A stretch of 47,587 nt of DNA, taken from assembly GCA_949298405.1 (NCBI GenBank), contig CASFWA010000002.1:74048-121634 (forward strand), read 5' to 3'. Position 1 is the stretch's first letter. Every line of letters starts with the position of its first letter. The notes beneath the pieces were generated by a model that was given only the letters and a program-made list of their open reading frames with translations, was not told the DNA's origin and did no database searches. The stretch is from an uncultured Pseudomonadota bacterium. GTDB taxonomy: Bacteria; Pseudomonadota; Alphaproteobacteria; Rs-D84. The translations under genes were made by a program, and so were the position numbers. Shown here piece by piece: positions 1 through 47,587 of this stretch.

Positions 1-1422
1 AGAAAATCCATACTGCACCGCATCTTTCAAAGCGTTTTCAGAAAACTTTTCCAGGCAATAATTTTCCCCACGCTTAACCACTACAAACGTTTCACCCTGC
101 ACTGTTGCAACTGATTTAAAATCGCCTTGCGTCTTATAAGTTCCCCATGCTGAAATCCCAAGCACAGAATTTTGATTCAGAACAGCCATATTCCCAGTTT
201 CCATAACAACAAATAACTGTCGCGTTTCATCGTTATACGATAAATCAACTGGTTCTTGCATTAAATGCTTTGCCAAAGTACATAAATCTGTCGCATTATA
301 ATTCTCGCCTAACTGGTCAAGACTTAATTCACGAATATCTTTCTTGCTGCCAGAAATAAATACCGTCGCCCCTTCTATCTTCTGAGGTGGCAAATATCGC
401 ATAGCAACACTGCCAACCGATGTATGTTGTTTTATATCCACAACAGATGGCGTTAAAGGCTTACTGGAAATAGCCCATTCACCAGCAGATGTTAATATCT
501 GCAAATTATCACTGCTTACAACTGTACATATTTGCTGTCTTTGCTGTGATAACAGTGTTATAAATATAGCCTCATCATCTAAACCTGTACCAACATCAAA
601 ATTATTGTGCTTGCCTACTTTGGATAACCATACACCACTAGGCCATGACCTAGAACCACCAAACACTAATCTATCTTGATGAAACGTTATACTGCATGGC
701 CAACCTCGTCTTTCACTAAAAGCGGCTTCGCGCCAATCAGAAACAGGTTTATCAGGTACGGTATAAGTACCATTTACATAAGCTTTGACTTCTGTAGAAC
801 TTATATATTCTGCTATTGTCCATTGTTTACCAAGCAATAAAAAACGCCCCTCTTCGTCTTCTGGTACCCAATATGCTTTATTTGTTTTAAATGTAGCAAA
901 ATTACTACCAGATGAATTAGATGTCACCGTAATCTTTATATCTTCTGCATCATCGAATTTCATAAACGGTATATTTACCGTCATATCAGAATCATTACGC
1001 TCAAATTTAAATATAGATAAATCAAAATCACCGCCAGATTTTTTTAATACATAAGGCGGATAATCAGGATGTACAAATATTATCGTACCAAACCTTTGTG
1101 CATATTGTAGTTTTGATAAATCTTCAAATTCCCACGGTGCTATTAAATCTTTTATGGACTGCCCATCAGAAAAAACTAATATATGCCCATCAGTTAAAGC
1201 CAATATATAATTTTCTGTCTCGCTTACAGAAAATGCTATTAGCCTGGCATTGGAATCTAATTCTGCCACGCTTTCTAGTCCTGGTCGTCTGGCAAGACCC
1301 CCACCGGCAAGAACATACATATTTTCTAGTTTTGAAAGCCCATTGATATTATCGCGCGCATAAAATTCTGGTGCGACCTCGCCGTCTGCAAATGAATTCT
1401 GTGTTTTTATAAAGTCACCCAT
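1..1422 (-). CDS. Phage tail-nozzle/tail tubular B-like protein (3' end outside window)
   Basis: The reading frame is open from the ATG at 1422 down to the left edge of the window (474 codons, no stop), so the protein is partial. The N-terminus reads QNSFADGEVAPEFYAR followed by GGGLARRPG, which is the hallmark F-x-x-G-E-x-x-P-x-x-x-x-R ... GG-x-x-R-R-P-G pattern of podovirus structural proteins that sit at the tail nozzle next to the gp11-like adaptor. Later segments such as DRLVFGGSRSWPSGVWLS also fit this family. A GGGGGG Shine-Dalgarno lies just upstream. It follows the adaptor gene by 14 nt in the same late operon. The tail role is inferred from family resemblance and position. Confidence 0.75.
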   Translation of the reverse strand, partial: MGDFIKTQNSFADGEVAPEFYARDNINGLSKLENMYVLAGGGLARRPGLESVAELDSNARLIAFSVSETENYILALTDGHILVFSDGQSIKDLIAPWEFEDLSKLQYAQRFGTIIFVHPDYPPYVLKKSGGDFDLSIFKFERNDSDMTVNIPFMKFDDAEDIKITVTSNSSGSNFATFKTNKAYWVPEDEEGRFLLLGKQWTIAEYISSTEVKAYVNGTYTVPDKPVSDWREAAFSERRGWPCSITFHQDRLVFGGSRSWPSGVWLSKVGKHNNFDVGTGLDDEAIFITLLSQQRQQICTVVSSDNLQILTSAGEWAISSKPLTPSVVDIKQHTSVGSVAMRYLPPQKIEGATVFISGSKKDIRELSLDQLGENYNATDLCTLAKHLMQEPVDLSYNDETRQLFVVMETGNMAVLNQNSVLGISAWGTYKTQGDFKSVATVQGETFVVVKRGENYCLEKFSENALKDAVQYGFS

Positions 1423-1436
1423 GTATTCCCCCCAGA

Positions 1437-1955
1437 TTAAAAACGTGCGTTAATTAATGAAAAGTTTTCTATGTCTTGATTTACAGAAGTCGTGCTATCA
1501 ATAAATTTTGCAGACTGCATTTCTGTCTCATAAAGCGCGGCAAGCATTCTAAATACTGTCTGTTCACCAATTAAAGGTATACAAAATTCCATTGCTAACT
1601 TAGTTGCCGCAAGTGATACAAAATAACTTGGGAAATTTTCTACTGGAACACGTACTAATGCTAATATAGATATTTTATCTGCAGAGGCGACTATTTTATT
1701 ACCTATTATCTCGCCATTACACTTTAATATTCTTAAACATTCTGCAGGAATTAAAAAATCCCCATCCGCATTCTTTGTTAAATCAAAAGTTTTACATGCA
1801 AATCGCCATGGGTGCGATGCTAAAAGCGCATCTATCACAGGGTCAAATAATGTTCGGCTTAATTGCGCAGCAGGTGTATCATCTAATAAAGATTGTATAG
1901 ATTTTTCACCTAACTTTAACAATGCCATAGAACATAAATCTATTTTTGTCAGCAT
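1437..1955 (-). CDS. Phage head-tail/tail tubular A (gp11)-like adaptor
   Basis: This 172-residue protein starts MLTKIDLCSMALLKLGEKSIQ and continues SLLDDTPAAQLSRTLFDP and ASHPWRFA. The pattern 'ALxxLGxxxIxSLxD...A...hPWxFA' is typical of the tail tubular protein A/gp11-like adaptors of podoviruses, which form the ring between portal and nozzle. Length fits that family (about 170-200). It lies between the small capsid-adjacent gene and the tail-nozzle-like gene, the same order as T7 genes 10-11-12. No unusual features are visible. Confidence 0.7.
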   Translation of the reverse strand: MLTKIDLCSMALLKLGEKSIQSLLDDTPAAQLSRTLFDPVIDALLASHPWRFACKTFDLTKNADGDFLIPAECLRILKCNGEIIGNKIVASADKISILALVRVPVENFPSYFVSLAATKLAMEFCIPLIGEQTVFRMLAALYETEMQSAKFIDSTTSVNQDIENFSLINARF

Positions 1956-2018
1956 ATTATGTCCTTTATTAATTAATAAATTTTAGGCGGCACTTTTATT
2001 ATGCCGCCTTGTTTCGTT

Positions 2019-2246
2019 TTATGATAAAGCCGCAACAGTTATACTTGTAGACGCAACTATCTTCTTTATGGAAGTATTATCAGAACCATTTATAATTATA
2101 ATATCACCTGTATTCATCAAAGTTTTTACACTGTCAAAATAACCGCTTGCAGTGATAGTTGATAATGTTTCTGCAGCAGAATAATGCCACAAAGTAAAAC
2201 CATTAGCATATGCAATAACAGATAAATTTTTATTCTGAAAAGCCAT
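2019..2246 (-). CDS. Small phage structural-module protein, function unknown
   Basis: A 75-residue protein (MAFQNKNLSVIAYANGFTLWHY...) with good coding character and an AAGGATAAT Shine-Dalgarno upstream of the ATG. It sits directly after the major capsid gene in the late operon. I do not recognise a named family. The size, beta-rich composition and position next to the capsid gene would suit a capsid decoration or head-fibre protein, but this is inference from context only. Confidence 0.6.
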   Translation of the reverse strand: MAFQNKNLSVIAYANGFTLWHYSAAETLSTITASGYFDSVKTLMNTGDIIIINGSDNTSIKKIVASTSITVAALS

Positions 2247-2275
2247 AGTTATTATCCTTTTATTTAAGATTCAAT

Positions 2276-3118
2276 TTAAGCAGCGGCAGCAGCAGCATCA
2301 GTTTCTGAACATTTAAGACGTACAATACCATCATTATCAATCAGCACAGCACCTTGTGACATGCTATTGCTGATAAAGTGCGCAGCACGTTCACCATGCC
2401 ATGAAATATCTGTCTTTACTTCCTGACCGCATGCATGACCTATACTTGTTGCATGATAAATAAAGCAATCACGTTCATCTTCATTTGATAAAGGCAACCC
2501 GTTATGTAATACCCATGTAATACCTAACCATTTCTTAGATGCCCCACCAGATACTAATGGCAAATCATTACCTATATAATCTGCAGAAACAAATTCATCC
2601 ATAGACAACAATTCATTCCATTGATGTACACCAACAACAGCAAATCTACGTCCATCATCTGGTACATCTTTTTTATTTAATTCTTCTACTGCAGATAAAA
2701 TTAAATCTTTTGTTAACCCAGTTGAATAATCACCAACTGCTGCGGTTGCTTCATCCATCGCAGAAATAATCAACTCATCTGTTTTTCTACCCAATGCGTA
2801 TGCACCAGCAGATGCAACAACACGACGTTCATCAACATTTGTTTTCAGTTCATCCAATGCATCAACCCAATCACCTGCATAATAATCCTGCAACAAACAT
2901 TCAACAGGTTCATGATTCAAGTTCATTACAGGTACAATACCATGACGCGATTTAGTACTTGCAGTACCACGACCAACTTTCTGAAATGTTGTAGAAGCAC
3001 CGACAACACCAGATTTACTGCGCACTGTTGCACGCAACTTTGTGCCCATTTGCTGATAAGCCAAATGAACATCTGCTTCGAATTGCTTTACGAAGACTTG
3101 ATCTATTGAAACAGACAT
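2276..3118 (-). CDS. Phage major capsid protein
   Basis: This 280-residue protein has the composition and order of a HK97-fold capsid protein of the podovirus type: an N-terminal arm (MSVSIDQVFVKQFEADVHLAYQ), a segment with TFQKVGRG, then DYYAGDWVDALDELKTNVDERR, a central block with DDGRRFAVVGVHQWNELL, and a C-terminal portion with GHACGQEVKTDISWHGERA. It ends in an Ala-rich tail (AAAAAA). Its place downstream of a scaffold gene and upstream of the adaptor supports the call. An AAGGAAG Shine-Dalgarno precedes the ATG. Terminator-like hairpins lie upstream at 3149-3168 and 3341-3356, so it may have a separate promoter or be read through by antitermination. Confidence 0.8.
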   Translation of the reverse strand: MSVSIDQVFVKQFEADVHLAYQQMGTKLRATVRSKSGVVGASTTFQKVGRGTASTKSRHGIVPVMNLNHEPVECLLQDYYAGDWVDALDELKTNVDERRVVASAGAYALGRKTDELIISAMDEATAAVGDYSTGLTKDLILSAVEELNKKDVPDDGRRFAVVGVHQWNELLSMDEFVSADYIGNDLPLVSGGASKKWLGITWVLHNGLPLSNEDERDCFIYHATSIGHACGQEVKTDISWHGERAAHFISNSMSQGAVLIDNDGIVRLKCSETDAAAAAA

Positions 3119-3142
3119 ATTTCTTCCTTTATATTAGATAAA

Positions 3143-3168
3143 TAAAAAAGCGTATATAAAAATACGCT
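3143..3168 (-). terminator. Intrinsic terminator upstream of capsid gene
   Basis: Stem AGCGTAT / ATACGCT (3149-3155 with 3162-3168), 6-nt loop, followed on the minus strand by a run of six Ts. It lies inside the phage late operon, between the histone-like gene and the capsid gene. Confidence 0.6.
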
Positions 3169-3330
3169 GTTCAAAAATTTTGCTTTCTGGTTATGCGTTT
3201 CCGCGCCATAAAACAAAAATAATATCAAGGTCCATAAAAATTGGATTATCTTGAAAAATTTTTAGTCGGACTTATTTTCATCTGACTAAAAATTTCACAA
3301 AAAAATATACCGTGCGATGCGGTACCACAT

Positions 3331-3356
3331 TTAAAAGAAACCCCGCATAAGCGGGG
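3331..3356 (-). terminator. Intrinsic terminator after the Lys/Ala-repeat gene
   Basis: Stem CCCCGC / GCGGGG (3341-3346 with 3351-3356), loop of 4, followed on the minus strand by TTTCTTTT. It lies 7 nt past the stop codon of the histone-like gene. Confidence 0.7.
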
Positions 3357-3362
3357 ATTTCA

Positions 3363-3728
3363 TTATTTTTTCTTTGCACATGCTTTTTTAGCAACTGGCT
3401 TTTTTGCAGCAACTTTTTTTACTGCTACTTTTTTAGCAGGTGCTTTTTTTGCAACTACTTTTTTTGCAGCTGGCTTTTTTGCAGCAACTTTCTTTACTGC
3501 TACTTTTTTAGCAGGTGCTTTTTTTGCAACTGGTTTCGCTGCTGGTTTTTTCGCAGCAACTTTTTTTACTGCTACTTTTTTAGCAGGTGCTTTTTTTGCA
3601 ACTACTTTTTTTGCAGCTGGCTTTTTTGCAGCTGGCTTTTTTGCAGCTGGTTTCTTTGCAGCCGGTTTCGCTGCTGGCTTTTTTGCAGCAACTTTTTTTG
3701 CAGCTGGTTTCAAGAATGTGAATGCCAT
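3363..3728 (-). CDS. Lys/Ala/Pro-repeat histone H1-like protein in the phage capsid module
   Basis: After a short hydrophobic start (MAFTFLKP) the 121-residue protein is almost entirely made of PAAKK, KKVAVKK and AKKAPAK repeats, giving a very basic, unstructured chain like histone H1-type tails (HctB, AlgP C-terminal region). Such tails bind DNA non-specifically. The ATG at 3728 is preceded by AAAAGGAGAGAAGA, a strong Shine-Dalgarno, so the longer in-frame start upstream is unlikely. The gene lies between scaffold and capsid and is bounded downstream by a terminator. The DNA is itself internally repetitive. A role in DNA condensation inside the head or host nucleoid is inference. The repeats could also be expanding or contracting, so length may vary among relatives. 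Confidence 0.75.
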
Positions 3729-3831
3729 TCTTCTCTCCTTTTTATTTTTTGGATAGAACAAACTTTTTTGTTCTTACTTTATATTTTATCTGAAAGAAAA
3801 AAAATAGTAAAGAAGAAAGTGCATTTTTTTC

Positions 3832-4488
3832 TTATGAATATAATTTTTTAAATCCATTTTCTATTTTTCTAACATACTCTGGATCTTGTTCACGCCAATA
3901 TTTTGGGTCACGCATCATTCTTCTTAAATCACTATCTGTTAATTTTTTTGATGAACTTTCATCAGTTTGAACACTTGGTTCCATTGATTGCATCATTCTA
4001 TACACGCCTTGAATTCCCTGGGCTGTAGAGCATAATTCATCAAACGCTTCACGTGGTAAATATTTTTCACCGAAAGAATTTATTGCATGCAAAGCTTCTT
4101 TCATTTTTTCTTCACCACCAAAAAAATTTCTTAATTCAGAAATTTCATTTGTTTCATTTTTTATTTTAAATAATTCTGATAAAACTGGTGACAAATATTC
4201 TTCTGCTATCTTATAAATTTTTTCAACTTGTGATGAAGTTAATCCAATTTCAAAAAATTGTGTGCGCAAATCACTATCATCAAACAAAGGATTTGTCGGA
4301 TATAAATCTGCGTTTTCTGGAACACCTATTGCACGATTAAACTTCATACGCGCACTTTCATCCGCATCATCTGCGGGAACAGATATCATATTTCCTATTT
4401 TCTTTTCTAATTCAGAATACGATTTTAATAACGCGTCTGTATTTAATGTACCATCTTCATTTAGAAATTTTTCTGGAACGTTTTCCAT
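3832..4488 (-). CDS. Phage scaffolding (capsid assembly)-like protein
   Basis: The 218-residue acidic, helix-rich protein starts MENVPEKFLNEDGTLNTDAL, followed by LLKSYSELEKKIGNM and PENADLYP. The 'F...DG.l....LlksY.eLEkk' plus 'P..pe.Y' arrangement is typical of scaffold or capsid-assembly proteins of podoviruses. The C-terminus (DLRRMMRDPKYWREQDPEYVRKIENGFKKLY) matches the conserved tail of this family. The ATG at 4488 has AAAGGAAAC upstream; a longer frame exists but overlaps the preceding gene heavily. It overlaps the holin-like gene by 32 nt, a compact operon arrangement. Confidence 0.65.
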   Translation of the reverse strand: MENVPEKFLNEDGTLNTDALLKSYSELEKKIGNMISVPADDADESARMKFNRAIGVPENADLYPTNPLFDDSDLRTQFFEIGLTSSQVEKIYKIAEEYLSPVLSELFKIKNETNEISELRNFFGGEEKMKEALHAINSFGEKYLPREAFDELCSTAQGIQGVYRMMQSMEPSVQTDESSSKKLTDSDLRRMMRDPKYWREQDPEYVRKIENGFKKLYS

Positions 4489-4678
4489 TTTTGTTTCCTT
4501 TTGTTTCACTTGATTTCCGAAGAAAATAAATTCCACCCAAAGTAAAGATTGCTTGCAACATAGTAAATATATCTGTGTCACCAACCATGTATGCACCTAT
4601 GGCAGATAATATGCCGATACCAGAAATAATATATGTTCTGTGTCCTGCTAAGAAACCACCATTTATAATTTTATTCAT
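4457..4678 (-). CDS. Small membrane protein, candidate holin
   Basis: A 73-residue protein with two hydrophobic segments (YIISGIGILSAIGAYMV and MLQAIFTLGGIYFL) and a charged C-terminal tail ending KGNKNGKRSRKISK. It lies immediately downstream of the SleB-type endolysin, which is where holins are found. Two-helix topology with a basic tail fits class II holins. I infer the holin role from topology and neighbourhood; no sequence family was identified. Confidence 0.55.
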   Translation of the reverse strand: MNKIINGGFLAGHRTYIISGIGILSAIGAYMVGDTDIFTMLQAIFTLGGIYFLRKSSETKGNKNGKRSRKISK

Positions 4679-4688
4679 CTAAAAACTC

Positions 4689-5099
4689 TTATAAGTAAAA
4701 TAACAAACCATCTACATCTGCAATATAACCGCGTGCAACGGCCCACGAAGGCATTTCATTCGCACGATGAAACTTCGTTGCACCATAACAAGAATCAGGT
4801 AAATCATCATTCAACATTCTTTTCACAACACGCAGACACATTTGAAAACCGCGATTCTGAACATCTACTTTTAATAAATTATGACGACAAGAATTTTCTT
4901 TTAAAGACTCAAACATATCACTATCAGATATAATACTTGCAAAATCTTGACCTGATGTGGTGCAAATATTTTTTATCATTGATACTAATGCTTCAACAAC
5001 TTGCAAAGATGCGGCATAAGTTTCTGCATAAACAATACGCGCTATGTCATAAACTATTTTTTTAGACTCATCTGGATTCTTTATTAATCTTAGGTGCAT
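4689..5099 (-). CDS. SleB-type cell-wall hydrolase (phage endolysin)
   Basis: The 136-residue protein reads RIVYAETYAAS near the N-terminus, with the Glu expected to be catalytic in the Hydrolase_2 (SleB/CwlJ) family, and GATKFHRANEMPSWA near the C-terminus, matching that family's conserved 'GAthfh......P.Wa' block. These enzymes cut peptidoglycan glycan strands. The ATG at 5099 has AAAGGCG upstream; the longer in-frame start would read through the terminators at 5124-5177. No signal peptide is seen, which fits release through the adjacent holin. It is the first gene of the late operon. Confidence 0.7.
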   Translation of the reverse strand: MHLRLIKNPDESKKIVYDIARIVYAETYAASLQVVEALVSMIKNICTTSGQDFASIISDSDMFESLKENSCRHNLLKVDVQNRGFQMCLRVVKRMLNDDLPDSCYGATKFHRANEMPSWAVARGYIADVDGLLFYL

Positions 5100-5123
5100 T
5101 TGATTCGCCTTTATTTCATAAAT

Positions 5124-5177
5124 AAAAAAAGGCCGCACAAAACGCGCGACCAAAAAAAATCCGCAACAATGTTGCGG
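5124..5177 (-). terminator. Tandem intrinsic terminators in the leader of the phage late operon
   Basis: First hairpin on the minus strand is CCGCAAC / GTTGCGG (5161-5167 with 5171-5177) with a run of eight Ts; the second is GGTCGCGC / GTGCGGCC with two G-U pairs (5144-5151 with 5131-5138) with a run of seven Ts. Both lie between the promoter at 5205-5233 and the endolysin start at 5099. A 10-bp inverted repeat, ATTTCATAAA at 5113-5122 and TTTATGAAAT at 5193-5202, encloses both. They may also end birA transcription. Confidence 0.8.
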
Positions 5178-5204
5178 AAACAATCTCTACTGTTTATGAA
5201 ATGA

Positions 5205-5233
5205 ATATTACCATAAAATACATTAAAAGTCAA
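5205..5233 (-). promoter_or_regulatory. Promoter of the phage lysis/structural operon
   Basis: On the minus strand TTGACT (5233-5228), a 17-nt spacer and TAATAT (5210-5205), close to the sigma-70 consensus. Predicted start is near 5198, about 20 nt before the first terminator hairpin. There is no room for another promoter between the terminators and the endolysin. Confidence 0.75.
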
Positions 5234-5263
5234 GATATTATTTTTTCCCTTACAATATTTATA

Positions 5264-5938
5264 TTACGATTTCTGAATAACTATTTCATCACCATATGCC
5301 AAGAAATATTCTGAACCGCGCCGTAAAACCAGCGCACCATTTTCATTTATTCCGATAAAATCAACTTTTTCACCACGATATTTTACAACACCATTTAATC
5401 CAATCGCTAATTCCATCCAACGTGCACGCACATCAACAAAATCTGCCCTACGCCACTTGTCAAGATTCTTCATAAGTCTTTTTAATAAATCTTGTTTTGG
5501 AACATCCGCATAATTTTCTAACTTTGTGGTTTCATAATTTTCAACTGTTGGATTTGATTTTATATTTATCCCAATTCCTATAACAACAAATTTTCCAGAA
5601 TATTCTGTTAAAGTCCCAGAAACTTTTTTACCGTCTATTAAAATATCATTGGGCCATTTTATCATCGGATTTACCCCAAATGAAATTAATGTTTCCGCAA
5701 TCGCAACAGCAATTCTGTAAGATAAAGTTATATCCCTATCTTCGATTTCATATATAAAACTAACATATAAATTACCATGATGAGATACCCATGGGCGTTT
5801 ATACCTGCCCCGCCCTGAACTTTGAGCCTCCGCCATTATGACAAGATGGTCTTGTGCATGTCCTTCTGCAATAAGGTTTAATGCATATGTTTGCGTACTG
5901 GGTATTTTATCAAAAGAAACCAACTTATAATTTGCCAA
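5264..5938 (-). CDS. birA: Biotin-[acetyl-CoA carboxylase] ligase
   Basis: This 224-residue enzyme makes biotinyl-AMP and transfers biotin to carboxyl-carrier proteins such as AccB in the cytosol. Visible motifs: IPSTQTYAL near the N-terminus, AEAQSSGRGRYKRPWVS (the biotinyl-AMP-binding GRGR loop), IKWPNDILIDGKKVSGTL (the catalytic KWPND...K block) and VIGIGINI. It lacks the N-terminal DNA-binding domain of E. coli BirA, so it is a ligase-only form. It overlaps the upstream winged-helix gene by 14 nt, so the two are co-transcribed. A phage operon begins just past its stop codon. Confidence 0.93.
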   Translation of the reverse strand: MANYKLVSFDKIPSTQTYALNLIAEGHAQDHLVIMAEAQSSGRGRYKRPWVSHHGNLYVSFIYEIEDRDITLSYRIAVAIAETLISFGVNPMIKWPNDILIDGKKVSGTLTEYSGKFVVIGIGINIKSNPTVENYETTKLENYADVPKQDLLKRLMKNLDKWRRADFVDVRARWMELAIGLNGVVKYRGEKVDFIGINENGALVLRRGSEYFLAYGDEIVIQKS

Positions 5939-6344
5939 GGTAATATTTCCCGTCTTTGTTTAAAATAAAATCATGACCATATAACTTTCTTAACTGATAT
6001 ATAGCGGTATCCACTGCATGTGTTGTCATATTAGGAGCAAAACCAGACACATTTTTCAGTTCTGCAACCGACATTCCACCAGTCCTATATAACCAAACCA
6101 CTATCTGCGTTTGTAATTGAGATAAGTTTACTTGTTCACCAAAAACATGCTTTAATATGTTCGTATTATCTATTGCCTTTAAAATAGCCGCCTTTAATTC
6201 CAGTGTCGTAATAGGAAAAGCCAAATTCAAATCATCTAAATTGACATCGGCAACATCTGGTGAATCTAAAACCACCGCGTCTAAATCAGTTAATATTTTT
6301 CGCCAAACTGGGTCCGCAGAAAAAATACGAATGTCTTTTAACAT
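5925..6344 (-). CDS. OmpR-type winged-helix protein with a degenerate N-terminal domain
   Basis: In this 139-residue protein, residues from about 75 on (LQTQIVVWLYRTGGMSVAEL, then THAVDTAIYQLRKL and a final short beta turn) resemble the winged-helix effector domain of alphaproteobacterial OmpR-like regulators, including the 'THtvdthIyrLRrK' recognition-helix pattern. The N-terminal half (RIFSADPVWRKILTDLDAVVL) is too short for a normal receiver domain and shows no phospho-acceptor pocket. It may therefore act without a histidine kinase. It is co-transcribed with birA by overlap. No target is evident. Confidence 0.55.
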   Translation of the reverse strand: MLKDIRIFSADPVWRKILTDLDAVVLDSPDVADVNLDDLNLAFPITTLELKAAILKAIDNTNILKHVFGEQVNLSQLQTQIVVWLYRTGGMSVAELKNVSGFAPNMTTHAVDTAIYQLRKLYGHDFILNKDGKYYLGKL

Positions 6345-6434
6345 ACTTAAAGAATAATCGATGGTTTTTTACTTGTCCAATAAAAAAGCCACGATATTCC
6401 TATCGTGGCAAATGTATCCAAAACAGTCTTTTAT

Positions 6435-6680
6435 TTATTCACGACCTTGATTCTGCGGCTCAATAAACTTAGTAAAATCCTGTATACTTGAACCCGTAGA
6501 AGCCAATATTTTAGAAATACTATTTGTTGAAGGCCATCTGGGCTGTCCTTCTTTAGACCAACGTTTACTTTTATTAAACGTAGTAGGGTCTAAACCACTA
6601 CATTTTGCCAAACCGGAACAAGACATTCCGTGTTCTGTCGCAAAGCGTTCTATTGCCCGCCATACATCTTCATGGGTCAT
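6435..6680 (-). CDS. Short HTH regulator resembling the DNA-binding half of S24/LexA-like repressors
   Basis: The 81-residue protein (MTHEDVWRAIERFATEHGMS..., GLDPTTFNKSKRW, PRWPSTNSISKIL) matches the N-terminal helix-turn-helix of a common alphaproteobacterial S24-peptidase repressor family. Here it ends right after the HTH with a stop (FTKFIEPQNQGRE), so the C-terminal self-cleavage domain is absent. Without it the protein could not undergo RecA-stimulated cleavage. A clear AGGAGAG Shine-Dalgarno precedes it. No remnant of the peptidase domain is seen downstream: the next gene starts in the 90 nt after and is unrelated. Confidence 0.65.
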   Translation of the reverse strand: MTHEDVWRAIERFATEHGMSCSGLAKCSGLDPTTFNKSKRWSKEGQPRWPSTNSISKILASTGSSIQDFTKFIEPQNQGRE

Positions 6681-6842
6681 TTTTTCTCTCCTCTGGTTAA
6701 AAATAATATCCAGTCTTTGGATCTTTTTACCTATTACTGATTTTATTCAAGGGGCGTATTCTTATCAATAAGGACCATTTCCTAACAATTCCGCCAAAAA
6801 TTTACAAAAATACATATATAAAAATTTTTTTGACAAAAATAC

Positions 6843-6871
6843 TTGACAAATATGATTTTATGTATTACATT
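6843..6871 (+). promoter_or_regulatory. Sigma-70 promoter of the 6878-7065 ncRNA
   Basis: TTGACA (6843-6848), 17-nt spacer, TACATT (6866-6871). The -35 is a perfect consensus match. No convincing start codon with Shine-Dalgarno follows before the terminator at 7041-7065. Confidence 0.7.
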
Positions 6872-6877
6872 TCGATT

Positions 6878-7065
6878 CGTCAAAGGGGAAACCTGATGAC
6901 GGGTGTGAAAGCACCATGGGGTTCGGGGATTCAGACTCCCTCCTACATTCTCTCTCCTCTGGACTCTGGGCCCCAAAAGTTTAGTTTAGAATGCCCAATT
7001 TCTTTTTCTCCTTTCCTTCCTTTCGGGGCATTCGGAAACACCGCCGGAAACGGCGGCGTTTTTTT
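6878..7065 (+). ncRNA. Free-standing structured small RNA of unknown family (about 188 nt)
   Basis: Bounded by a strong promoter and by an intrinsic terminator (CCGCCG / CGGCGG with a GAAA loop at 7041-7056 and a T-run to 7065). Predicted helices: CGTCA/TGACG (6878-6882 with 6897-6901), GGTGT/GCACC closed by a GAAA tetraloop (6902-6915), TGGGG/CCCCA (about 6917-6921 with 6971-6975), and GAATGCCC/GGGCATTC (6989-6996 with 7026-7033). The last hairpin has a 29-nt pyrimidine-rich loop that could pair with Shine-Dalgarno sequences. It does not show the signature of SRP RNA, RNase P RNA or tmRNA. A trans-acting sRNA is the simplest reading. Confidence 0.6.
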
Positions 7066-7077
7066 ATCTATTTCTTT

Positions 7078-8001
7078 TTATTTCTGAAAAACTGCAAATA
7101 ATTCCCAGTGACTACTGCCAACAAACTGGTCTACGGGACATAATTCTTTTAATTTATACCCACCTTTTGTTAAAACGTCAAAATCCCTTTTAAACGTCTC
7201 TGGATTACACGAAACATAGATAACGCGCGGAACAGCACTCTTTACCAGTTCTTTACACTGCGCAAGTGCACCCGCACGCGGCGGATCCATAACCACACAA
7301 TCATATTGCTTTAACATGCCAACGGTCAGCGGATTTTTAAATAAATCCCGTTTTATACCAGTACCAACTATATCAAACCCGTCCGCATTCAGCGCAAAAG
7401 TAAAATTACCAAGTCCACAAAATAAATCCGCTACTTTTTTTGCACTTTTTGCGGCTTCGACTACCATATTCCTTAAAAAACTTTCACTTTCTACTGTCGG
7501 TTGCAAAAATGCGCCTATTGGATATTCTACTTTTGTTCCGGCAAAATCGATAACTGGTATTGCGGTTTGTTTTATTATCTTGCCGTTCCAAGTTATTCTT
7601 ATTGCATCTAGCGAATCCGCGGCTTTCTTGAATTCAGTTGAAAAATAAGGTGTTGGCGATGTAATTGTTATATCTATCCCGTTTTCACATACTGTTATCA
7701 AACACGAACCTGCACTGCCCCACGGTAACGCAGCAACTTTCGGCAAGATATTATTTATTGCAGGTAATAATAAAGGACAATCTCTTACTGGAACTATCGT
7801 TTTAGAACGAAACTGATAAAAACCGAATTTACCATCTGCAAACGCAAAATCTGCCCTACGCCTTGTATTAGGTTCGGTCCAAAAAGGTTCTTTGGTTATA
7901 GGGAAGCCTTTTAATAAAGATAATTTTTTTTCGTGATAATCAGATGCCGAAAAATCGTACTTACAACCACCACAAATACCAAAAAAAGGACACTGTTTCA
8001 T
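7078..8001 (-). CDS. RlmC/RlmD/TrmA-family RNA 5-methyluridine methyltransferase
   Basis: A 307-residue S-adenosylmethionine-dependent methyltransferase that methylates C5 of a uridine in rRNA or tRNA. The N-terminus CPFFGICGGCKY plus a later Cys gives the iron-sulfur cluster ligands seen in RlmD/RlmC. The SAM-binding motif VADLFCGLGNFTFAL follows, then VVMDPPRAG and the catalytic YVSCNPETF block whose Cys forms the covalent intermediate. It lacks the N-terminal TRAM domain of RlmD, and the whole protein is shorter than E. coli RlmD (433), closer to RlmC (375). The exact target base cannot be told from sequence. An AAGGTAAT Shine-Dalgarno precedes the ATG. Confidence 0.85.
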   Translation of the reverse strand: MKQCPFFGICGGCKYDFSASDYHEKKLSLLKGFPITKEPFWTEPNTRRRADFAFADGKFGFYQFRSKTIVPVRDCPLLLPAINNILPKVAALPWGSAGSCLITVCENGIDITITSPTPYFSTEFKKAADSLDAIRITWNGKIIKQTAIPVIDFAGTKVEYPIGAFLQPTVESESFLRNMVVEAAKSAKKVADLFCGLGNFTFALNADGFDIVGTGIKRDLFKNPLTVGMLKQYDCVVMDPPRAGALAQCKELVKSAVPRVIYVSCNPETFKRDFDVLTKGGYKLKELCPVDQFVGSSHWELFAVFQK

Positions 8002-8007
8002 ATTACC

Positions 8008-8655
8008 TTAAAAGTTTACACGTGCACCCACACGAAACTGATGCGCAGCAGGCGCAAAATCTGATATCACATTAAACTTTGGGGAAAACATATACAAATA
8101 TCTATACCCAAAATCTAATGCAAAATGATTTCCCATTTCAACGCCAATACCCGCCAAAACAGACGCAACTGGTGATATTTTATTTTCTATTGTCACATCT
8201 TCTACTGAATTCCAAGAAATACCAGCACCGACACCAACATAAGGTACTAAACGTTGTCTATAAAACAAACGATACATATTATCTATTCTTGCGTCAAACA
8301 GTGCGTTTATCATCGCGGTTTCACCGGTCATTTCAAAAGCATTCCATTTTGCGGCTGTATGTGCATAATTTGCTTCTAATCTAAAAATATCGAATAACCT
8401 AATACCCGCAACCACATCAAAAGAAGATGTGTTTTTACCGCTTATACTAACCGCATCATCTGCACCATTATCCCACATAGAAAAAGTATACATTCCACCC
8501 ACATAAAAACGATAATCACGTGCAAAAGCCTCTGCATCATATCCAGACACCGATTCTTCTGGTGGCATATTAATTTGTTCCACACGATAAGGGATAGCCG
8601 CATTCGCTGTCATCGGCAATATGCACAACAAACTAAATAATATTTTATTCTTCAT
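8008..8655 (-). CDS. Outer-membrane beta-barrel protein (OmpW/opacity-like)
   Basis: A 215-residue protein with a signal peptide (MKNKILFSLLCILPMTANA), alternating hydrophobic strands (FYVGGMYTFSMW, FRLEANYAH, LVPYVGVGAGISW, FALDFGYRYLYMF) and a C-terminal strand ending in Phe (HQFRVGARVNF), the usual outer-membrane assembly signal. PYVGVGAGI and the terminal motif are characteristic of eight-stranded opacity-type barrels. It is adjacent to a second barrel gene on the same strand, 17 nt apart, suggesting one transcript. Function in the envelope is unknown. Confidence 0.75.
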   Translation of the reverse strand: MKNKILFSLLCILPMTANAAIPYRVEQINMPPEESVSGYDAEAFARDYRFYVGGMYTFSMWDNGADDAVSISGKNTSSFDVVAGIRLFDIFRLEANYAHTAAKWNAFEMTGETAMINALFDARIDNMYRLFYRQRLVPYVGVGAGISWNSVEDVTIENKISPVASVLAGIGVEMGNHFALDFGYRYLYMFSPKFNVISDFAPAAHQFRVGARVNF

Positions 8656-8672
8656 TTTTTAACCCTTACCTT

Positions 8673-9437
8673 TTAGAAATTTGCACGGAATGATGCCATA
8701 ATATTGCTGATATTATCAACACCACCTGCACGAACATCCCAACCGAAACCGTTACCTATCATCATCTGATACTGATACATAATATCAATACCAATTAAAT
8801 CATTCAGCATAACATTAAAACCTAATGTTGCACGTGGTGCAGCAATCACAAAACCATCCGCACCACCTGTGCCATCAAATTGATATTGCCCGAACCCTGC
8901 CCCCAAACCCATAAACGGCACAAAAGTTCTGCGCCTTGTTATGTCACCAGTTTGAACATATCTACGTGCAAAATCAAAATATAGCATTCCACCAAGAGTT
9001 CTATAATTAGCCTGAATATCATCTAAATCAGAAAATTTAAATGTGGATTCTTGAAAATCTATTTCTGTACGAACATATGAAGACAAGTTCCAACCCAAAC
9101 CAACCTGAGTCGACCAACTGCCGGAACTCTCGTATTCTTTCGTTCCAACTTTTGCCTTATCCGTTGCAAACCCTAGATTAAAACCACCACCCATGCGAAC
9201 ATACATAGAAGTTGGTATAAACATCTGAATATCTGTATTTTGTACTGCATCTGCAGACTGATAAACATCCAGCCCCAATTCACCTGGCGCTGGGTCTGCA
9301 ACTTCTGCATTAGCACGAGCACCAACCAAATCAAGTCCTTCTAATATTTCTGCTTGGAATTCTTCCCCGCCATACACCGCAAAAGCCGGCGAAGCCAGTA
9401 AGGCAGCAAATACACCAAAATACGATATTTTTTTCAT
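8673..9437 (-). CDS. Outer-membrane beta-barrel protein
   Basis: A 254-residue protein with signal peptide MKKISYFGVFAALLASPAFA and barrel strands such as MYVRMGGGFNLGF, WSTQVGLGWNL, FVPFMGLGAGFGQ and the final NIMASFRANF, which ends in Phe. The start at 9437 (ATG) is preferred over a GTG 12 nt upstream because the resulting signal peptide has a normal charged start; GTGAG lies at a suitable distance. It is the first of the two tandem barrel genes, the two not obviously being close paralogues beyond the fold. No ligand or pore function can be assigned. Confidence 0.75.
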   Translation of the reverse strand: MKKISYFGVFAALLASPAFAVYGGEEFQAEILEGLDLVGARANAEVADPAPGELGLDVYQSADAVQNTDIQMFIPTSMYVRMGGGFNLGFATDKAKVGTKEYESSGSWSTQVGLGWNLSSYVRTEIDFQESTFKFSDLDDIQANYRTLGGMLYFDFARRYVQTGDITRRRTFVPFMGLGAGFGQYQFDGTGGADGFVIAAPRATLGFNVMLNDLIGIDIMYQYQMMIGNGFGWDVRAGGVDNISNIMASFRANF

Positions 9438-9491
9438 ATTTTTTCTCACTCACATAATTATTATCAATAAAATTTTATCATAAAAACAAAC

Positions 9492-9520
9492 TTGATTCCA
9501 GCCTGATTTATTCGTACCAT
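9492..9520 (+). promoter_or_regulatory. Promoter for lpxI giving a predicted leaderless mRNA
   Basis: TTGATT (9492-9497), 17-nt spacer, TACCAT (9515-9520). The ATG of lpxI is at 9528, seven nt after the -10 box, and no Shine-Dalgarno is present. Confidence 0.55.
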
Positions 9521-9527
9521 TAAACAT

Positions 9528-10352
9528 ATGAAGAAAAATACAGATAAAAAAATTGCATTAGTTGCTGGCGCATTAGACCTTCCTTTTTATACGCGTGATG
9601 CGTTGTGTAAAAATGGCTGGGATGTTTATGTTGTCGGCTTAAAAAATTTTTATGACCCAAAATTAAAACCTGATATAGTTGTAAGACTTGGTGGTGGTGG
9701 ACGTGCAATACGCGAATTCAAAAAACGCGGCATAAAAAATTTGACTTTCGTCGGTGCAATCGGTCACCCTAACCTATCAGACATAAGACCTGATTTTTGG
9801 TCACTATTTGTATTAATCAACGTTCTTAGACATCAACGGGGGTATGACTCTATGGCAGTTGCTTTAAATAAAGAACTTGAAAAGCGCGGATTTGAAATAA
9901 TCGCCGCACAAGATATCGCACCAGAACTTGCATTTGAAAAAGCAGGCGTACAAACAAAAGTTAAACCTTCCGCACGCGACAAAAAAGATATTGAACGCGC
10001 AATAGAAGTGTCTCATACCATCGGCGCAGCAGATATAGGCGCATCTGTCGTAGTAGACAAACAGGTCATAGCAGTCGAAGCCGCAGAAGGCACTGCAAAA
10101 ATGCTGGAACGAGTTGTAGAAATGCGCAAAAACAATAAAAAAAATAGTGGCGTTTTTGCAAAGATGACCAAACCTGGTCAAGATTTAAGAATAGATATTC
10201 CTGCAATCGGCGTTGATACGGTAAACGCTGTTGCGGCAGCAAACTTGCACGGCATAATTGTAAATACCAAAACATGCTTTGTTGTTAATAAGCCAGCGGT
10301 TATAAAACAAGCAAATAAACTTGGAATCTTTATTGTCGCAATAGACGAATAA
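9528..10352 (+). CDS. lpxI: UDP-2,3-diacylglucosamine pyrophosphatase LpxI
   Basis: A 274-residue protein of the LpxI (DUF1009) family, which cleaves UDP-2,3-diacylglucosamine to lipid X and UMP in lipid A synthesis; it replaces LpxH in alphaproteobacteria. Visible motifs: N-terminal IALVAGALDLPFY, GGGGRAIREFKKRGI, FVGAIGHP, the C-terminal domain with DIGASVVVDKQVIAVEAAEGT and FAKMTKPGQDLRIDIPAIG (the conserved 'K..q..D.R.D.P.iG' stretch). Length matches the family (about 270-280). The other lipid A genes are not adjacent. The mRNA is predicted to be leaderless. A bidirectional terminator follows. Confidence 0.9.
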   Translation: MKKNTDKKIALVAGALDLPFYTRDALCKNGWDVYVVGLKNFYDPKLKPDIVVRLGGGGRAIREFKKRGIKNLTFVGAIGHPNLSDIRPDFWSLFVLINVLRHQRGYDSMAVALNKELEKRGFEIIAAQDIAPELAFEKAGVQTKVKPSARDKKDIERAIEVSHTIGAADIGASVVVDKQVIAVEAAEGTAKMLERVVEMRKNNKKNSGVFAKMTKPGQDLRIDIPAIGVDTVNAVAAANLHGIIVNTKTCFVVNKPAVIKQANKLGIFIVAIDE

Positions 10353-10356
10353 AATA

Positions 10357-10382
10357 AAAAAACTGGGATTTTCCCAGTTTTT
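10357..10382. terminator. Bidirectional terminator between lpxI and FKBP gene
   Basis: Stem AACTGGGA / TCCCAGTT (10361-10368 with 10372-10379) with A-run on the left and T-run on the right, so it can serve both convergent genes. Confidence 0.75.
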
Positions 10383-10711
10383 TATTCTTTTACAATATCT
10401 TGAACGGTTACTTTAAATACAACCTCTTTTCCCGCCAATTCTGGATAATAATTTTCAGGGAATGTTATATTAACATCACGACTTTCACCTTTTTCTACAC
10501 CTATCAACTGTTCTTCGAAACCAGGGACAAATTGACCGCTACCTAATTTAAGTGGAAAACCCGTTGCAGTACCACCTTCGAACTGATTACCATCTAAGTA
10601 CCCAGCAAAATCAATAACAACTGTATCACCTTCTTGGGCACCAGCGTTACTATCGCAAGCACCTAGCACCAAAGCACCACAAATTGCAAAAGCAGACATA
10701 AACTTTTTCAT
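10382..10711 (-). CDS. FKBP-type peptidyl-prolyl isomerase, lipoprotein
   Basis: The 109-residue protein has a lipoprotein signal ([19 protein letters not shown], Cys19) and then a single compact FKBP domain: [40 protein letters not shown], and [20 protein letters not shown]. These match the 'F.G..dG..fd', 'lGsg..i.GfE..l.Gm..Ge' and 'fPe.Y...lagk.a.F.v.v' FKBP signatures in order, closer to the trigger-factor PPIase domain. It is expected to be anchored in the envelope on the periplasmic side and help proline-limited folding. It is followed by another lipoprotein gene upstream in the same direction. Confidence 0.8.
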
Positions 10712-10736
10712 TTTTTCTCCCTTTTTGTTTTATTTT

Positions 10737-11300
10737 CTAGTTTACATAAACACATCTGAAACCGTATTCTCGCATCGTTGACCCTTCGGCCTCGATACGA
10801 TAATCAAAATAAGGTGTTGGACGCATCACATCAAAAGATGGCCTATCATAAACCATCACTATACTATCCGCATTTCGACCGCAGATACGTTTCATTTCAT
10901 AATCTGCAACCTTTGCTAAAATTGTACGGGTATCCCCATCAACATCCATACCATCTGCATTCTGCATCATTCTTAATCGCATCTCACGTAAATCTGTATT
11001 ACCTAATAGAATTTCTACACGAACCATGGTACCACGATATTCCTGCCAACGCGTTTCTTTTCGTGAAGTCGCCCATCTATTATCGATCTGCTCTTTTTCT
11101 TCTGCTGTTTTAGGTTTATAAGAATCAATATTAGAATACTGATTTTCAGGTTGCATAAAACCACTGGTACGTTCGTTATAAAGCGGCGCATCTGCACCAC
11201 CCTGCGCAAAATCAGTTTCATTATAAGGCGCATCCTTATCACTTGCACATGCACCTAATAAAAACGTAGCACCAATCATAAAAAGCAAGGTTTTCTTCAT
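10737..11300 (-). CDS. Lipoprotein of unknown function
   Basis: The 187-residue protein has signal and lipobox MKKTLLFMIGATFLLGAC (Cys18). The mature part begins with a polar linker (SDKDAPYNETDFAQGGADAP) and continues with KRICGRNADSIVMVYDRPSFDVMRP and a final EYGFRCVYVN; two Cys residues could form a disulfide. I do not recognise the family. The ATG at 11300 follows an AGAGAGA Shine-Dalgarno, so a longer in-frame start is not needed. It is 26 nt from the FKBP gene and probably co-transcribed with it. Confidence 0.7.
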   Translation of the reverse strand: MKKTLLFMIGATFLLGACASDKDAPYNETDFAQGGADAPLYNERTSGFMQPENQYSNIDSYKPKTAEEKEQIDNRWATSRKETRWQEYRGTMVRVEILLGNTDLREMRLRMMQNADGMDVDGDTRTILAKVADYEMKRICGRNADSIVMVYDRPSFDVMRPTPYFDYRIEAEGSTMREYGFRCVYVN

Positions 11301-11340
11301 ATCAATCTCTCTTTTTTTTAATTTTATCAAATAAACCTTT

Positions 11341-11369
11341 TTGATTCAAGTCACGATTTGTGATAAAAT
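11341..11369 (+). promoter_or_regulatory. Promoter for the VirB11-like gene giving a predicted leaderless mRNA
   Basis: TTGATT (11341-11346), 17-nt spacer, TAAAAT (11364-11369). The ATG at 11377 is seven nt after the -10 box; no Shine-Dalgarno is present. Confidence 0.6.
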
Positions 11370-11376
11370 TATATAT

Positions 11377-12336
11377 ATGTCTAATGTAGTTCTTGATTCT
11401 TTATTAAAACCATTGGAAGAATTCTACAAACCTTCTTTTGTAGAAGAAATTGCCATAAACCACGCAGGCGAAGTATGGATGCGACTTCATGGCGCACGCG
11501 TACCTTGGGTTTCTTATAATGCAGAAACCTTAACCAAACAGTATCTTATTGACTTGATTCATACTGTTGCAAATATATACGAAAGACCTTTTGACCCAGT
11601 GCACGGTATGCCTGTAGTTTATGCAACACTTCCTGGGAACCACAGATTTACTGCAATTGCTGGTCCAAATGTCCAATATGACGAGCAGGATGTGACTGGG
11701 GGCGTGGCCCTAAATATACGTGGGACAAGCGCACCAGAAACAAGTTTTGAAAATTATCACTTGCGTCGCGGCGAAAAACTGCTAAAAGTAAAACCACGTG
11801 AATCTGTAAGGCCAGACGACCCGTACGACAGACTTATGCACGCCATTAATGATGGCAGCCCTATTTTAATCAGTGGTGCCACAGCAACTGGGAAAACAAC
11901 ATTCTTAAACCATATGCTGACATTAATTGACCAAAATAGTCGTGTTATAACAGTGGAAGACGCTCGCGAAATCAGAGTACCGCAAAAAAATAGAGTACAT
12001 TTTGTTTTGTCCAGAACAGAACAAACAAATGATTTTAATTACGCACGCCTTTTGGATTTAGTTGTTCGTATGACCCCTGATGTAATAATCGGCGGTGAAA
12101 TATCAACCGATAATGCCGCTGTATTATGGGAAATGTTGGGGACAGGTCATGACCACTTTTACACAACGATTCACGCAGAAAGCGCAGAAGCCGCATATAC
12201 CGCATTCGCCGACCGAATTTTGCATACTCAACCTGCATACGACAGAAGCGACTTGATTGCGGAAATGAAAAAGAAAATCCGCGTTGTGCAATTGTCTCGT
12301 GATGGCAGCCTGCGCGCAGTAACCGAAGTTGTTTAA
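11377..12336 (+). CDS. VirB11-type secretion ATPase
   Basis: A 319-residue hexameric traffic ATPase of the VirB11 family, which powers type IV secretion at the inner membrane. Motifs in order: Walker A GATATGKTT (residues about 166-174), Asp box RVITVEDAREIRVP, Walker B-like MTPDVIIGGEI, His box HDHFYTTIHAESAE. The N-terminal half (EEIAINHAGEVWMR, GNHRFTAIAGP) matches the VirB11 N-terminal domain. The 319-residue length is typical. The start at 11377 is preferred over an upstream TTG because of the promoter position. No other virB gene is adjacent; a gene with VirB2-like helices lies at 27252-28313. Confidence 0.88.
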   Translation: MSNVVLDSLLKPLEEFYKPSFVEEIAINHAGEVWMRLHGARVPWVSYNAETLTKQYLIDLIHTVANIYERPFDPVHGMPVVYATLPGNHRFTAIAGPNVQYDEQDVTGGVALNIRGTSAPETSFENYHLRRGEKLLKVKPRESVRPDDPYDRLMHAINDGSPILISGATATGKTTFLNHMLTLIDQNSRVITVEDAREIRVPQKNRVHFVLSRTEQTNDFNYARLLDLVVRMTPDVIIGGEISTDNAAVLWEMLGTGHDHFYTTIHAESAEAAYTAFADRILHTQPAYDRSDLIAEMKKKIRVVQLSRDGSLRAVTEVV

Positions 12337-12349
12337 AAGAGGTAAAAAA

Positions 12350-12580
12350 ATGATATATGATGATGAAATTGTTGTATACCCAGATATGTCAAAATCTGAA
12401 GAAGAAATACAAAAACAGTTGGCAGAAAATGAAGCAGCAAAAGTCCGTCACTCTTTACGCCGCGAAGAAGAAAGATGTGCCACACCAAATACAATTGACC
12501 ATATTATAAATTGTATATTAAAAACAAAACGCTTTTTAAATAACGTTCATTTATCTTCTTTCAGACAAAGAACAAAATAA
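12350..12580 (+). CDS. Small charged protein downstream of the VirB11 gene
   Basis: A 76-residue hydrophilic protein (MIYDDEIVVYPDMSKSEEEIQ...RREEERCATPNTIDHIINCIL) with an AAGAGG Shine-Dalgarno 7 nt before the ATG, starting 13 nt after the VirB11 stop. It is predicted helical with no membrane segment. I do not recognise it. Co-transcription with the ATPase suggests a linked function, but nothing in the protein shows what it is. Confidence 0.6.
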   Translation: MIYDDEIVVYPDMSKSEEEIQKQLAENEAAKVRHSLRREEERCATPNTIDHIINCILKTKRFLNNVHLSSFRQRTK

Positions 12581-12592
12581 AAAAATTTAAAA

Positions 12593-12615
12593 GCCCCAAA
12601 ATGGGGCCTTTTTTT
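12593..12615 (+). terminator. Terminator after the VirB11 operon
   Basis: Stem GCCCC / GGGGC (12593-12597 with 12603-12607) followed by CTTTTTTT. Confidence 0.75.
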
Positions 12616-12934
12616 AATTCAGCAACTTAGACTTCATTCTTTCATATTCTTCTTTTGTGATTGCTTTATCTTTATACAATTTTGATAATTTTTCTAATCT
12701 ATCCAGATTATCTTTACCTTCTACACAATCACCATGCCAAACCAAAGATAGAATCAATGCGACAAACCATGTAATACCAAAGAATATGCCAAGCCACGAC
12801 AAAACGATAATTGCGGTTTTTTCACTGCCACAAATGCCACGCGCGTTTGCAATCATAATTGGTATGCACAATATTGCCAAACATACAACTACTAAGAAAA
12901 ACATTACTATAAAAGCCATGAATACTTCCCCCAT
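12614..12934 (-). CDS. Membrane protein with superinfection-immunity-like helices and a SHOCT tail
   Basis: A 106-residue protein with two membrane segments (MAFIVMFFLVVVCLAILCIPI and a second of the type AIIVLSWLGIFFGITWFVALI) and a C-terminal SHOCT-type helical hairpin (LEKLSKLYKDKAITKEEYERMKSKLL). The second helix resembles the superinfection-immunity family ('..vl..l.g..GigWiiaLi'), small inner-membrane proteins named after T4 Imm. Such small proteins occur widely in chromosomes and the phage-exclusion role is not established here. The ATG at 12934 has AAGGAG seven nt upstream. Confidence 0.65.
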   Translation of the reverse strand: MGEVFMAFIVMFFLVVVCLAILCIPIMIANARGICGSEKTAIIVLSWLGIFFGITWFVALILSLVWHGDCVEGKDNLDRLEKLSKLYKDKAITKEEYERMKSKLLN

Positions 12935-12994
12935 TTTTTTGCTCCTTGTATAAATATATTATATGTACCCAGCACCGTTATTTCAATAGGAATA

Positions 12995-15202
12995 CTACAT
13001 AAAATTCTGTGGGCTTACATCTATCTTTACCCTGACATTCGCAGGAACTTTTACTTTCCCCATCCAATGCTTTACAACCGCCTGCAAATTAGAACGCACA
13101 TCACCCGCAACAAGAAAACGCATTCTATACCAATTTCTTATCTGATAAACTTGCGCAGCAATAGGTCCCATTATCTTTACCCCGTTTGCAGAAGGTGCTG
13201 CATCAGATAAAACAGAACAAAACTTTTTTAAAACAGATTCTTTTTCTGCCTCTATAATTATTGCAATTAGTTGCCCGTACGGTGGCATCTTCGCTGTGCG
13301 ACGCGCCGCCATGTCCGACGCCATAAAATTATCCCGATCACCTGCACATATTGCTTGTAGTACAGGATGGTCCGGCTGATATGTCTGCATTAAAACCTTT
13401 CCTGGAATTTCACCACGACCTGCACGCCCTGCAACCTGAAACAGTTGCTGAAAAGTATGTTCTGCCGCACGAAAATCCGTACCAAATAATCCCATATCTG
13501 CATCAACCACCCCCACCAAAGTCAAATTAGGGAAATGATGTCCTTTTGCCAAAATCTGCGTTCCTATAACTACATCTATTTCACCACTTTCCATTTTACC
13601 AACAAGTCTTTCTAAGGCTTGGCGTGACATCATTGTATCACTAGACACCAGCGCAGTTTTTGCATTCGGAAATTTTACATTTACTTCTTCTTGTATTTTT
13701 TCTAGCCCAGCACCCCGCATAGAAACAGCGTCACCACAATTCGGACATTTTTCAGACAAAGCAGACATACGCCCGCACATATGACATAACAATTTATTCA
13801 ACTGTTTATGATAAGTCATACCAACACTGCAATCTGGGCATGTCGAAACCCAACCACATTTCTTGCACTGAACAATAGGCGCAAACCCACGTCGATTTAT
13901 AAACAGCATAACCTGTTGTCCCGCATTCAATGTATCTTGCATAGCACTACATAAATCTGGCGATAAATACCCTGTTCTTACAGGAGCATCCCCTTCTTCG
14001 TCCGGCAGATTATACCCAACAGGCCTATTTTGTCTTATATCAATAGTTTCTATTGTTGGTAAAGTTGCCCCACCAAACCGAGAAGTTAACTTTAATCTGC
14101 TGTATTTTCCAACTGCGACATTTTCTAATGTTTCAGCAGATGGGGTTGCACTGGCTAATACTACTGGGAACCCCGCAATTTTTGCGCGCAAAACCGCCAT
14201 ATCACGCGCATGATAATTTCCCATATCTTCTTGTTTATAAGAACCGTCATGTTCTTCGTCTATTACTATCAAACCTAAATTCTGCCATGGTAAAAATAAA
14301 GCACTGCGCGTACCGACAACCATTTTGATTTCACCGCGCGATACCCCACGCCATATCTCACGCCTGCGCGCAGCAGTTAAATTACTGTGCCATACAACCG
14401 GTGGTGCACCAAATCTATGTTCGTACCTGGACATAAATTGCGCCGTTAATGCAATTTCTGGCATCATTAGCAAAACAGATTTACCCTTTTGATAAGCACG
14501 CCATACAGAATCAAAATAAACCTGTGTTTTACCGCTGCCAGTAATACCGTCTAATAAATATACAGCAAAACCGCCTTCTTCAATTGCATTGCCTATTACA
14601 TCAGCCGCTTTACTTTGTTCTTCGTTTAATTTAACAGTTCCCATGTCTTTGTACTGATAAATAAATGATTTTTGCTCTTTTGCACGACTGTCACTTAAAA
14701 CCAATGTACCGTTCTTTATCATAGTACGAACAACCGAAGAACTAACATGTGATATATTTTGAATATCTGATACAGACATGGCTTCATTATCATTAGAAGC
14801 AAAAGCATCTGCTACTGATTGCCTTGCTTCTGTCATACGTATTTTGTCGTCATGTTTAAATGTATACAAAGGTTCTATACGCGGCGGCAAAAATGCGTCA
14901 GGAACATTTATTATCAGTCTTAGAACTGCGCCCGGGGCCATCAATGTCCATTCAGACATTTTCTGTATCCACTGTAAATCTTCGACAGACAGACCAAAAT
15001 CAAAAACCTCTGAAACACTTTTTATTTTTGATTCAGGCAGTCCACTATCCCCAATACCATATACAACACCAATATAAGGTCTGTTCATAACACTAACCCG
15101 AACAAAATTACCCAGTTCCGCATCAGCATTTAGCCGGTAATCATAACCAGCATTTACAACATTAGGTATTAAGATTTTTACTATATCACCCGCTTTGAAC
15201 AT
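12995..15202 (-). CDS. priA: Primosomal replication restart helicase PriA
   Basis: A 735-residue 3'-5' DNA helicase that reloads the replisome at collapsed forks. In order: N-terminal 3'BD (FKAGDIVKILIPNV), winged helix, Walker A GITGSGKTQVY (about 218-228), DEEH box (VIDEEHDGSYKQED), the Zn-binding insertion with eight Cys (CKKCGW...CPDC...CHMCGR...CPNCG, about 443-490), and helicase motifs VVIGTQILAKGHHFP, VDADMGLF and QVAGRAGR. The start at 15202 gives 735 residues, like E. coli PriA (732); a longer in-frame start exists but would overlap the divergent kinase gene's promoter. It is divergent from the kinase gene at 15272. Confidence 0.95.
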   Translation of the reverse strand: MFKAGDIVKILIPNVVNAGYDYRLNADAELGNFVRVSVMNRPYIGVVYGIGDSGLPESKIKSVSEVFDFGLSVEDLQWIQKMSEWTLMAPGAVLRLIINVPDAFLPPRIEPLYTFKHDDKIRMTEARQSVADAFASNDNEAMSVSDIQNISHVSSSVVRTMIKNGTLVLSDSRAKEQKSFIYQYKDMGTVKLNEEQSKAADVIGNAIEEGGFAVYLLDGITGSGKTQVYFDSVWRAYQKGKSVLLMMPEIALTAQFMSRYEHRFGAPPVVWHSNLTAARRREIWRGVSRGEIKMVVGTRSALFLPWQNLGLIVIDEEHDGSYKQEDMGNYHARDMAVLRAKIAGFPVVLASATPSAETLENVAVGKYSRLKLTSRFGGATLPTIETIDIRQNRPVGYNLPDEEGDAPVRTGYLSPDLCSAMQDTLNAGQQVMLFINRRGFAPIVQCKKCGWVSTCPDCSVGMTYHKQLNKLLCHMCGRMSALSEKCPNCGDAVSMRGAGLEKIQEEVNVKFPNAKTALVSSDTMMSRQALERLVGKMESGEIDVVIGTQILAKGHHFPNLTLVGVVDADMGLFGTDFRAAEHTFQQLFQVAGRAGRGEIPGKVLMQTYQPDHPVLQAICAGDRDNFMASDMAARRTAKMPPYGQLIAIIIEAEKESVLKKFCSVLSDAAPSANGVKIMGPIAAQVYQIRNWYRMRFLVAGDVRSNLQAVVKHWMGKVKVPANVRVKIDVSPQNFM

Positions 15203-15271
15203 ACCCACAAAGTACTTGTTTTTTTCGTTTTTTTCAATACCATTTATAATATAATTTAAAAGGCTCATTTT

Positions 15272-16000
15272 ATGTGGAAATTCTTTTTTGAAATCTGTGA
15301 TTTTCTTTGCAACTTTATTCCAAACCGCAAGACCCAAGAACGTATCCGTAAAGAAAATTTATATGATTGGAAGAAAAAGTATCAAACACTAAAAAAGCAT
15401 TACCCAGAACTTAATTTCCGCGGTACTAAAATGATAAAAGGTGGCTGGAATATAGGTTTTATCGTAGATAAAAAATATGTCTTTAAAATAAGAAAGGCTT
15501 TTGACCAATCGGCTAAAACAGAAAAAATCATGCGTGAAAAACGTATTACAGACGCTTTTGCAAAAGTGGTGCCATTGCGCATACCTAAAATAGAAATAGT
15601 AAAAGCAGGACAATACACCTTCTTTAAGTATGACTTTATCCCAGGAAAAAATTTAAACACATTTTCATTAAAAACTATTAATAAACATAAAAAAGAATGG
15701 GCAAAACAATTAGCAGAATTTATATTTGCTATGCATAATTATATACCAAAAGAAATAGACGATTTACGCGGCGATGCGGTCGGTGATGGGTGGAACCATA
15801 ATGATATATGCAACAATATAATTGTAGATAAAAAAACAATGAAAATTGTCGGACTTATAGACTGGGAATATTCTGGTTGGAATACACTTGAAAACGAATT
15901 CAGGAACTGTGTCGCTTTTTCTAAAAAAATGCAGGGCTCTGGTATTCTAACAAATATTAAAAGCGAGTATAAAAAATTAAAAGACACTAAATCAAAATAA
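15272..16000 (+). CDS. Aminoglycoside/choline-kinase-like phosphotransferase
   Basis: A 242-residue protein with kinase-fold marks: a Lys-bearing strand (YVFKIRKAF), a hinge (YTFFKYDFIPGKNL), a catalytic loop of the APH type (GWNHNDICNNIIVD, with H-N-D and N five later) and a metal-binding GLIDWEYSGWNTLE. It belongs to the APH/choline-kinase superfamily. The N-terminal 50 residues are Lys/Trp-rich and not part of the fold. Such proteins in AT-rich alphaproteobacteria probably phosphorylate sugars or LPS-related groups; resistance cannot be claimed. An AAAAGGC Shine-Dalgarno precedes the ATG. Confidence 0.7.
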   Translation: MWKFFFEICDFLCNFIPNRKTQERIRKENLYDWKKKYQTLKKHYPELNFRGTKMIKGGWNIGFIVDKKYVFKIRKAFDQSAKTEKIMREKRITDAFAKVVPLRIPKIEIVKAGQYTFFKYDFIPGKNLNTFSLKTINKHKKEWAKQLAEFIFAMHNYIPKEIDDLRGDAVGDGWNHNDICNNIIVDKKTMKIVGLIDWEYSGWNTLENEFRNCVAFSKKMQGSGILTNIKSEYKKLKDTKSK

Positions 16001-16024
16001 TATTGATTTTATTCATATTTAAAA

Positions 16025-16053
16025 TTGACAAAACAATATTTTTTGTATAATAT
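16025..16053 (+). promoter_or_regulatory. Consensus promoter for the gene at 16089
   Basis: TTGACA (16025-16030), 17-nt spacer, TAATAT (16048-16053). Confidence 0.8.
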
Positions 16054-16088
16054 ATTATTATGCAAACAATAATCCAAAGGTATCAAGT

Positions 16089-16640
16089 ATGAATAAAAAC
16101 AATCCGAACAGAATATCCGCTTCCCAGAAAACATTTTCTGCTTATGCAAAATATATAACCGAAGAATTCTTAGAAAAATACGGTGCTTCTTATACAACAT
16201 CAGAAAGCGTAAAAAATTCTTGGCGATACAAAACCCCATACAGTAAAGAAATTGAAGATTTTTTAATCTTTAAATCAAAAATGTTTATACGATTACTTGA
16301 TTCACGCGATTCAAATTCTACAAATCCAGAATTTTTAAAGGCATTAATAACTTTAATTGCAGATTATTTATCCGCTTATACGCAAAATAATCCAGAAATT
16401 ACTAACCGTAAAAAAGCAAAAGAACAACTTAATCGCGCACTTTATAACCAATCTGCGTATATTCAAAACTTATTGACCGTGCAAGCAGAAAATCGCATGC
16501 GTCGCGATTATAAACAAGCAAAATATGTGCGCGAAAATAAAAGAAAACAGAACAAAACTAAAAACGCACAACGCGAATTTAATAATAAAAAGCAATTAAA
16601 ATTGCAACTTGTCGGATTAGTTTATATAAAAAACAAATAA
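16089..16640 (+). CDS. Lys/Asn-rich protein of unknown function
   Basis: This 183-residue, basic, helix-rich protein begins MNKNNPNRISASQKTFSAYA and becomes strongly positively charged in the last 50 residues (RRDYKQAKYVRENKRKQNKTK in part, then QREFNNKKQLKLQLVG). An AAAGG Shine-Dalgarno and a strong promoter support expression. The basic C-terminus could bind nucleic acid; no known domain is recognised. It is convergent with miaA, their stops only 6 nt apart. Confidence 0.6.
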   Translation: MNKNNPNRISASQKTFSAYAKYITEEFLEKYGASYTTSESVKNSWRYKTPYSKEIEDFLIFKSKMFIRLLDSRDSNSTNPEFLKALITLIADYLSAYTQNNPEITNRKKAKEQLNRALYNQSAYIQNLLTVQAENRMRRDYKQAKYVRENKRKQNKTKNAQREFNNKKQLKLQLVGLVYIKNK

Positions 16641-16646
16641 TCTTGA

Positions 16647-17510
16647 CTATTTCGTAATAGCGTTGATTTCTTCATCGGCAGCGAACTGTGTTCTAAACCA
16701 TGTTCTCTGCCGTTTTGCGTATTGTTTCGTTTTTATAATCCAATTTTTTATACAATCTTCTTGCGTTATTTCACCACGCAGGAAAGAACATAATTGCGTC
16801 GCACCAATTGCACGACTTTCATCACAACCAGAATCTATTACTGCTTGCGCTTCTGCAATCGCGCCGCCATCCAACATCTTTGGTATGCGCGCTGCAATCC
16901 GTTTATGCAAAATATCTAGTGGCGGATTTATTAATATTTTATGCGGCGTTGGTTCTATCGCCCCACTACGCGGCAAAGACTGCCAATATGTTATATGCTT
17001 GCCTGTTTCAAAAAAGACTTCTAATGCACGCGCAACGCGTTGTGAATCTGTCGCTTTAAAATCTGACGGTAATAATTTTCTAGCCGCCTCTAAGTCTTTT
17101 GCAACTAAATCACGCGCCTTATCTCGTGCTTCCTTTGACACCTCTGGCATAGGGGATATACCATTTATAACCGCATTTATATAATACCCTGTTCCGCCAA
17201 CAAATATAGGTGTAAGACCCGCTGCCTTGGCTTTGTCATATTCTTTTTTTGCCATGTGCAGATAATCAACAACACTTATCTGCTTATCTAGCGGTAAAAT
17301 GGAAAACAATCTATAAGGAACCCCGTCTATTTCATCTGTTATCGGAAGACCTGCAAAAGGGCTTGCAGAAATATTTTCTATTCCTTTATAAACTTGGACA
17401 CTATCGCAATTTATAATAATACCATTTACCAACTTTGCTAAATTATGCGCAAAGTCCGATTTCCCGGATGCAGTAGGTCCAGTAATAATATAAGAATCAT
17501 ATTTTTTCAT
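16647..17510 (-). CDS. miaA: tRNA dimethylallyltransferase MiaA
   Basis: A 287-residue enzyme that adds the dimethylallyl group to N6 of A37 in tRNAs reading UNN codons. Visible: Walker A-like GPTASGKSDFA (residues 11-21), NCDSVQVYKGI (the conserved D-S-x-Q-x-Y), FVGGTGYYINA, SQRVARALEVFFETG, and the C-terminal IKTKQYAKRQRTWFR. Length is slightly under the usual 300 or so. I chose the ATG at 17510 because it is seven nt after a strong -10 box (17518-17523); an alternative ATG at 17519 would overlap that box. It is divergent from gap. Confidence 0.9.
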   Translation of the reverse strand: MKKYDSYIITGPTASGKSDFAHNLAKLVNGIIINCDSVQVYKGIENISASPFAGLPITDEIDGVPYRLFSILPLDKQISVVDYLHMAKKEYDKAKAAGLTPIFVGGTGYYINAVINGISPMPEVSKEARDKARDLVAKDLEAARKLLPSDFKATDSQRVARALEVFFETGKHITYWQSLPRSGAIEPTPHKILINPPLDILHKRIAARIPKMLDGGAIAEAQAVIDSGCDESRAIGATQLCSFLRGEITQEDCIKNWIIKTKQYAKRQRTWFRTQFAADEEINAITK

Positions 17511-17517
17511 TAGGCTC

Positions 17518-17545
17518 ATTATAAAATACAAAGCAAAAAAATCAA
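17518..17545 (-). promoter_or_regulatory. Promoter for miaA giving a predicted leaderless mRNA
   Basis: Minus strand TTGATT (17545-17540), 16-nt spacer, TATAAT (17523-17518), then exactly seven nt to the ATG at 17510. Confidence 0.6.
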
Positions 17546-17640
17546 GCGTAGCACCCGACAAACAAAAAATAATTGCACTGTTTGTGCATAGTGCTAAAAT
17601 AACCCCGTCCAATAAAAAGATAAAACGAAAGGAAAATAAT

Positions 17641-18642
17641 ATGTCTAAAGTAAGAGTAGCAATTAACGGTTTCGGGCGCATCGGTCGCTTGGTTTTACGT
17701 GCAGCCCTGGAATCTGGTCGCGATGACATCGAATTTGTTGCTGTAAATGATTTAGCCCCCGCAGAACAAAACGCATATTTATTACAATATGATTCCGTAC
17801 ACGGTAAGTTGCCTATGGATGTAAAACTAGAAGGCGAATACATTTTGGTCGGCAATCAGAAAATTAAATGTATTGCAGAAAAAGACCCAACTAAATTGCC
17901 TTGGGGCGAATTAAATATCGATATAGTAATGGAATGCACAGGTATCTTTACCGCCGCAGAAAAAGCACGAGTTCACTTGGAATGTGGCGCGAAACGCGTT
18001 TTAGTATCCGCACCATCTGCAGGCGCAGACAAGACCATAGTATTCGGTGTAAACCAGGATACATTGACATCAGAAGACTTAATCGTATCAAATGCGTCTT
18101 GTACAACAAACTGCTTGGCTCCTGTTGCAAAAGTATTAGATGATACTTTCGGTATCATTTCTGGTTGGATGACAACAGTTCATGCTTATACAGGCGACCA
18201 GCAATTATTAGATAAAAACCATAAAGACTTCCGTCGTGCACGTGCAGCAGGTTTATCAATGATTCCAACCAGCACAGGCGCTGCAAAAGCAATTGGCTTA
18301 GTATTACCAAAATTAGCAGGCAAATTAGACGGTATGGCAATTCGCGTACCAACACCAGATGTTTCTGTTGTAGAATTGGTCGTTAACCTAGAAAAATCTG
18401 CAACTGTAGAAGCAGTAAACGAAGCCATGAAAGCCGCAGAATCAAAAACTTTTGGTTACAACGACAAACCATTAGTATCTGTTGATTTTACAGGTGATGC
18501 ACATAGTTCTATCTTTGATGCTTCACAAACAAAAGTATTGGAAGATAAGTTAGTCCATGTGACAGCATGGTATGACAATGAATGGGGATTCTCAAATCGT
18601 ATGGGCGATACAGCCGTTGCGATGGGTAAACTTATTAAATAA
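17641..18642 (+). CDS. gap: Glyceraldehyde-3-phosphate dehydrogenase
   Basis: A 333-residue glycolytic NAD-dependent dehydrogenase. N-terminal Rossmann motif INGFGRIGRLVLR, catalytic SNASCTTNCLAP with the active-site Cys near residue 154, HAYTGDQ with the partner His, RRARAAGLSMIPTSTGAAKA and C-terminal WYDNEWGFSNRM are all present and in order. The start at 17641 has AAAGGAAA upstream, and a longer frame upstream lacks family similarity. A strong terminator follows; it is a single-gene unit. Codon use is like its neighbours. Confidence 0.97.
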   Translation: MSKVRVAINGFGRIGRLVLRAALESGRDDIEFVAVNDLAPAEQNAYLLQYDSVHGKLPMDVKLEGEYILVGNQKIKCIAEKDPTKLPWGELNIDIVMECTGIFTAAEKARVHLECGAKRVLVSAPSAGADKTIVFGVNQDTLTSEDLIVSNASCTTNCLAPVAKVLDDTFGIISGWMTTVHAYTGDQQLLDKNHKDFRRARAAGLSMIPTSTGAAKAIGLVLPKLAGKLDGMAIRVPTPDVSVVELVVNLEKSATVEAVNEAMKAAESKTFGYNDKPLVSVDFTGDAHSSIFDASQTKVLEDKLVHVTAWYDNEWGFSNRMGDTAVAMGKLIK

Positions 18643-18650
18643 TCATTTTA

Positions 18651-18678
18651 AATCCGCCGTTTTGGCGGATTTTTTTTT
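18651..18678 (+). terminator. Terminator after gap
   Basis: Stem AATCCGCC / GGCGGATT (18651-18658 with 18664-18671) followed by a T-run. Confidence 0.85.
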
Positions 18679-18695
18679 ATTTATGAAAAAAAGTC

Positions 18696-18724
18696 TTGCA
18701 TTTATGTTAACAACAGTATATTAT
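18696..18724 (+). promoter_or_regulatory. Promoter for tRNA-Asp
   Basis: TTGCAT (18696-18701), 17-nt spacer, TATTAT (18719-18724), 14 nt before the mature tRNA 5' end. Confidence 0.6.
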
Positions 18725-18738
18725 AAGCCTTGCTTTAA

Positions 18739-18816
18739 GGGGTTGTAGCTCAGCTGGTTTAGAGCGTCTGCCTGTCACGCAGAAGGTCGCGGGTTCGAGC
18801 CCCGTCAATCCCGCCA
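18739..18816 (+). tRNA. tRNA-Asp (GTC)
   Basis: Acceptor GGGGTTG pairs with CAATCCC, discriminator G and an encoded CCA. The anticodon loop CTGTCAC within stem CTGC/GCAG gives anticodon GTC. D-arm AGCTCAGCTGG and T-arm GGGTTCGAGCCCC are intact. Confidence 0.96.
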
Positions 18817-18823
18817 GTTATTC

Positions 18824-18851
18824 AAACACTGTTCTTTGAACAGTGTTTTTT
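18824..18851 (+). terminator. Terminator after tRNA-Asp
   Basis: Stem AACACTGTTC / GAACAGTGTT (18825-18834 with 18838-18847) with a short T-run. Confidence 0.8.
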
Positions 18852-18889
18852 GTTTAAGAATATTTCCCATAAAATTTTTGTTATAATTG

Positions 18890-18917
18890 TTGATATAATT
18901 CATCTTGTTGGTATACT
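18890..18917 (+). promoter_or_regulatory. Promoter for the lipoprotein gene at 18946
   Basis: TTGATA (18890-18895), 16-nt spacer, TATACT (18912-18917). Confidence 0.55.
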
Positions 18918-18945
18918 TATAAACAAGTCAAAAAAGGGGAAAAAC

Positions 18946-19410
18946 ATGAACTTAAAACCATATATCTTAGCAGCTGGTGTATTGGCCTTGGCTGCATGTG
19001 GTGATAACACACCAAACCCAGAAATGTTAAAGGGTGAAAGTTTCATATCTGCGGCAGAAGGTACAGATATCACTTTGACTTTTGACGCGACAGAAATGCG
19101 TGTAAATGGTCAGGTTGTGAACTTGTACAACGGCACATACGAAGCAGAAGGCGATAAAATTAAATTTGGTCCGATGGCATCAACAATGATGATGGGTCCA
19201 ATGAATGCTATGCAGACAGAACAAGACTACTTTCAGTTCTTAACAACAGTCGAATCATATAGTTTGGAAGACGGTCGCTTGACCTTAAAGAATGCAGAAG
19301 GCAAAGAAATCGTATTTCAGCAGGTTGAAGACGAACCGACAGAAGTTGTTGAAGAAACAGAGACTGTTGAAGAAGTTGACATGAATGCACCAGTTGCTGC
19401 ACAAAACTAA
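18946..19410 (+). CDS. Lipoprotein with acidic C-terminus, function unknown
   Basis: A 154-residue protein with signal and lipobox MNLKPYILAAGVLALAAC (Cys18). The middle holds a small beta-rich domain (DITLTFDATEMRVNGQVVNL, NGTYEAEGDKIKFGP) resembling META/HslJ-like lipoprotein folds, including the Met-rich TMMMGPMNAM stretch that such proteins often carry. The C-terminal 35 residues are mostly Glu and Val (EPTEVVEETETVEEVD). AAAGGGG precedes the ATG. The META-like assignment is tentative, based on the 'G.y...g..l.f.....T.m.c/m' layout. Confidence 0.65.
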   Translation: MNLKPYILAAGVLALAACGDNTPNPEMLKGESFISAAEGTDITLTFDATEMRVNGQVVNLYNGTYEAEGDKIKFGPMASTMMMGPMNAMQTEQDYFQFLTTVESYSLEDGRLTLKNAEGKEIVFQQVEDEPTEVVEETETVEEVDMNAPVAAQN

Positions 19411-19425
19411 ATGAATAAATAAAAA

Positions 19426-19474
19426 ATAACTGGCATTAAAATACCTTGACAAAGGTAAAAATGCCAGTTATAAT
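19426..19474 (+). promoter_or_regulatory. Perfect-consensus tRNA-Glu promoter embedded in a long inverted repeat
   Basis: TTGACA (19446-19451), 17-nt spacer, TATAAT (19469-19474). The same DNA forms a palindrome: ATAACTGGCATT (19426-19437) with AATGCCAGTTAT (19460-19471), and inside it TACCTT (19442-19447) with AAGGTA (19452-19457), loop GACA. The palindrome covers the -35, spacer and most of the -10. Confidence 0.8.
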
Positions 19475-19509
19475 TTGGCGGCGTTTTGATAAAGAAACGC
19501 GGCAGTTTC

Positions 19510-19585
19510 GGCCCCATCGTCTAGAGGCCTAGGACACCGCCCTTTCAAGGCGAGAACACCAGTTCGAATCTGGTTGGGGCTGCCA
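19510..19585 (+). tRNA. tRNA-Glu (TTC)
   Basis: Acceptor GGCCCCA pairs with TGGGGCT, discriminator G and encoded CCA. The anticodon loop CTTTCAA in stem CGCC/GGCG gives TTC. T-arm with GTTCGAATC is intact. Confidence 0.95.
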
Positions 19586-19590
19586 AAATA

Positions 19591-19616
19591 AAACCGCCCA
19601 GATGGGCGGTTTTTTA
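19591..19616. terminator. Terminator after tRNA-Glu, also usable by the oleate hydratase gene
   Basis: Stem AACCGCCC / GGGCGGTT (19592-19599 with 19604-19611) with T-run on the plus strand; on the minus strand the tail is TTTTATTTT. Confidence 0.8.
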
Positions 19617-21386
19617 TATTAACTTTGCTTCTTTTAGCAACTCTTCTAAATATGTTCCCCTTACCTTTTTCATTCCTTGTTTTTCCAGTAATTTTAAAAC
19701 CCATGGAACATCTATCTCATGAAGTTTTTTTCTGTCGTTCAAGTAATATATACTTTGCAACAACATACGAACATCAAAGCATGAGTCAAACACTTCTGGT
19801 ACACCGCGTTCTATACCCAATAAAGTATAAACCGCCTCCATCGCCGTTCTGACAGAATACTCTGTAGTAAACACAGTATCTCTTTCTGTTTCTGCGTAAT
19901 TACCTATAAACGCAAGATTTACAGAACCGTTTGGTACAACTAACGGCCTGTCACCCAGCGCACGCGGCATAAAGTATGTCGTTATATACGGCATGTGGCT
20001 TGGTACAGTATTCGCACTATTATGTGCGATATCTTCTATCTCTTTTTCTGGAACACCGATATGATACAACCATTCAGCACATAATTCCGCACCTGTACAA
20101 TCTGCTATCTTTTTCTTTACATAATTACCTTCGGTATCTGATAACAAACCATAAGTCCAAACTATTATTTCATTAGGTTTCTGACTGCGGAAATGCGGCT
20201 GACGTGAAATACTGAACCCATACAACCAATTAGAATCTTTTATTGTCACAGGTCCACTACTTACAATAGAACCGCTGTGCGGATTTTTCTTACAGATTTT
20301 TTCTATATAAGGTACAACCCTGTCATCTGTAAGCGTAATGGTTGCAGACATAACCCAGTTCGCAGCAGGTATGTTTTCACAGAACTTTTCTGGGCGACCA
20401 AACTCTTTGTTCTGCTTGGCGATATTTTTCCACAATTCCCAACTGCCACCTAGTTCATGATGCGCATCCGCTGGAGTATCATTATCACCGTATGTCGTAC
20501 TTTCTGTAATAGAACCATTCGTGACAAAGACTAAATCATCTGGCGTGATAGACATTTCTTTTTCTTTACCAGACTTTATCATTTCTATTTTCTTTGCAAC
20601 TTTTTTATTAGACTTACAATCAATAACGACATTCGTTATACGCGTGTCATAGTGAAATTTTACACCATTATTTTCTAACCAACGAACAAGCGGTGTAATT
20701 AAAGATTCATATTGATTATATCTTGTAAACTTCAATGCAGACATATCGGCAAGTTTCCCAACATGATGTATAAAGCGCAAGATATAACGACGCATTTCCA
20801 TTGCACTGGACCATTTTTCAAATGCGAACATTGTTGCCCAATATAACCAGAAATTAGATTCAAAAAATTCTTCTGTAAAAACCTGGTCAATTTGTACATC
20901 TTGCAATTTTTCTTCTGGTGTTAGTGCCAAATCTATTAATTCACGAATTGCGGTCGGTGTTAAAGTCAATTTACCGTCGTCTTTCATCCTCTTGCCTCGC
21001 TTTTCTATTGCGCGACAATGTGAAAAACTTGGGTCGTCTTTGTTTAACCAATAAAATTCATCTAACACAGATACTTTTTCATCTTCTAATGATGGTATCG
21101 ACCTAAACAAGTCCCACAAAGTCTCAAAATGAGCCTCCATTTCACGACCGCCACGAATTATATAACCGCGCTGCGGATTTAATATTCCGTCCATACTACC
21201 ACCTGCTAAAGGAAGTTCTTCAAAAATATGAATCTTGTTTCCTTTCATTTTTCCGTCACGAATTAAAAATACCGCGGCCGCAAGACCTGCTAAGCCACCA
21301 CCTATAATATAAGCAGACTTTTTATCTACACCCTCTGGTTTGCGAGGATTGGCAAAAGCCTCGTAATTTCCATTACTGTGATACAT
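19614..21386 (-). CDS. ohyA: Oleate hydratase (myosin-cross-reactive antigen family)
   Basis: A 590-residue flavoprotein that adds water to the double bond of oleic and related unsaturated fatty acids, giving 10-hydroxy fatty acids; in gut bacteria it detoxifies host or dietary unsaturated acids. It starts [17 protein letters not shown], then the FAD-binding [15 protein letters not shown] (residues about 25-39), PLAGGSMDG, a long body with [33 protein letters not shown], and ends [10 protein letters not shown] and beyond, all matching the family in order and length (560-650). AAAAGGAGAGATGTC is the Shine-Dalgarno context. It is a monocistronic unit. An acyl-CoA ligase at 33882-35474 could use related fatty acids. 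Confidence 0.93.
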
Positions 21387-21476
21387 GACATCTCTCCTTT
21401 TGTTATGTACAAAAGAAGAATAGACCATAATCAGAATATATAACACAGGATAGAAATCCGATTTAGCATCAAAAAA

Positions 21477-21504
21477 TTGACACACATAAACTAATAGTTA
21501 TAAT
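21477..21504 (+). promoter_or_regulatory. Promoter for the LptM-like gene giving a predicted leaderless mRNA
   Basis: TTGACA (21477-21482), 16-nt spacer, TATAAT (21499-21504), then seven nt to the ATG at 21512. No Shine-Dalgarno. Confidence 0.75.
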
Positions 21505-21511
21505 TAAATAC

Positions 21512-21631
21512 ATGAAAAAATTATTTATGGGATTTTTACTAATCGCAACCCTTGCTGTTTCTGCATGCGGTGTAAAATCAGACCTGGCAAAACCAGACCA
21601 GTCTTTCCCAAGAAATTACCCAGTATATTAA
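21512..21631 (+). CDS. Very small lipoprotein, LptM-like
   Basis: A 39-residue lipoprotein, MKKLFMGFLLIATLAVSAC followed by GVKSDLAKPDQSFPRNYPVY. The Cys-Gly-x-K start of the mature part and the Pro-rich end fit the LptM/YifL-type small lipoproteins that assist assembly of the LPS translocon LptD. In this window LptE is encoded at 31411-31893. Its consensus promoter places the start of transcription at or next to the ATG. The family call is based on a very short sequence. Confidence 0.6.
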   Translation: MKKLFMGFLLIATLAVSACGVKSDLAKPDQSFPRNYPVY

Positions 21632-21649
21632 AAATTTTGGAAGAATTTT

Positions 21650-21721
<72 letters not shown>

Positions 21722-21734
<13 letters not shown>

Positions 21735-21878
21735 ATTATGTACAAGCACGAACTTTTAAGCACGGCGGCACTACGCTTCGCTTCGTAGTCGCCATACCCG
21801 CATTATGTACAAGCACGAACTTTTAAGCACGGCGGCACTACGCTTCGCTTCGTAGTCGCCATACCCGCATTATGTACA
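21722..21878 (-). repeat. 67-bp tandem repeat, 2.3 copies, carrying extra tRNA-Leu 5' ends
   Basis: The block starting GCCATACCCGCATTATGTAC begins at 21724, 21791 and 21858, a period of exactly 67 bp; the third copy stops after 21 bp. Each copy repeats the first 11 nt of the tRNA-Leu gene (minus-strand GCGGGTATGGC) plus its upstream TACATAAT, and the two full copies contain a hairpin ACTACG/CGTAGT with CTTCGCTT loop. The repeat lies between the tRNA and its only good upstream promoter (AGTAAA/ATTATA, 21904-21933 on the plus strand). Confidence 0.9.
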
Positions 21879-21917
21879 TTAACCGAACGTGTTTTTGTAT
21901 ATTATTATAAAATTTAC

Positions 21918-21946
21918 TTGATTTCCAGTAAAAATTAACCTAAAAT
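21918..21946 (+). promoter_or_regulatory. Promoter for rpmG
   Basis: TTGATT (21918-21923), 17-nt spacer, TAAAAT (21941-21946). An oppositely oriented promoter for tRNA-Leu overlaps it. Confidence 0.6.
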
Positions 21947-21975
21947 CCCCAACAGAATAATAAAAGGTAGAAAAA

Positions 21976-22155
21976 ATGGCATCTAAAAAAGGCAGCAAAG
22001 AAGTTGTAAAGCTAGAAAACAAAGAAACTGGCTATTTCTACACAACTACAAAAAATACAAAGTCAGAAAATACTGCTGGCAAAATGAAATTCCGCAAATA
22101 TGACCCAAAATTGCGTAAACATGTGGTCATGACAGAAGCAAAAATGCCTCACTAA
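21976..22155 (+). CDS. rpmG: 50S ribosomal protein L33
   Basis: A 59-residue ribosomal protein; MASKKGSKEVVKLENKETGY, FYTTTKNTK, MKFRKYDPKLRKHVVMTEAK. This is the Cys-free form typical of Gram-negative bacteria, lacking the zinc ribbon Cys pairs. AAAAGGTAG precedes the ATG. It is monocistronic, between its own promoter and terminator. Confidence 0.95.
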   Translation: MASKKGSKEVVKLENKETGYFYTTTKNTKSENTAGKMKFRKYDPKLRKHVVMTEAKMPH

Positions 22156-22180
22156 TATTTTGCGGGCATATCAGTTTATA

Positions 22181-22208
22181 AAAAGCGCACTAAAATTAGT
22201 GCGCTTTT
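22181..22208 (+). terminator. Terminator after rpmG
   Basis: Stem AAAAGCGCACTAA / TTAGTGCGCTTTT (22181-22193 with 22196-22208). Confidence 0.85.
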
Positions 22209-22225
22209 TATCACAACAAAATAAT

Positions 22226-22252
22226 AATAAAAATCCCCAAATTACGGGGATT
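22226..22252 (-). terminator. Terminator after parC
   Basis: Minus-strand stem AATCCCC / GGGGATT (22246-22252 with 22232-22238) followed by TTTTATTATT. Confidence 0.75.
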
Positions 22253-22254
22253 CT

Positions 22255-24486
22255 TTATTTATTGAATTTACCACTGCGCGGGAAACCAACAGGTATTGTT
22301 CTTCCTTGTGATGCACGTTTACCAACCCACGGTTGCCAATCGTCCAATTTTGTAGTTCCCCTTCCAGTTGTCCAACCAAAACCATCCGCCGCATTAAAGA
22401 ACATAACATCCAGCACATAAGTTCTTTCAGCGTTATATTTCTGTAATATTACGCCTTTGCCACGTGTCATCTCTGGTATTTCCGAGGTTGAGAAAATTAA
22501 CAACTTGTCATTAGAACCAGATAACGCAACACTGTCACCAGTTACAGGCACACACATTATCGCAGGATTCTTTGCATCTGTATTCATTACCTGCTTACCT
22601 GTACGAGTTTGCGCCAAACAATTTTCACCACTTACAATGAATCCTGTTCCGTGACGCCCCACTAATAAATATTTAGCCGATGTATCTAAAACAAAAGCAC
22701 TAACAATATTTTCATCCGCGCCAATATCTACCATCATTCTGACAGATTCACCAAAACCGCGCGCAGACGGCAAATCATTTGCAGAAATAGTAAACATCTT
22801 GCCACCACTAGCAAATAAGTTCACCTTATCCGTAGACATAGTATGGAACGCAAACTGCAATTCATCACCTTCTTTGAATTTCAAATCTAGATTATTCAAA
22901 TCAAGATGCCCTTTGGCCGCACGAATCCAACCCATAGTAGACAATATTACCGTCAAAGGTTCTTTCTCTATAAATTCTTCGGCATTCACAACTATTTCTT
23001 CGGTCTGTGGTACCCACTGAGTACGACGACGTCCCAATGCAGTTTTTTTATCATAGCGCTTTTTAATATCTGCAAACCACGCCTTTAACTGCTCGTTCTG
23101 CATATCCTCGCTTGCTAGCAATTCTTGCAGTTGTTTCTGTTCTGCTAATAAAGCAGCATCCTCGCGGCGAATTTCCATTTCTTCCAATTTACGCAAAGAA
23201 CGCAAACGAGTATTTAAAATTGCCTCTACCTGAACTTCTGTTAAATTAAACTCTGCAATTAAAACGGCTTTGGGGTCATCCTCGTTACGGATTATCTCTA
23301 TTACCCTATCCAAATTTAAGTAAACAATTAATAACCCGCCCAATATTTCCAACCTGCGGGCAATATTACCTAAACGCCAATTTGTTCTGCGTATTAAAAC
23401 TTTCTTTTGATGTGCAATAAATTCACGCAGGACGTCACCTATTCCCATTACGCGTGGTGCCCCCTTGGAATCAATTACATTAAAGTTCATATTGAACTTA
23501 TATTCCAAGTCCGTCATCGCAAATAAATGCGCCATCATCTTATCCGCAGGAACATTTCGGCTTTTCGGCGTTATTACAATTCTTACATCTGTTGTTGATT
23601 CATCCGAAATATCATCAACCAGCGGCAATTTCTTCGCGTCAATTAAATTAGCGATTTGTTCTACTAACTTAGATTTTATAATTCCATATGGGATTTCTGT
23701 TATAACTACCTGCTCTGCACCGCGGTCAAGTTTTTCAACTTCCCATTTTGCACGGATTCTGAAAGCACCACGCCCGGTATCATAATTCTTTACAATTGTA
23801 TCAAAAGAATCTATCAAAACACCGCCGGTTGGAAAATCTGGTCCAACCAGTTTTTTCATAATCTGTGTAGTGGTCGCTTCTGGATTATCCACAACCAATG
23901 CCAAAGCATCACAAACTTCTGCCACGTTATGCGTCGGGATGTTCGTTGCCATACCAACAGCAATACCCATACCACCATTCGCTAATAAATTAGGGAAAGC
24001 CCCAGGCATAACAGTAGGTTCAACAGTAGTCCCATCAAAATTAGGCATCATATCAACACTGTCTTCATCAATGCCTTCCATAATCAGCATCGCAGCGTCG
24101 GTCATCTTAGATTCCGTATAACGATATGCCGCTTGTGGGTCGCCGTCTATATTACCAAAGTTCCCCTGACCATCAATCAATGGATAGCGAACAGAAAAGT
24201 CCTGTGCCAGACGCACCATTGCATCATATACAGACGAGTCACCATGTGGATGATAATGCCCCAACACATCCCCAACAACTGTCGCACACTTACGAAAAGC
24301 CGCCGAAGGCGACAATTTCTGACGCAGCATAGAATACAGAATTCTGCGATGTACAGGCTTTAAACCATCGCGGACATCAGGAAGTGCGCGGGATACAATC
24401 GTACTAACCGCATATGACAAATAACGTTCAGACAATGCGTCTGACAACTGCTGTGAATCTATTCTTTCGATAATTTCTTTACTCAT
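22255..24486 (-). CDS. parC: DNA topoisomerase IV subunit A
   Basis: A 743-residue type II topoisomerase subunit that decatenates daughter chromosomes with ParE. N-terminal [32 protein letters not shown], quinolone-resistance region [15 protein letters not shown] with the normal Ser, and catalytic Tyr in [10 protein letters not shown]. The C-terminal domain is short and beta-pinwheel-like and lacks the GyrA box, which together with the length points to ParC rather than GyrA. The start at 24486 is chosen because upstream residues are unrelated hydrophobic sequence. parE is not in the window. No obvious quinolone-resistance substitution at the usual Ser. Confidence 0.92.
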
Positions 24487-24594
24487 GACAAGCAAAAATT
24501 TAGAACATTTCAGAAAAAATAACAACAGAAAAAATGCCATTCATCAGCAAAAAACTAACCGTTTTTAATTTTTTTTGTTTTTTTCATTTTTTAC

Positions 24595-24813
24595 TTGAAA
24601 TTTTATTTTTTAAGATTATATCTGTATATACAAACTTTGGTTCCCTGATTAAGGGCGGGCTGCCAAAAAAGTGGTAAGTCGGGGCTTTGTTTTACACAAG
24701 GTCTGAATGTACGTTGCAAATTGCTCTATTGCGACGAACCAATCAAAAAAAACATTAACAAAATATTAGGCTCACCGGTTAACCCCGGGGTGTCTGTTTG
24801 ATTGCAAAGGAGG
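24595..24813 (+). promoter_or_regulatory. Promoter and long structured 5' leader of the gene at 24820
   Basis: Promoter TTGAAA (24595-24600), 16-nt spacer, TATATC (24617-24622) predicts a start near 24629, so about 190 nt of leader. Helices visible: TTGGTT/AACCAA (24637-24642 with 24737-24742), CGTTGCAA/TTGCGACG (24712-24719 with 24729-24736), CAATCAAA/TTTGATTG (24740-24747 with 24797-24804), and a GC-rich hairpin around CACC...GGTG at about 24776-24792. The first and third share bases 24740-24742 and so compete. The strong AAAGGAGG Shine-Dalgarno (24806-24813) follows the last helix. No known riboswitch consensus is recognised. The rest of 24487-24594 is AT-rich with nothing visible. Confidence 0.45.
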
Positions 24814-24819
24814 TAAAAC

Positions 24820-25551
24820 ATGGTTTTTAAACGCACAATACCATATTTTTTAACAAGTGCGGCAATGATGTTCCATTTTGGTTATAGTTTAGGTGCACAA
24901 GAAAATTCTGAAACACAAAACGAACCAAAAACAACGGAAAAGAGCATCAATATTCAATCAAAATCTGAAAAAAACGATTCTGCAAACTATGAGTTGCTGG
25001 CGCTTAATTCAAGTACCCCAAAAATCGCTGTGGATGCCATCGCACAAAATTATGATGTTGTATATACATTTTCTGACGGTGACAAATTAAAACGCAGTGG
25101 CGGAACACGCGCATGGCGTAACAACAACCCTGGGTGCATAAGATATTCTAGTTTTGCTATAGAACAAGGAGCAATTGGTAAAGCAGGCGGTTTCGCTGTT
25201 TTTCCAGACCAAAAAACAGGAAAAAATGCTTTGGCAGCACTTTTACGCTCAAAGGGATATAAAAACCTTACAATCTCTGCGGCAATATTTAAATACGCAC
25301 CACCACACGAAAACGATACACAAAACTATAAAGCACGTATCAGAAATTTAACAGGATTGTCCACAAGTATGAAATTGTGCAATCTGACCGATGAACAAAT
25401 TAATCGTGTTGTAGATGCAATATGCATAATAGAAGGATGGCGCATAGGTAAAGAAACAAATATAGAAAATCTGCAAAGACAACAAGCCATGGCAGATACA
25501 TCTAATTTGTATGTCTTTATGCAAAAACAAAGACGCCAAAATACCTTGTAA
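24820..25551 (+). CDS. Secreted peptidoglycan-hydrolase-like protein, paralogue of 27252-28313
   Basis: A 243-residue protein with a signal peptide (MVFKRTIPYFLTSAAMMFHFG, likely cut near SLGA), a 60-residue Ser/Lys linker, then a domain of about 130 residues: GGTRAWRNNNPGCIRYS, AGGFAVFPDQKTGKNAL, LTISAAIFKYAPPHENDTQ, RNLTGLSTSMKLCNLTDEQ, IEGWR. The 'RAWRNNNPGNIRY ... GAIG.AGGFAVFPd..tG..Al ... YaPp.ENdT..Y' layout is typical of muramidase-like domains in phage and conjugative structural proteins. The usual N in NPGNIRY is C here (NPGCIRY). The strong AAAGGAGG and structured leader suggest tight regulation. Substrate is inferred. Confidence 0.65.
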   Translation: MVFKRTIPYFLTSAAMMFHFGYSLGAQENSETQNEPKTTEKSINIQSKSEKNDSANYELLALNSSTPKIAVDAIAQNYDVVYTFSDGDKLKRSGGTRAWRNNNPGCIRYSSFAIEQGAIGKAGGFAVFPDQKTGKNALAALLRSKGYKNLTISAAIFKYAPPHENDTQNYKARIRNLTGLSTSMKLCNLTDEQINRVVDAICIIEGWRIGKETNIENLQRQQAMADTSNLYVFMQKQRRQNTL

Positions 25552-25577
25552 AAAACGCGCTTTATGCGCGTTTTTTA
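25552..25577. terminator. Bidirectional terminator between 24820 gene and zapA
   Basis: Stem AAAACGCGC / GCGCGTTTT (25552-25560 with 25566-25574), loop TTTAT. Confidence 0.75.
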
Positions 25578-25850
25578 ATTTATCTTGTTCTTTATTTCCT
25601 TGATCCTTGCCAAAATCTCTTTTAAATCTGCATCTGTGACGGAAGGAGTCGGTTTATTATGAATCTCGTCAGCCAAAACAATACACAATGTCGCAAGCAA
25701 AGAACTTTCTGGTAACGGACCGATTTTATCCAAAATCTCACGCGCACGCGCATCCACCATCTTACCCAGTTCTATCAAACGCGCTTCCTGACCATCCTCG
25801 CACCCCATAGGATAGTTCTTGTTAACAATAGGTATAGATACTACACTCAT
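25575..25850 (-). CDS. zapA: Cell division protein ZapA
   Basis: A 91-residue protein that bundles FtsZ filaments. N-terminal beta strand VVSIPIVNKNYPMGCEDGQEARL (in the family '...I.g..Y.l.c..geee.L..La..vd') followed by a long helix AREILDKIG and LLATLCIVLADEI. It ends in a charged helix. It overlaps the next gene by four nt (ATGA), a translational coupling. The overlap partner is a coiled-coil protein typical of this locus. Confidence 0.85.
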   Translation of the reverse strand: MSVVSIPIVNKNYPMGCEDGQEARLIELGKMVDARAREILDKIGPLPESSLLATLCIVLADEIHNKPTPSVTDADLKEILARIKEIKNKIN

Positions 25851-26056
25851 TTCAACTTCTTTAATATTGATATAGACTGATTTATCATTTCAGTCGCTTT
25901 TGCGTTCTTTTCACGCAATGTTTTTACCTGCTCGGTTAAAATTGCAACTTCTAAATCGGTCTGTTTACCCGCATTTACAGCCGTTGCACGCAAACGTGCA
26001 GTCGCCTCTTCTAATGAACTTAATTCTTGAAATATTTGCTGTTTTATGTCACCCAT
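25847..26056 (-). CDS. Short coiled-coil protein co-transcribed with zapA (ZapB/DUF4164-like)
   Basis: The 69-residue protein (MGDIKQQIFQELSSLEEATARL..., ILTEQVKTLREKNAKATEMI) is almost all heptad-type helix, as in small coiled coils that sit upstream of zapA in alphaproteobacteria. The ATG at 26056 has no strong Shine-Dalgarno; a longer in-frame start exists but has no family-like sequence. Likely an FtsZ-ring accessory factor by context. Confidence 0.65.
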   Translation of the reverse strand: MGDIKQQIFQELSSLEEATARLRATAVNAGKQTDLEVAILTEQVKTLREKNAKATEMINQSISILKKLK

Positions 26057-26139
26057 GTTTTTTAGTTTAAGATATTTTTTATATGCGTTCAACCCCAAAA
26101 TGTGATATAATAATTGCATCTAGTGGGGGATGTTTTTCT

Positions 26140-27234
26140 ATGAAGACTAAAATCATATATATTTCTGGCAATGAAATCTTTGATATGACCGATATTCGCG
26201 CGGCTTTTAATGAAGTTAGAACGACTTTGGGCTTGGATAAAAATACCGTTTTGTTCGGCGTACCTGTTGATAATGATGACTCTTTATCCGCAGAAAATAA
26301 TGTAGAAAAATCAGTAAATGAACACATTGAACAATTTTCTACCCAAGAAATCTTGACAAACGATGCAGTCGAATTACCACAAGAAAATATTATTGAACCT
26401 GAAATAACGGAAATTAGCGAAGAAAAAACAAAAAAAAGCACAACTAAAAAAACTCGTGGTCGTTCTGCCACTAAATCTGTAATAGAACCCACTATCGAAG
26501 CAAATGCCGAAGAAGAACAAATAATAGAAGAAACCTCCAATATTCCTGCGGAAGAACCCCAAAAGGAAAATGAAGAAGAAAAAATTATACCTATTTTATC
26601 GATATTAGCAGCAAAAAAGGATGAACCTGAACAGAATTCAATTTCTTCTTATGAAACAATCGATTCCAAAGTTTCAGATGTTAAAGAACCAGAAATAACA
26701 GAACAAGAAGAAAAACAACCAGAATCGATAACCGCGGATATTGATTTAAATGTAGAACTTGATGTACCTGCAACCGCAGAAGATGAAAGCGAAATCCCTG
26801 CACAACGCGTCACCATTGAAGACATGATAACAGAAGACGCACCCAGTGAACCTATTGAAAAAACACTGGAACAACTATTAGAAAGTATGACACCTTTACG
26901 CGAAGACGCTGTTGAAGAGCATTCTCATAATTCTCCTGCGAAAGAAGTAATAGACCTTGAAGAAACAGTCGAAGATTTTTCAGCAGATGCACCAGATGCA
27001 ACATTAGAACAGTTAGCCGCAGAATTTGCAGAAAATGAAGACAAAATACCAACAGAAACAAAAACAGAAAATCACAGCAAAATTGGAAAATTAAAAAACA
27101 TTCTGCCATTTAAAAAAGCAAAACGAGATGACCCCGGTTTAATGGGCGACTTGTTCGGCTGGGCAGGAATTGCCGCAAATGACGAAGAATTTTCTATTCC
27201 TGGATTTTTTACAAATGCCGCTCAAAAAAAATAG
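26140..27234 (+). CDS. Glu-rich acidic protein of unknown function
   Basis: The 364-residue protein has a globular N-terminus of about 45 residues (MKTKIIYISGNEIFDMTDIR, then FNEVRTTLGLDKNTVLFGVP), a 250-residue region very rich in Glu with motifs such as EEKIIPI, TLEQLLESM and TLEQLAAEF, and a short C-terminal module (IGKLKNILPFKKAKRDDPGL, WAGIAANDEEFSIPGFF). ATG at 26140 follows GTGGGGG; an extended -10 (TGATATAAT) lies at about 26102-26110. Low-complexity acidic middle parts suggest a scaffold or chaperone-like linker between two small folded ends. It is followed 17 nt later by the membrane muramidase-like gene and is probably co-transcribed. Confidence 0.6.
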   Translation: MKTKIIYISGNEIFDMTDIRAAFNEVRTTLGLDKNTVLFGVPVDNDDSLSAENNVEKSVNEHIEQFSTQEILTNDAVELPQENIIEPEITEISEEKTKKSTTKKTRGRSATKSVIEPTIEANAEEEQIIEETSNIPAEEPQKENEEEKIIPILSILAAKKDEPEQNSISSYETIDSKVSDVKEPEITEQEEKQPESITADIDLNVELDVPATAEDESEIPAQRVTIEDMITEDAPSEPIEKTLEQLLESMTPLREDAVEEHSHNSPAKEVIDLEETVEDFSADAPDATLEQLAAEFAENEDKIPTETKTENHSKIGKLKNILPFKKAKRDDPGLMGDLFGWAGIAANDEEFSIPGFFTNAAQKK

Positions 27235-27251
27235 GCAAATTATGAGTCTTG

Positions 27252-28313
27252 ATGAACATAGATACAATTCTTAGACTATTGAAAAATTCTGGCTTCAATG
27301 TACTTGGGTCGGATGGGACTTATTTATATTTAGAAGACCCGTCATGCATTCTGCGCAGTTTTGAAACTTTTATTGAATACGCATGGATTGCTATTACCTG
27401 TATAACTGGTTTGCTGTTGTTCGGGTGGGCAATATCAATGATTCGAGGCGCAAAAAACGATATATTTACAAATTTACGCAATTTAATGCTTATATTTGGT
27501 ACTTTGGCAGCGGTTATCCCTATTGTAAATGCTATATGGGGCGACGACCTTTTTGCACGTGGTTGCAGAACAATAAAAGTCCCTGTCGCAGAAGTAAACG
27601 AAATATTAAACGCAAGGAATTTAAAACTTTCTGAACATAACGAATTCGATTTATATGAAGAATTTAATATTTATGATTCTGGTGCACCTTATCTAAATAA
27701 TCAACAGCCTAACGAAATCCCTTATGCTCAGGCGCCGCTAATCGCACCAGATGTTCCAGAAGAAATTGAAGTTTCTGTGTCCGAAGCCCCAAATACAATC
27801 CGTCCAAGCGCACAGATTATACAACCAGAAACAACCATTTCCGAAAAACCACGTTCAAATACTGCCCGCCGCCCAAATCGCGCACAAGAAATCTCAAAAG
27901 ATGTCGTGTACACAAACCCTGACGGCACAAAACAAACAAAAACAGGTGGCAGCCGCGCATGGAGAAATACAAACCCTGGCAATATCCGATATTCTGAATT
28001 TTCTCGTAGAATGGGCGCAATCGGTGAGGCCGGTGGATTTGCAGTTTTCCCAGATGAAGAAACTGGAATGCGCGCAATCAGAGAACTTTTACGAAGTGAA
28101 AGTTATAACAAACTTACTGTCGCAGGTGCAATAAGCAGATATGCTCCTCCTTCTGAAAACAATACTTCTGCATACCATAGACAAATTCAAAAACTAACTG
28201 GACTATCTATTAATAAAAGAATGAGTGATTTAAGTGATGCAGAATTATCCAGAGTAGCAAATGCAATAAAAGTTATTGAGGGCTGGAAACCTGGAAAAAT
28301 AATAAATCAATAA
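27252..28313 (+). CDS. Membrane protein with VirB2-like helices and a C-terminal muramidase-like domain
   Basis: A 353-residue protein. Residues about 35-100 hold two hydrophobic segments (YAWIAITCITGLLLFGWAIS, and IFGTLAAVIPIVNAIW) preceded by DPSCILRSF, a layout like VirB2/TrbC-type subunits. A Pro-rich linker follows (residues about 130-220), then the domain GGSRAWRNTNPGNIRYSEF, AGGFAVFPDEETG, ISRYAPPSENNTSAY, IEGWKPG, closely matching the secreted paralogue at 24820-25551 but with the usual NPGN. The start is taken as ATG 27252; a TTG three nt earlier is also open. A link to type IV secretion is inference; an orphan VirB11 is at 11377. Confidence 0.6.
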   Translation: MNIDTILRLLKNSGFNVLGSDGTYLYLEDPSCILRSFETFIEYAWIAITCITGLLLFGWAISMIRGAKNDIFTNLRNLMLIFGTLAAVIPIVNAIWGDDLFARGCRTIKVPVAEVNEILNARNLKLSEHNEFDLYEEFNIYDSGAPYLNNQQPNEIPYAQAPLIAPDVPEEIEVSVSEAPNTIRPSAQIIQPETTISEKPRSNTARRPNRAQEISKDVVYTNPDGTKQTKTGGSRAWRNTNPGNIRYSEFSRRMGAIGEAGGFAVFPDEETGMRAIRELLRSESYNKLTVAGAISRYAPPSENNTSAYHRQIQKLTGLSINKRMSDLSDAELSRVANAIKVIEGWKPGKIINQ

Positions 28314-28323
28314 GGGCTTGATT

Positions 28324-28962
28324 ATGTTTGACATAAAATCCGTAAATGAAAATAAAGGTTCAACAACTTTAACCGTATTATTAATAATCATGCTATTAAT
28401 AATAGGTGTGTTAATCTATCTTCTTGCGGGTGGAAAAGTACCAGAAAAGAACAATCCTGCAATCTCAATTGATTCACCAAATCAAACTTTTGATACTGAC
28501 ATTCCTCAACGCAGCAGCACTTTTAATGACGGACTTCGTAACCCTAATTTTTCAGAAAAATATGAATTAAATGAATTTGGCGAAGGCGTTGCTTCAAAAG
28601 AAATATTCGATATAGATATTAATGGAGATGGATATAAAGATAGAATAACAAAGACAAGAAATGAAAATGGAACCCCTCATTTTTATTACGAATACAAAAT
28701 TGAATTAAATAACAAAGGAACTTTTGTTGATATTACCCCAAACGGTTTTAGAACCACCGAAGGTGTTGAATGCGCTTTACAAAAATTACAGTTTATTTTC
28801 AACCCAGAATTTAGAGTAATAAAAATATCCAGAAATTGGGAAGAAACTTGGGAAAACCCAACTGTTGCCACAAAAACAGTTTATGCGTTTTCTGATGGAA
28901 ATTTAAAAGAAATAAGCAAAACTGAAACAAAATCTGTTTGTGATGTTTCTGAACTATTTTAA
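28324..28962 (+). CDS. Single-pass membrane protein with an EF-loop-like DxNGDG repeat
   Basis: A 212-residue protein: N-terminal membrane helix (TTLTVLLIIMLLIIGVLIYLL), then a soluble part with FDIDINGDGYKDRITKTR, a D-x-D-x-N-G-D calcium-binding-like loop as in FG-GAP/VCBS or dockerin proteins, followed by a beta-rich C-terminal domain. No named family recognised. It starts 10 nt after the muramidase-like gene and ends overlapping radC by 9 nt on the opposite strand. Probably the last gene of the 26140-28962 operon. Confidence 0.6.
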   Translation: MFDIKSVNENKGSTTLTVLLIIMLLIIGVLIYLLAGGKVPEKNNPAISIDSPNQTFDTDIPQRSSTFNDGLRNPNFSEKYELNEFGEGVASKEIFDIDINGDGYKDRITKTRNENGTPHFYYEYKIELNNKGTFVDITPNGFRTTEGVECALQKLQFIFNPEFRVIKISRNWEETWENPTVATKTVYAFSDGNLKEISKTETKSVCDVSELF

Positions 28963-29634
28963 TAAAAACAAATTACGTGCAGAATAAATTATTCCACCAG
29001 AAACAACGTAATGGTCATATAGTTCTATATCTAACACCTTCAACATTTCTTTTATATTGGTAGTCATCTCTATATCATCACTTGAAAAAGATGTATTCGG
29101 TGTCGGATGATTATGTAATAAAACAACATATCTTGCACTTAAGTCCAAGGCCTGCTTTACTATTTCGCGTGGATATACTGCCGCCCAATCTATCGTTCCG
29201 GTGCTATGCAAATCGTCTTTTAATAAACGCATATCAGAACCTAAATATAAAATATGGAATTCTTCCACCGTCTTGCCACCCAACAAAAGCGTACAATAAT
29301 TTGCTAAGACCTTTTCATTTCTGAAAATAGGCGCAGAATCTAAACATGTTTTATAACCACTTATCATTATCTGATGAATGGCCTTTATAAATATCGCTGT
29401 ATTTTTACCGATACCTTTATATGCTGTTAACGATTCTAATGGTGCAGTTAATACCTGATAAACACTGCCAAATTTTGCAATAAGACCACGCGCCAGTGGA
29501 CGTACATCACGTCTTGGTATAACAAAACTTAACAACAATTCCAGTAATTCGTAATCCGTCAGTTTATTTTCAAGAAACTTCTGACGCAATCTTTCTCTGT
29601 GTCCCAGGTGAAAAGATAAATCTTCTACTTTCAC
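28954..29634 (-). CDS. radC: RadC-family JAB1/MPN protein
   Basis: The 226-residue protein has the N-terminal HhH domain (LLELLLSFVIPRRDVRPLAR, AYKGIGKNTAIFIKA) and the MPN domain with FHILYLGS, VYPREIVKQAL, and the metal site HNHPTPNTSFSSDD (H-x-H ... D). Conserved throughout bacteria; its biochemical role is unsettled and a repair role is not proven. The start codon is GTG at 29634 (GGGGGAAC upstream). It is 24 nt from map in the same direction. Confidence 0.9.
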   Translation of the reverse strand: MKVEDLSFHLGHRERLRQKFLENKLTDYELLELLLSFVIPRRDVRPLARGLIAKFGSVYQVLTAPLESLTAYKGIGKNTAIFIKAIHQIMISGYKTCLDSAPIFRNEKVLANYCTLLLGGKTVEEFHILYLGSDMRLLKDDLHSTGTIDWAAVYPREIVKQALDLSARYVVLLHNHPTPNTSFSSDDIEMTTNIKEMLKVLDIELYDHYVVSGGIIYSARNLFLLK

Positions 29635-29658
29635 TGCGGGTTCCCCCGATACTAAATT

Positions 29659-30420
29659 CTACATCTGCTTTTCTGTAAATATTATCGCACCATCTTCTGT
29701 AATACCTATGGTATGTTCCCACTGTGCAGATAAACCACCATCAACTGTTCGCGCAGTCCAACCATCTGGGTCTATTTTACATTCCGGTCGCCCTGTATTT
29801 ATCATTGGCTCAATCGTAAACACTAAACCAGGTACCATTTTTACCCTATCATACGCCCTTTCATAAAAATGTAATATCTGTGGGTCATCATGCATTACCT
29901 TACCAATACCATGCCCCACAAAATCACGTGATATAGAAAAACCATGCGGTTTTACAACTGCTTCTATCGTTTTCCCGATTTCAGATAATGGAACCCCAGG
30001 CGCACAAACCGCAATTGCAGCATTCAGTGCATCTTGACACGTTTGCACCAATTCACGTGCCTGTGGGGACACATTACCTATCATAAACATACGTGATGCG
30101 TCACCATGAAAACCCTTGTATTCCGCAGTTAAATCTACATTCACAATATCACCATCTTTTAATATAACTTCATCACTTGGTATACCGTGAACAATTACAT
30201 CGTTTACTGATGTGCATATACTTTTGGGATATCCTTGATACCCCAAATCAGAAGACCTGGCACCATTTTCCTTTAAAAAACCTGCAACCATTCGGTCTAT
30301 CTCACCCGTTGAAATACCCGCCTTGATATAAGGTGAAATAAAATCAAAACAACGTGCAACCAAATCACCAACCACACGTAACCTTTTAAAATCCTTAGGT
30401 GCATATACAGACGATAACAT
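29659..30420 (-). CDS. map: Methionine aminopeptidase, type I
   Basis: A 253-residue metallopeptidase that removes the initiator Met. Conserved blocks in order: SVNDVIVHGIP, VNVDLTAEYKGFHGDASRM (metal Asp residues), FVGHGIGKVMHDDPQI (His), VFTIEPMI (Glu) and WEHTIGIT (Glu). The ATG at 30420 has AAGAAGGAAAT upstream. It lies 1 nt after holA's stop and is part of a lptE-holA-map-radC run transcribed leftwards. Confidence 0.95.
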   Translation of the reverse strand: MLSSVYAPKDFKRLRVVGDLVARCFDFISPYIKAGISTGEIDRMVAGFLKENGARSSDLGYQGYPKSICTSVNDVIVHGIPSDEVILKDGDIVNVDLTAEYKGFHGDASRMFMIGNVSPQARELVQTCQDALNAAIAVCAPGVPLSEIGKTIEAVVKPHGFSISRDFVGHGIGKVMHDDPQILHFYERAYDRVKMVPGLVFTIEPMINTGRPECKIDPDGWTARTVDGGLSAQWEHTIGITEDGAIIFTEKQM

Positions 30421-30421
30421 T

Positions 30422-31411
30422 TTATTTCCTTCTTTTAACTGATAACTTTGCAGCCCTAACCGCAAGTTTTAAAGAAAAATCACGCAACAATATTTCAGCA
30501 GGCATACCTGTCGTACGCAGTTGTTTTTCAAGTTCATTTAATCTTATAATAACTGCAACTATTTCTGATTCTGGCCATATCTTTATAGCAGTATTAAATT
30601 TTTCTGCAACCTTCCAAAATAATCTTGGTAATTGCCCGTCAACAACCGCTGTTAACAACTTTTTAAAATGACTATCCAGCATACGTAATAATCTATTAGG
30701 GTCAGAATTTTCATATAACAATCTATCCAAAGCAGTCATTGTCTGCTGAATATGCCCCGCTGTTAATGAATAAAGAAAATCATCTGTATCTGCCGCTGCG
30801 GTATCAGGCAAACATTTTTCAACGTCTTCTAACTCCACAATCTTCTTATCATCCACATATAACGCAATCTTTGTAAGGAAGCCACGTGTTATCCCACGAT
30901 CTCCGCCCAAATGTGTCGTCATATAAGCCATGGCATCTGGGGTAATCTGTTGAATACCCGCTGCGGCAGACAACTCTTTTCTAATCAAAGTTGCCAAAGA
31001 ACGCGCATCATCTGTATAACAAGGTAAGGCAGCCAAAGTTTCAGAATTTTCAAATAATGTTCTTAACCCACCACCGGCACGCAAATCACCAGCAGTCACA
31101 ACCACTGTCGCACAAAGCCCATTATGCCCCACTAATTCAGCAATCTGTTTTGCGTCGCTGTCACCCGCGTTTGATATTATTACCATCTTGCGGCCCCCAA
31201 ACATAGAAGGACTGCAACTTTCCGCGAATAACGCATCCTGCTTTTCGCGCAATTCATCAGAATCCAGAGCAAATAAATTATCTTTATCTATTTCAAGTTT
31301 TTCCACAGCCTTGTCACAGAATTCATCGACCTGCCCCGCGTCTTGACCATAAATCAAAACAGCACGAATTGTATTTATTCCATTATTAAAATCTGCTTCT
31401 TTCCACTTCAT
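30422..31411 (-). CDS. holA: DNA polymerase III delta subunit
   Basis: A 329-residue clamp-loader subunit that opens the beta clamp. N-terminal MKWKEADFNNGINTIRAVLIYGQDAGQVDEF (in the family '...lllyG.d..lv.e...') then SPSMFGGRKMVIIS ('...slF...rlv.i'), GGDRGITRGFLTKIALY and the helical collar domain (YENSDPNRLLRMLDSHFKKL). Its first base overlaps the lptE stop (TAATG), so the two are translationally coupled. This lptE-holA pairing is the usual arrangement near leuS. Confidence 0.88.
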   Translation of the reverse strand: MKWKEADFNNGINTIRAVLIYGQDAGQVDEFCDKAVEKLEIDKDNLFALDSDELREKQDALFAESCSPSMFGGRKMVIISNAGDSDAKQIAELVGHNGLCATVVVTAGDLRAGGGLRTLFENSETLAALPCYTDDARSLATLIRKELSAAAGIQQITPDAMAYMTTHLGGDRGITRGFLTKIALYVDDKKIVELEDVEKCLPDTAAADTDDFLYSLTAGHIQQTMTALDRLLYENSDPNRLLRMLDSHFKKLLTAVVDGQLPRLFWKVAEKFNTAIKIWPESEIVAVIIRLNELEKQLRTTGMPAEILLRDFSLKLAVRAAKLSVKRRK

Positions 31412-31893
31412 TATTTATCTGCACTATTATCTTTCTGTTCATAACGATAAGTTTCTGCAATCGTTCTTGTGCTGATTTTATCGGCTAAAACTTTTATCGT
31501 GTTTTGTACCGCGTTATTATAAGATGCATTCGCAGCAACTAAATAACGTACAAAACTATATGATTCTGAAGCACTTTCCTTACCCCGCGCTATTTCTTTA
31601 CCGTCAACGCTTAAAACATAATCCGCATTCAATATAATCTGCTGCCATGTTGCGTCACCAGTTGGTTCCAACGCCTTATACTGCGTAACAGGATTCTTTA
31701 AAGTTACTTTTAATGTATATTTTGCGTTTGAATCCCTTTGACCACCAAATTTGGCATTAAGACTGTTTCTTAAATCAATACCATTAATACCACTTATCGG
31801 TGCAACATAAATGTCTGTATCTTGTCCATAAAACATAGGCTTGAATCCACATGCAGACAATAACAAAACTGAAATTAAACAAATTTTTTTCAT
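31411..31893 (-). CDS. lptE: LPS assembly lipoprotein LptE
   Basis: A 160-residue lipoprotein (MKKICLISVLLLSAC, Cys15, then GFKPMFYG) that forms the outer-membrane LPS translocon with LptD. GFxPxY after the Cys, and IDLRNSLNAKFGG plus QQIILNADYVLSVDGKEI fit the family fold. Length is in the usual range. leuS, a frequent neighbour, is not adjacent here; upstream is a divergent gene. Confidence 0.8.
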   Translation of the reverse strand: MKKICLISVLLLSACGFKPMFYGQDTDIYVAPISGINGIDLRNSLNAKFGGQRDSNAKYTLKVTLKNPVTQYKALEPTGDATWQQIILNADYVLSVDGKEIARGKESASESYSFVRYLVAANASYNNAVQNTIKVLADKISTRTIAETYRYEQKDNSADK

Positions 31894-31964
31894 CAGAAAA
31901 CCGTTTTCCTATTGCAATTTACCCTTATATTACCTAGACTTTTAATAAATCGCAAGAGGGAATG

Positions 31965-33203
31965 ATGAATATTTTTATCATGATTTTAATGGCTGTGTTA
32001 ATGCTGGGCTTTTATATGATTAGCAGCCCTAACCAACAAATCATAGAACAAGAAACACAATATGCCATAACACAATCTGATTTACGCGCTGTCGCAGAAT
32101 GTGCAACCGCTAAACATAATGCACAAATCAAAGGAATTACTTATCAAGATGTTTGCATCGAACAAAATGATATAAAAAGCGAATTTATCTGTCTGAATTC
32201 TAGCAAACGAAAAACTGAATGTGAAATTGTGCGAAATAAAAAACCTGAATACAGTTATATCATTACCGCAACAAAAAAAATACCAGAAGAAAACTATAAC
32301 AGCATGCTGGAAATATTAGAAAATTATTTCCCTGACACTGGCAATTTTGGCATTTTTCTTGACGGGAAAATAATGGCTAGTGGTATAAGCAGTGCGCGCG
32401 ATGTTCCAGAAACTATAATAAAAGAAATGGAACTAGAAAACGGACAACTTGTTTATATGACACAATACGAAATTCCTGATAACGTGACAGAATTTGCGGT
32501 ACCAGAAACATCAGATATAGTATGCCCTATTGGTACAGTAAAAACATACAGATTCAGTCGTTGGCAATGCATACCATATAATACAAAGACAGACTGTGGT
32601 GGTGATATGATATGGGATTCTGAACTTTTAGAGTGCGTGGCAGATGAATCAAAGAAACCGCTATGTGCAGAACAACAAACCGCAGTTCTTGTGGATAGTG
32701 TTTGGGAATGTGTAAACCCTTTCCCAGAAAAAGTATGCCCAGAAAATATGATTGCTAGATTAAATTATACAACACTGGAATGGGAATGCGTATCAAACCC
32801 GTCTTTAACAGAAACAGTAAAAAAATGTGATAATTTAAGAAAAGGCGCTGTTTATGGACAAATAGGTTCAACCGTACGCGTACCATCATCTTCTTGTACA
32901 GATTGTGAAAAAATGATAACTGACCCAGAAACATGTGTGTCAATATGTATTCCTGACCCCAATCAAATAACCAACCCAAAATGCTATCCGGGAAATGTAA
33001 AAGAATGCACAGGAAATTCCCGCGCCTTTTATTTCGGGTTCCCAAGTTATTCTTATGCCACAAATATAGAAGAATTAAAGGGAGAATCTGTACCACTAGA
33101 TGCACAACACGCACAAAACCGAAAGTTTAATTGTCTTGATTGTGGAACACGCGGAATAGATTCTGGAAAATCGCTGCCGCCTTATATAGCGGTATGCAAA
33201 TAA
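31965..33203 (+). CDS. Membrane-anchored Cys-rich protein of unknown function
   Basis: A 412-residue protein with an N-terminal anchor (MNIFIMILMAVLMLGFYMIS) and an extracytoplasmic region. Residues about 30-165 are mixed alpha/beta with ECATAKHNAQIKGITYQDVC. The remaining part has many Cys in pairs: CPIGTVKTYRFSRWQCIP, CVADESKKPLCAEQQ, CPENMIAR...WECV, CDNLRKGA, SSSCTDCEKM, CVSICIPDPN, and CLDCGTRGI. The repeated 'C...W.C' units look like small disulfide-linked modules. The ATG at 31965 is five nt after AGAGGG; 31962 is possible. The N-terminus resembles pseudopilin-like anchors only in topology. A terminator follows. Function unknown. Confidence 0.6.
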   Translation: MNIFIMILMAVLMLGFYMISSPNQQIIEQETQYAITQSDLRAVAECATAKHNAQIKGITYQDVCIEQNDIKSEFICLNSSKRKTECEIVRNKKPEYSYIITATKKIPEENYNSMLEILENYFPDTGNFGIFLDGKIMASGISSARDVPETIIKEMELENGQLVYMTQYEIPDNVTEFAVPETSDIVCPIGTVKTYRFSRWQCIPYNTKTDCGGDMIWDSELLECVADESKKPLCAEQQTAVLVDSVWECVNPFPEKVCPENMIARLNYTTLEWECVSNPSLTETVKKCDNLRKGAVYGQIGSTVRVPSSSCTDCEKMITDPETCVSICIPDPNQITNPKCYPGNVKECTGNSRAFYFGFPSYSYATNIEELKGESVPLDAQHAQNRKFNCLDCGTRGIDSGKSLPPYIAVCK

Positions 33204-33232
33204 AAAACGCATCAAATGATGCGTTTTTTATC
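33203..33232. terminator. Bidirectional terminator between 31965 and 33228 genes
   Basis: Stem AAAAACGCATCA / TGATGCGTTTTT (33203-33214 with 33217-33228), loop AA. Confidence 0.8.
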
Positions 33233-33773
33233 TTTTTAACAGTCTTATTTCTTCTAAGACATGGCTCATTTCATTAACTACTCTATCATATTCCAAATTA
33301 TAATATTCAAAATCTCTCTCTGATTGCTGGCAGACATCAATGGAACGTTGCGAAGAATCCATGTTCACCTCGCAAGCAAAAATGTTATCCTCTAACCTAA
33401 GCAAGACAGAATCTAATTGTCTGTATTGTTCTTGCAGTTCTTTTAGTTTTTTCCCATTCATAAATTGATTGTATGTATTATAAAAACTATTTGCAGCAGT
33501 CAAATTTTCTTGCGCAGTTTTCGCGATATCTATCGTTTTGCTTAATTCTGGCAATTTTGCGTTGTATTCATCCAAACTTTCTTCTAATTCTTTTACATAC
33601 GATTTATCCGTACGATTTGTTATTATGCATTGCTCTATATTCGAAATAGAAGCGCAAGCAGACTTGAATTTTTTTTGTGCACTGTTGCCAGCAGCGACCT
33701 TGCGCTTTAAATCAGGAACTTTATTATCAACAATGCCCTTTAATATATTAAAAATCCCCTGCATTTTATCCAT
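33228..33773 (-). CDS. Coiled-coil protein of unknown function
   Basis: The 181-residue protein (MDKMQGIFNILKGIVDNKVP...) is predicted mostly helical, with heptad-rich stretches ELEESLDEYNAKLPELSKTI, LKELQEQYRQLDSVLLRLED and EYDRVVNEMSHVLEEIRLL. No membrane segment or signal. The ATG at 33773 has GGGGGT upstream; an earlier in-frame ATG is less well placed. No family recognised. It is monocistronic. Confidence 0.6.
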   Translation of the reverse strand: MDKMQGIFNILKGIVDNKVPDLKRKVAAGNSAQKKFKSACASISNIEQCIITNRTDKSYVKELEESLDEYNAKLPELSKTIDIAKTAQENLTAANSFYNTYNQFMNGKKLKELQEQYRQLDSVLLRLEDNIFACEVNMDSSQRSIDVCQQSERDFEYYNLEYDRVVNEMSHVLEEIRLLKR

Positions 33774-33828
33774 TTTTACCCCCATTACATAATATATAGC
33801 ACACAATTAATTTTTGTCAATATTTACA

Positions 33829-33860
33829 TAAAAGAAATATCTGGGTTTCCCCAGATATTT
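33829..33860 (-). terminator. Terminator after the acyl-CoA ligase gene
   Basis: Minus-strand stem AAATATCTGGG / CCCAGATATTT (33850-33860 with 33835-33845) followed by CTTTTATG. Confidence 0.6.
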
Positions 33861-33881
33861 TGTACAAGAAATAATATATTT

Positions 33882-35474
33882 CTATTCCCCGTGGCTTTGC
33901 TGAGTAAACTCGCCCCTATCCAACATTTCACGAACTGCAAAATGTTTTATTTTCTTTGCGGACGTTTGAGGAAGTTCATCTTCTGTTATTGCAAAGTGCT
34001 TTACCCACTTATAAGGCGCAATTTTTAAGTTAGACGCTTTCAAAAGCATCGCGATTTTTGCAACTGTTGTACCCGGCTTTACTTGGAACACCGCAAAAGG
34101 AACCGTTTTACCCTTTATTACGTATTCAAATACTGCGGCGGATAAAATTTCTTCATTCTGCAAATAAAGGTCTTCCAACTCGTCTGGATAAACGTTCTTA
34201 CCAGAATCTAACACAATGACTTGCTTTTTGCGCCCCTTAACAATTAAACGACCGTATTTATCCAATGTTCCCAAGTCACCCGTTTTAAACCAGCCGTTTT
34301 CAAATGCCGCAGCGTTGGCATCGTCATTATCAACATAACCAGGCATAACCAGATTACCACGAACCCAAATTTCACCAATTCCATGCTTGTCAGGGTTATG
34401 AATTTCTATCTCGTTTCCTGGAAGTGGCCCTGCATAGTGCATTGAACCATCTGGCATGCGGAAAGCAAAGTTAAAGTTTGCAGGCCCCGTTGTTTCTGTC
34501 AGCCCATAACAATCACCAACCACAAAATCCAAATTTTCAAAGAATTTTCTTATAGAAGGTTTTAATGTTGCACCCGCAGACACCAATACTTTGGTATTTC
34601 CACCGAACAATTCATGAACAGGTTTAGTCACCTTCTTAACCAACCAACCCATCCCAATAGCACGTAAAACCTTGCGTAAAGAAATTATAATGCGCATAAA
34701 TGTATAAACATGCTTTTCTTTTGCGGCTTCTACTATTTTCTTATAAAAAGCCTCCCAAATGCGCGGAACCGCCGGAATAACTTCGGGATGATATTGCTGA
34801 AAGTCTTTCAAGAATTCACGTGGATTTAATATCGGTTGTAAAAGTAATTTACCTTCTAATACAAGTGGTGCAATTATATTTATAACAACACCATATATAT
34901 GATAAAGAGGCAAGAACCCATAAAACGTATAACCTGGGTGAATTACAGGTTTATAAAATAACGCCCCCTGCCCCAAAGATAAAATATTGTCATGCGTCAA
35001 GCCAACAACCTTTGGATTTCCCGTTGAACCTGAAGTAAAAGACAGCATCGCTATATCTTCACGAACTGCATCTGCAGCAACAAAATCTTTTTCATCTGTA
35101 TCATCTGGCGTTTCAATATCGAACATTTTTGCCCCACCCTCAATAAAATACTCTTTCTGAGCAAGTGCCAGTTTACAATTCGTTCTTTCCATCATGTTCA
35201 AATGCTCTTTTGCAGACAAACCTGTGTCTAGCATCAAAACACGAGCACCTTGTGAAGTTATAGCAAAATAAGATTTGATAAATTCGGGTGTATTGCCAGA
35301 TAATATTGCAACGGTATCACCCCTTTTTATTCCAAACTTCTTTGCTAATAGAACAGCACGTTGTTTTACTTTTCTTAATAAGTCTGCATAAGTTTCATTC
35401 TGTCTGACAAAGAAAATACGATCTTTATTCTGAGAACAAACCTCTTGCAACATTTCATATATGTTTTTAATCAT
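33882..35474 (-). CDS. Long-chain-fatty-acid-CoA ligase-like AMP-forming enzyme
   Basis: A 530-residue adenylate-forming enzyme. Motifs in order: P-loop LSFTSGSTGNPKVVG, GFLPLYHIYG, EVIPAVPRIWEAFYKK, CYGLTETTGPA, WFKTGDLGTLDKYGRLIVKGRKK, and a C-terminal domain with LPQTSAKKIKHF (the catalytic Lys region). These match acyl-CoA synthetases that activate medium to long fatty acids. Start 35474 is used because the residues upstream are unrelated to the family. It is monocistronic with a terminator downstream. Substrate range is not visible from sequence; an oleate hydratase at 19614 suggests exogenous fatty acids. Confidence 0.82.
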   Translation of the reverse strand: MIKNIYEMLQEVCSQNKDRIFFVRQNETYADLLRKVKQRAVLLAKKFGIKRGDTVAILSGNTPEFIKSYFAITSQGARVLMLDTGLSAKEHLNMMERTNCKLALAQKEYFIEGGAKMFDIETPDDTDEKDFVAADAVREDIAMLSFTSGSTGNPKVVGLTHDNILSLGQGALFYKPVIHPGYTFYGFLPLYHIYGVVINIIAPLVLEGKLLLQPILNPREFLKDFQQYHPEVIPAVPRIWEAFYKKIVEAAKEKHVYTFMRIIISLRKVLRAIGMGWLVKKVTKPVHELFGGNTKVLVSAGATLKPSIRKFFENLDFVVGDCYGLTETTGPANFNFAFRMPDGSMHYAGPLPGNEIEIHNPDKHGIGEIWVRGNLVMPGYVDNDDANAAAFENGWFKTGDLGTLDKYGRLIVKGRKKQVIVLDSGKNVYPDELEDLYLQNEEILSAAVFEYVIKGKTVPFAVFQVKPGTTVAKIAMLLKASNLKIAPYKWVKHFAITEDELPQTSAKKIKHFAVREMLDRGEFTQQSHGE

Positions 35475-35860
35475 AACAGTTTTTCTCTTTTTGTTAATTG
35501 GACACATATATGAGTCTAAATGACCCAAACCACTATGAGTATATACTGTTTTACCCAGGAAAAACAACCTATTTCATGAAAATACATCAATGTAGAGAAA
35601 AAATATTGACTAATTATTTTTATTCTTAGCTTTGTCAATATATAGGCATTGATTCGATATTTTTTAACTATATTTTGTATTTTTTATAAAAAACGAATCA
35701 TTTTTTATACATAATCCATGATATTATAGACACAAAAAATTATTTGGTATTTTATTTTATGAATCGCATATCTTCCTATCCCCCGGAAAAGTGGCGTTTT
35801 AAAAAGTAAAGCAAAAAATAAAAAATTTTTCGCTTTTTATTGATTGATACTTTTTGTCTT
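35475..35860. other. AT-rich intergenic between the acyl-CoA ligase and nrdD
   Basis: This 386-nt stretch is AT-rich and carries no convincing gene. A 16-codon open frame (35759-35809) reads MNRISSYPPEKWRFKK but has no Shine-Dalgarno. Promoter elements for the leftward ligase gene must lie here but are not clear. The NrdR boxes follow at 35861. Confidence 0.4.
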
Positions 35861-35909
35861 ATACTATATATTGTTATAAAAACAGACAAACGACTACTAT
35901 ATATTGTGT
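35861..35909 (+). promoter_or_regulatory. Two NrdR boxes upstream of nrdD
   Basis: ATACTATATATTGTTA (35861-35876) and CTACTATATATTGTGT (35894-35909) match the NrdR consensus ACAC-W-ATATAT-W-GTGT in its core ACTATATATTGT. They are 33 bp apart, about three helical turns, the spacing at which NrdR represses. The boxes bracket the likely promoter (-10 near TTATAAA at 35874-35880). nrdR itself is not in the window. Confidence 0.8.
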
Positions 35910-35934
35910 TTTTAGAATATCGGAGTAAAATAAG

Positions 35935-37965
35935 ATGTCTAATGAAACAGCAGAGAATAAAATACAGATTATTCTGACACTTAGCACCAGATTAAAGGTT
36001 GTTCAGAAACGTTCTGGCGAAACTGTACCTTTTGATTCGCGCAAGATTTTTGATGCTATAAAGAAGGCAGTTGCTGTCACAAAAGAAATTTCCGAAGAAA
36101 GAATCGCGGCTGTCACACAAACTGTACTTGAAAAATTAGAAGCAAAATTTGTCGACAAGGTTCCAACAGTCGAAGCAATCCAAGATACAGTTATCGAAAC
36201 TTTAATGGACACAAAAGCCTATAAAACTGCCGAGGCCTATATTATATATCGTCAAAAACGTAGCGAAATTCGTAATTCTTATGTAGATGCGGTCGAAGTT
36301 ATCGAAGGCTATGTCGGTGGCTCTAACTGGCGTGTAAAGGAAAATGCTAACATCGGTTATTCTATCGGTGGGCTGATTTTACGTACCAGCGAACGCGTAA
36401 CTGCTGAATACTGGCTAAATCTGTATCCAAAAGAAATTGCAGAAGCACATAAAAACGCATCTATTCATATCCATGACCTGGGTTGGTTAACAGGATATTG
36501 TGCTGGTTGGTCCTTGCGTGAATTATTATACGAAGGTTTTAACGGCGTACCAGGTTATCTACAATGCGAACCTGCAAAGCATATGGCAACCGCTATTTCA
36601 CACATGGTTAACTTCTTAGGAACCTTGCAAAATGAATTTGCTGGCGCGCAAGCATTCTCTTCTGTTGATACATATTTAGCACCTTATGTAAGAATCGATA
36701 ATCTATCTTACGCAGATGTAAAAAATGCCATGCAGACCCTTATCTTTAACTGCGCGGTACCTTGTCGTTGGGGAACCCAGACACCATTTATAAACTTTAC
36801 ATTTGACTGGACTTGCCCAGAAGATTTGAAAAACCAACACCCTTTTGTTGGTGGCAAGCAAGTTGACTTTAAGTATGGTGAACTGCAAAACGAAATGGAT
36901 ATCATTAACAAAGCCTTCTTGGAAGTTATGACAGAAGGTGATGCACAGGGTCGTCCTTTCACATTCCCTATCCCAACATACAATATCACAAATGACTTTC
37001 CTTGGGACCATCCAAATGTCAAACCTTTGTTTGATTTGGCTGCAAAATACGGAATACCTAATTTCCAGAATTTCTTAAATTCTGATTTGAATCCAACAGA
37101 TGTTCGTTCTATGTGCTGCAGATTGCGCTTGGATGTTCGCGAATTATTAAAGCGCGGTGGTGGCTTGTTCGGTTCCGCAGAAAAAACAGGTTCTATCGGC
37201 GTTGTCACAATTAACCTAGCGCGTCTGGGTTATGTACACAAAGGCGATAGAGATGGTTTATTTACAGAATTAAAACGTTTGTTAGATATGGGACGTGATT
37301 CGCTAGAAATCAAACGCCGCATAATATCTAAAAATATGGAACGCGGTTTGTATCCGTTTACAAAACGTTATCTGGGTGACTGGTCTCATCATTTCTCTAC
37401 AATTGGTGTAAACGGTGCAAATGAAATGGTGTTGAACTTTACAAACGGGAAAGACAATATCGCAACACCATTTGGTAAAAAATTAGTCTTGGATGTTATG
37501 GACTTTATAAGAGAGAATTTAGCCAACTTCCAAGAACAAACAGGTAATTTGTATAACTTAGAGGCGACACCAGCAGAAGGATGCTCTTACCGCTTTGCAA
37601 AAACAGATGTAAAGAACTTCCCAGATATTATAACTGCTGGGACGAAAGAAGCGCCTTATTATACAAATTCTACACAATTGCCTGTAAACTATACAGATGA
37701 CCCATTTGTTGCACTGGAACACCAAGAAGAATTCCAACGCAAATATACTGGTGGAACTATGTTGCACTTGTATATGGGTGAACCAGTATCTTCAGGTGAA
37801 GCAGCACAAAAAATTGTTCGCACAATCTTTGAAAACTACAAGATTCCATACATGACTTTGACACCGACATTCTCGATTTGTCCAAAGCATGGTTATCTGC
37901 CTGGTAAGCACGAATTCTGCCCGAAATGTGATGCAGAAATCGCCGCAAATCAGAACAAGGAATAA
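35935..37965 (+). CDS. nrdD: Class III (anaerobic) ribonucleoside-triphosphate reductase, large part without the glycyl-radical segment
   Basis: A 676-residue oxygen-sensitive enzyme that makes dNTPs. N-terminal ATP cone (VVQKRSGETVPFDSRKIFDAI, residues about 20-110), then IHIHDLGWLTGYCAGWSL, WGTQTPFINFTFDWTCP, DVRSMCCRLRLDVREL, KTGSIGVVTINLARLGY and MYLGEPVSSGEAA. It ends SICPKHGYLPGKHEFCPKCDAEIAANQNKE, the C-terminal metal-binding knuckle, but stops just before the RVxGY glycyl-radical loop that follows in ordinary NrdD. The missing segment is encoded by the next gene. AGAATATCGGAG leads to the ATG. Confidence 0.9.
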   Translation: MSNETAENKIQIILTLSTRLKVVQKRSGETVPFDSRKIFDAIKKAVAVTKEISEERIAAVTQTVLEKLEAKFVDKVPTVEAIQDTVIETLMDTKAYKTAEAYIIYRQKRSEIRNSYVDAVEVIEGYVGGSNWRVKENANIGYSIGGLILRTSERVTAEYWLNLYPKEIAEAHKNASIHIHDLGWLTGYCAGWSLRELLYEGFNGVPGYLQCEPAKHMATAISHMVNFLGTLQNEFAGAQAFSSVDTYLAPYVRIDNLSYADVKNAMQTLIFNCAVPCRWGTQTPFINFTFDWTCPEDLKNQHPFVGGKQVDFKYGELQNEMDIINKAFLEVMTEGDAQGRPFTFPIPTYNITNDFPWDHPNVKPLFDLAAKYGIPNFQNFLNSDLNPTDVRSMCCRLRLDVRELLKRGGGLFGSAEKTGSIGVVTINLARLGYVHKGDRDGLFTELKRLLDMGRDSLEIKRRIISKNMERGLYPFTKRYLGDWSHHFSTIGVNGANEMVLNFTNGKDNIATPFGKKLVLDVMDFIRENLANFQEQTGNLYNLEATPAEGCSYRFAKTDVKNFPDIITAGTKEAPYYTNSTQLPVNYTDDPFVALEHQEEFQRKYTGGTMLHLYMGEPVSSGEAAQKIVRTIFENYKIPYMTLTPTFSICPKHGYLPGKHEFCPKCDAEIAANQNKE

Positions 37966-38010
37966 ACAAAGTTTCAAAAACAACAAACAAAAGAAAGGGA
38001 GGAAAACATT

Positions 38011-38199
38011 ATGCAAGCAACAGAAAACACTCAAAGAACACCATGTGAAATCTTTTCTCGTTCAATGGGTTTTATCAGACCTGTATCTAATTTCAATATT
38101 GGTAAGTATTCTGAATTCTGCGAAAGAAAAACATTTACAGAAGCAAATAGTTTAAGTGCTGGTCAAAGACACTGTGAATTAATGAAAAAAGCTGCATAA
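38011..38199 (+). CDS. Stand-alone glycyl-radical domain of anaerobic ribonucleotide reductase
   Basis: A 62-residue protein. Residues 10-45 (TPCEIFSRSMGFIRPVSNFN, IGKYSEFCERKTFTE) align with the C-terminal glycyl-radical loop of NrdD, whose usual form is C-E-V-Y-S-R-V-x-G-Y-L-R-P-V...W-N-x-G-K...E-F-x-x-R. Gly20 in RSMGFIRPV is the expected radical site; Y after Gly is replaced by F. AAAGGGAGG nine nt before the ATG shows independent translation. It lies 45 nt after nrdD and 4 nt before nrdG, in the same frame as nrdD with no stop in the gap except the nrdD stop itself. It should dock on NrdD in trans and be charged by NrdG. Confidence 0.8.
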   Translation: MQATENTQRTPCEIFSRSMGFIRPVSNFNIGKYSEFCERKTFTEANSLSAGQRHCELMKKAA

Positions 38200-38203
38200 T
38201 ATT

Positions 38204-38905
38204 ATGAGAGATATTCAGATTGGGGGTTTGGTTTCATTCACAACAATAGACTATCCAGGAAAATTGGCAGCAGTCATCTTTCTTGTGGGTTGTCCGCTTC
38301 GTTGTGCATATTGTTCAAATCCCCATTTACTGAATGTTGGAGATGGAGAATACGACCCAGAAAAAGTTTTCGATTGGTTAAAATCTCGCATTGGTAAATT
38401 AGAAGCAATTGTGTTCTCTGGTGGCGAGGCTTTAATGCAAGGTGACGCGCTAATAGAATATATGCGTCGTGTTAAAGATTTAGGTTTTTATATAGGACTT
38501 CATACAAATGGTTTCTATCCAGAAACATTAAAAAAGGCTTCAGATATTGTTGATTGGATTGGGCTAGACTATAAGGCTACACGAAATAAATATCCCGAAT
38601 TAGTCGGTCAAAACATTGCACATGACCATATGATAAAAAGTTTATGTGCTTGGTTGGATACAGGAAAAGACATGGAAGTTCGTATAACCTGTGACCCAAG
38701 ACATGTGACTAAACTAGATTTATTAGAAATTATACAAGATTTACATTCTCGCGGTGTAAAGAAAATTGCAATTCAAAAATATGTTCCACATTTTGAAGAT
38801 AATGAACATGAAACAACCCCTGAACAGCGCAATCAATTCTTTAATGATGAAAATTTACGTAATAATATAAATTCTCTTTTTGATTCTGTTATTTGGCGTG
38901 AATAA
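38204..38905 (+). CDS. nrdG: Anaerobic ribonucleotide reductase activating enzyme (radical SAM)
   Basis: A 233-residue radical SAM enzyme that installs the glycyl radical. DYPGKLAAVIFLVGCPLRCAYCSNP carries the CxxxCxxC cluster ligands (residues about 29-36), followed by FSGGEALMQ (the GGE SAM motif) and GLHTNGFYP. Length and motifs fit the NrdG/pyruvate-formate-lyase activase group of the 'anaerobic RNR activase, proteobacterial long form'. It starts 4 nt after the glycyl-radical peptide gene, so the three are one operon under NrdR control. Confidence 0.9.
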   Translation: MRDIQIGGLVSFTTIDYPGKLAAVIFLVGCPLRCAYCSNPHLLNVGDGEYDPEKVFDWLKSRIGKLEAIVFSGGEALMQGDALIEYMRRVKDLGFYIGLHTNGFYPETLKKASDIVDWIGLDYKATRNKYPELVGQNIAHDHMIKSLCAWLDTGKDMEVRITCDPRHVTKLDLLEIIQDLHSRGVKKIAIQKYVPHFEDNEHETTPEQRNQFFNDENLRNNINSLFDSVIWRE

Positions 38906-39016
38906 GTTATATTCGCGTTTATATAAAAAATAAGGCTCAACTATCATTATTTTTTTTAGCCTTTTTATTTTTAAATTATAAAGCGTATAAAAACTCTAAA
39001 TAATATACTTTTAACA

Positions 39017-39044
39017 TTGATTTAAACTGAGTGTATGTTATCAT
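39017..39044 (+). promoter_or_regulatory. Promoter of the structured RNA and Cys-rich gene pair
   Basis: TTGATT (39017-39022), 16-nt spacer, TATCAT (39039-39044). Predicted start near 39050. The stretch 38906-39016 before it is AT-rich and holds nothing else visible. Confidence 0.55.
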
Positions 39045-39049
39045 AGTGT

Positions 39050-39225
39050 TGATGTGGGGAGTTCTCGCATTGGGCTTAAGAACCCTTTGATCGCGTCTCA
39101 AAAATAAGGACGTTAAAAAATCCAACTTAAACGGTTGGAGTGTGGTGAATATATTGAATAAACCACGCAATTCGATCAATTGTTCTTAAACTCCAACCAC
39201 CTGACTTTTCCGGTGGTTTTCTTTT
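39050..39225 (+). ncRNA. Structured RNA or attenuator leader before the Cys-rich secreted genes
   Basis: A rod of three nested helices closes a three-hairpin core: GTGG-GGAGT with ACTCC-ACCAC (39054-39062 with 39190-39200), TTAAGAAC with GTTCTTAA (39077-39084 with 39182-39189), TTGATCG with CGATCAA (39087-39093 with 39173-39179); inside are hairpins CGTC/GACG, CCAAC/GTTGG and GTGGT/ACCAC (39142-39146 with 39162-39166). Also GGTTGGAGT (39133-39141) can pair with ACTCCAACC instead. At the end AACCACC/GGTGGTT (39195-39201 with 39212-39218) plus TTTTCTTTT is a terminator sharing bases with the closing helix, followed 11 nt later by a Shine-Dalgarno. So it is either a free ncRNA or a switching leader. 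No known riboswitch family is recognised. Confidence 0.6.
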
Positions 39226-39249
39226 AACAAAGAAAAAGGAGATAAGAAT

Positions 39250-39633
39250 ATGAAAAAACTTTTAATAACCATAACGACGATTTATACAATCGTCTTACCA
39301 CCGGCACTTGGCGCATATAAATGCGTTTATTTGGATAATGATACAAGATGTTCGGCAAAATCTCATACTTCTTCTGATTGGTCTGCTACATGTGACGAAA
39401 TAGAAATATCAGGTGTTGCATTCTGTGGTTCTGATGGAGGTGATATAGCAGGTGAGGTTAACGCAAGCGAAACCAGCACTGACAACAAATACTGTTGGTG
39501 TAAAATGGTAAGCCCTGCTGTATCAGACTGGCAATTTGAAAGACAATTTTCAAGCGCGTCTGATTGCTTGACGACATGCACAACAGCATGCTCTGGCATA
39601 CTTTCTATAAACACAGATTGGTTAACAGATTAA
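39250..39633 (+). CDS. Secreted Cys-rich protein, single-domain member of a paired family
   Basis: A 127-residue protein with signal peptide MKKLLITITTIYTIVLPPALGA. The mature part has ten Cys and the motifs ISGVAFCGSDGG, NKYCWCKMVSPAVSDWQF and ASDCLTTCTTACSG, which recur in the following gene. The even number and spacing of Cys suggest a disulfide-stabilised extracytoplasmic domain. AAGGAG precedes the ATG, downstream of the structured RNA. I recognise no named family; role unknown. Confidence 0.65.
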   Translation: MKKLLITITTIYTIVLPPALGAYKCVYLDNDTRCSAKSHTSSDWSATCDEIEISGVAFCGSDGGDIAGEVNASETSTDNKYCWCKMVSPAVSDWQFERQFSSASDCLTTCTTACSGILSINTDWLTD

Positions 39634-39649
39634 TTACAGAGGAAATCAC

Positions 39650-40291
39650 ATGAGAAAAATTTTACTGCCATTTATGGCACTTATTCCAACAGCAACATTT
39701 TCTGCTACTACACCACGAACTACCTGTCCTTCTGGTTATACAACTATTACAGAAAATAACCTTGTAGTAGAAGATACATGTCCAGCAGGCTATAGTTCTG
39801 CAGGCACCGCAAATTCATGCAATGATACTAACGGCCCTTGCATAATGTTTGCAGAAGCAAATACAGAATATAAGGACGCATCAGGAACCTATGTTTTTAC
39901 TTCTGATTGTCCTTTAGACCCCGTGACTAAATGCATTATTACAGAACCTGCAGGCTGTGACTCTTATTCTTTTGCATCAAACTGGTATATGAACTGCAGT
40001 GACCCAGAAACATTTATAACTGGGGTTGCTTTCTGTAGTTCGTTTCAAGATACATCTCCAGATGGCTCTGATGCAATACAAACAACATTACCTGTAAGTA
40101 GTAATCCTAATGATAATAAGTATTGTTGGTGTAAGATGACAAATCCTGCTGTATCAAAATGGGTATCTTCATTTCAAGTATTTGTTTCTGGTTACGGACA
40201 ATGCGCTGCAAACTGTGCAGAAGCATGTGCAGGACATGCAGTTAATGACTCTTTATTCAGAGAACTTTTATGGTCAAATCTATCAGATTAA
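39650..40291 (+). CDS. Secreted Cys-rich protein, longer paralogue of 39250-39633
   Basis: A 213-residue protein with signal peptide MRKILLPFMALIPTATFSA. An N-terminal Cys-containing stretch (TCPSGYTTITENNLVVEDTCP) is followed by a C-terminal domain of about 100 residues that repeats the layout of the upstream gene: ITGVAFCSSFQD, NKYCWCKMTNPAVSKWVSSF and QCAANCAEACAG, with matching Cys positions. They are probably one duplication unit, 16 nt apart, with GAGG before this ATG. A strong terminator follows. Confidence 0.65.
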   Translation: MRKILLPFMALIPTATFSATTPRTTCPSGYTTITENNLVVEDTCPAGYSSAGTANSCNDTNGPCIMFAEANTEYKDASGTYVFTSDCPLDPVTKCIITEPAGCDSYSFASNWYMNCSDPETFITGVAFCSSFQDTSPDGSDAIQTTLPVSSNPNDNKYCWCKMTNPAVSKWVSSFQVFVSGYGQCAANCAEACAGHAVNDSLFRELLWSNLSD

Positions 40292-40320
40292 AACATCGCC
40301 CAAAAGGGCGATGTTTTTTA
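40291..40320 (+). terminator. Terminator after the Cys-rich gene pair
   Basis: Stem AAACATCGCCC / GGGCGATGTTT (40291-40301 with 40306-40316) followed by TTTT. Confidence 0.85.
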
Positions 40321-40337
40321 TCCTGCATTATTATTAA

Positions 40338-41006
40338 TTAGAAAGAATAACGTAAGCCTAATTTTACTTCGTGCGCATAAACAAATTCACCTTCTACATC
40401 AGATGAATTAAAGCGATATGCTATATCTGCAGCCCAATTTTCTGTAAAGTTATATGCTGTACCAATAGCTACCTGCCATTCAAATTCTTTCTTCTTGTCA
40501 TCTGCACCAACAATGTGCTGGTCTGGCATCATGTCGCTTACAAAATCAATATCAACTGTTGCATACTGATTATAAGTACCTAAACCAATACCTGCACCAA
40601 CATAAGGTGTCCAATTAGAGTTTTCTAAATCAAAATCGTAATACAAATTAAATAAATAAGAATTATGCTTTACAGATGTTGATGTATTAATTGTCATCAT
40701 TGCATTTGATACTAATTCATATTTATCTTCAGATGCACTGCGCAATGCATATTCAATTTCACCACGCAAATTACCGTATTTAATACCAGCAGTAAATTCA
40801 CCCGCAATAGCAGAATCGAAATCCATATCCCCGCCGCCATTTTTTACAATCATCTCTGCAGAATTTGGGTCATACCCCATGCGCTTTGCAGAAGTGCCGG
40901 CCTTATCAACAACAACACCAAGCCCAACATAAGGTGTTAAATCCGCAGCAAACGCACCCGTTGCAAATACAGAAAACACTGTGAAAATAGGTAAAAGTTT
41001 TTTCAT
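40338..41006 (-). CDS. Outer-membrane beta-barrel protein (opacity/Omp25-like)
   Basis: A 222-residue protein with signal peptide MKKLLPIFTVFSVFATGAFA, then DLTPYVGLGVVVDKAG, LRGEIEYALR, SYLFNLYYDFDLENSNWTPY, VGAGIGLGTYNQY, WQVAIGTAYNFTENWAADIAYRF and the final VKLGLRYSF ending in Phe. PYVGAGIGLG and ..GlrysF are typical of eight-stranded opacity/Omp25 barrels. AAAGGAG precedes the ATG. It is a third barrel in the window, unlinked to the tandem pair at 8008-9437. Confidence 0.8.
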   Translation of the reverse strand: MKKLLPIFTVFSVFATGAFAADLTPYVGLGVVVDKAGTSAKRMGYDPNSAEMIVKNGGGDMDFDSAIAGEFTAGIKYGNLRGEIEYALRSASEDKYELVSNAMMTINTSTSVKHNSYLFNLYYDFDLENSNWTPYVGAGIGLGTYNQYATVDIDFVSDMMPDQHIVGADDKKKEFEWQVAIGTAYNFTENWAADIAYRFNSSDVEGEFVYAHEVKLGLRYSF

Positions 41007-41084
41007 TGTTTCTCCTTTTTATATGAGAAAACTATCCTACTTTTAACCCAATAAGTCAAGGCAACAAAATACAGCGAAGGCGCC

Positions 41085-41113
41085 TTGACCATTACGGAAA
41101 TAAAACCTATACT
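41085..41113 (+). promoter_or_regulatory. Promoter for the gene at 41137
   Basis: TTGACC (41085-41090), 17-nt spacer, TATACT (41108-41113). Confidence 0.65.
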
Positions 41114-41136
41114 CAATATTGTATACGGATAATCAC

Positions 41137-41901
41137 ATGAAAATTCAAAATGAAATAGAACAATCTAATAAATATATGTTGGAAACATTTAATTTTATGG
41201 GCAAAGAACTTGTACAAATATTACCTGAGAATGTTTATAAAATTGAAGCAATGATAAAAAATGATTCTGCATATATAAAAACATTTGATAAAAATGCGGC
41301 TCCAAATAAAAAGAATTCCAACGGCTCTACTGCATATTGGATGTCTAAATTATTAAACCTTATGCAAGATGCAAAGATAAAAAATACAGACCAAGAATAT
41401 AGAAATATAATCGAAAAGGTCGTAATATCTATTGACTCAGAAAATTCCACGCATTTAAATGCGGACGGGGTTGGGCGAAAGGAAATCTCGGCCAGAATAT
41501 CTGCAATAGAAAAAAATAGACTTCTAAATCTTTTAAAATATCCACGTGAAAATAATTTTGAACTTATAAGGATTATATCTGAAAAAACTCATCCTGAAAA
41601 CAACCAAAAGAAAGCACGAGCAAACCTTTCTTTTGCAAGTAAATTTTGTCACTATGCATGTTTTTTCTTATTTGAGGGGACAGAATTTCAAGATAACTTT
41701 TCAATTCATGATAATGTGCTTAAGAATGCTTTAGTTTACTATGCTGATTATTATGGAATTAAATTAGAAAAAGACACTTTAACAACTTATGCCAAATACA
41801 GCCAACTTATAGACTTAATAATTGAAAAGAATGGAAACTTAATTAGCAGGAATGGATTTGACCACCTATTATGGTATTATTTTAAAGCAAGAGCCTATTA
41901 A
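41137..41901 (+). CDS. Hypothetical helical protein, possibly accessory
   Basis: A 254-residue mostly helical protein (MKIQNEIEQSNKYMLETFNF...) with a Lys/Asn-rich composition, motif LSFASKFCHYACFFLFEGTE in the middle and a C-terminal RNGFDHLLWYYFKARAY. No signal peptide or membrane helix. I do not recognise a family. The start at 41137 is chosen because the promoter -10 ends 23 nt earlier; Shine-Dalgarno is weak. Codon bias is even more AT-rich than the neighbourhood. Confidence 0.55.
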   Translation: MKIQNEIEQSNKYMLETFNFMGKELVQILPENVYKIEAMIKNDSAYIKTFDKNAAPNKKNSNGSTAYWMSKLLNLMQDAKIKNTDQEYRNIIEKVVISIDSENSTHLNADGVGRKEISARISAIEKNRLLNLLKYPRENNFELIRIISEKTHPENNQKKARANLSFASKFCHYACFFLFEGTEFQDNFSIHDNVLKNALVYYADYYGIKLEKDTLTTYAKYSQLIDLIIEKNGNLISRNGFDHLLWYYFKARAY

Positions 41902-41927
41902 AAATGGCACTTAATGTGCCATTTTTA
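41901..41927. terminator. Bidirectional terminator between 41137 gene and DUF2130 gene
   Basis: Stem AAAATGGCAC / GTGCCATTTT (41901-41910 with 41916-41925). Confidence 0.8.
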
Positions 41928-43250
41928 GTTATTCTTTAAATCTTCAAATGCCTTGGTCATTGTCGGATTGTTCTTTGTCAGTTTCTTTATCGTCAAATCT
42001 TGCGCCTTGTTATTCGCCAAACGCAAATTGTTTTCAGAACTCAACAATGCTTCTTTGGTCTTTTGCAAATGATCTATGGTTTTATCTATTTCATCTATCG
42101 CCTTTTTAAAACGTTCACTGGCACGCATATAATTCTGACCGAACTTTTCTTTAAACTCATTCATTTCTTTTTCAAAATTAGAAACATCAATATTCGCCTG
42201 TTTATATTCCGCAATCTGTTGCTTATATTTAACAGAATTCAATGCCGCATCTCGCAATAATGTTATTATCGGAATAAAGCACTGCGGACGCACAACATAC
42301 ATTTTCTTATATTTGTATGAAACGTCAACTATACCAGCATTGTACAATTCATTATCTTGTTCCAGTAAAGAAACTAAAACCGCATATTCACAATTCTTTT
42401 CATTACGGTCTTTGTCCAATTCTTTGAAAAAGTCCTCGTTTTTATGCTTGCTTGCCGTTGTATCCATTTCGTTTTTCATTTCAAACATTATGGATATAAA
42501 CTCCGTCCCGTCTTCGGCATAATCACGAAATATAAAATCCCCCTTACTGCCAGTTTTTGCATCATTATCTTTTTCAAAGCGTGCCTTTGAAAACGCGGTT
42601 GCACGCAACTTATTAAATTCTATACTGCAATGCTGTTCCAAAGTTTCACCTACCATCTTGGTAGACATTTTTGTTTTTAAATCTTTGTATAGGGCAATTT
42701 CTGCATCTTTGGTCTTTAACTGCGCATCATAGTCGCTTTTTAACTTTTGTTGCGCTAATTCATTGTCCTTTTCTTTGTCTTTTACATCGTTTTGCAACTG
42801 CGCAATAAGTTTTTCTTTTTCAAATAGTTCTTCCTTGGACTTGTTAACCGCATCTTTCACAGCAATTTCTTTGTCCTTTTCACTGGCTTCAACACGAGCC
42901 TTAAAAGCCTCTATCTGTTTTGTTAACTCTGCAATTTCTTTGTCTTTATTATTCTGAACCGTTGCAATTTGTAGTTTAATTTCTGTATCTTTGCTTTTGT
43001 TTGCGGCATCTATTTTTGACTTTAATTCGGCAATTTCCTGATTTAACTGCGCAACTGTTTTTTCTTTTTCTTGCTCTGCTTTTGATTCCGCAAGTTTTAT
43101 TTCTGTCTGCTTTTCCTTTTCAAATTGCGCCAAACGTTCGTGCAAGTCTTTATGGAACTGCTCGTCACGAACTTGTGCAACAATTGCAGAATATCCAGAT
43201 TCATCGACTGTGAAAACCGTACCGCATTTTGGACATTTTATTTCTGACAT
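41925..43250 (-). CDS. DUF2130-family coiled-coil protein
   Basis: A 441-residue protein: an N-terminal zinc-ribbon-like start ([20 protein letters not shown], two Cys only), a long Lys/Glu coiled coil from about residue 40 to 190, then a globular block with [40 protein letters not shown] and [19 protein letters not shown], and a final coiled coil. This matches the widespread DUF2130 family, whose central block carries a PD-(D/E)XK-like pattern (GDFIFRD...EMKNE); nuclease activity is only inferred. No neighbouring restriction or toxin gene is certain. A divergent HNH gene lies 163 nt away. Confidence 0.8.
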
Positions 43251-43412
43251 ATCTATACCTCTAAATAATGTTTATTTTCTTAGAACATAACAACAACAGA
43301 TTTAAATACAATAGAAATATTTTTACTTTTTTATTTTCTGCATACCCGCAAATTTTTCATATTGTGTTTTTTACTGTTTATGATAATTTGTTTTTTAACA
43401 AGAGGTTATTAT

Positions 43413-43952
43413 ATGGCATTGGATACAGATACTTTTGACTCGTTAAAAAAAGAATATCAATTTAAGTCTGGGACCGAAAATTGGCATCCGGTAATTATAG
43501 ACGGCAAAGAAATTTTTGATGCTTATGTCGGCATAAGTGGGACAGTTATTTATACCCCTGGGAAACAAATATTGCCAGGAACCAAACTGACCGATAACGA
43601 ATATTCAAAATATGCCTTGCCTACAAAATTAAATACTTCTTGTCTATTAGAGATTATATTAAACGGACAAACTTTACCAGTTCATCGTATTGTTGCAGAA
43701 ACTTTTTTGGAATTGTGCTTTATCTACACACCTGAAGAAATACTAAAAAAACCAGAAAGAGCCAAAAGCAACTTGGAAGAACTTTTAAAAAACAACACTC
43801 AAAAAGGTTGGGTTATTCATCATAAAGATAACAACGCAAATAATAATAGCGTACCTAATTTAGTATGGCTAACCGAAGAAGATCACACAAAAACTCATCC
43901 TAATAAAACTTTTCTTATAAAAAATAAAAAACTATGTAAATCACATATATAA
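43413..43952 (+). CDS. HNH endonuclease-like protein (NUMOD-type)
   Basis: A 179-residue protein with VHRIVAETFLE and a C-terminal HNH: GWVIHHKDNNANNNSVPNLVWLTEEDHTKTH in segments HHKDNNANNNSVPNL and WLTEEDHTKTH. The 'vHr.va..Fl...........viHHkdgn..Nn...NL.wlt..eh...h' pattern is that of HNH homing-type nucleases with NUMOD motifs, often freestanding in phages and plasmids. The ATG at 43413 has AAGAGG upstream; a longer in-frame start adds only a hydrophobic stretch. It ends TAATG, coupling to a tiny frame. Confidence 0.7.
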   Translation: MALDTDTFDSLKKEYQFKSGTENWHPVIIDGKEIFDAYVGISGTVIYTPGKQILPGTKLTDNEYSKYALPTKLNTSCLLEIILNGQTLPVHRIVAETFLELCFIYTPEEILKKPERAKSNLEELLKNNTQKGWVIHHKDNNANNNSVPNLVWLTEEDHTKTHPNKTFLIKNKKLCKSHI

Positions 43953-44023
43953 TGAAAAGATTTAATCCGTATACGACAAAATTGGTCGCATCTATAAATC
44001 CCAACTTTACAAGAAAGTATTAA
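43952..44023 (+). CDS. Candidate 23-codon peptide coupled to the HNH gene
   Basis: The HNH stop overlaps an ATG (TAATG at 43950-43954). The frame MKRFNPYTTKLVASINPNFT plus RKY then ends. It is basic. There is no Shine-Dalgarno of its own; the only support is the overlap. It could easily be chance. Confidence 0.25.
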   Translation: MKRFNPYTTKLVASINPNFTRKY

Positions 44024-44057
44024 TTTATAAAATCTTTATTGTAAAAAAGGTATTTAT

Positions 44058-44846
44058 ATGAATCAGCGGTCAAAAATGCAACCATATTCATTAAGTAAAA
44101 TTCTTCAAAATTCAGATTTTGTATCACCTGAATATAAACTACCAATAATTATAGGGAAAGATATATCTGATAAAATTGTCTGTTATGATTTAAATAAATT
44201 ATCAAGGATATTAATAGCAGGTCGTGAAAAAACAGGAAAAACACATTTAATAAAATTAATTATCTCATCTCTAATTGCGGGAAATACTGCTAATCAGTGT
44301 AAACTTGCGATAATAAATTCAAACAACGATGATTACGAAGAATTTAAAAGTATTCCTCATCTTTTTTGTCCCATTGTTGAATCTGGAGCCGAAGAATCTA
44401 AAAATGTTCTAGAACTACTGATAACAGAACTAAATGATAGACACATAAAAATTCGTCAGCACAATGTAAAAAATATATCTGAATATAACAAAATACCTTC
44501 TGAAAAAATACCTTACTTAGTTATCATAATCGATGATTTTTCTGATTTATATATAACACATCCCCAAGAATTTGAGAATTTTATACAACAAATATCTACT
44601 TTTGGGTGCAGTGTCGGAATTCATATAATTGTATCTACCAAGCACATAACCGAACAAAATTGCACAGATTTTATTGGCGCAAGTTTTACAACACATATAG
44701 CGTTTAAAACAAGTACAGCACCAGAATCCGAACTGATAATCTGGACCCCAGAAGCGGTAAATCTACAAGAACAACACGATATCTTATTAATCGAAACTGC
44801 TAAACCCGCTATACATATAAAAACAAACACTTTCATTGAAAGATAA
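44058..44846 (+). CDS. FtsK/SpoIIIE-like ATPase motor, short form
   Basis: A 262-residue protein with a single P-loop motor: PIIIGKDISDKIVCYDLNKL, ILIAGREKTGKTHLIKLII (Walker A, about residues 56-65), ELLITELNDRHIKI, YLVIIIDDFSDLYIT (Walker B with DD), STFGCSVGIHIIVSTKH and a C-terminal QEQHDILLIE. This is the order of the FtsK beta-type motor ('P.l.iGkd..G.p...dL...PHlLiaG.tGsGKS ... lpyiVviiDE.aDLm'). It lacks the N-terminal membrane domain and the gamma DNA-reading domain of FtsK, so a chromosome-segregation role is doubtful; a mobile-element or conjugation role is likely. AAAAAGG precedes the ATG. Confidence 0.75.
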   Translation: MNQRSKMQPYSLSKILQNSDFVSPEYKLPIIIGKDISDKIVCYDLNKLSRILIAGREKTGKTHLIKLIISSLIAGNTANQCKLAIINSNNDDYEEFKSIPHLFCPIVESGAEESKNVLELLITELNDRHIKIRQHNVKNISEYNKIPSEKIPYLVIIIDDFSDLYITHPQEFENFIQQISTFGCSVGIHIIVSTKHITEQNCTDFIGASFTTHIAFKTSTAPESELIIWTPEAVNLQEQHDILLIETAKPAIHIKTNTFIER

Positions 44847-44877
44847 GCAACCAGTATTTTTTGTTCCCGGTTAATAG

Positions 44878-44910
44878 TGGGAGGAATTCTAATTTTTATC
44901 TCCTCCCACA
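44878..44910. terminator. Inverted repeat between convergent genes, probable terminator
   Basis: GTGGGAGGA (44878-44886) with TCCTCCCAC (44902-44910), 15-nt loop. The tail on the plus strand is short of a T-run until 44922, so strength is uncertain. Confidence 0.45.
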
Positions 44911-44924
44911 CACATTACTCTTTT

Positions 44925-45893
44925 TTATTTTATTTTTAGAATTATTTTCGCTTCTTCATAAGCAGCAGAAACGTTATTTAAATACTTATCAATAATTTCT
45001 TTTCGTAAATCAGTTAATTCCGCATCCCAGCCAACTCTTTGGCTTTTTGGATTATATCTATCAAAGTAATCCCTTAGGTTTCTTAATGTATTTGTCTTTA
45101 TTCCCAATATCGCTGCTGCTTTTTCAAAAGCCTCTGATTGTGTAAGATGTGGATATAAAACTTCATGTCCGCAACTAAAACAAAATGCAACCAAATTAGC
45201 GTTATAATCTGAACTTGCGCCTGCTTGTCTGTTCCCATTACTGACACTATGTTCTGAATTTTTTGCTTTTGTTTCTTTTGTAAACAGCGACCACATCTGT
45301 AAACAACGCATAAATAAATCGCTGGTATCTGAGACACACCTCGATTTTTCTTGAACTGGTAAAAGTATCTGTTCATAAAAGTCTTGATTGCAGATAAACG
45401 AAAATTTGAAATTAAACCCAAGATTATTCATAATTTGTTGTACAAGTTCTGTTCTTTCTTTTAACAAATCTATACAATTTGGTTGAACTTTTGGGCTTGC
45501 AAAAATAATATTCCCCGATTTTAGATTAAAAATAGAATATAACACCAAAGCAGCACGCAACATTTTTGATGTTATTTTCTGCATATTATCAGAGTAAAGC
45601 AAACCATTTTCATGAAAAGCTATATCTATAGCAAACACATCTTTTATAACAGAATTTTCTATTTTTAAACCCAAAACATCCAATTCTGCTTGTAAAATGA
45701 CCTGTTTCGCATTTGATTTTTTAAATATATCTTCTGTGAAACCATCTTTTAATTTTTGCATAATTTGTGCAACTTCTTCTTGATTATAAAAATCCCACGT
45801 ATTTGACGGTTTCCAATTCAAAGTTGCAATTTGACACCCCTGAACGTGCTTTGCCCAAGAAAGCATTAAAGATTCACCCATTTCTATTTTCAT
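44925..45893 (-). CDS. Probable nuclease-family protein of unknown role
   Basis: A 322-residue protein that starts MKIEMGESLMLSWAKHVQGC, then AELDVLGLKIENSVI with FAIDIAFHENGLLYS, IIFASPKVQPN, and a C-terminal block RNLRDYFDRYNPKSQRVGW. The 'qAEiDVlGi......yaiDvAFHE.GlnY' section has the acidic pattern of a PD-(D/E)XK-type core. The same layout occurs in proteins common in gut bacterial accessory regions, but I know no established function. The C-terminal 'RNxRDxFD' motif also occurs in HNH restriction proteins. Two operator-like direct repeats lie upstream. Restriction or defence is inference. Confidence 0.55.
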   Translation of the reverse strand: MKIEMGESLMLSWAKHVQGCQIATLNWKPSNTWDFYNQEEVAQIMQKLKDGFTEDIFKKSNAKQVILQAELDVLGLKIENSVIKDVFAIDIAFHENGLLYSDNMQKITSKMLRAALVLYSIFNLKSGNIIFASPKVQPNCIDLLKERTELVQQIMNNLGFNFKFSFICNQDFYEQILLPVQEKSRCVSDTSDLFMRCLQMWSLFTKETKAKNSEHSVSNGNRQAGASSDYNANLVAFCFSCGHEVLYPHLTQSEAFEKAAAILGIKTNTLRNLRDYFDRYNPKSQRVGWDAELTDLRKEIIDKYLNNVSAAYEEAKIILKIK

Positions 45894-45940
45894 TATCGAC
45901 TCCTTTTTATGTCATCTTTAATTTATTATAATTATAAAAA

Positions 45941-45973
45941 AAACAGAATTTATTTAAAAATAAACAGAATTTA
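45941..45973. repeat. Two direct repeats upstream of the 44925-45893 gene
   Basis: AAACAGAATTTA occurs at 45941-45952 and again at 45962-45973, exactly 21 bp apart (two helical turns), about 50-80 bp before the start codon at 45893. This placement fits a binding site of a dimeric or tandem regulator. Confidence 0.5.
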
Positions 45974-46040
45974 AATAAAATCCCCCCCTATCTGAGTCCT
46001 AATAAAACAAATGAAATTTTGTCTGGGAAACAATAAATGC

Positions 46041-46535
46041 TTATTTATTAAATAAGTTAAATTCTTGGTGTCTGCGATTACTTAAACCCGGCATTTTCCT
46101 GCCATCAGATTTATTCCATGCTTTCCAAGCAGATTCTAATGTTGGGTATTTTGAATTACGATAATTTAAATCATTTACGTATTTTACAACGGTAGAACCA
46201 ACGAAGTTTTTTGCACCTATGTTATACGCCAAAGATACCAGTGCGTCATATTGATTTTGAGATAGCGGGACAGTTATATTGTCTTTAACTGCCTGTTCTG
46301 CTGTTGATATATCCAAGAGCAATATTTCGGTCGCTTGTCTTTCTGTGATACCATTTTTAAAATCTTCACCCGATTTTATTAAATGACCGTAACCAATTGT
46401 TGCGCCCTTAGGTAATTCTTTGTCTAATTTTACAGGTCTTCCTGTTTTATCATCGTAAATAACATGCTTGTCGCCAATTTTAACACTACCTTCAAATCGT
46501 TTTAACATCTTTATACCATTATCGCTGATTTTCAT
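46041..46535 (-). CDS. GH24 lysozyme (phage-type endolysin)
   Basis: A 164-residue muramidase. KISDNGIKMLKRFEGSV carries the catalytic Glu, KGATIGYGHLIKSGEDF the conserved 'tiGyGh' with the Thr, and QNQYDALVSLAYNIGAKNF, then WNKSDGRKMPGLSNRRHQEFNLF the C-terminal signature. This is the T4/P22-type GH24 layout; the family's second acidic residue is in IYDDKTG. Length is typical (150-170). No signal peptide. It is apart from the prophage module at 1-5233 and faces the nuclease-like gene, so it may be a second phage remnant. GAAAATAAGG precedes the ATG. Confidence 0.85.
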   Translation of the reverse strand: MKISDNGIKMLKRFEGSVKIGDKHVIYDDKTGRPVKLDKELPKGATIGYGHLIKSGEDFKNGITERQATEILLLDISTAEQAVKDNITVPLSQNQYDALVSLAYNIGAKNFVGSTVVKYVNDLNYRNSKYPTLESAWKAWNKSDGRKMPGLSNRRHQEFNLFNK

Positions 46536-46666
46536 ATTATTGACCTTATTTTCATGAATAAAAAATCCCGCTACCTAGGGATAAAAAAATACGGCATATG
46601 CCGTCCTATATTTCACAGATAATTATACCATAAAACACAAAAAAATCAACACAGCACAAAAATAAA
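46536..46666. other. Upstream region of the lysozyme gene
   Basis: AT-rich, with a hairpin ATCCC/GGGAT near 46565-46582 and a 14-bp perfect palindrome ACGGCATATGCCGT at 46591-46604. No gene is visible. The palindrome could be an operator. Confidence 0.4.
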
Positions 46667-46697
46667 CCCCACAAGTATTTTGTGGGGATTTTTTTGT
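46661..46697. terminator. Bidirectional terminator at the left edge of the GC-rich element
   Basis: CCCCACAA (46667-46674) with TTGTGGGG (46680-46687) plus T-run on the right and TTTATTTTT on the minus strand. Confidence 0.75.
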
Positions 46698-46845
46698 ATT
46701 CCTGGCGGATGGGGAAGATTCCCTCGCCCGCTGATAGCGGGTCTGTGGGGCATTCATGACGTTTCGCCCGCACGTTGTTTGGCTCAACTACTCATTGTCG
46801 AACCCTGGGGTTCTCATCCGACCACAGACACATAAAAATAAAAAA
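46698..46845 (-). ncRNA. GC-rich structured intergenic element, possible ncRNA
   Basis: About 145 nt, clearly richer in G+C than its surroundings, with a closing stem CGGATG/CATCCG (46706-46711 with 46815-46820), GTCTGTGG/CCACAGAC (46741-46748 with 46822-46829) as an alternative, and an inner hairpin CCCGC/GCGGG with TGATA loop (46727-46741). It sits between two terminators. On the minus strand it runs toward the one at 46661-46697 and ends in ATCCGCCA, like a tRNA 3' end with CCA. It is not a recognisable tRNA. It may be an ncRNA, a tRNA-derived remnant or a mobile palindromic element. Confidence 0.4.
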
Positions 46846-46874
46846 TACCCCGGTTGGGGTGTTTTTTATTTTTA
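46841..46874. terminator. Bidirectional terminator at the right edge of the GC-rich element
   Basis: ACCCC (46847-46851) with GGGGT (46856-46860), loop GGTT, extended by an A-run on the left and a T-run on the right. Confidence 0.7.
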
Positions 46875-47130
46875 TGGCGGACACGTATTCTGTTGCACAA
46901 TACCGATGAGCACGCGACTGAAATGGCAGGGCTGGCCTTATTTGGCAATTTACAAAGCGCACTAACACTTCCATCAATTCTTATAAACTACAGAATCGAG
47001 GGCGTGCAAATACACGATGGCAATGTCGCGGCCAACCAATATGCCCATTGTCGCATATGATTAGCACGAAAATTTCTTATGCAGGAAAATCATTGCTATT
47101 TGATGCTAAACGGGCTATTTTTATATTGAT
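46875..47130. other. Intergenic without a supported gene
   Basis: About 256 nt. A TGGCGGA at its left end repeats the start of the GC-rich element (46703-46709). Short open frames here lack Shine-Dalgarno sites and family-like sequence; a degraded gene is possible but not shown. A weak promoter TTGCTA (47093-47098), 17-nt spacer, TATTTT (47116-47121) leads to the DUF488 gene with only nine nt to its ATG. Confidence 0.4.
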
Positions 47131-47463
47131 ATGGCAAAGATTTTTACAATCGGTTTTAGTGGCAAAAAGCCAGATGTTTTTATGGATATTCTGAACGCGA
47201 CCCAGATACATTGCGTTTGGGATATTCGATTATGGCGTACCAGCACTTATGTTCCGTTTTATAGTGGTGAAAATTTAGCGACCACGTTGGGCGCGCAATA
47301 TGAATATCATCCAGAATTTGCCCCAACCGCGGGTCTGACACCAGACACCATCGACCGCATCTGCCTGTTATGCACAGAAAAATCCGCCCTGCAATGCCAC
47401 CGCCGCCTCGCCGCTGAATACATTGCCACACAATTTCCGGTTGTTGAAATCGTGCATTTATAA
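47131..47463 (+). CDS. DUF488-family protein, short form
   Basis: A 110-residue protein: IFTIGFSGKKPDVFMDIL, VWDIRLWRTSTYVPFYSG, LGAQYEYHPEFAPT, then directly ICLLCTEKSALQCHRRLAAEYI. 'iGFsgk....f...l......vwDvRlw.tS..vPfys' and 'icLLC.Ek....CHRRlvAeyl' are the two conserved ends of DUF488. The stretch of roughly 35 residues that normally joins them is missing, so part of the fold may be gone. Function of the family is unknown. No Shine-Dalgarno is seen; it may be translated from a leaderless mRNA. The remaining 124 nt of the window show no supported gene. Confidence 0.65.
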   Translation: MAKIFTIGFSGKKPDVFMDILNATQIHCVWDIRLWRTSTYVPFYSGENLATTLGAQYEYHPEFAPTAGLTPDTIDRICLLCTEKSALQCHRRLAAEYIATQFPVVEIVHL

Positions 47464-47587
47464 ACTGACCATTTTGTTATTATCGTACAAAAAAACAAGA
47501 ACAGAGCCAGACATACAACACTGCCAATAAAATCAAAATACTTCTTCATCAATTATATTTTACATTAACCAATATAATAGCGATTGA

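Follow-up and report, generated by a model that had tools for sequence, protein, structure and literature searches.

The question raised by this locus is what kind of RNA runs ahead of two genes for Cys-rich secreted proteins at positions 39017 to 39249 of the window, by which we mean the whole 47,587-nt stretch of DNA that was analysed. A sequence-only reading had seen there a structured leader or noncoding RNA with mutually exclusive helices, and had proposed either a ligand or protein sensor or an independent ncRNA. We think, with a probability of about 0.8, that the region is a C4-type antisense-RNA module that serves as the leader of a secreted-protein operon and is fused to an attenuator. 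C4-type RNAs are known mainly from phages. The stretch 39017-39225 folds to a minimum free energy of -58.5 kcal/mol, compared with -43.5 (sd 4.0) in dinucleotide shuffles (z -3.77), and none of the 200 shuffles folds as low. Its parts, and the genes that follow, are these:

39017..39044, + strand: sigma-70-like promoter, TTGATT at 39017-39022, 16 nt, then TATCAT at 39039-39044 (pattern match 9/12)
39051..39071, + strand: hairpin P0, 39051-39058 with 39064-39071, loop GAGTT (96% paired, two-sided changes at 8/8 pairs)
39072..39085, + strand: hairpin PA, GGG/CCC, with a1 (TTAAGAAC, 39076-39083) in its loop
39087..39093, + strand: b1, TTGATCG, complementary to b'
39094..39112, + strand: hairpin PC, 39094-39097 with 39109-39112 (98% paired, two-sided changes at 4/4 pairs)
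39121..39139, + strand: hairpin PD, 39121-39126 with 39134-39139, which excludes X (94% paired, two-sided changes at 6/8 pairs)
39133..39201, + strand: C4-like RNA domain, comprising helix X (39133-39141 with 39190-39198), PE, PF with b' in its loop, a' and ACC
39140..39168, + strand: hairpin PE, 39140-39146 with 39162-39168, conserved loop GAATATATTGAATAA
39168..39182, + strand: hairpin PF, CAATT/AATTG (alignment columns 287:313 are A-U in 58 copies and U-A in 33)
39173..39179, + strand: b', CGATCAA, in the loop of PF, antisense to b1
39182..39189, + strand: a', GTTCTTAA, antisense to both a1 and the spacer that separates Shine-Dalgarno from AUG
39195..39225, + strand: intrinsic terminator, AACCACC/GGTGGTT and a T-run, its 5' arm overlapping the 3' strand of X
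39236-39241, + strand: Shine-Dalgarno AAGGAG, read from the sequence
39243..39248, + strand: a2-like complement of a', TAAGAA, in the Shine-Dalgarno-ATG spacer
39250, + strand: ATG start codon of the first secreted gene, read from the sequence
39250..39633, + strand: gene 1, a 127-aa Cys-rich secreted protein with no Pfam match
39650..40291, + strand: gene 2, a 213-aa Cys-rich secreted protein with only a weak, sub-threshold cEGF match

Sequence and covariation together establish the order of promoter, P0, looped a1, b1, three-stem RNA, terminator sharing a strand with X, and gene. Transcription most likely starts near 39050, judging from the promoter. An overlapping pair of boxes in the window copy, TTAACA/TATGTT, scores equally with TTGATT/TATCAT; across 111 copies the promoter score is 9.1 versus 5.3 in shuffled sequence, and among the 81 whose promoter is good, 75 have 4-5 nt between the end of the -10 box and the start of the model. 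Because of this spacing, 39017-39048 is promoter and not leader, so the leader once drawn over 39017-39249 keeps its structure and loses its first part, the RNA most likely starting near 39050. The other landmarks were read correctly from the beginning: the alternative partner GGTTGGAGT lies at 39133-39141 and pairs with ACTCCAACC at 39190-39198, and the terminator said to share AACCACC just before the Shine-Dalgarno is found as AACCACC (39195-39201), GGTGGTT (39212-39218) and TTCTTTT. The gene at 39650..40291 is likely in the same operon as that at 39250..39633. Further along the window, genes for an HNH endonuclease, an FtsK-like ATPase and a phage lysozyme cluster at 43362-46535, possibly the remains of a mobile element.

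The element is far from unique. Searched as DNA, the window element turned up six more times in its own genome (0.9 Mb) and was present in 27 of 40 relatives. R1, a covariance model that we built from 24 copies, recovers 10 strong copies in the same genome (at least 10 in total). Within the genus it matches 55 of 59 genomes, and within the order (presumably Rs-D84) 129 of 142, spread over 16 of 20 genera; a class-wide draw of 385 genomes gave 15 with a match, 11 of these outside the order. The highest count in one genome is at least 52, every one of the 52 candidates scored there being a match, and a phylum-wide genome draw yielded no further genome with an R1 match. Named records with the core pattern come from the guts of ruminants, poultry and termites and belong to Candidatus Enterousia or its relatives. 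Published work assigns Enterousia to the uncultured order Rs-D84, with genomes that mostly stay below 1 Mb and a way of life that is likely symbiotic or parasitic (PMC12306168). Some copies form tandem arrays of 3 to 5 units, each unit with its own promoter and terminator. At one locus (L051), an intact tRNA gene followed by a partial tRNA duplicate lies 5' of a three-unit array and resembles an integration scar. Three IMG/VR viral contigs (L245, L246, L247) carry full copies of the element at 105.9-109.1 bits. A phage or plasmid origin was sought by direct search and set aside, the core pattern turning up in three viral contigs only.

Covariation in relatives, whose absence the sequence-only reading had named as one sign that it was wrong, is plain. 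The nested fold tested consists of P0, a1:a', b1:b', PC, PD and PE; in an alignment of 111 copies that was itself fitted to that fold, 95.1% of cells in paired positions are paired, two-sided changes occur in 39 of 41 pairs, and the covariation score is 0.75 versus 0.20 when shuffled and at most 0.09 when slid. The two long-range helices share in this, with a1:a' 94% paired and two-sided changes at 8/8 pairs, and b1:b' about 96% paired with two-sided changes at every core pair. X, PF and PA lie outside the fitted model and were tested on the same nested-fold alignment. The alternative helix between 39133-39141 and 39190-39198, which joins the 3' strand of PD to the 3' ACTCCAACC, covaries across the 111 copies, with two-sided changes at five pairs and columns 228:325 reading G-C in 62 copies and U-A in 34, and in two distant copies (L252, L253) both X partners are kept in other letters, GGCAGGAAG with CTTCCTGCC. 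PA covaries too, more weakly than X and PF; the register one base over was tried and has no covariation support. The stem of PE is variable and covarying while its loop is nearly constant, and in distant alphaproteobacterial copies (L252-L257) that loop takes the form of an internal loop topped by an additional apical stem, itself variable and flanked by the conserved letters, which suggests a binding site for some partner. An integron attC site was considered for the palindrome GGTTGGAG..CTCCAACC and rejected by inspection: the AAC/GTT ends point the opposite way, L boxes are missing, and the covariation of the arms is that of an RNA.

Since X and PD share one strand, and X and the terminator share AACC, the element has two mutually exclusive states. 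The terminator overlaps X in 102 of the 111 copies. The self-paired fold is favoured in 94/111 copies without the terminator and in 103/111 with it; in the window copy the two folds are nearly equal before the terminator (-33.8 and -33.3 kcal/mol) and about 16 kcal/mol apart once it is included (-59.4 for the self-paired fold versus -43.5). The core of the sequence-only reading, in which helices exclude each other and a terminator overlaps them upstream of secreted genes, is thereby borne out by covariation and by conserved placement. GG opens X in 101/111 copies and R-C-Y follows X in 98/111, which is compatible with RNase P processing at GGW, though R-C-Y is also needed by the terminator.

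What identifies the module is its likeness to the c4 locus of phages P1 and P7. In the P1 record the order after the promoter is a1 (48255-48261), b1 (48269-48276), C4 (48343-48419, 77 nt), a2, b2 and icd. P1 C4 folds into a closing stem, a hairpin and a second hairpin, in the loop of which lies b' (TCACTAAC, the complement of b1); a' (CTGTCAA, the complement of a1) follows, and after it the closing strand. Our element keeps the same order: promoter, P0, PA with a1, b1, X, PE, PF with b', a', X and gene. Rfam's c4-a1b1 family places on P1 a hairpin and then a second hairpin with a1 in its loop, and P0 occupies the position of the first, with a1 in the loop of the second as in PA; in both systems GGU opens the C4 domain, and its end is CC-rich. 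We find two features of C4 in the window: an RNA of three stems, its helices X, PE and PF covarying, that carries b' in the loop of a hairpin and a' between this hairpin and the closing stem, and upstream sites a1 and b1 complementary to a' and b', a1 lying in a loop after another hairpin. There are also differences from P1. Here a terminator overlaps X, whereas P1 is without one; PD competes with X, and we found no b2; the genes are secreted and Cys-rich or XRE-like rather than icd/ant, and there are tens of copies per genome. Nor does the likeness extend to Rfam scores. RF01695 (C4), which shares clan CL00128 with RF03163 (c4-a1b1) and has a gathering score of 45 bits, gives 68.8 bits on P1. 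In the window it finds nothing, whether at its cut-off or with E allowed up to 10, and it is likewise without a match in six genomes, three of Enterousia and three of distant carriers (G000, G065, G075, G446, G375 and G424); the sequence model of RF03163 does not match the window either. The Rfam C4 model is blind to the Enterousia copies, and therefore membership in C4 by score fails. More generally, the earlier remark that known families do not match holds for the window, where Rfam has no family at cut-off apart from three tRNAs elsewhere, and Rfam 15 at E up to 10 gives chance matches only (best nqrA-II, 19.9 of 55 bits).

A second relative is sRNA-Xcc1 (RF02221). Descriptions to date reportedly treat it as an RNA that acts in trans and is governed by virulence regulators; in Rfam it belongs to no clan and has a gathering score of 53 bits. 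That cut-off is not reached by any of our copies, the best match being 50.4 bits in the Enterousia group and 52.9 among distant Alphaproteobacteria; even so, RF02221 scores 45.4 and 42.3 bits (E 6e-5 and 4e-4) on the X domain of distant alphaproteobacterial copies, and in Enterousia several of its sub-threshold matches fall on the 3' halves of copies and share their 3' ends with independent R1 matches (e.g. G065:C1:583573, G000:C1:250928). Alignments (L254, L264, L250) show the sRNA-Xcc1 architecture in our copies, an X-closed domain with two hairpins and a conserved internal loop; the two share the X-PE-PF-a' domain with its AAUA..GAAUAA internal loop, and sRNA-Xcc1 loci have upstream a1/b1 sites as well. 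Known sRNA-Xcc1 copies lie in Xanthomonas integron cassettes, upstream of symE (PMC2996969, PMC12444791). We sampled 20 sRNA-Xcc1 loci from other Proteobacteria (L280-L299), and several of them, judged by eye, precede antirepressor-like frames of KilA-N, BRO-N, P22_AR_N and Rha types. By sequence sRNA-Xcc1 itself appears to be C4-type, because in these loci a' is complementary to upstream sites (z 7.8) and b' to downstream sites (z 7.3) far above permutations. The loci differ from ours in that they usually have an early hairpin and T-run between b1 and the RNA, and in that clear a2/b2 sites lie round the gene start. The competing PD pairing is not significant at them (z 1.1, p 0.14), and for that reason we claim competition of PD with X for the alphaproteobacterial copies only. 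Enterousia also holds a second, sRNA-Xcc1-like subtype (L310, G000:C1:320397-320489; L311, G000:C1:262661-262752; L312-L315 in G065), mostly with a terminator and with secreted proteins downstream; R1 misses it, so the true number of modules per genome exceeds the count. The layout shared with phage C4 could have arisen by convergence, which we favour less because the link to sRNA-Xcc1 argues against it.

The a and b sequences vary almost freely between copies and keep their complementarity. In the copy-rich genome G065, the own a1/b1 is the best partner of a'/b' in 27 of 29 copies (mean -16.0 vs -3.0 kcal/mol), and the combinations of a and b are all different among 30 copies. Most copies having a code of their own, we would expect them to act largely independently; one tandem pair in the window's own genome has nearly identical codes, so that this independence is not absolute. 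Within tandem arrays the codes are swapped as modules, the P0 and X strands staying near constant. Neutral drift of the helices could be another source of both the fit to own targets and the distinct codes. The match of a' to a second site at the start of the gene also speaks for the module: a' is complementary to its own spacer between Shine-Dalgarno and AUG beyond permutation (n=76, z 4.5, p 0.001 or less), also when one copy per distinct a1 is kept (n=57, z 2.6, p 0.007), and the window spacer, GAUAAGAAUAUG, contains UAAGAA. Permutation tests for a b2 site near the start codon in Enterousia gave no signal.

Taken together, these pairings suggest a switch, whose direction we infer as follows. 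In a first state, a1:a' and b1:b' would pair in cis, PD would form, X would be blocked and the terminator would fold, turning the gene off; in a second state X would form and block the terminator, so that transcription could pass. Self-pairing with early termination is probably the default. A processing enzyme such as RNase P may cut before 39133, and the X-closed RNA, a C4-like molecule of about 70 nt, could then leave the transcript with a' and b' available for pairing. We would predict that such a released RNA targets, in trans, the a1/b1 of its own copy and, by way of a2, the start region of the mRNA of that copy, and that it could repress this start. One published account reports that RNase P cuts P1 C4 at a GGW-type site, and that the C4-like sRNAs of Acinetobacter baumannii are processed at a GGW site and highly expressed (PMC5320573).

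The genes downstream fit a leader. A Shine-Dalgarno and start codon lie 40-55 nt past the element in nearly every copy that stands alone or comes last in its array. In G065, 14 of 24 leader genes (58%) encode a signal-peptide-like start, the share among reading frames at large being 23.5% (p 2e-4); leader proteins with such a start contain 7.2% Cys versus 2.6% in other such proteins; these values come from about 0.7 Mb read with home-made gene and signal-peptide rules and are approximate. Modules often stand ahead of Cys-rich secreted or small DNA-binding proteins. Helix-turn-helix families account for a minority of 69 leader proteins, no single model matching more than 9; one protein matches an outer-membrane barrel, one a glycosyltransferase, and most have no match; neither an antirepressor nor icd was met among the downstream genes, which encode secreted, helix-turn-helix and other proteins instead.

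Three other explanations have to be weighed. The one that survives best, though we consider it unlikely, is that the RNA is an independent trans-acting sRNA gene that merely sits 5' of the secreted genes, these having a promoter of their own after 39225. The tandem units, each with promoter and terminator, would suit such a gene, as would the processed and highly expressed C4-like sRNAs of A. baumannii (PMC5320573). Yet the gap from terminator to start codon is only about 25-30 nt and near constant across copies, which leaves little room for another promoter, and a' has its match in the stretch separating Shine-Dalgarno from AUG. Of the options in the sequence-only reading, the independent ncRNA nonetheless came closest: the RNA is structured, and it probably acts on its own leader and mRNA.

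We give still less credence to an attenuator of a new class, in which the PE loop GAAUAUAUUGAAUAA would bind a ligand or protein and decide between X and the terminator, a1/b1 pairing being structural only. Such a device would explain why the PE loop is conserved, why exclusive folds overlap a terminator, and why many copies, some in tandem, lie ahead of related kinds of genes. But the complementary a and b segments are among the most variable parts, the layout equals that of C4, the conserved PE loop is also found in sRNA-Xcc1 as an internal loop, a' also matches the gene start region, and no Rfam riboswitch matches at cut-off or at E up to 10. The sensor first proposed for this DNA is kept as a rival only: we found no supporting evidence for it, and the two variable long-range helices correspond to a1:a' and b1:b', the complementarities of an antisense RNA of the C4 type. 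That the element is a mobile, MITE-like repeat whose structure serves its own spread, with no regulatory role, is very improbable, for although copies are many, form tandem arrays and in one case adjoin a partial tRNA duplicate, their position and orientation are fixed relative to gene starts, signal-peptide genes are enriched behind them as given above, and compensatory changes persist across very divergent copies.

Why, then, does a C4-type module matter here? It is ordinary in kind, and unusual in its number, its setting and its fused attenuator. Novelty is limited because A. baumannii already offers a chromosomal set of C4-like RNAs in multiple copies; there, Group 1 C4-like sRNAs with variable a' occur in many chromosomal copies in one genome, much as here (PMC5320573). 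Those RNAs differ in being reported as Rfam C4 matches, and the portion of the report we draw on contains no description of them as leaders of a secreted repertoire with an overlapping terminator (PMC5320573). In an alphaproteobacterial order with genomes of about 1 Mb or less, up to tens of loci per genome carry the module, enriched ahead of the Cys-rich secreted proteins, those likeliest to meet host or neighbouring cells. The comparison also links sRNA-Xcc1, which Rfam leaves unplaced, to the C4 clan and suggests a testable mechanism for it, and because so many natural copies differ in their codes in known ways, the rules of specificity can be tested directly. We speculate, quite tentatively and with the odds against us, that an RNA of phage immunity has been turned into a genome-wide series of independent, code-specific RNA switches, each of which would hold a single gene of a rapidly evolving secreted and regulatory repertoire on or off, new specificities arising as a and b codes are shuffled between tandem copies. 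Another multi-copy case of C4 turned up in genome G750 (L303-L305), in which 13 Rfam C4 matches lie above the cut-off.
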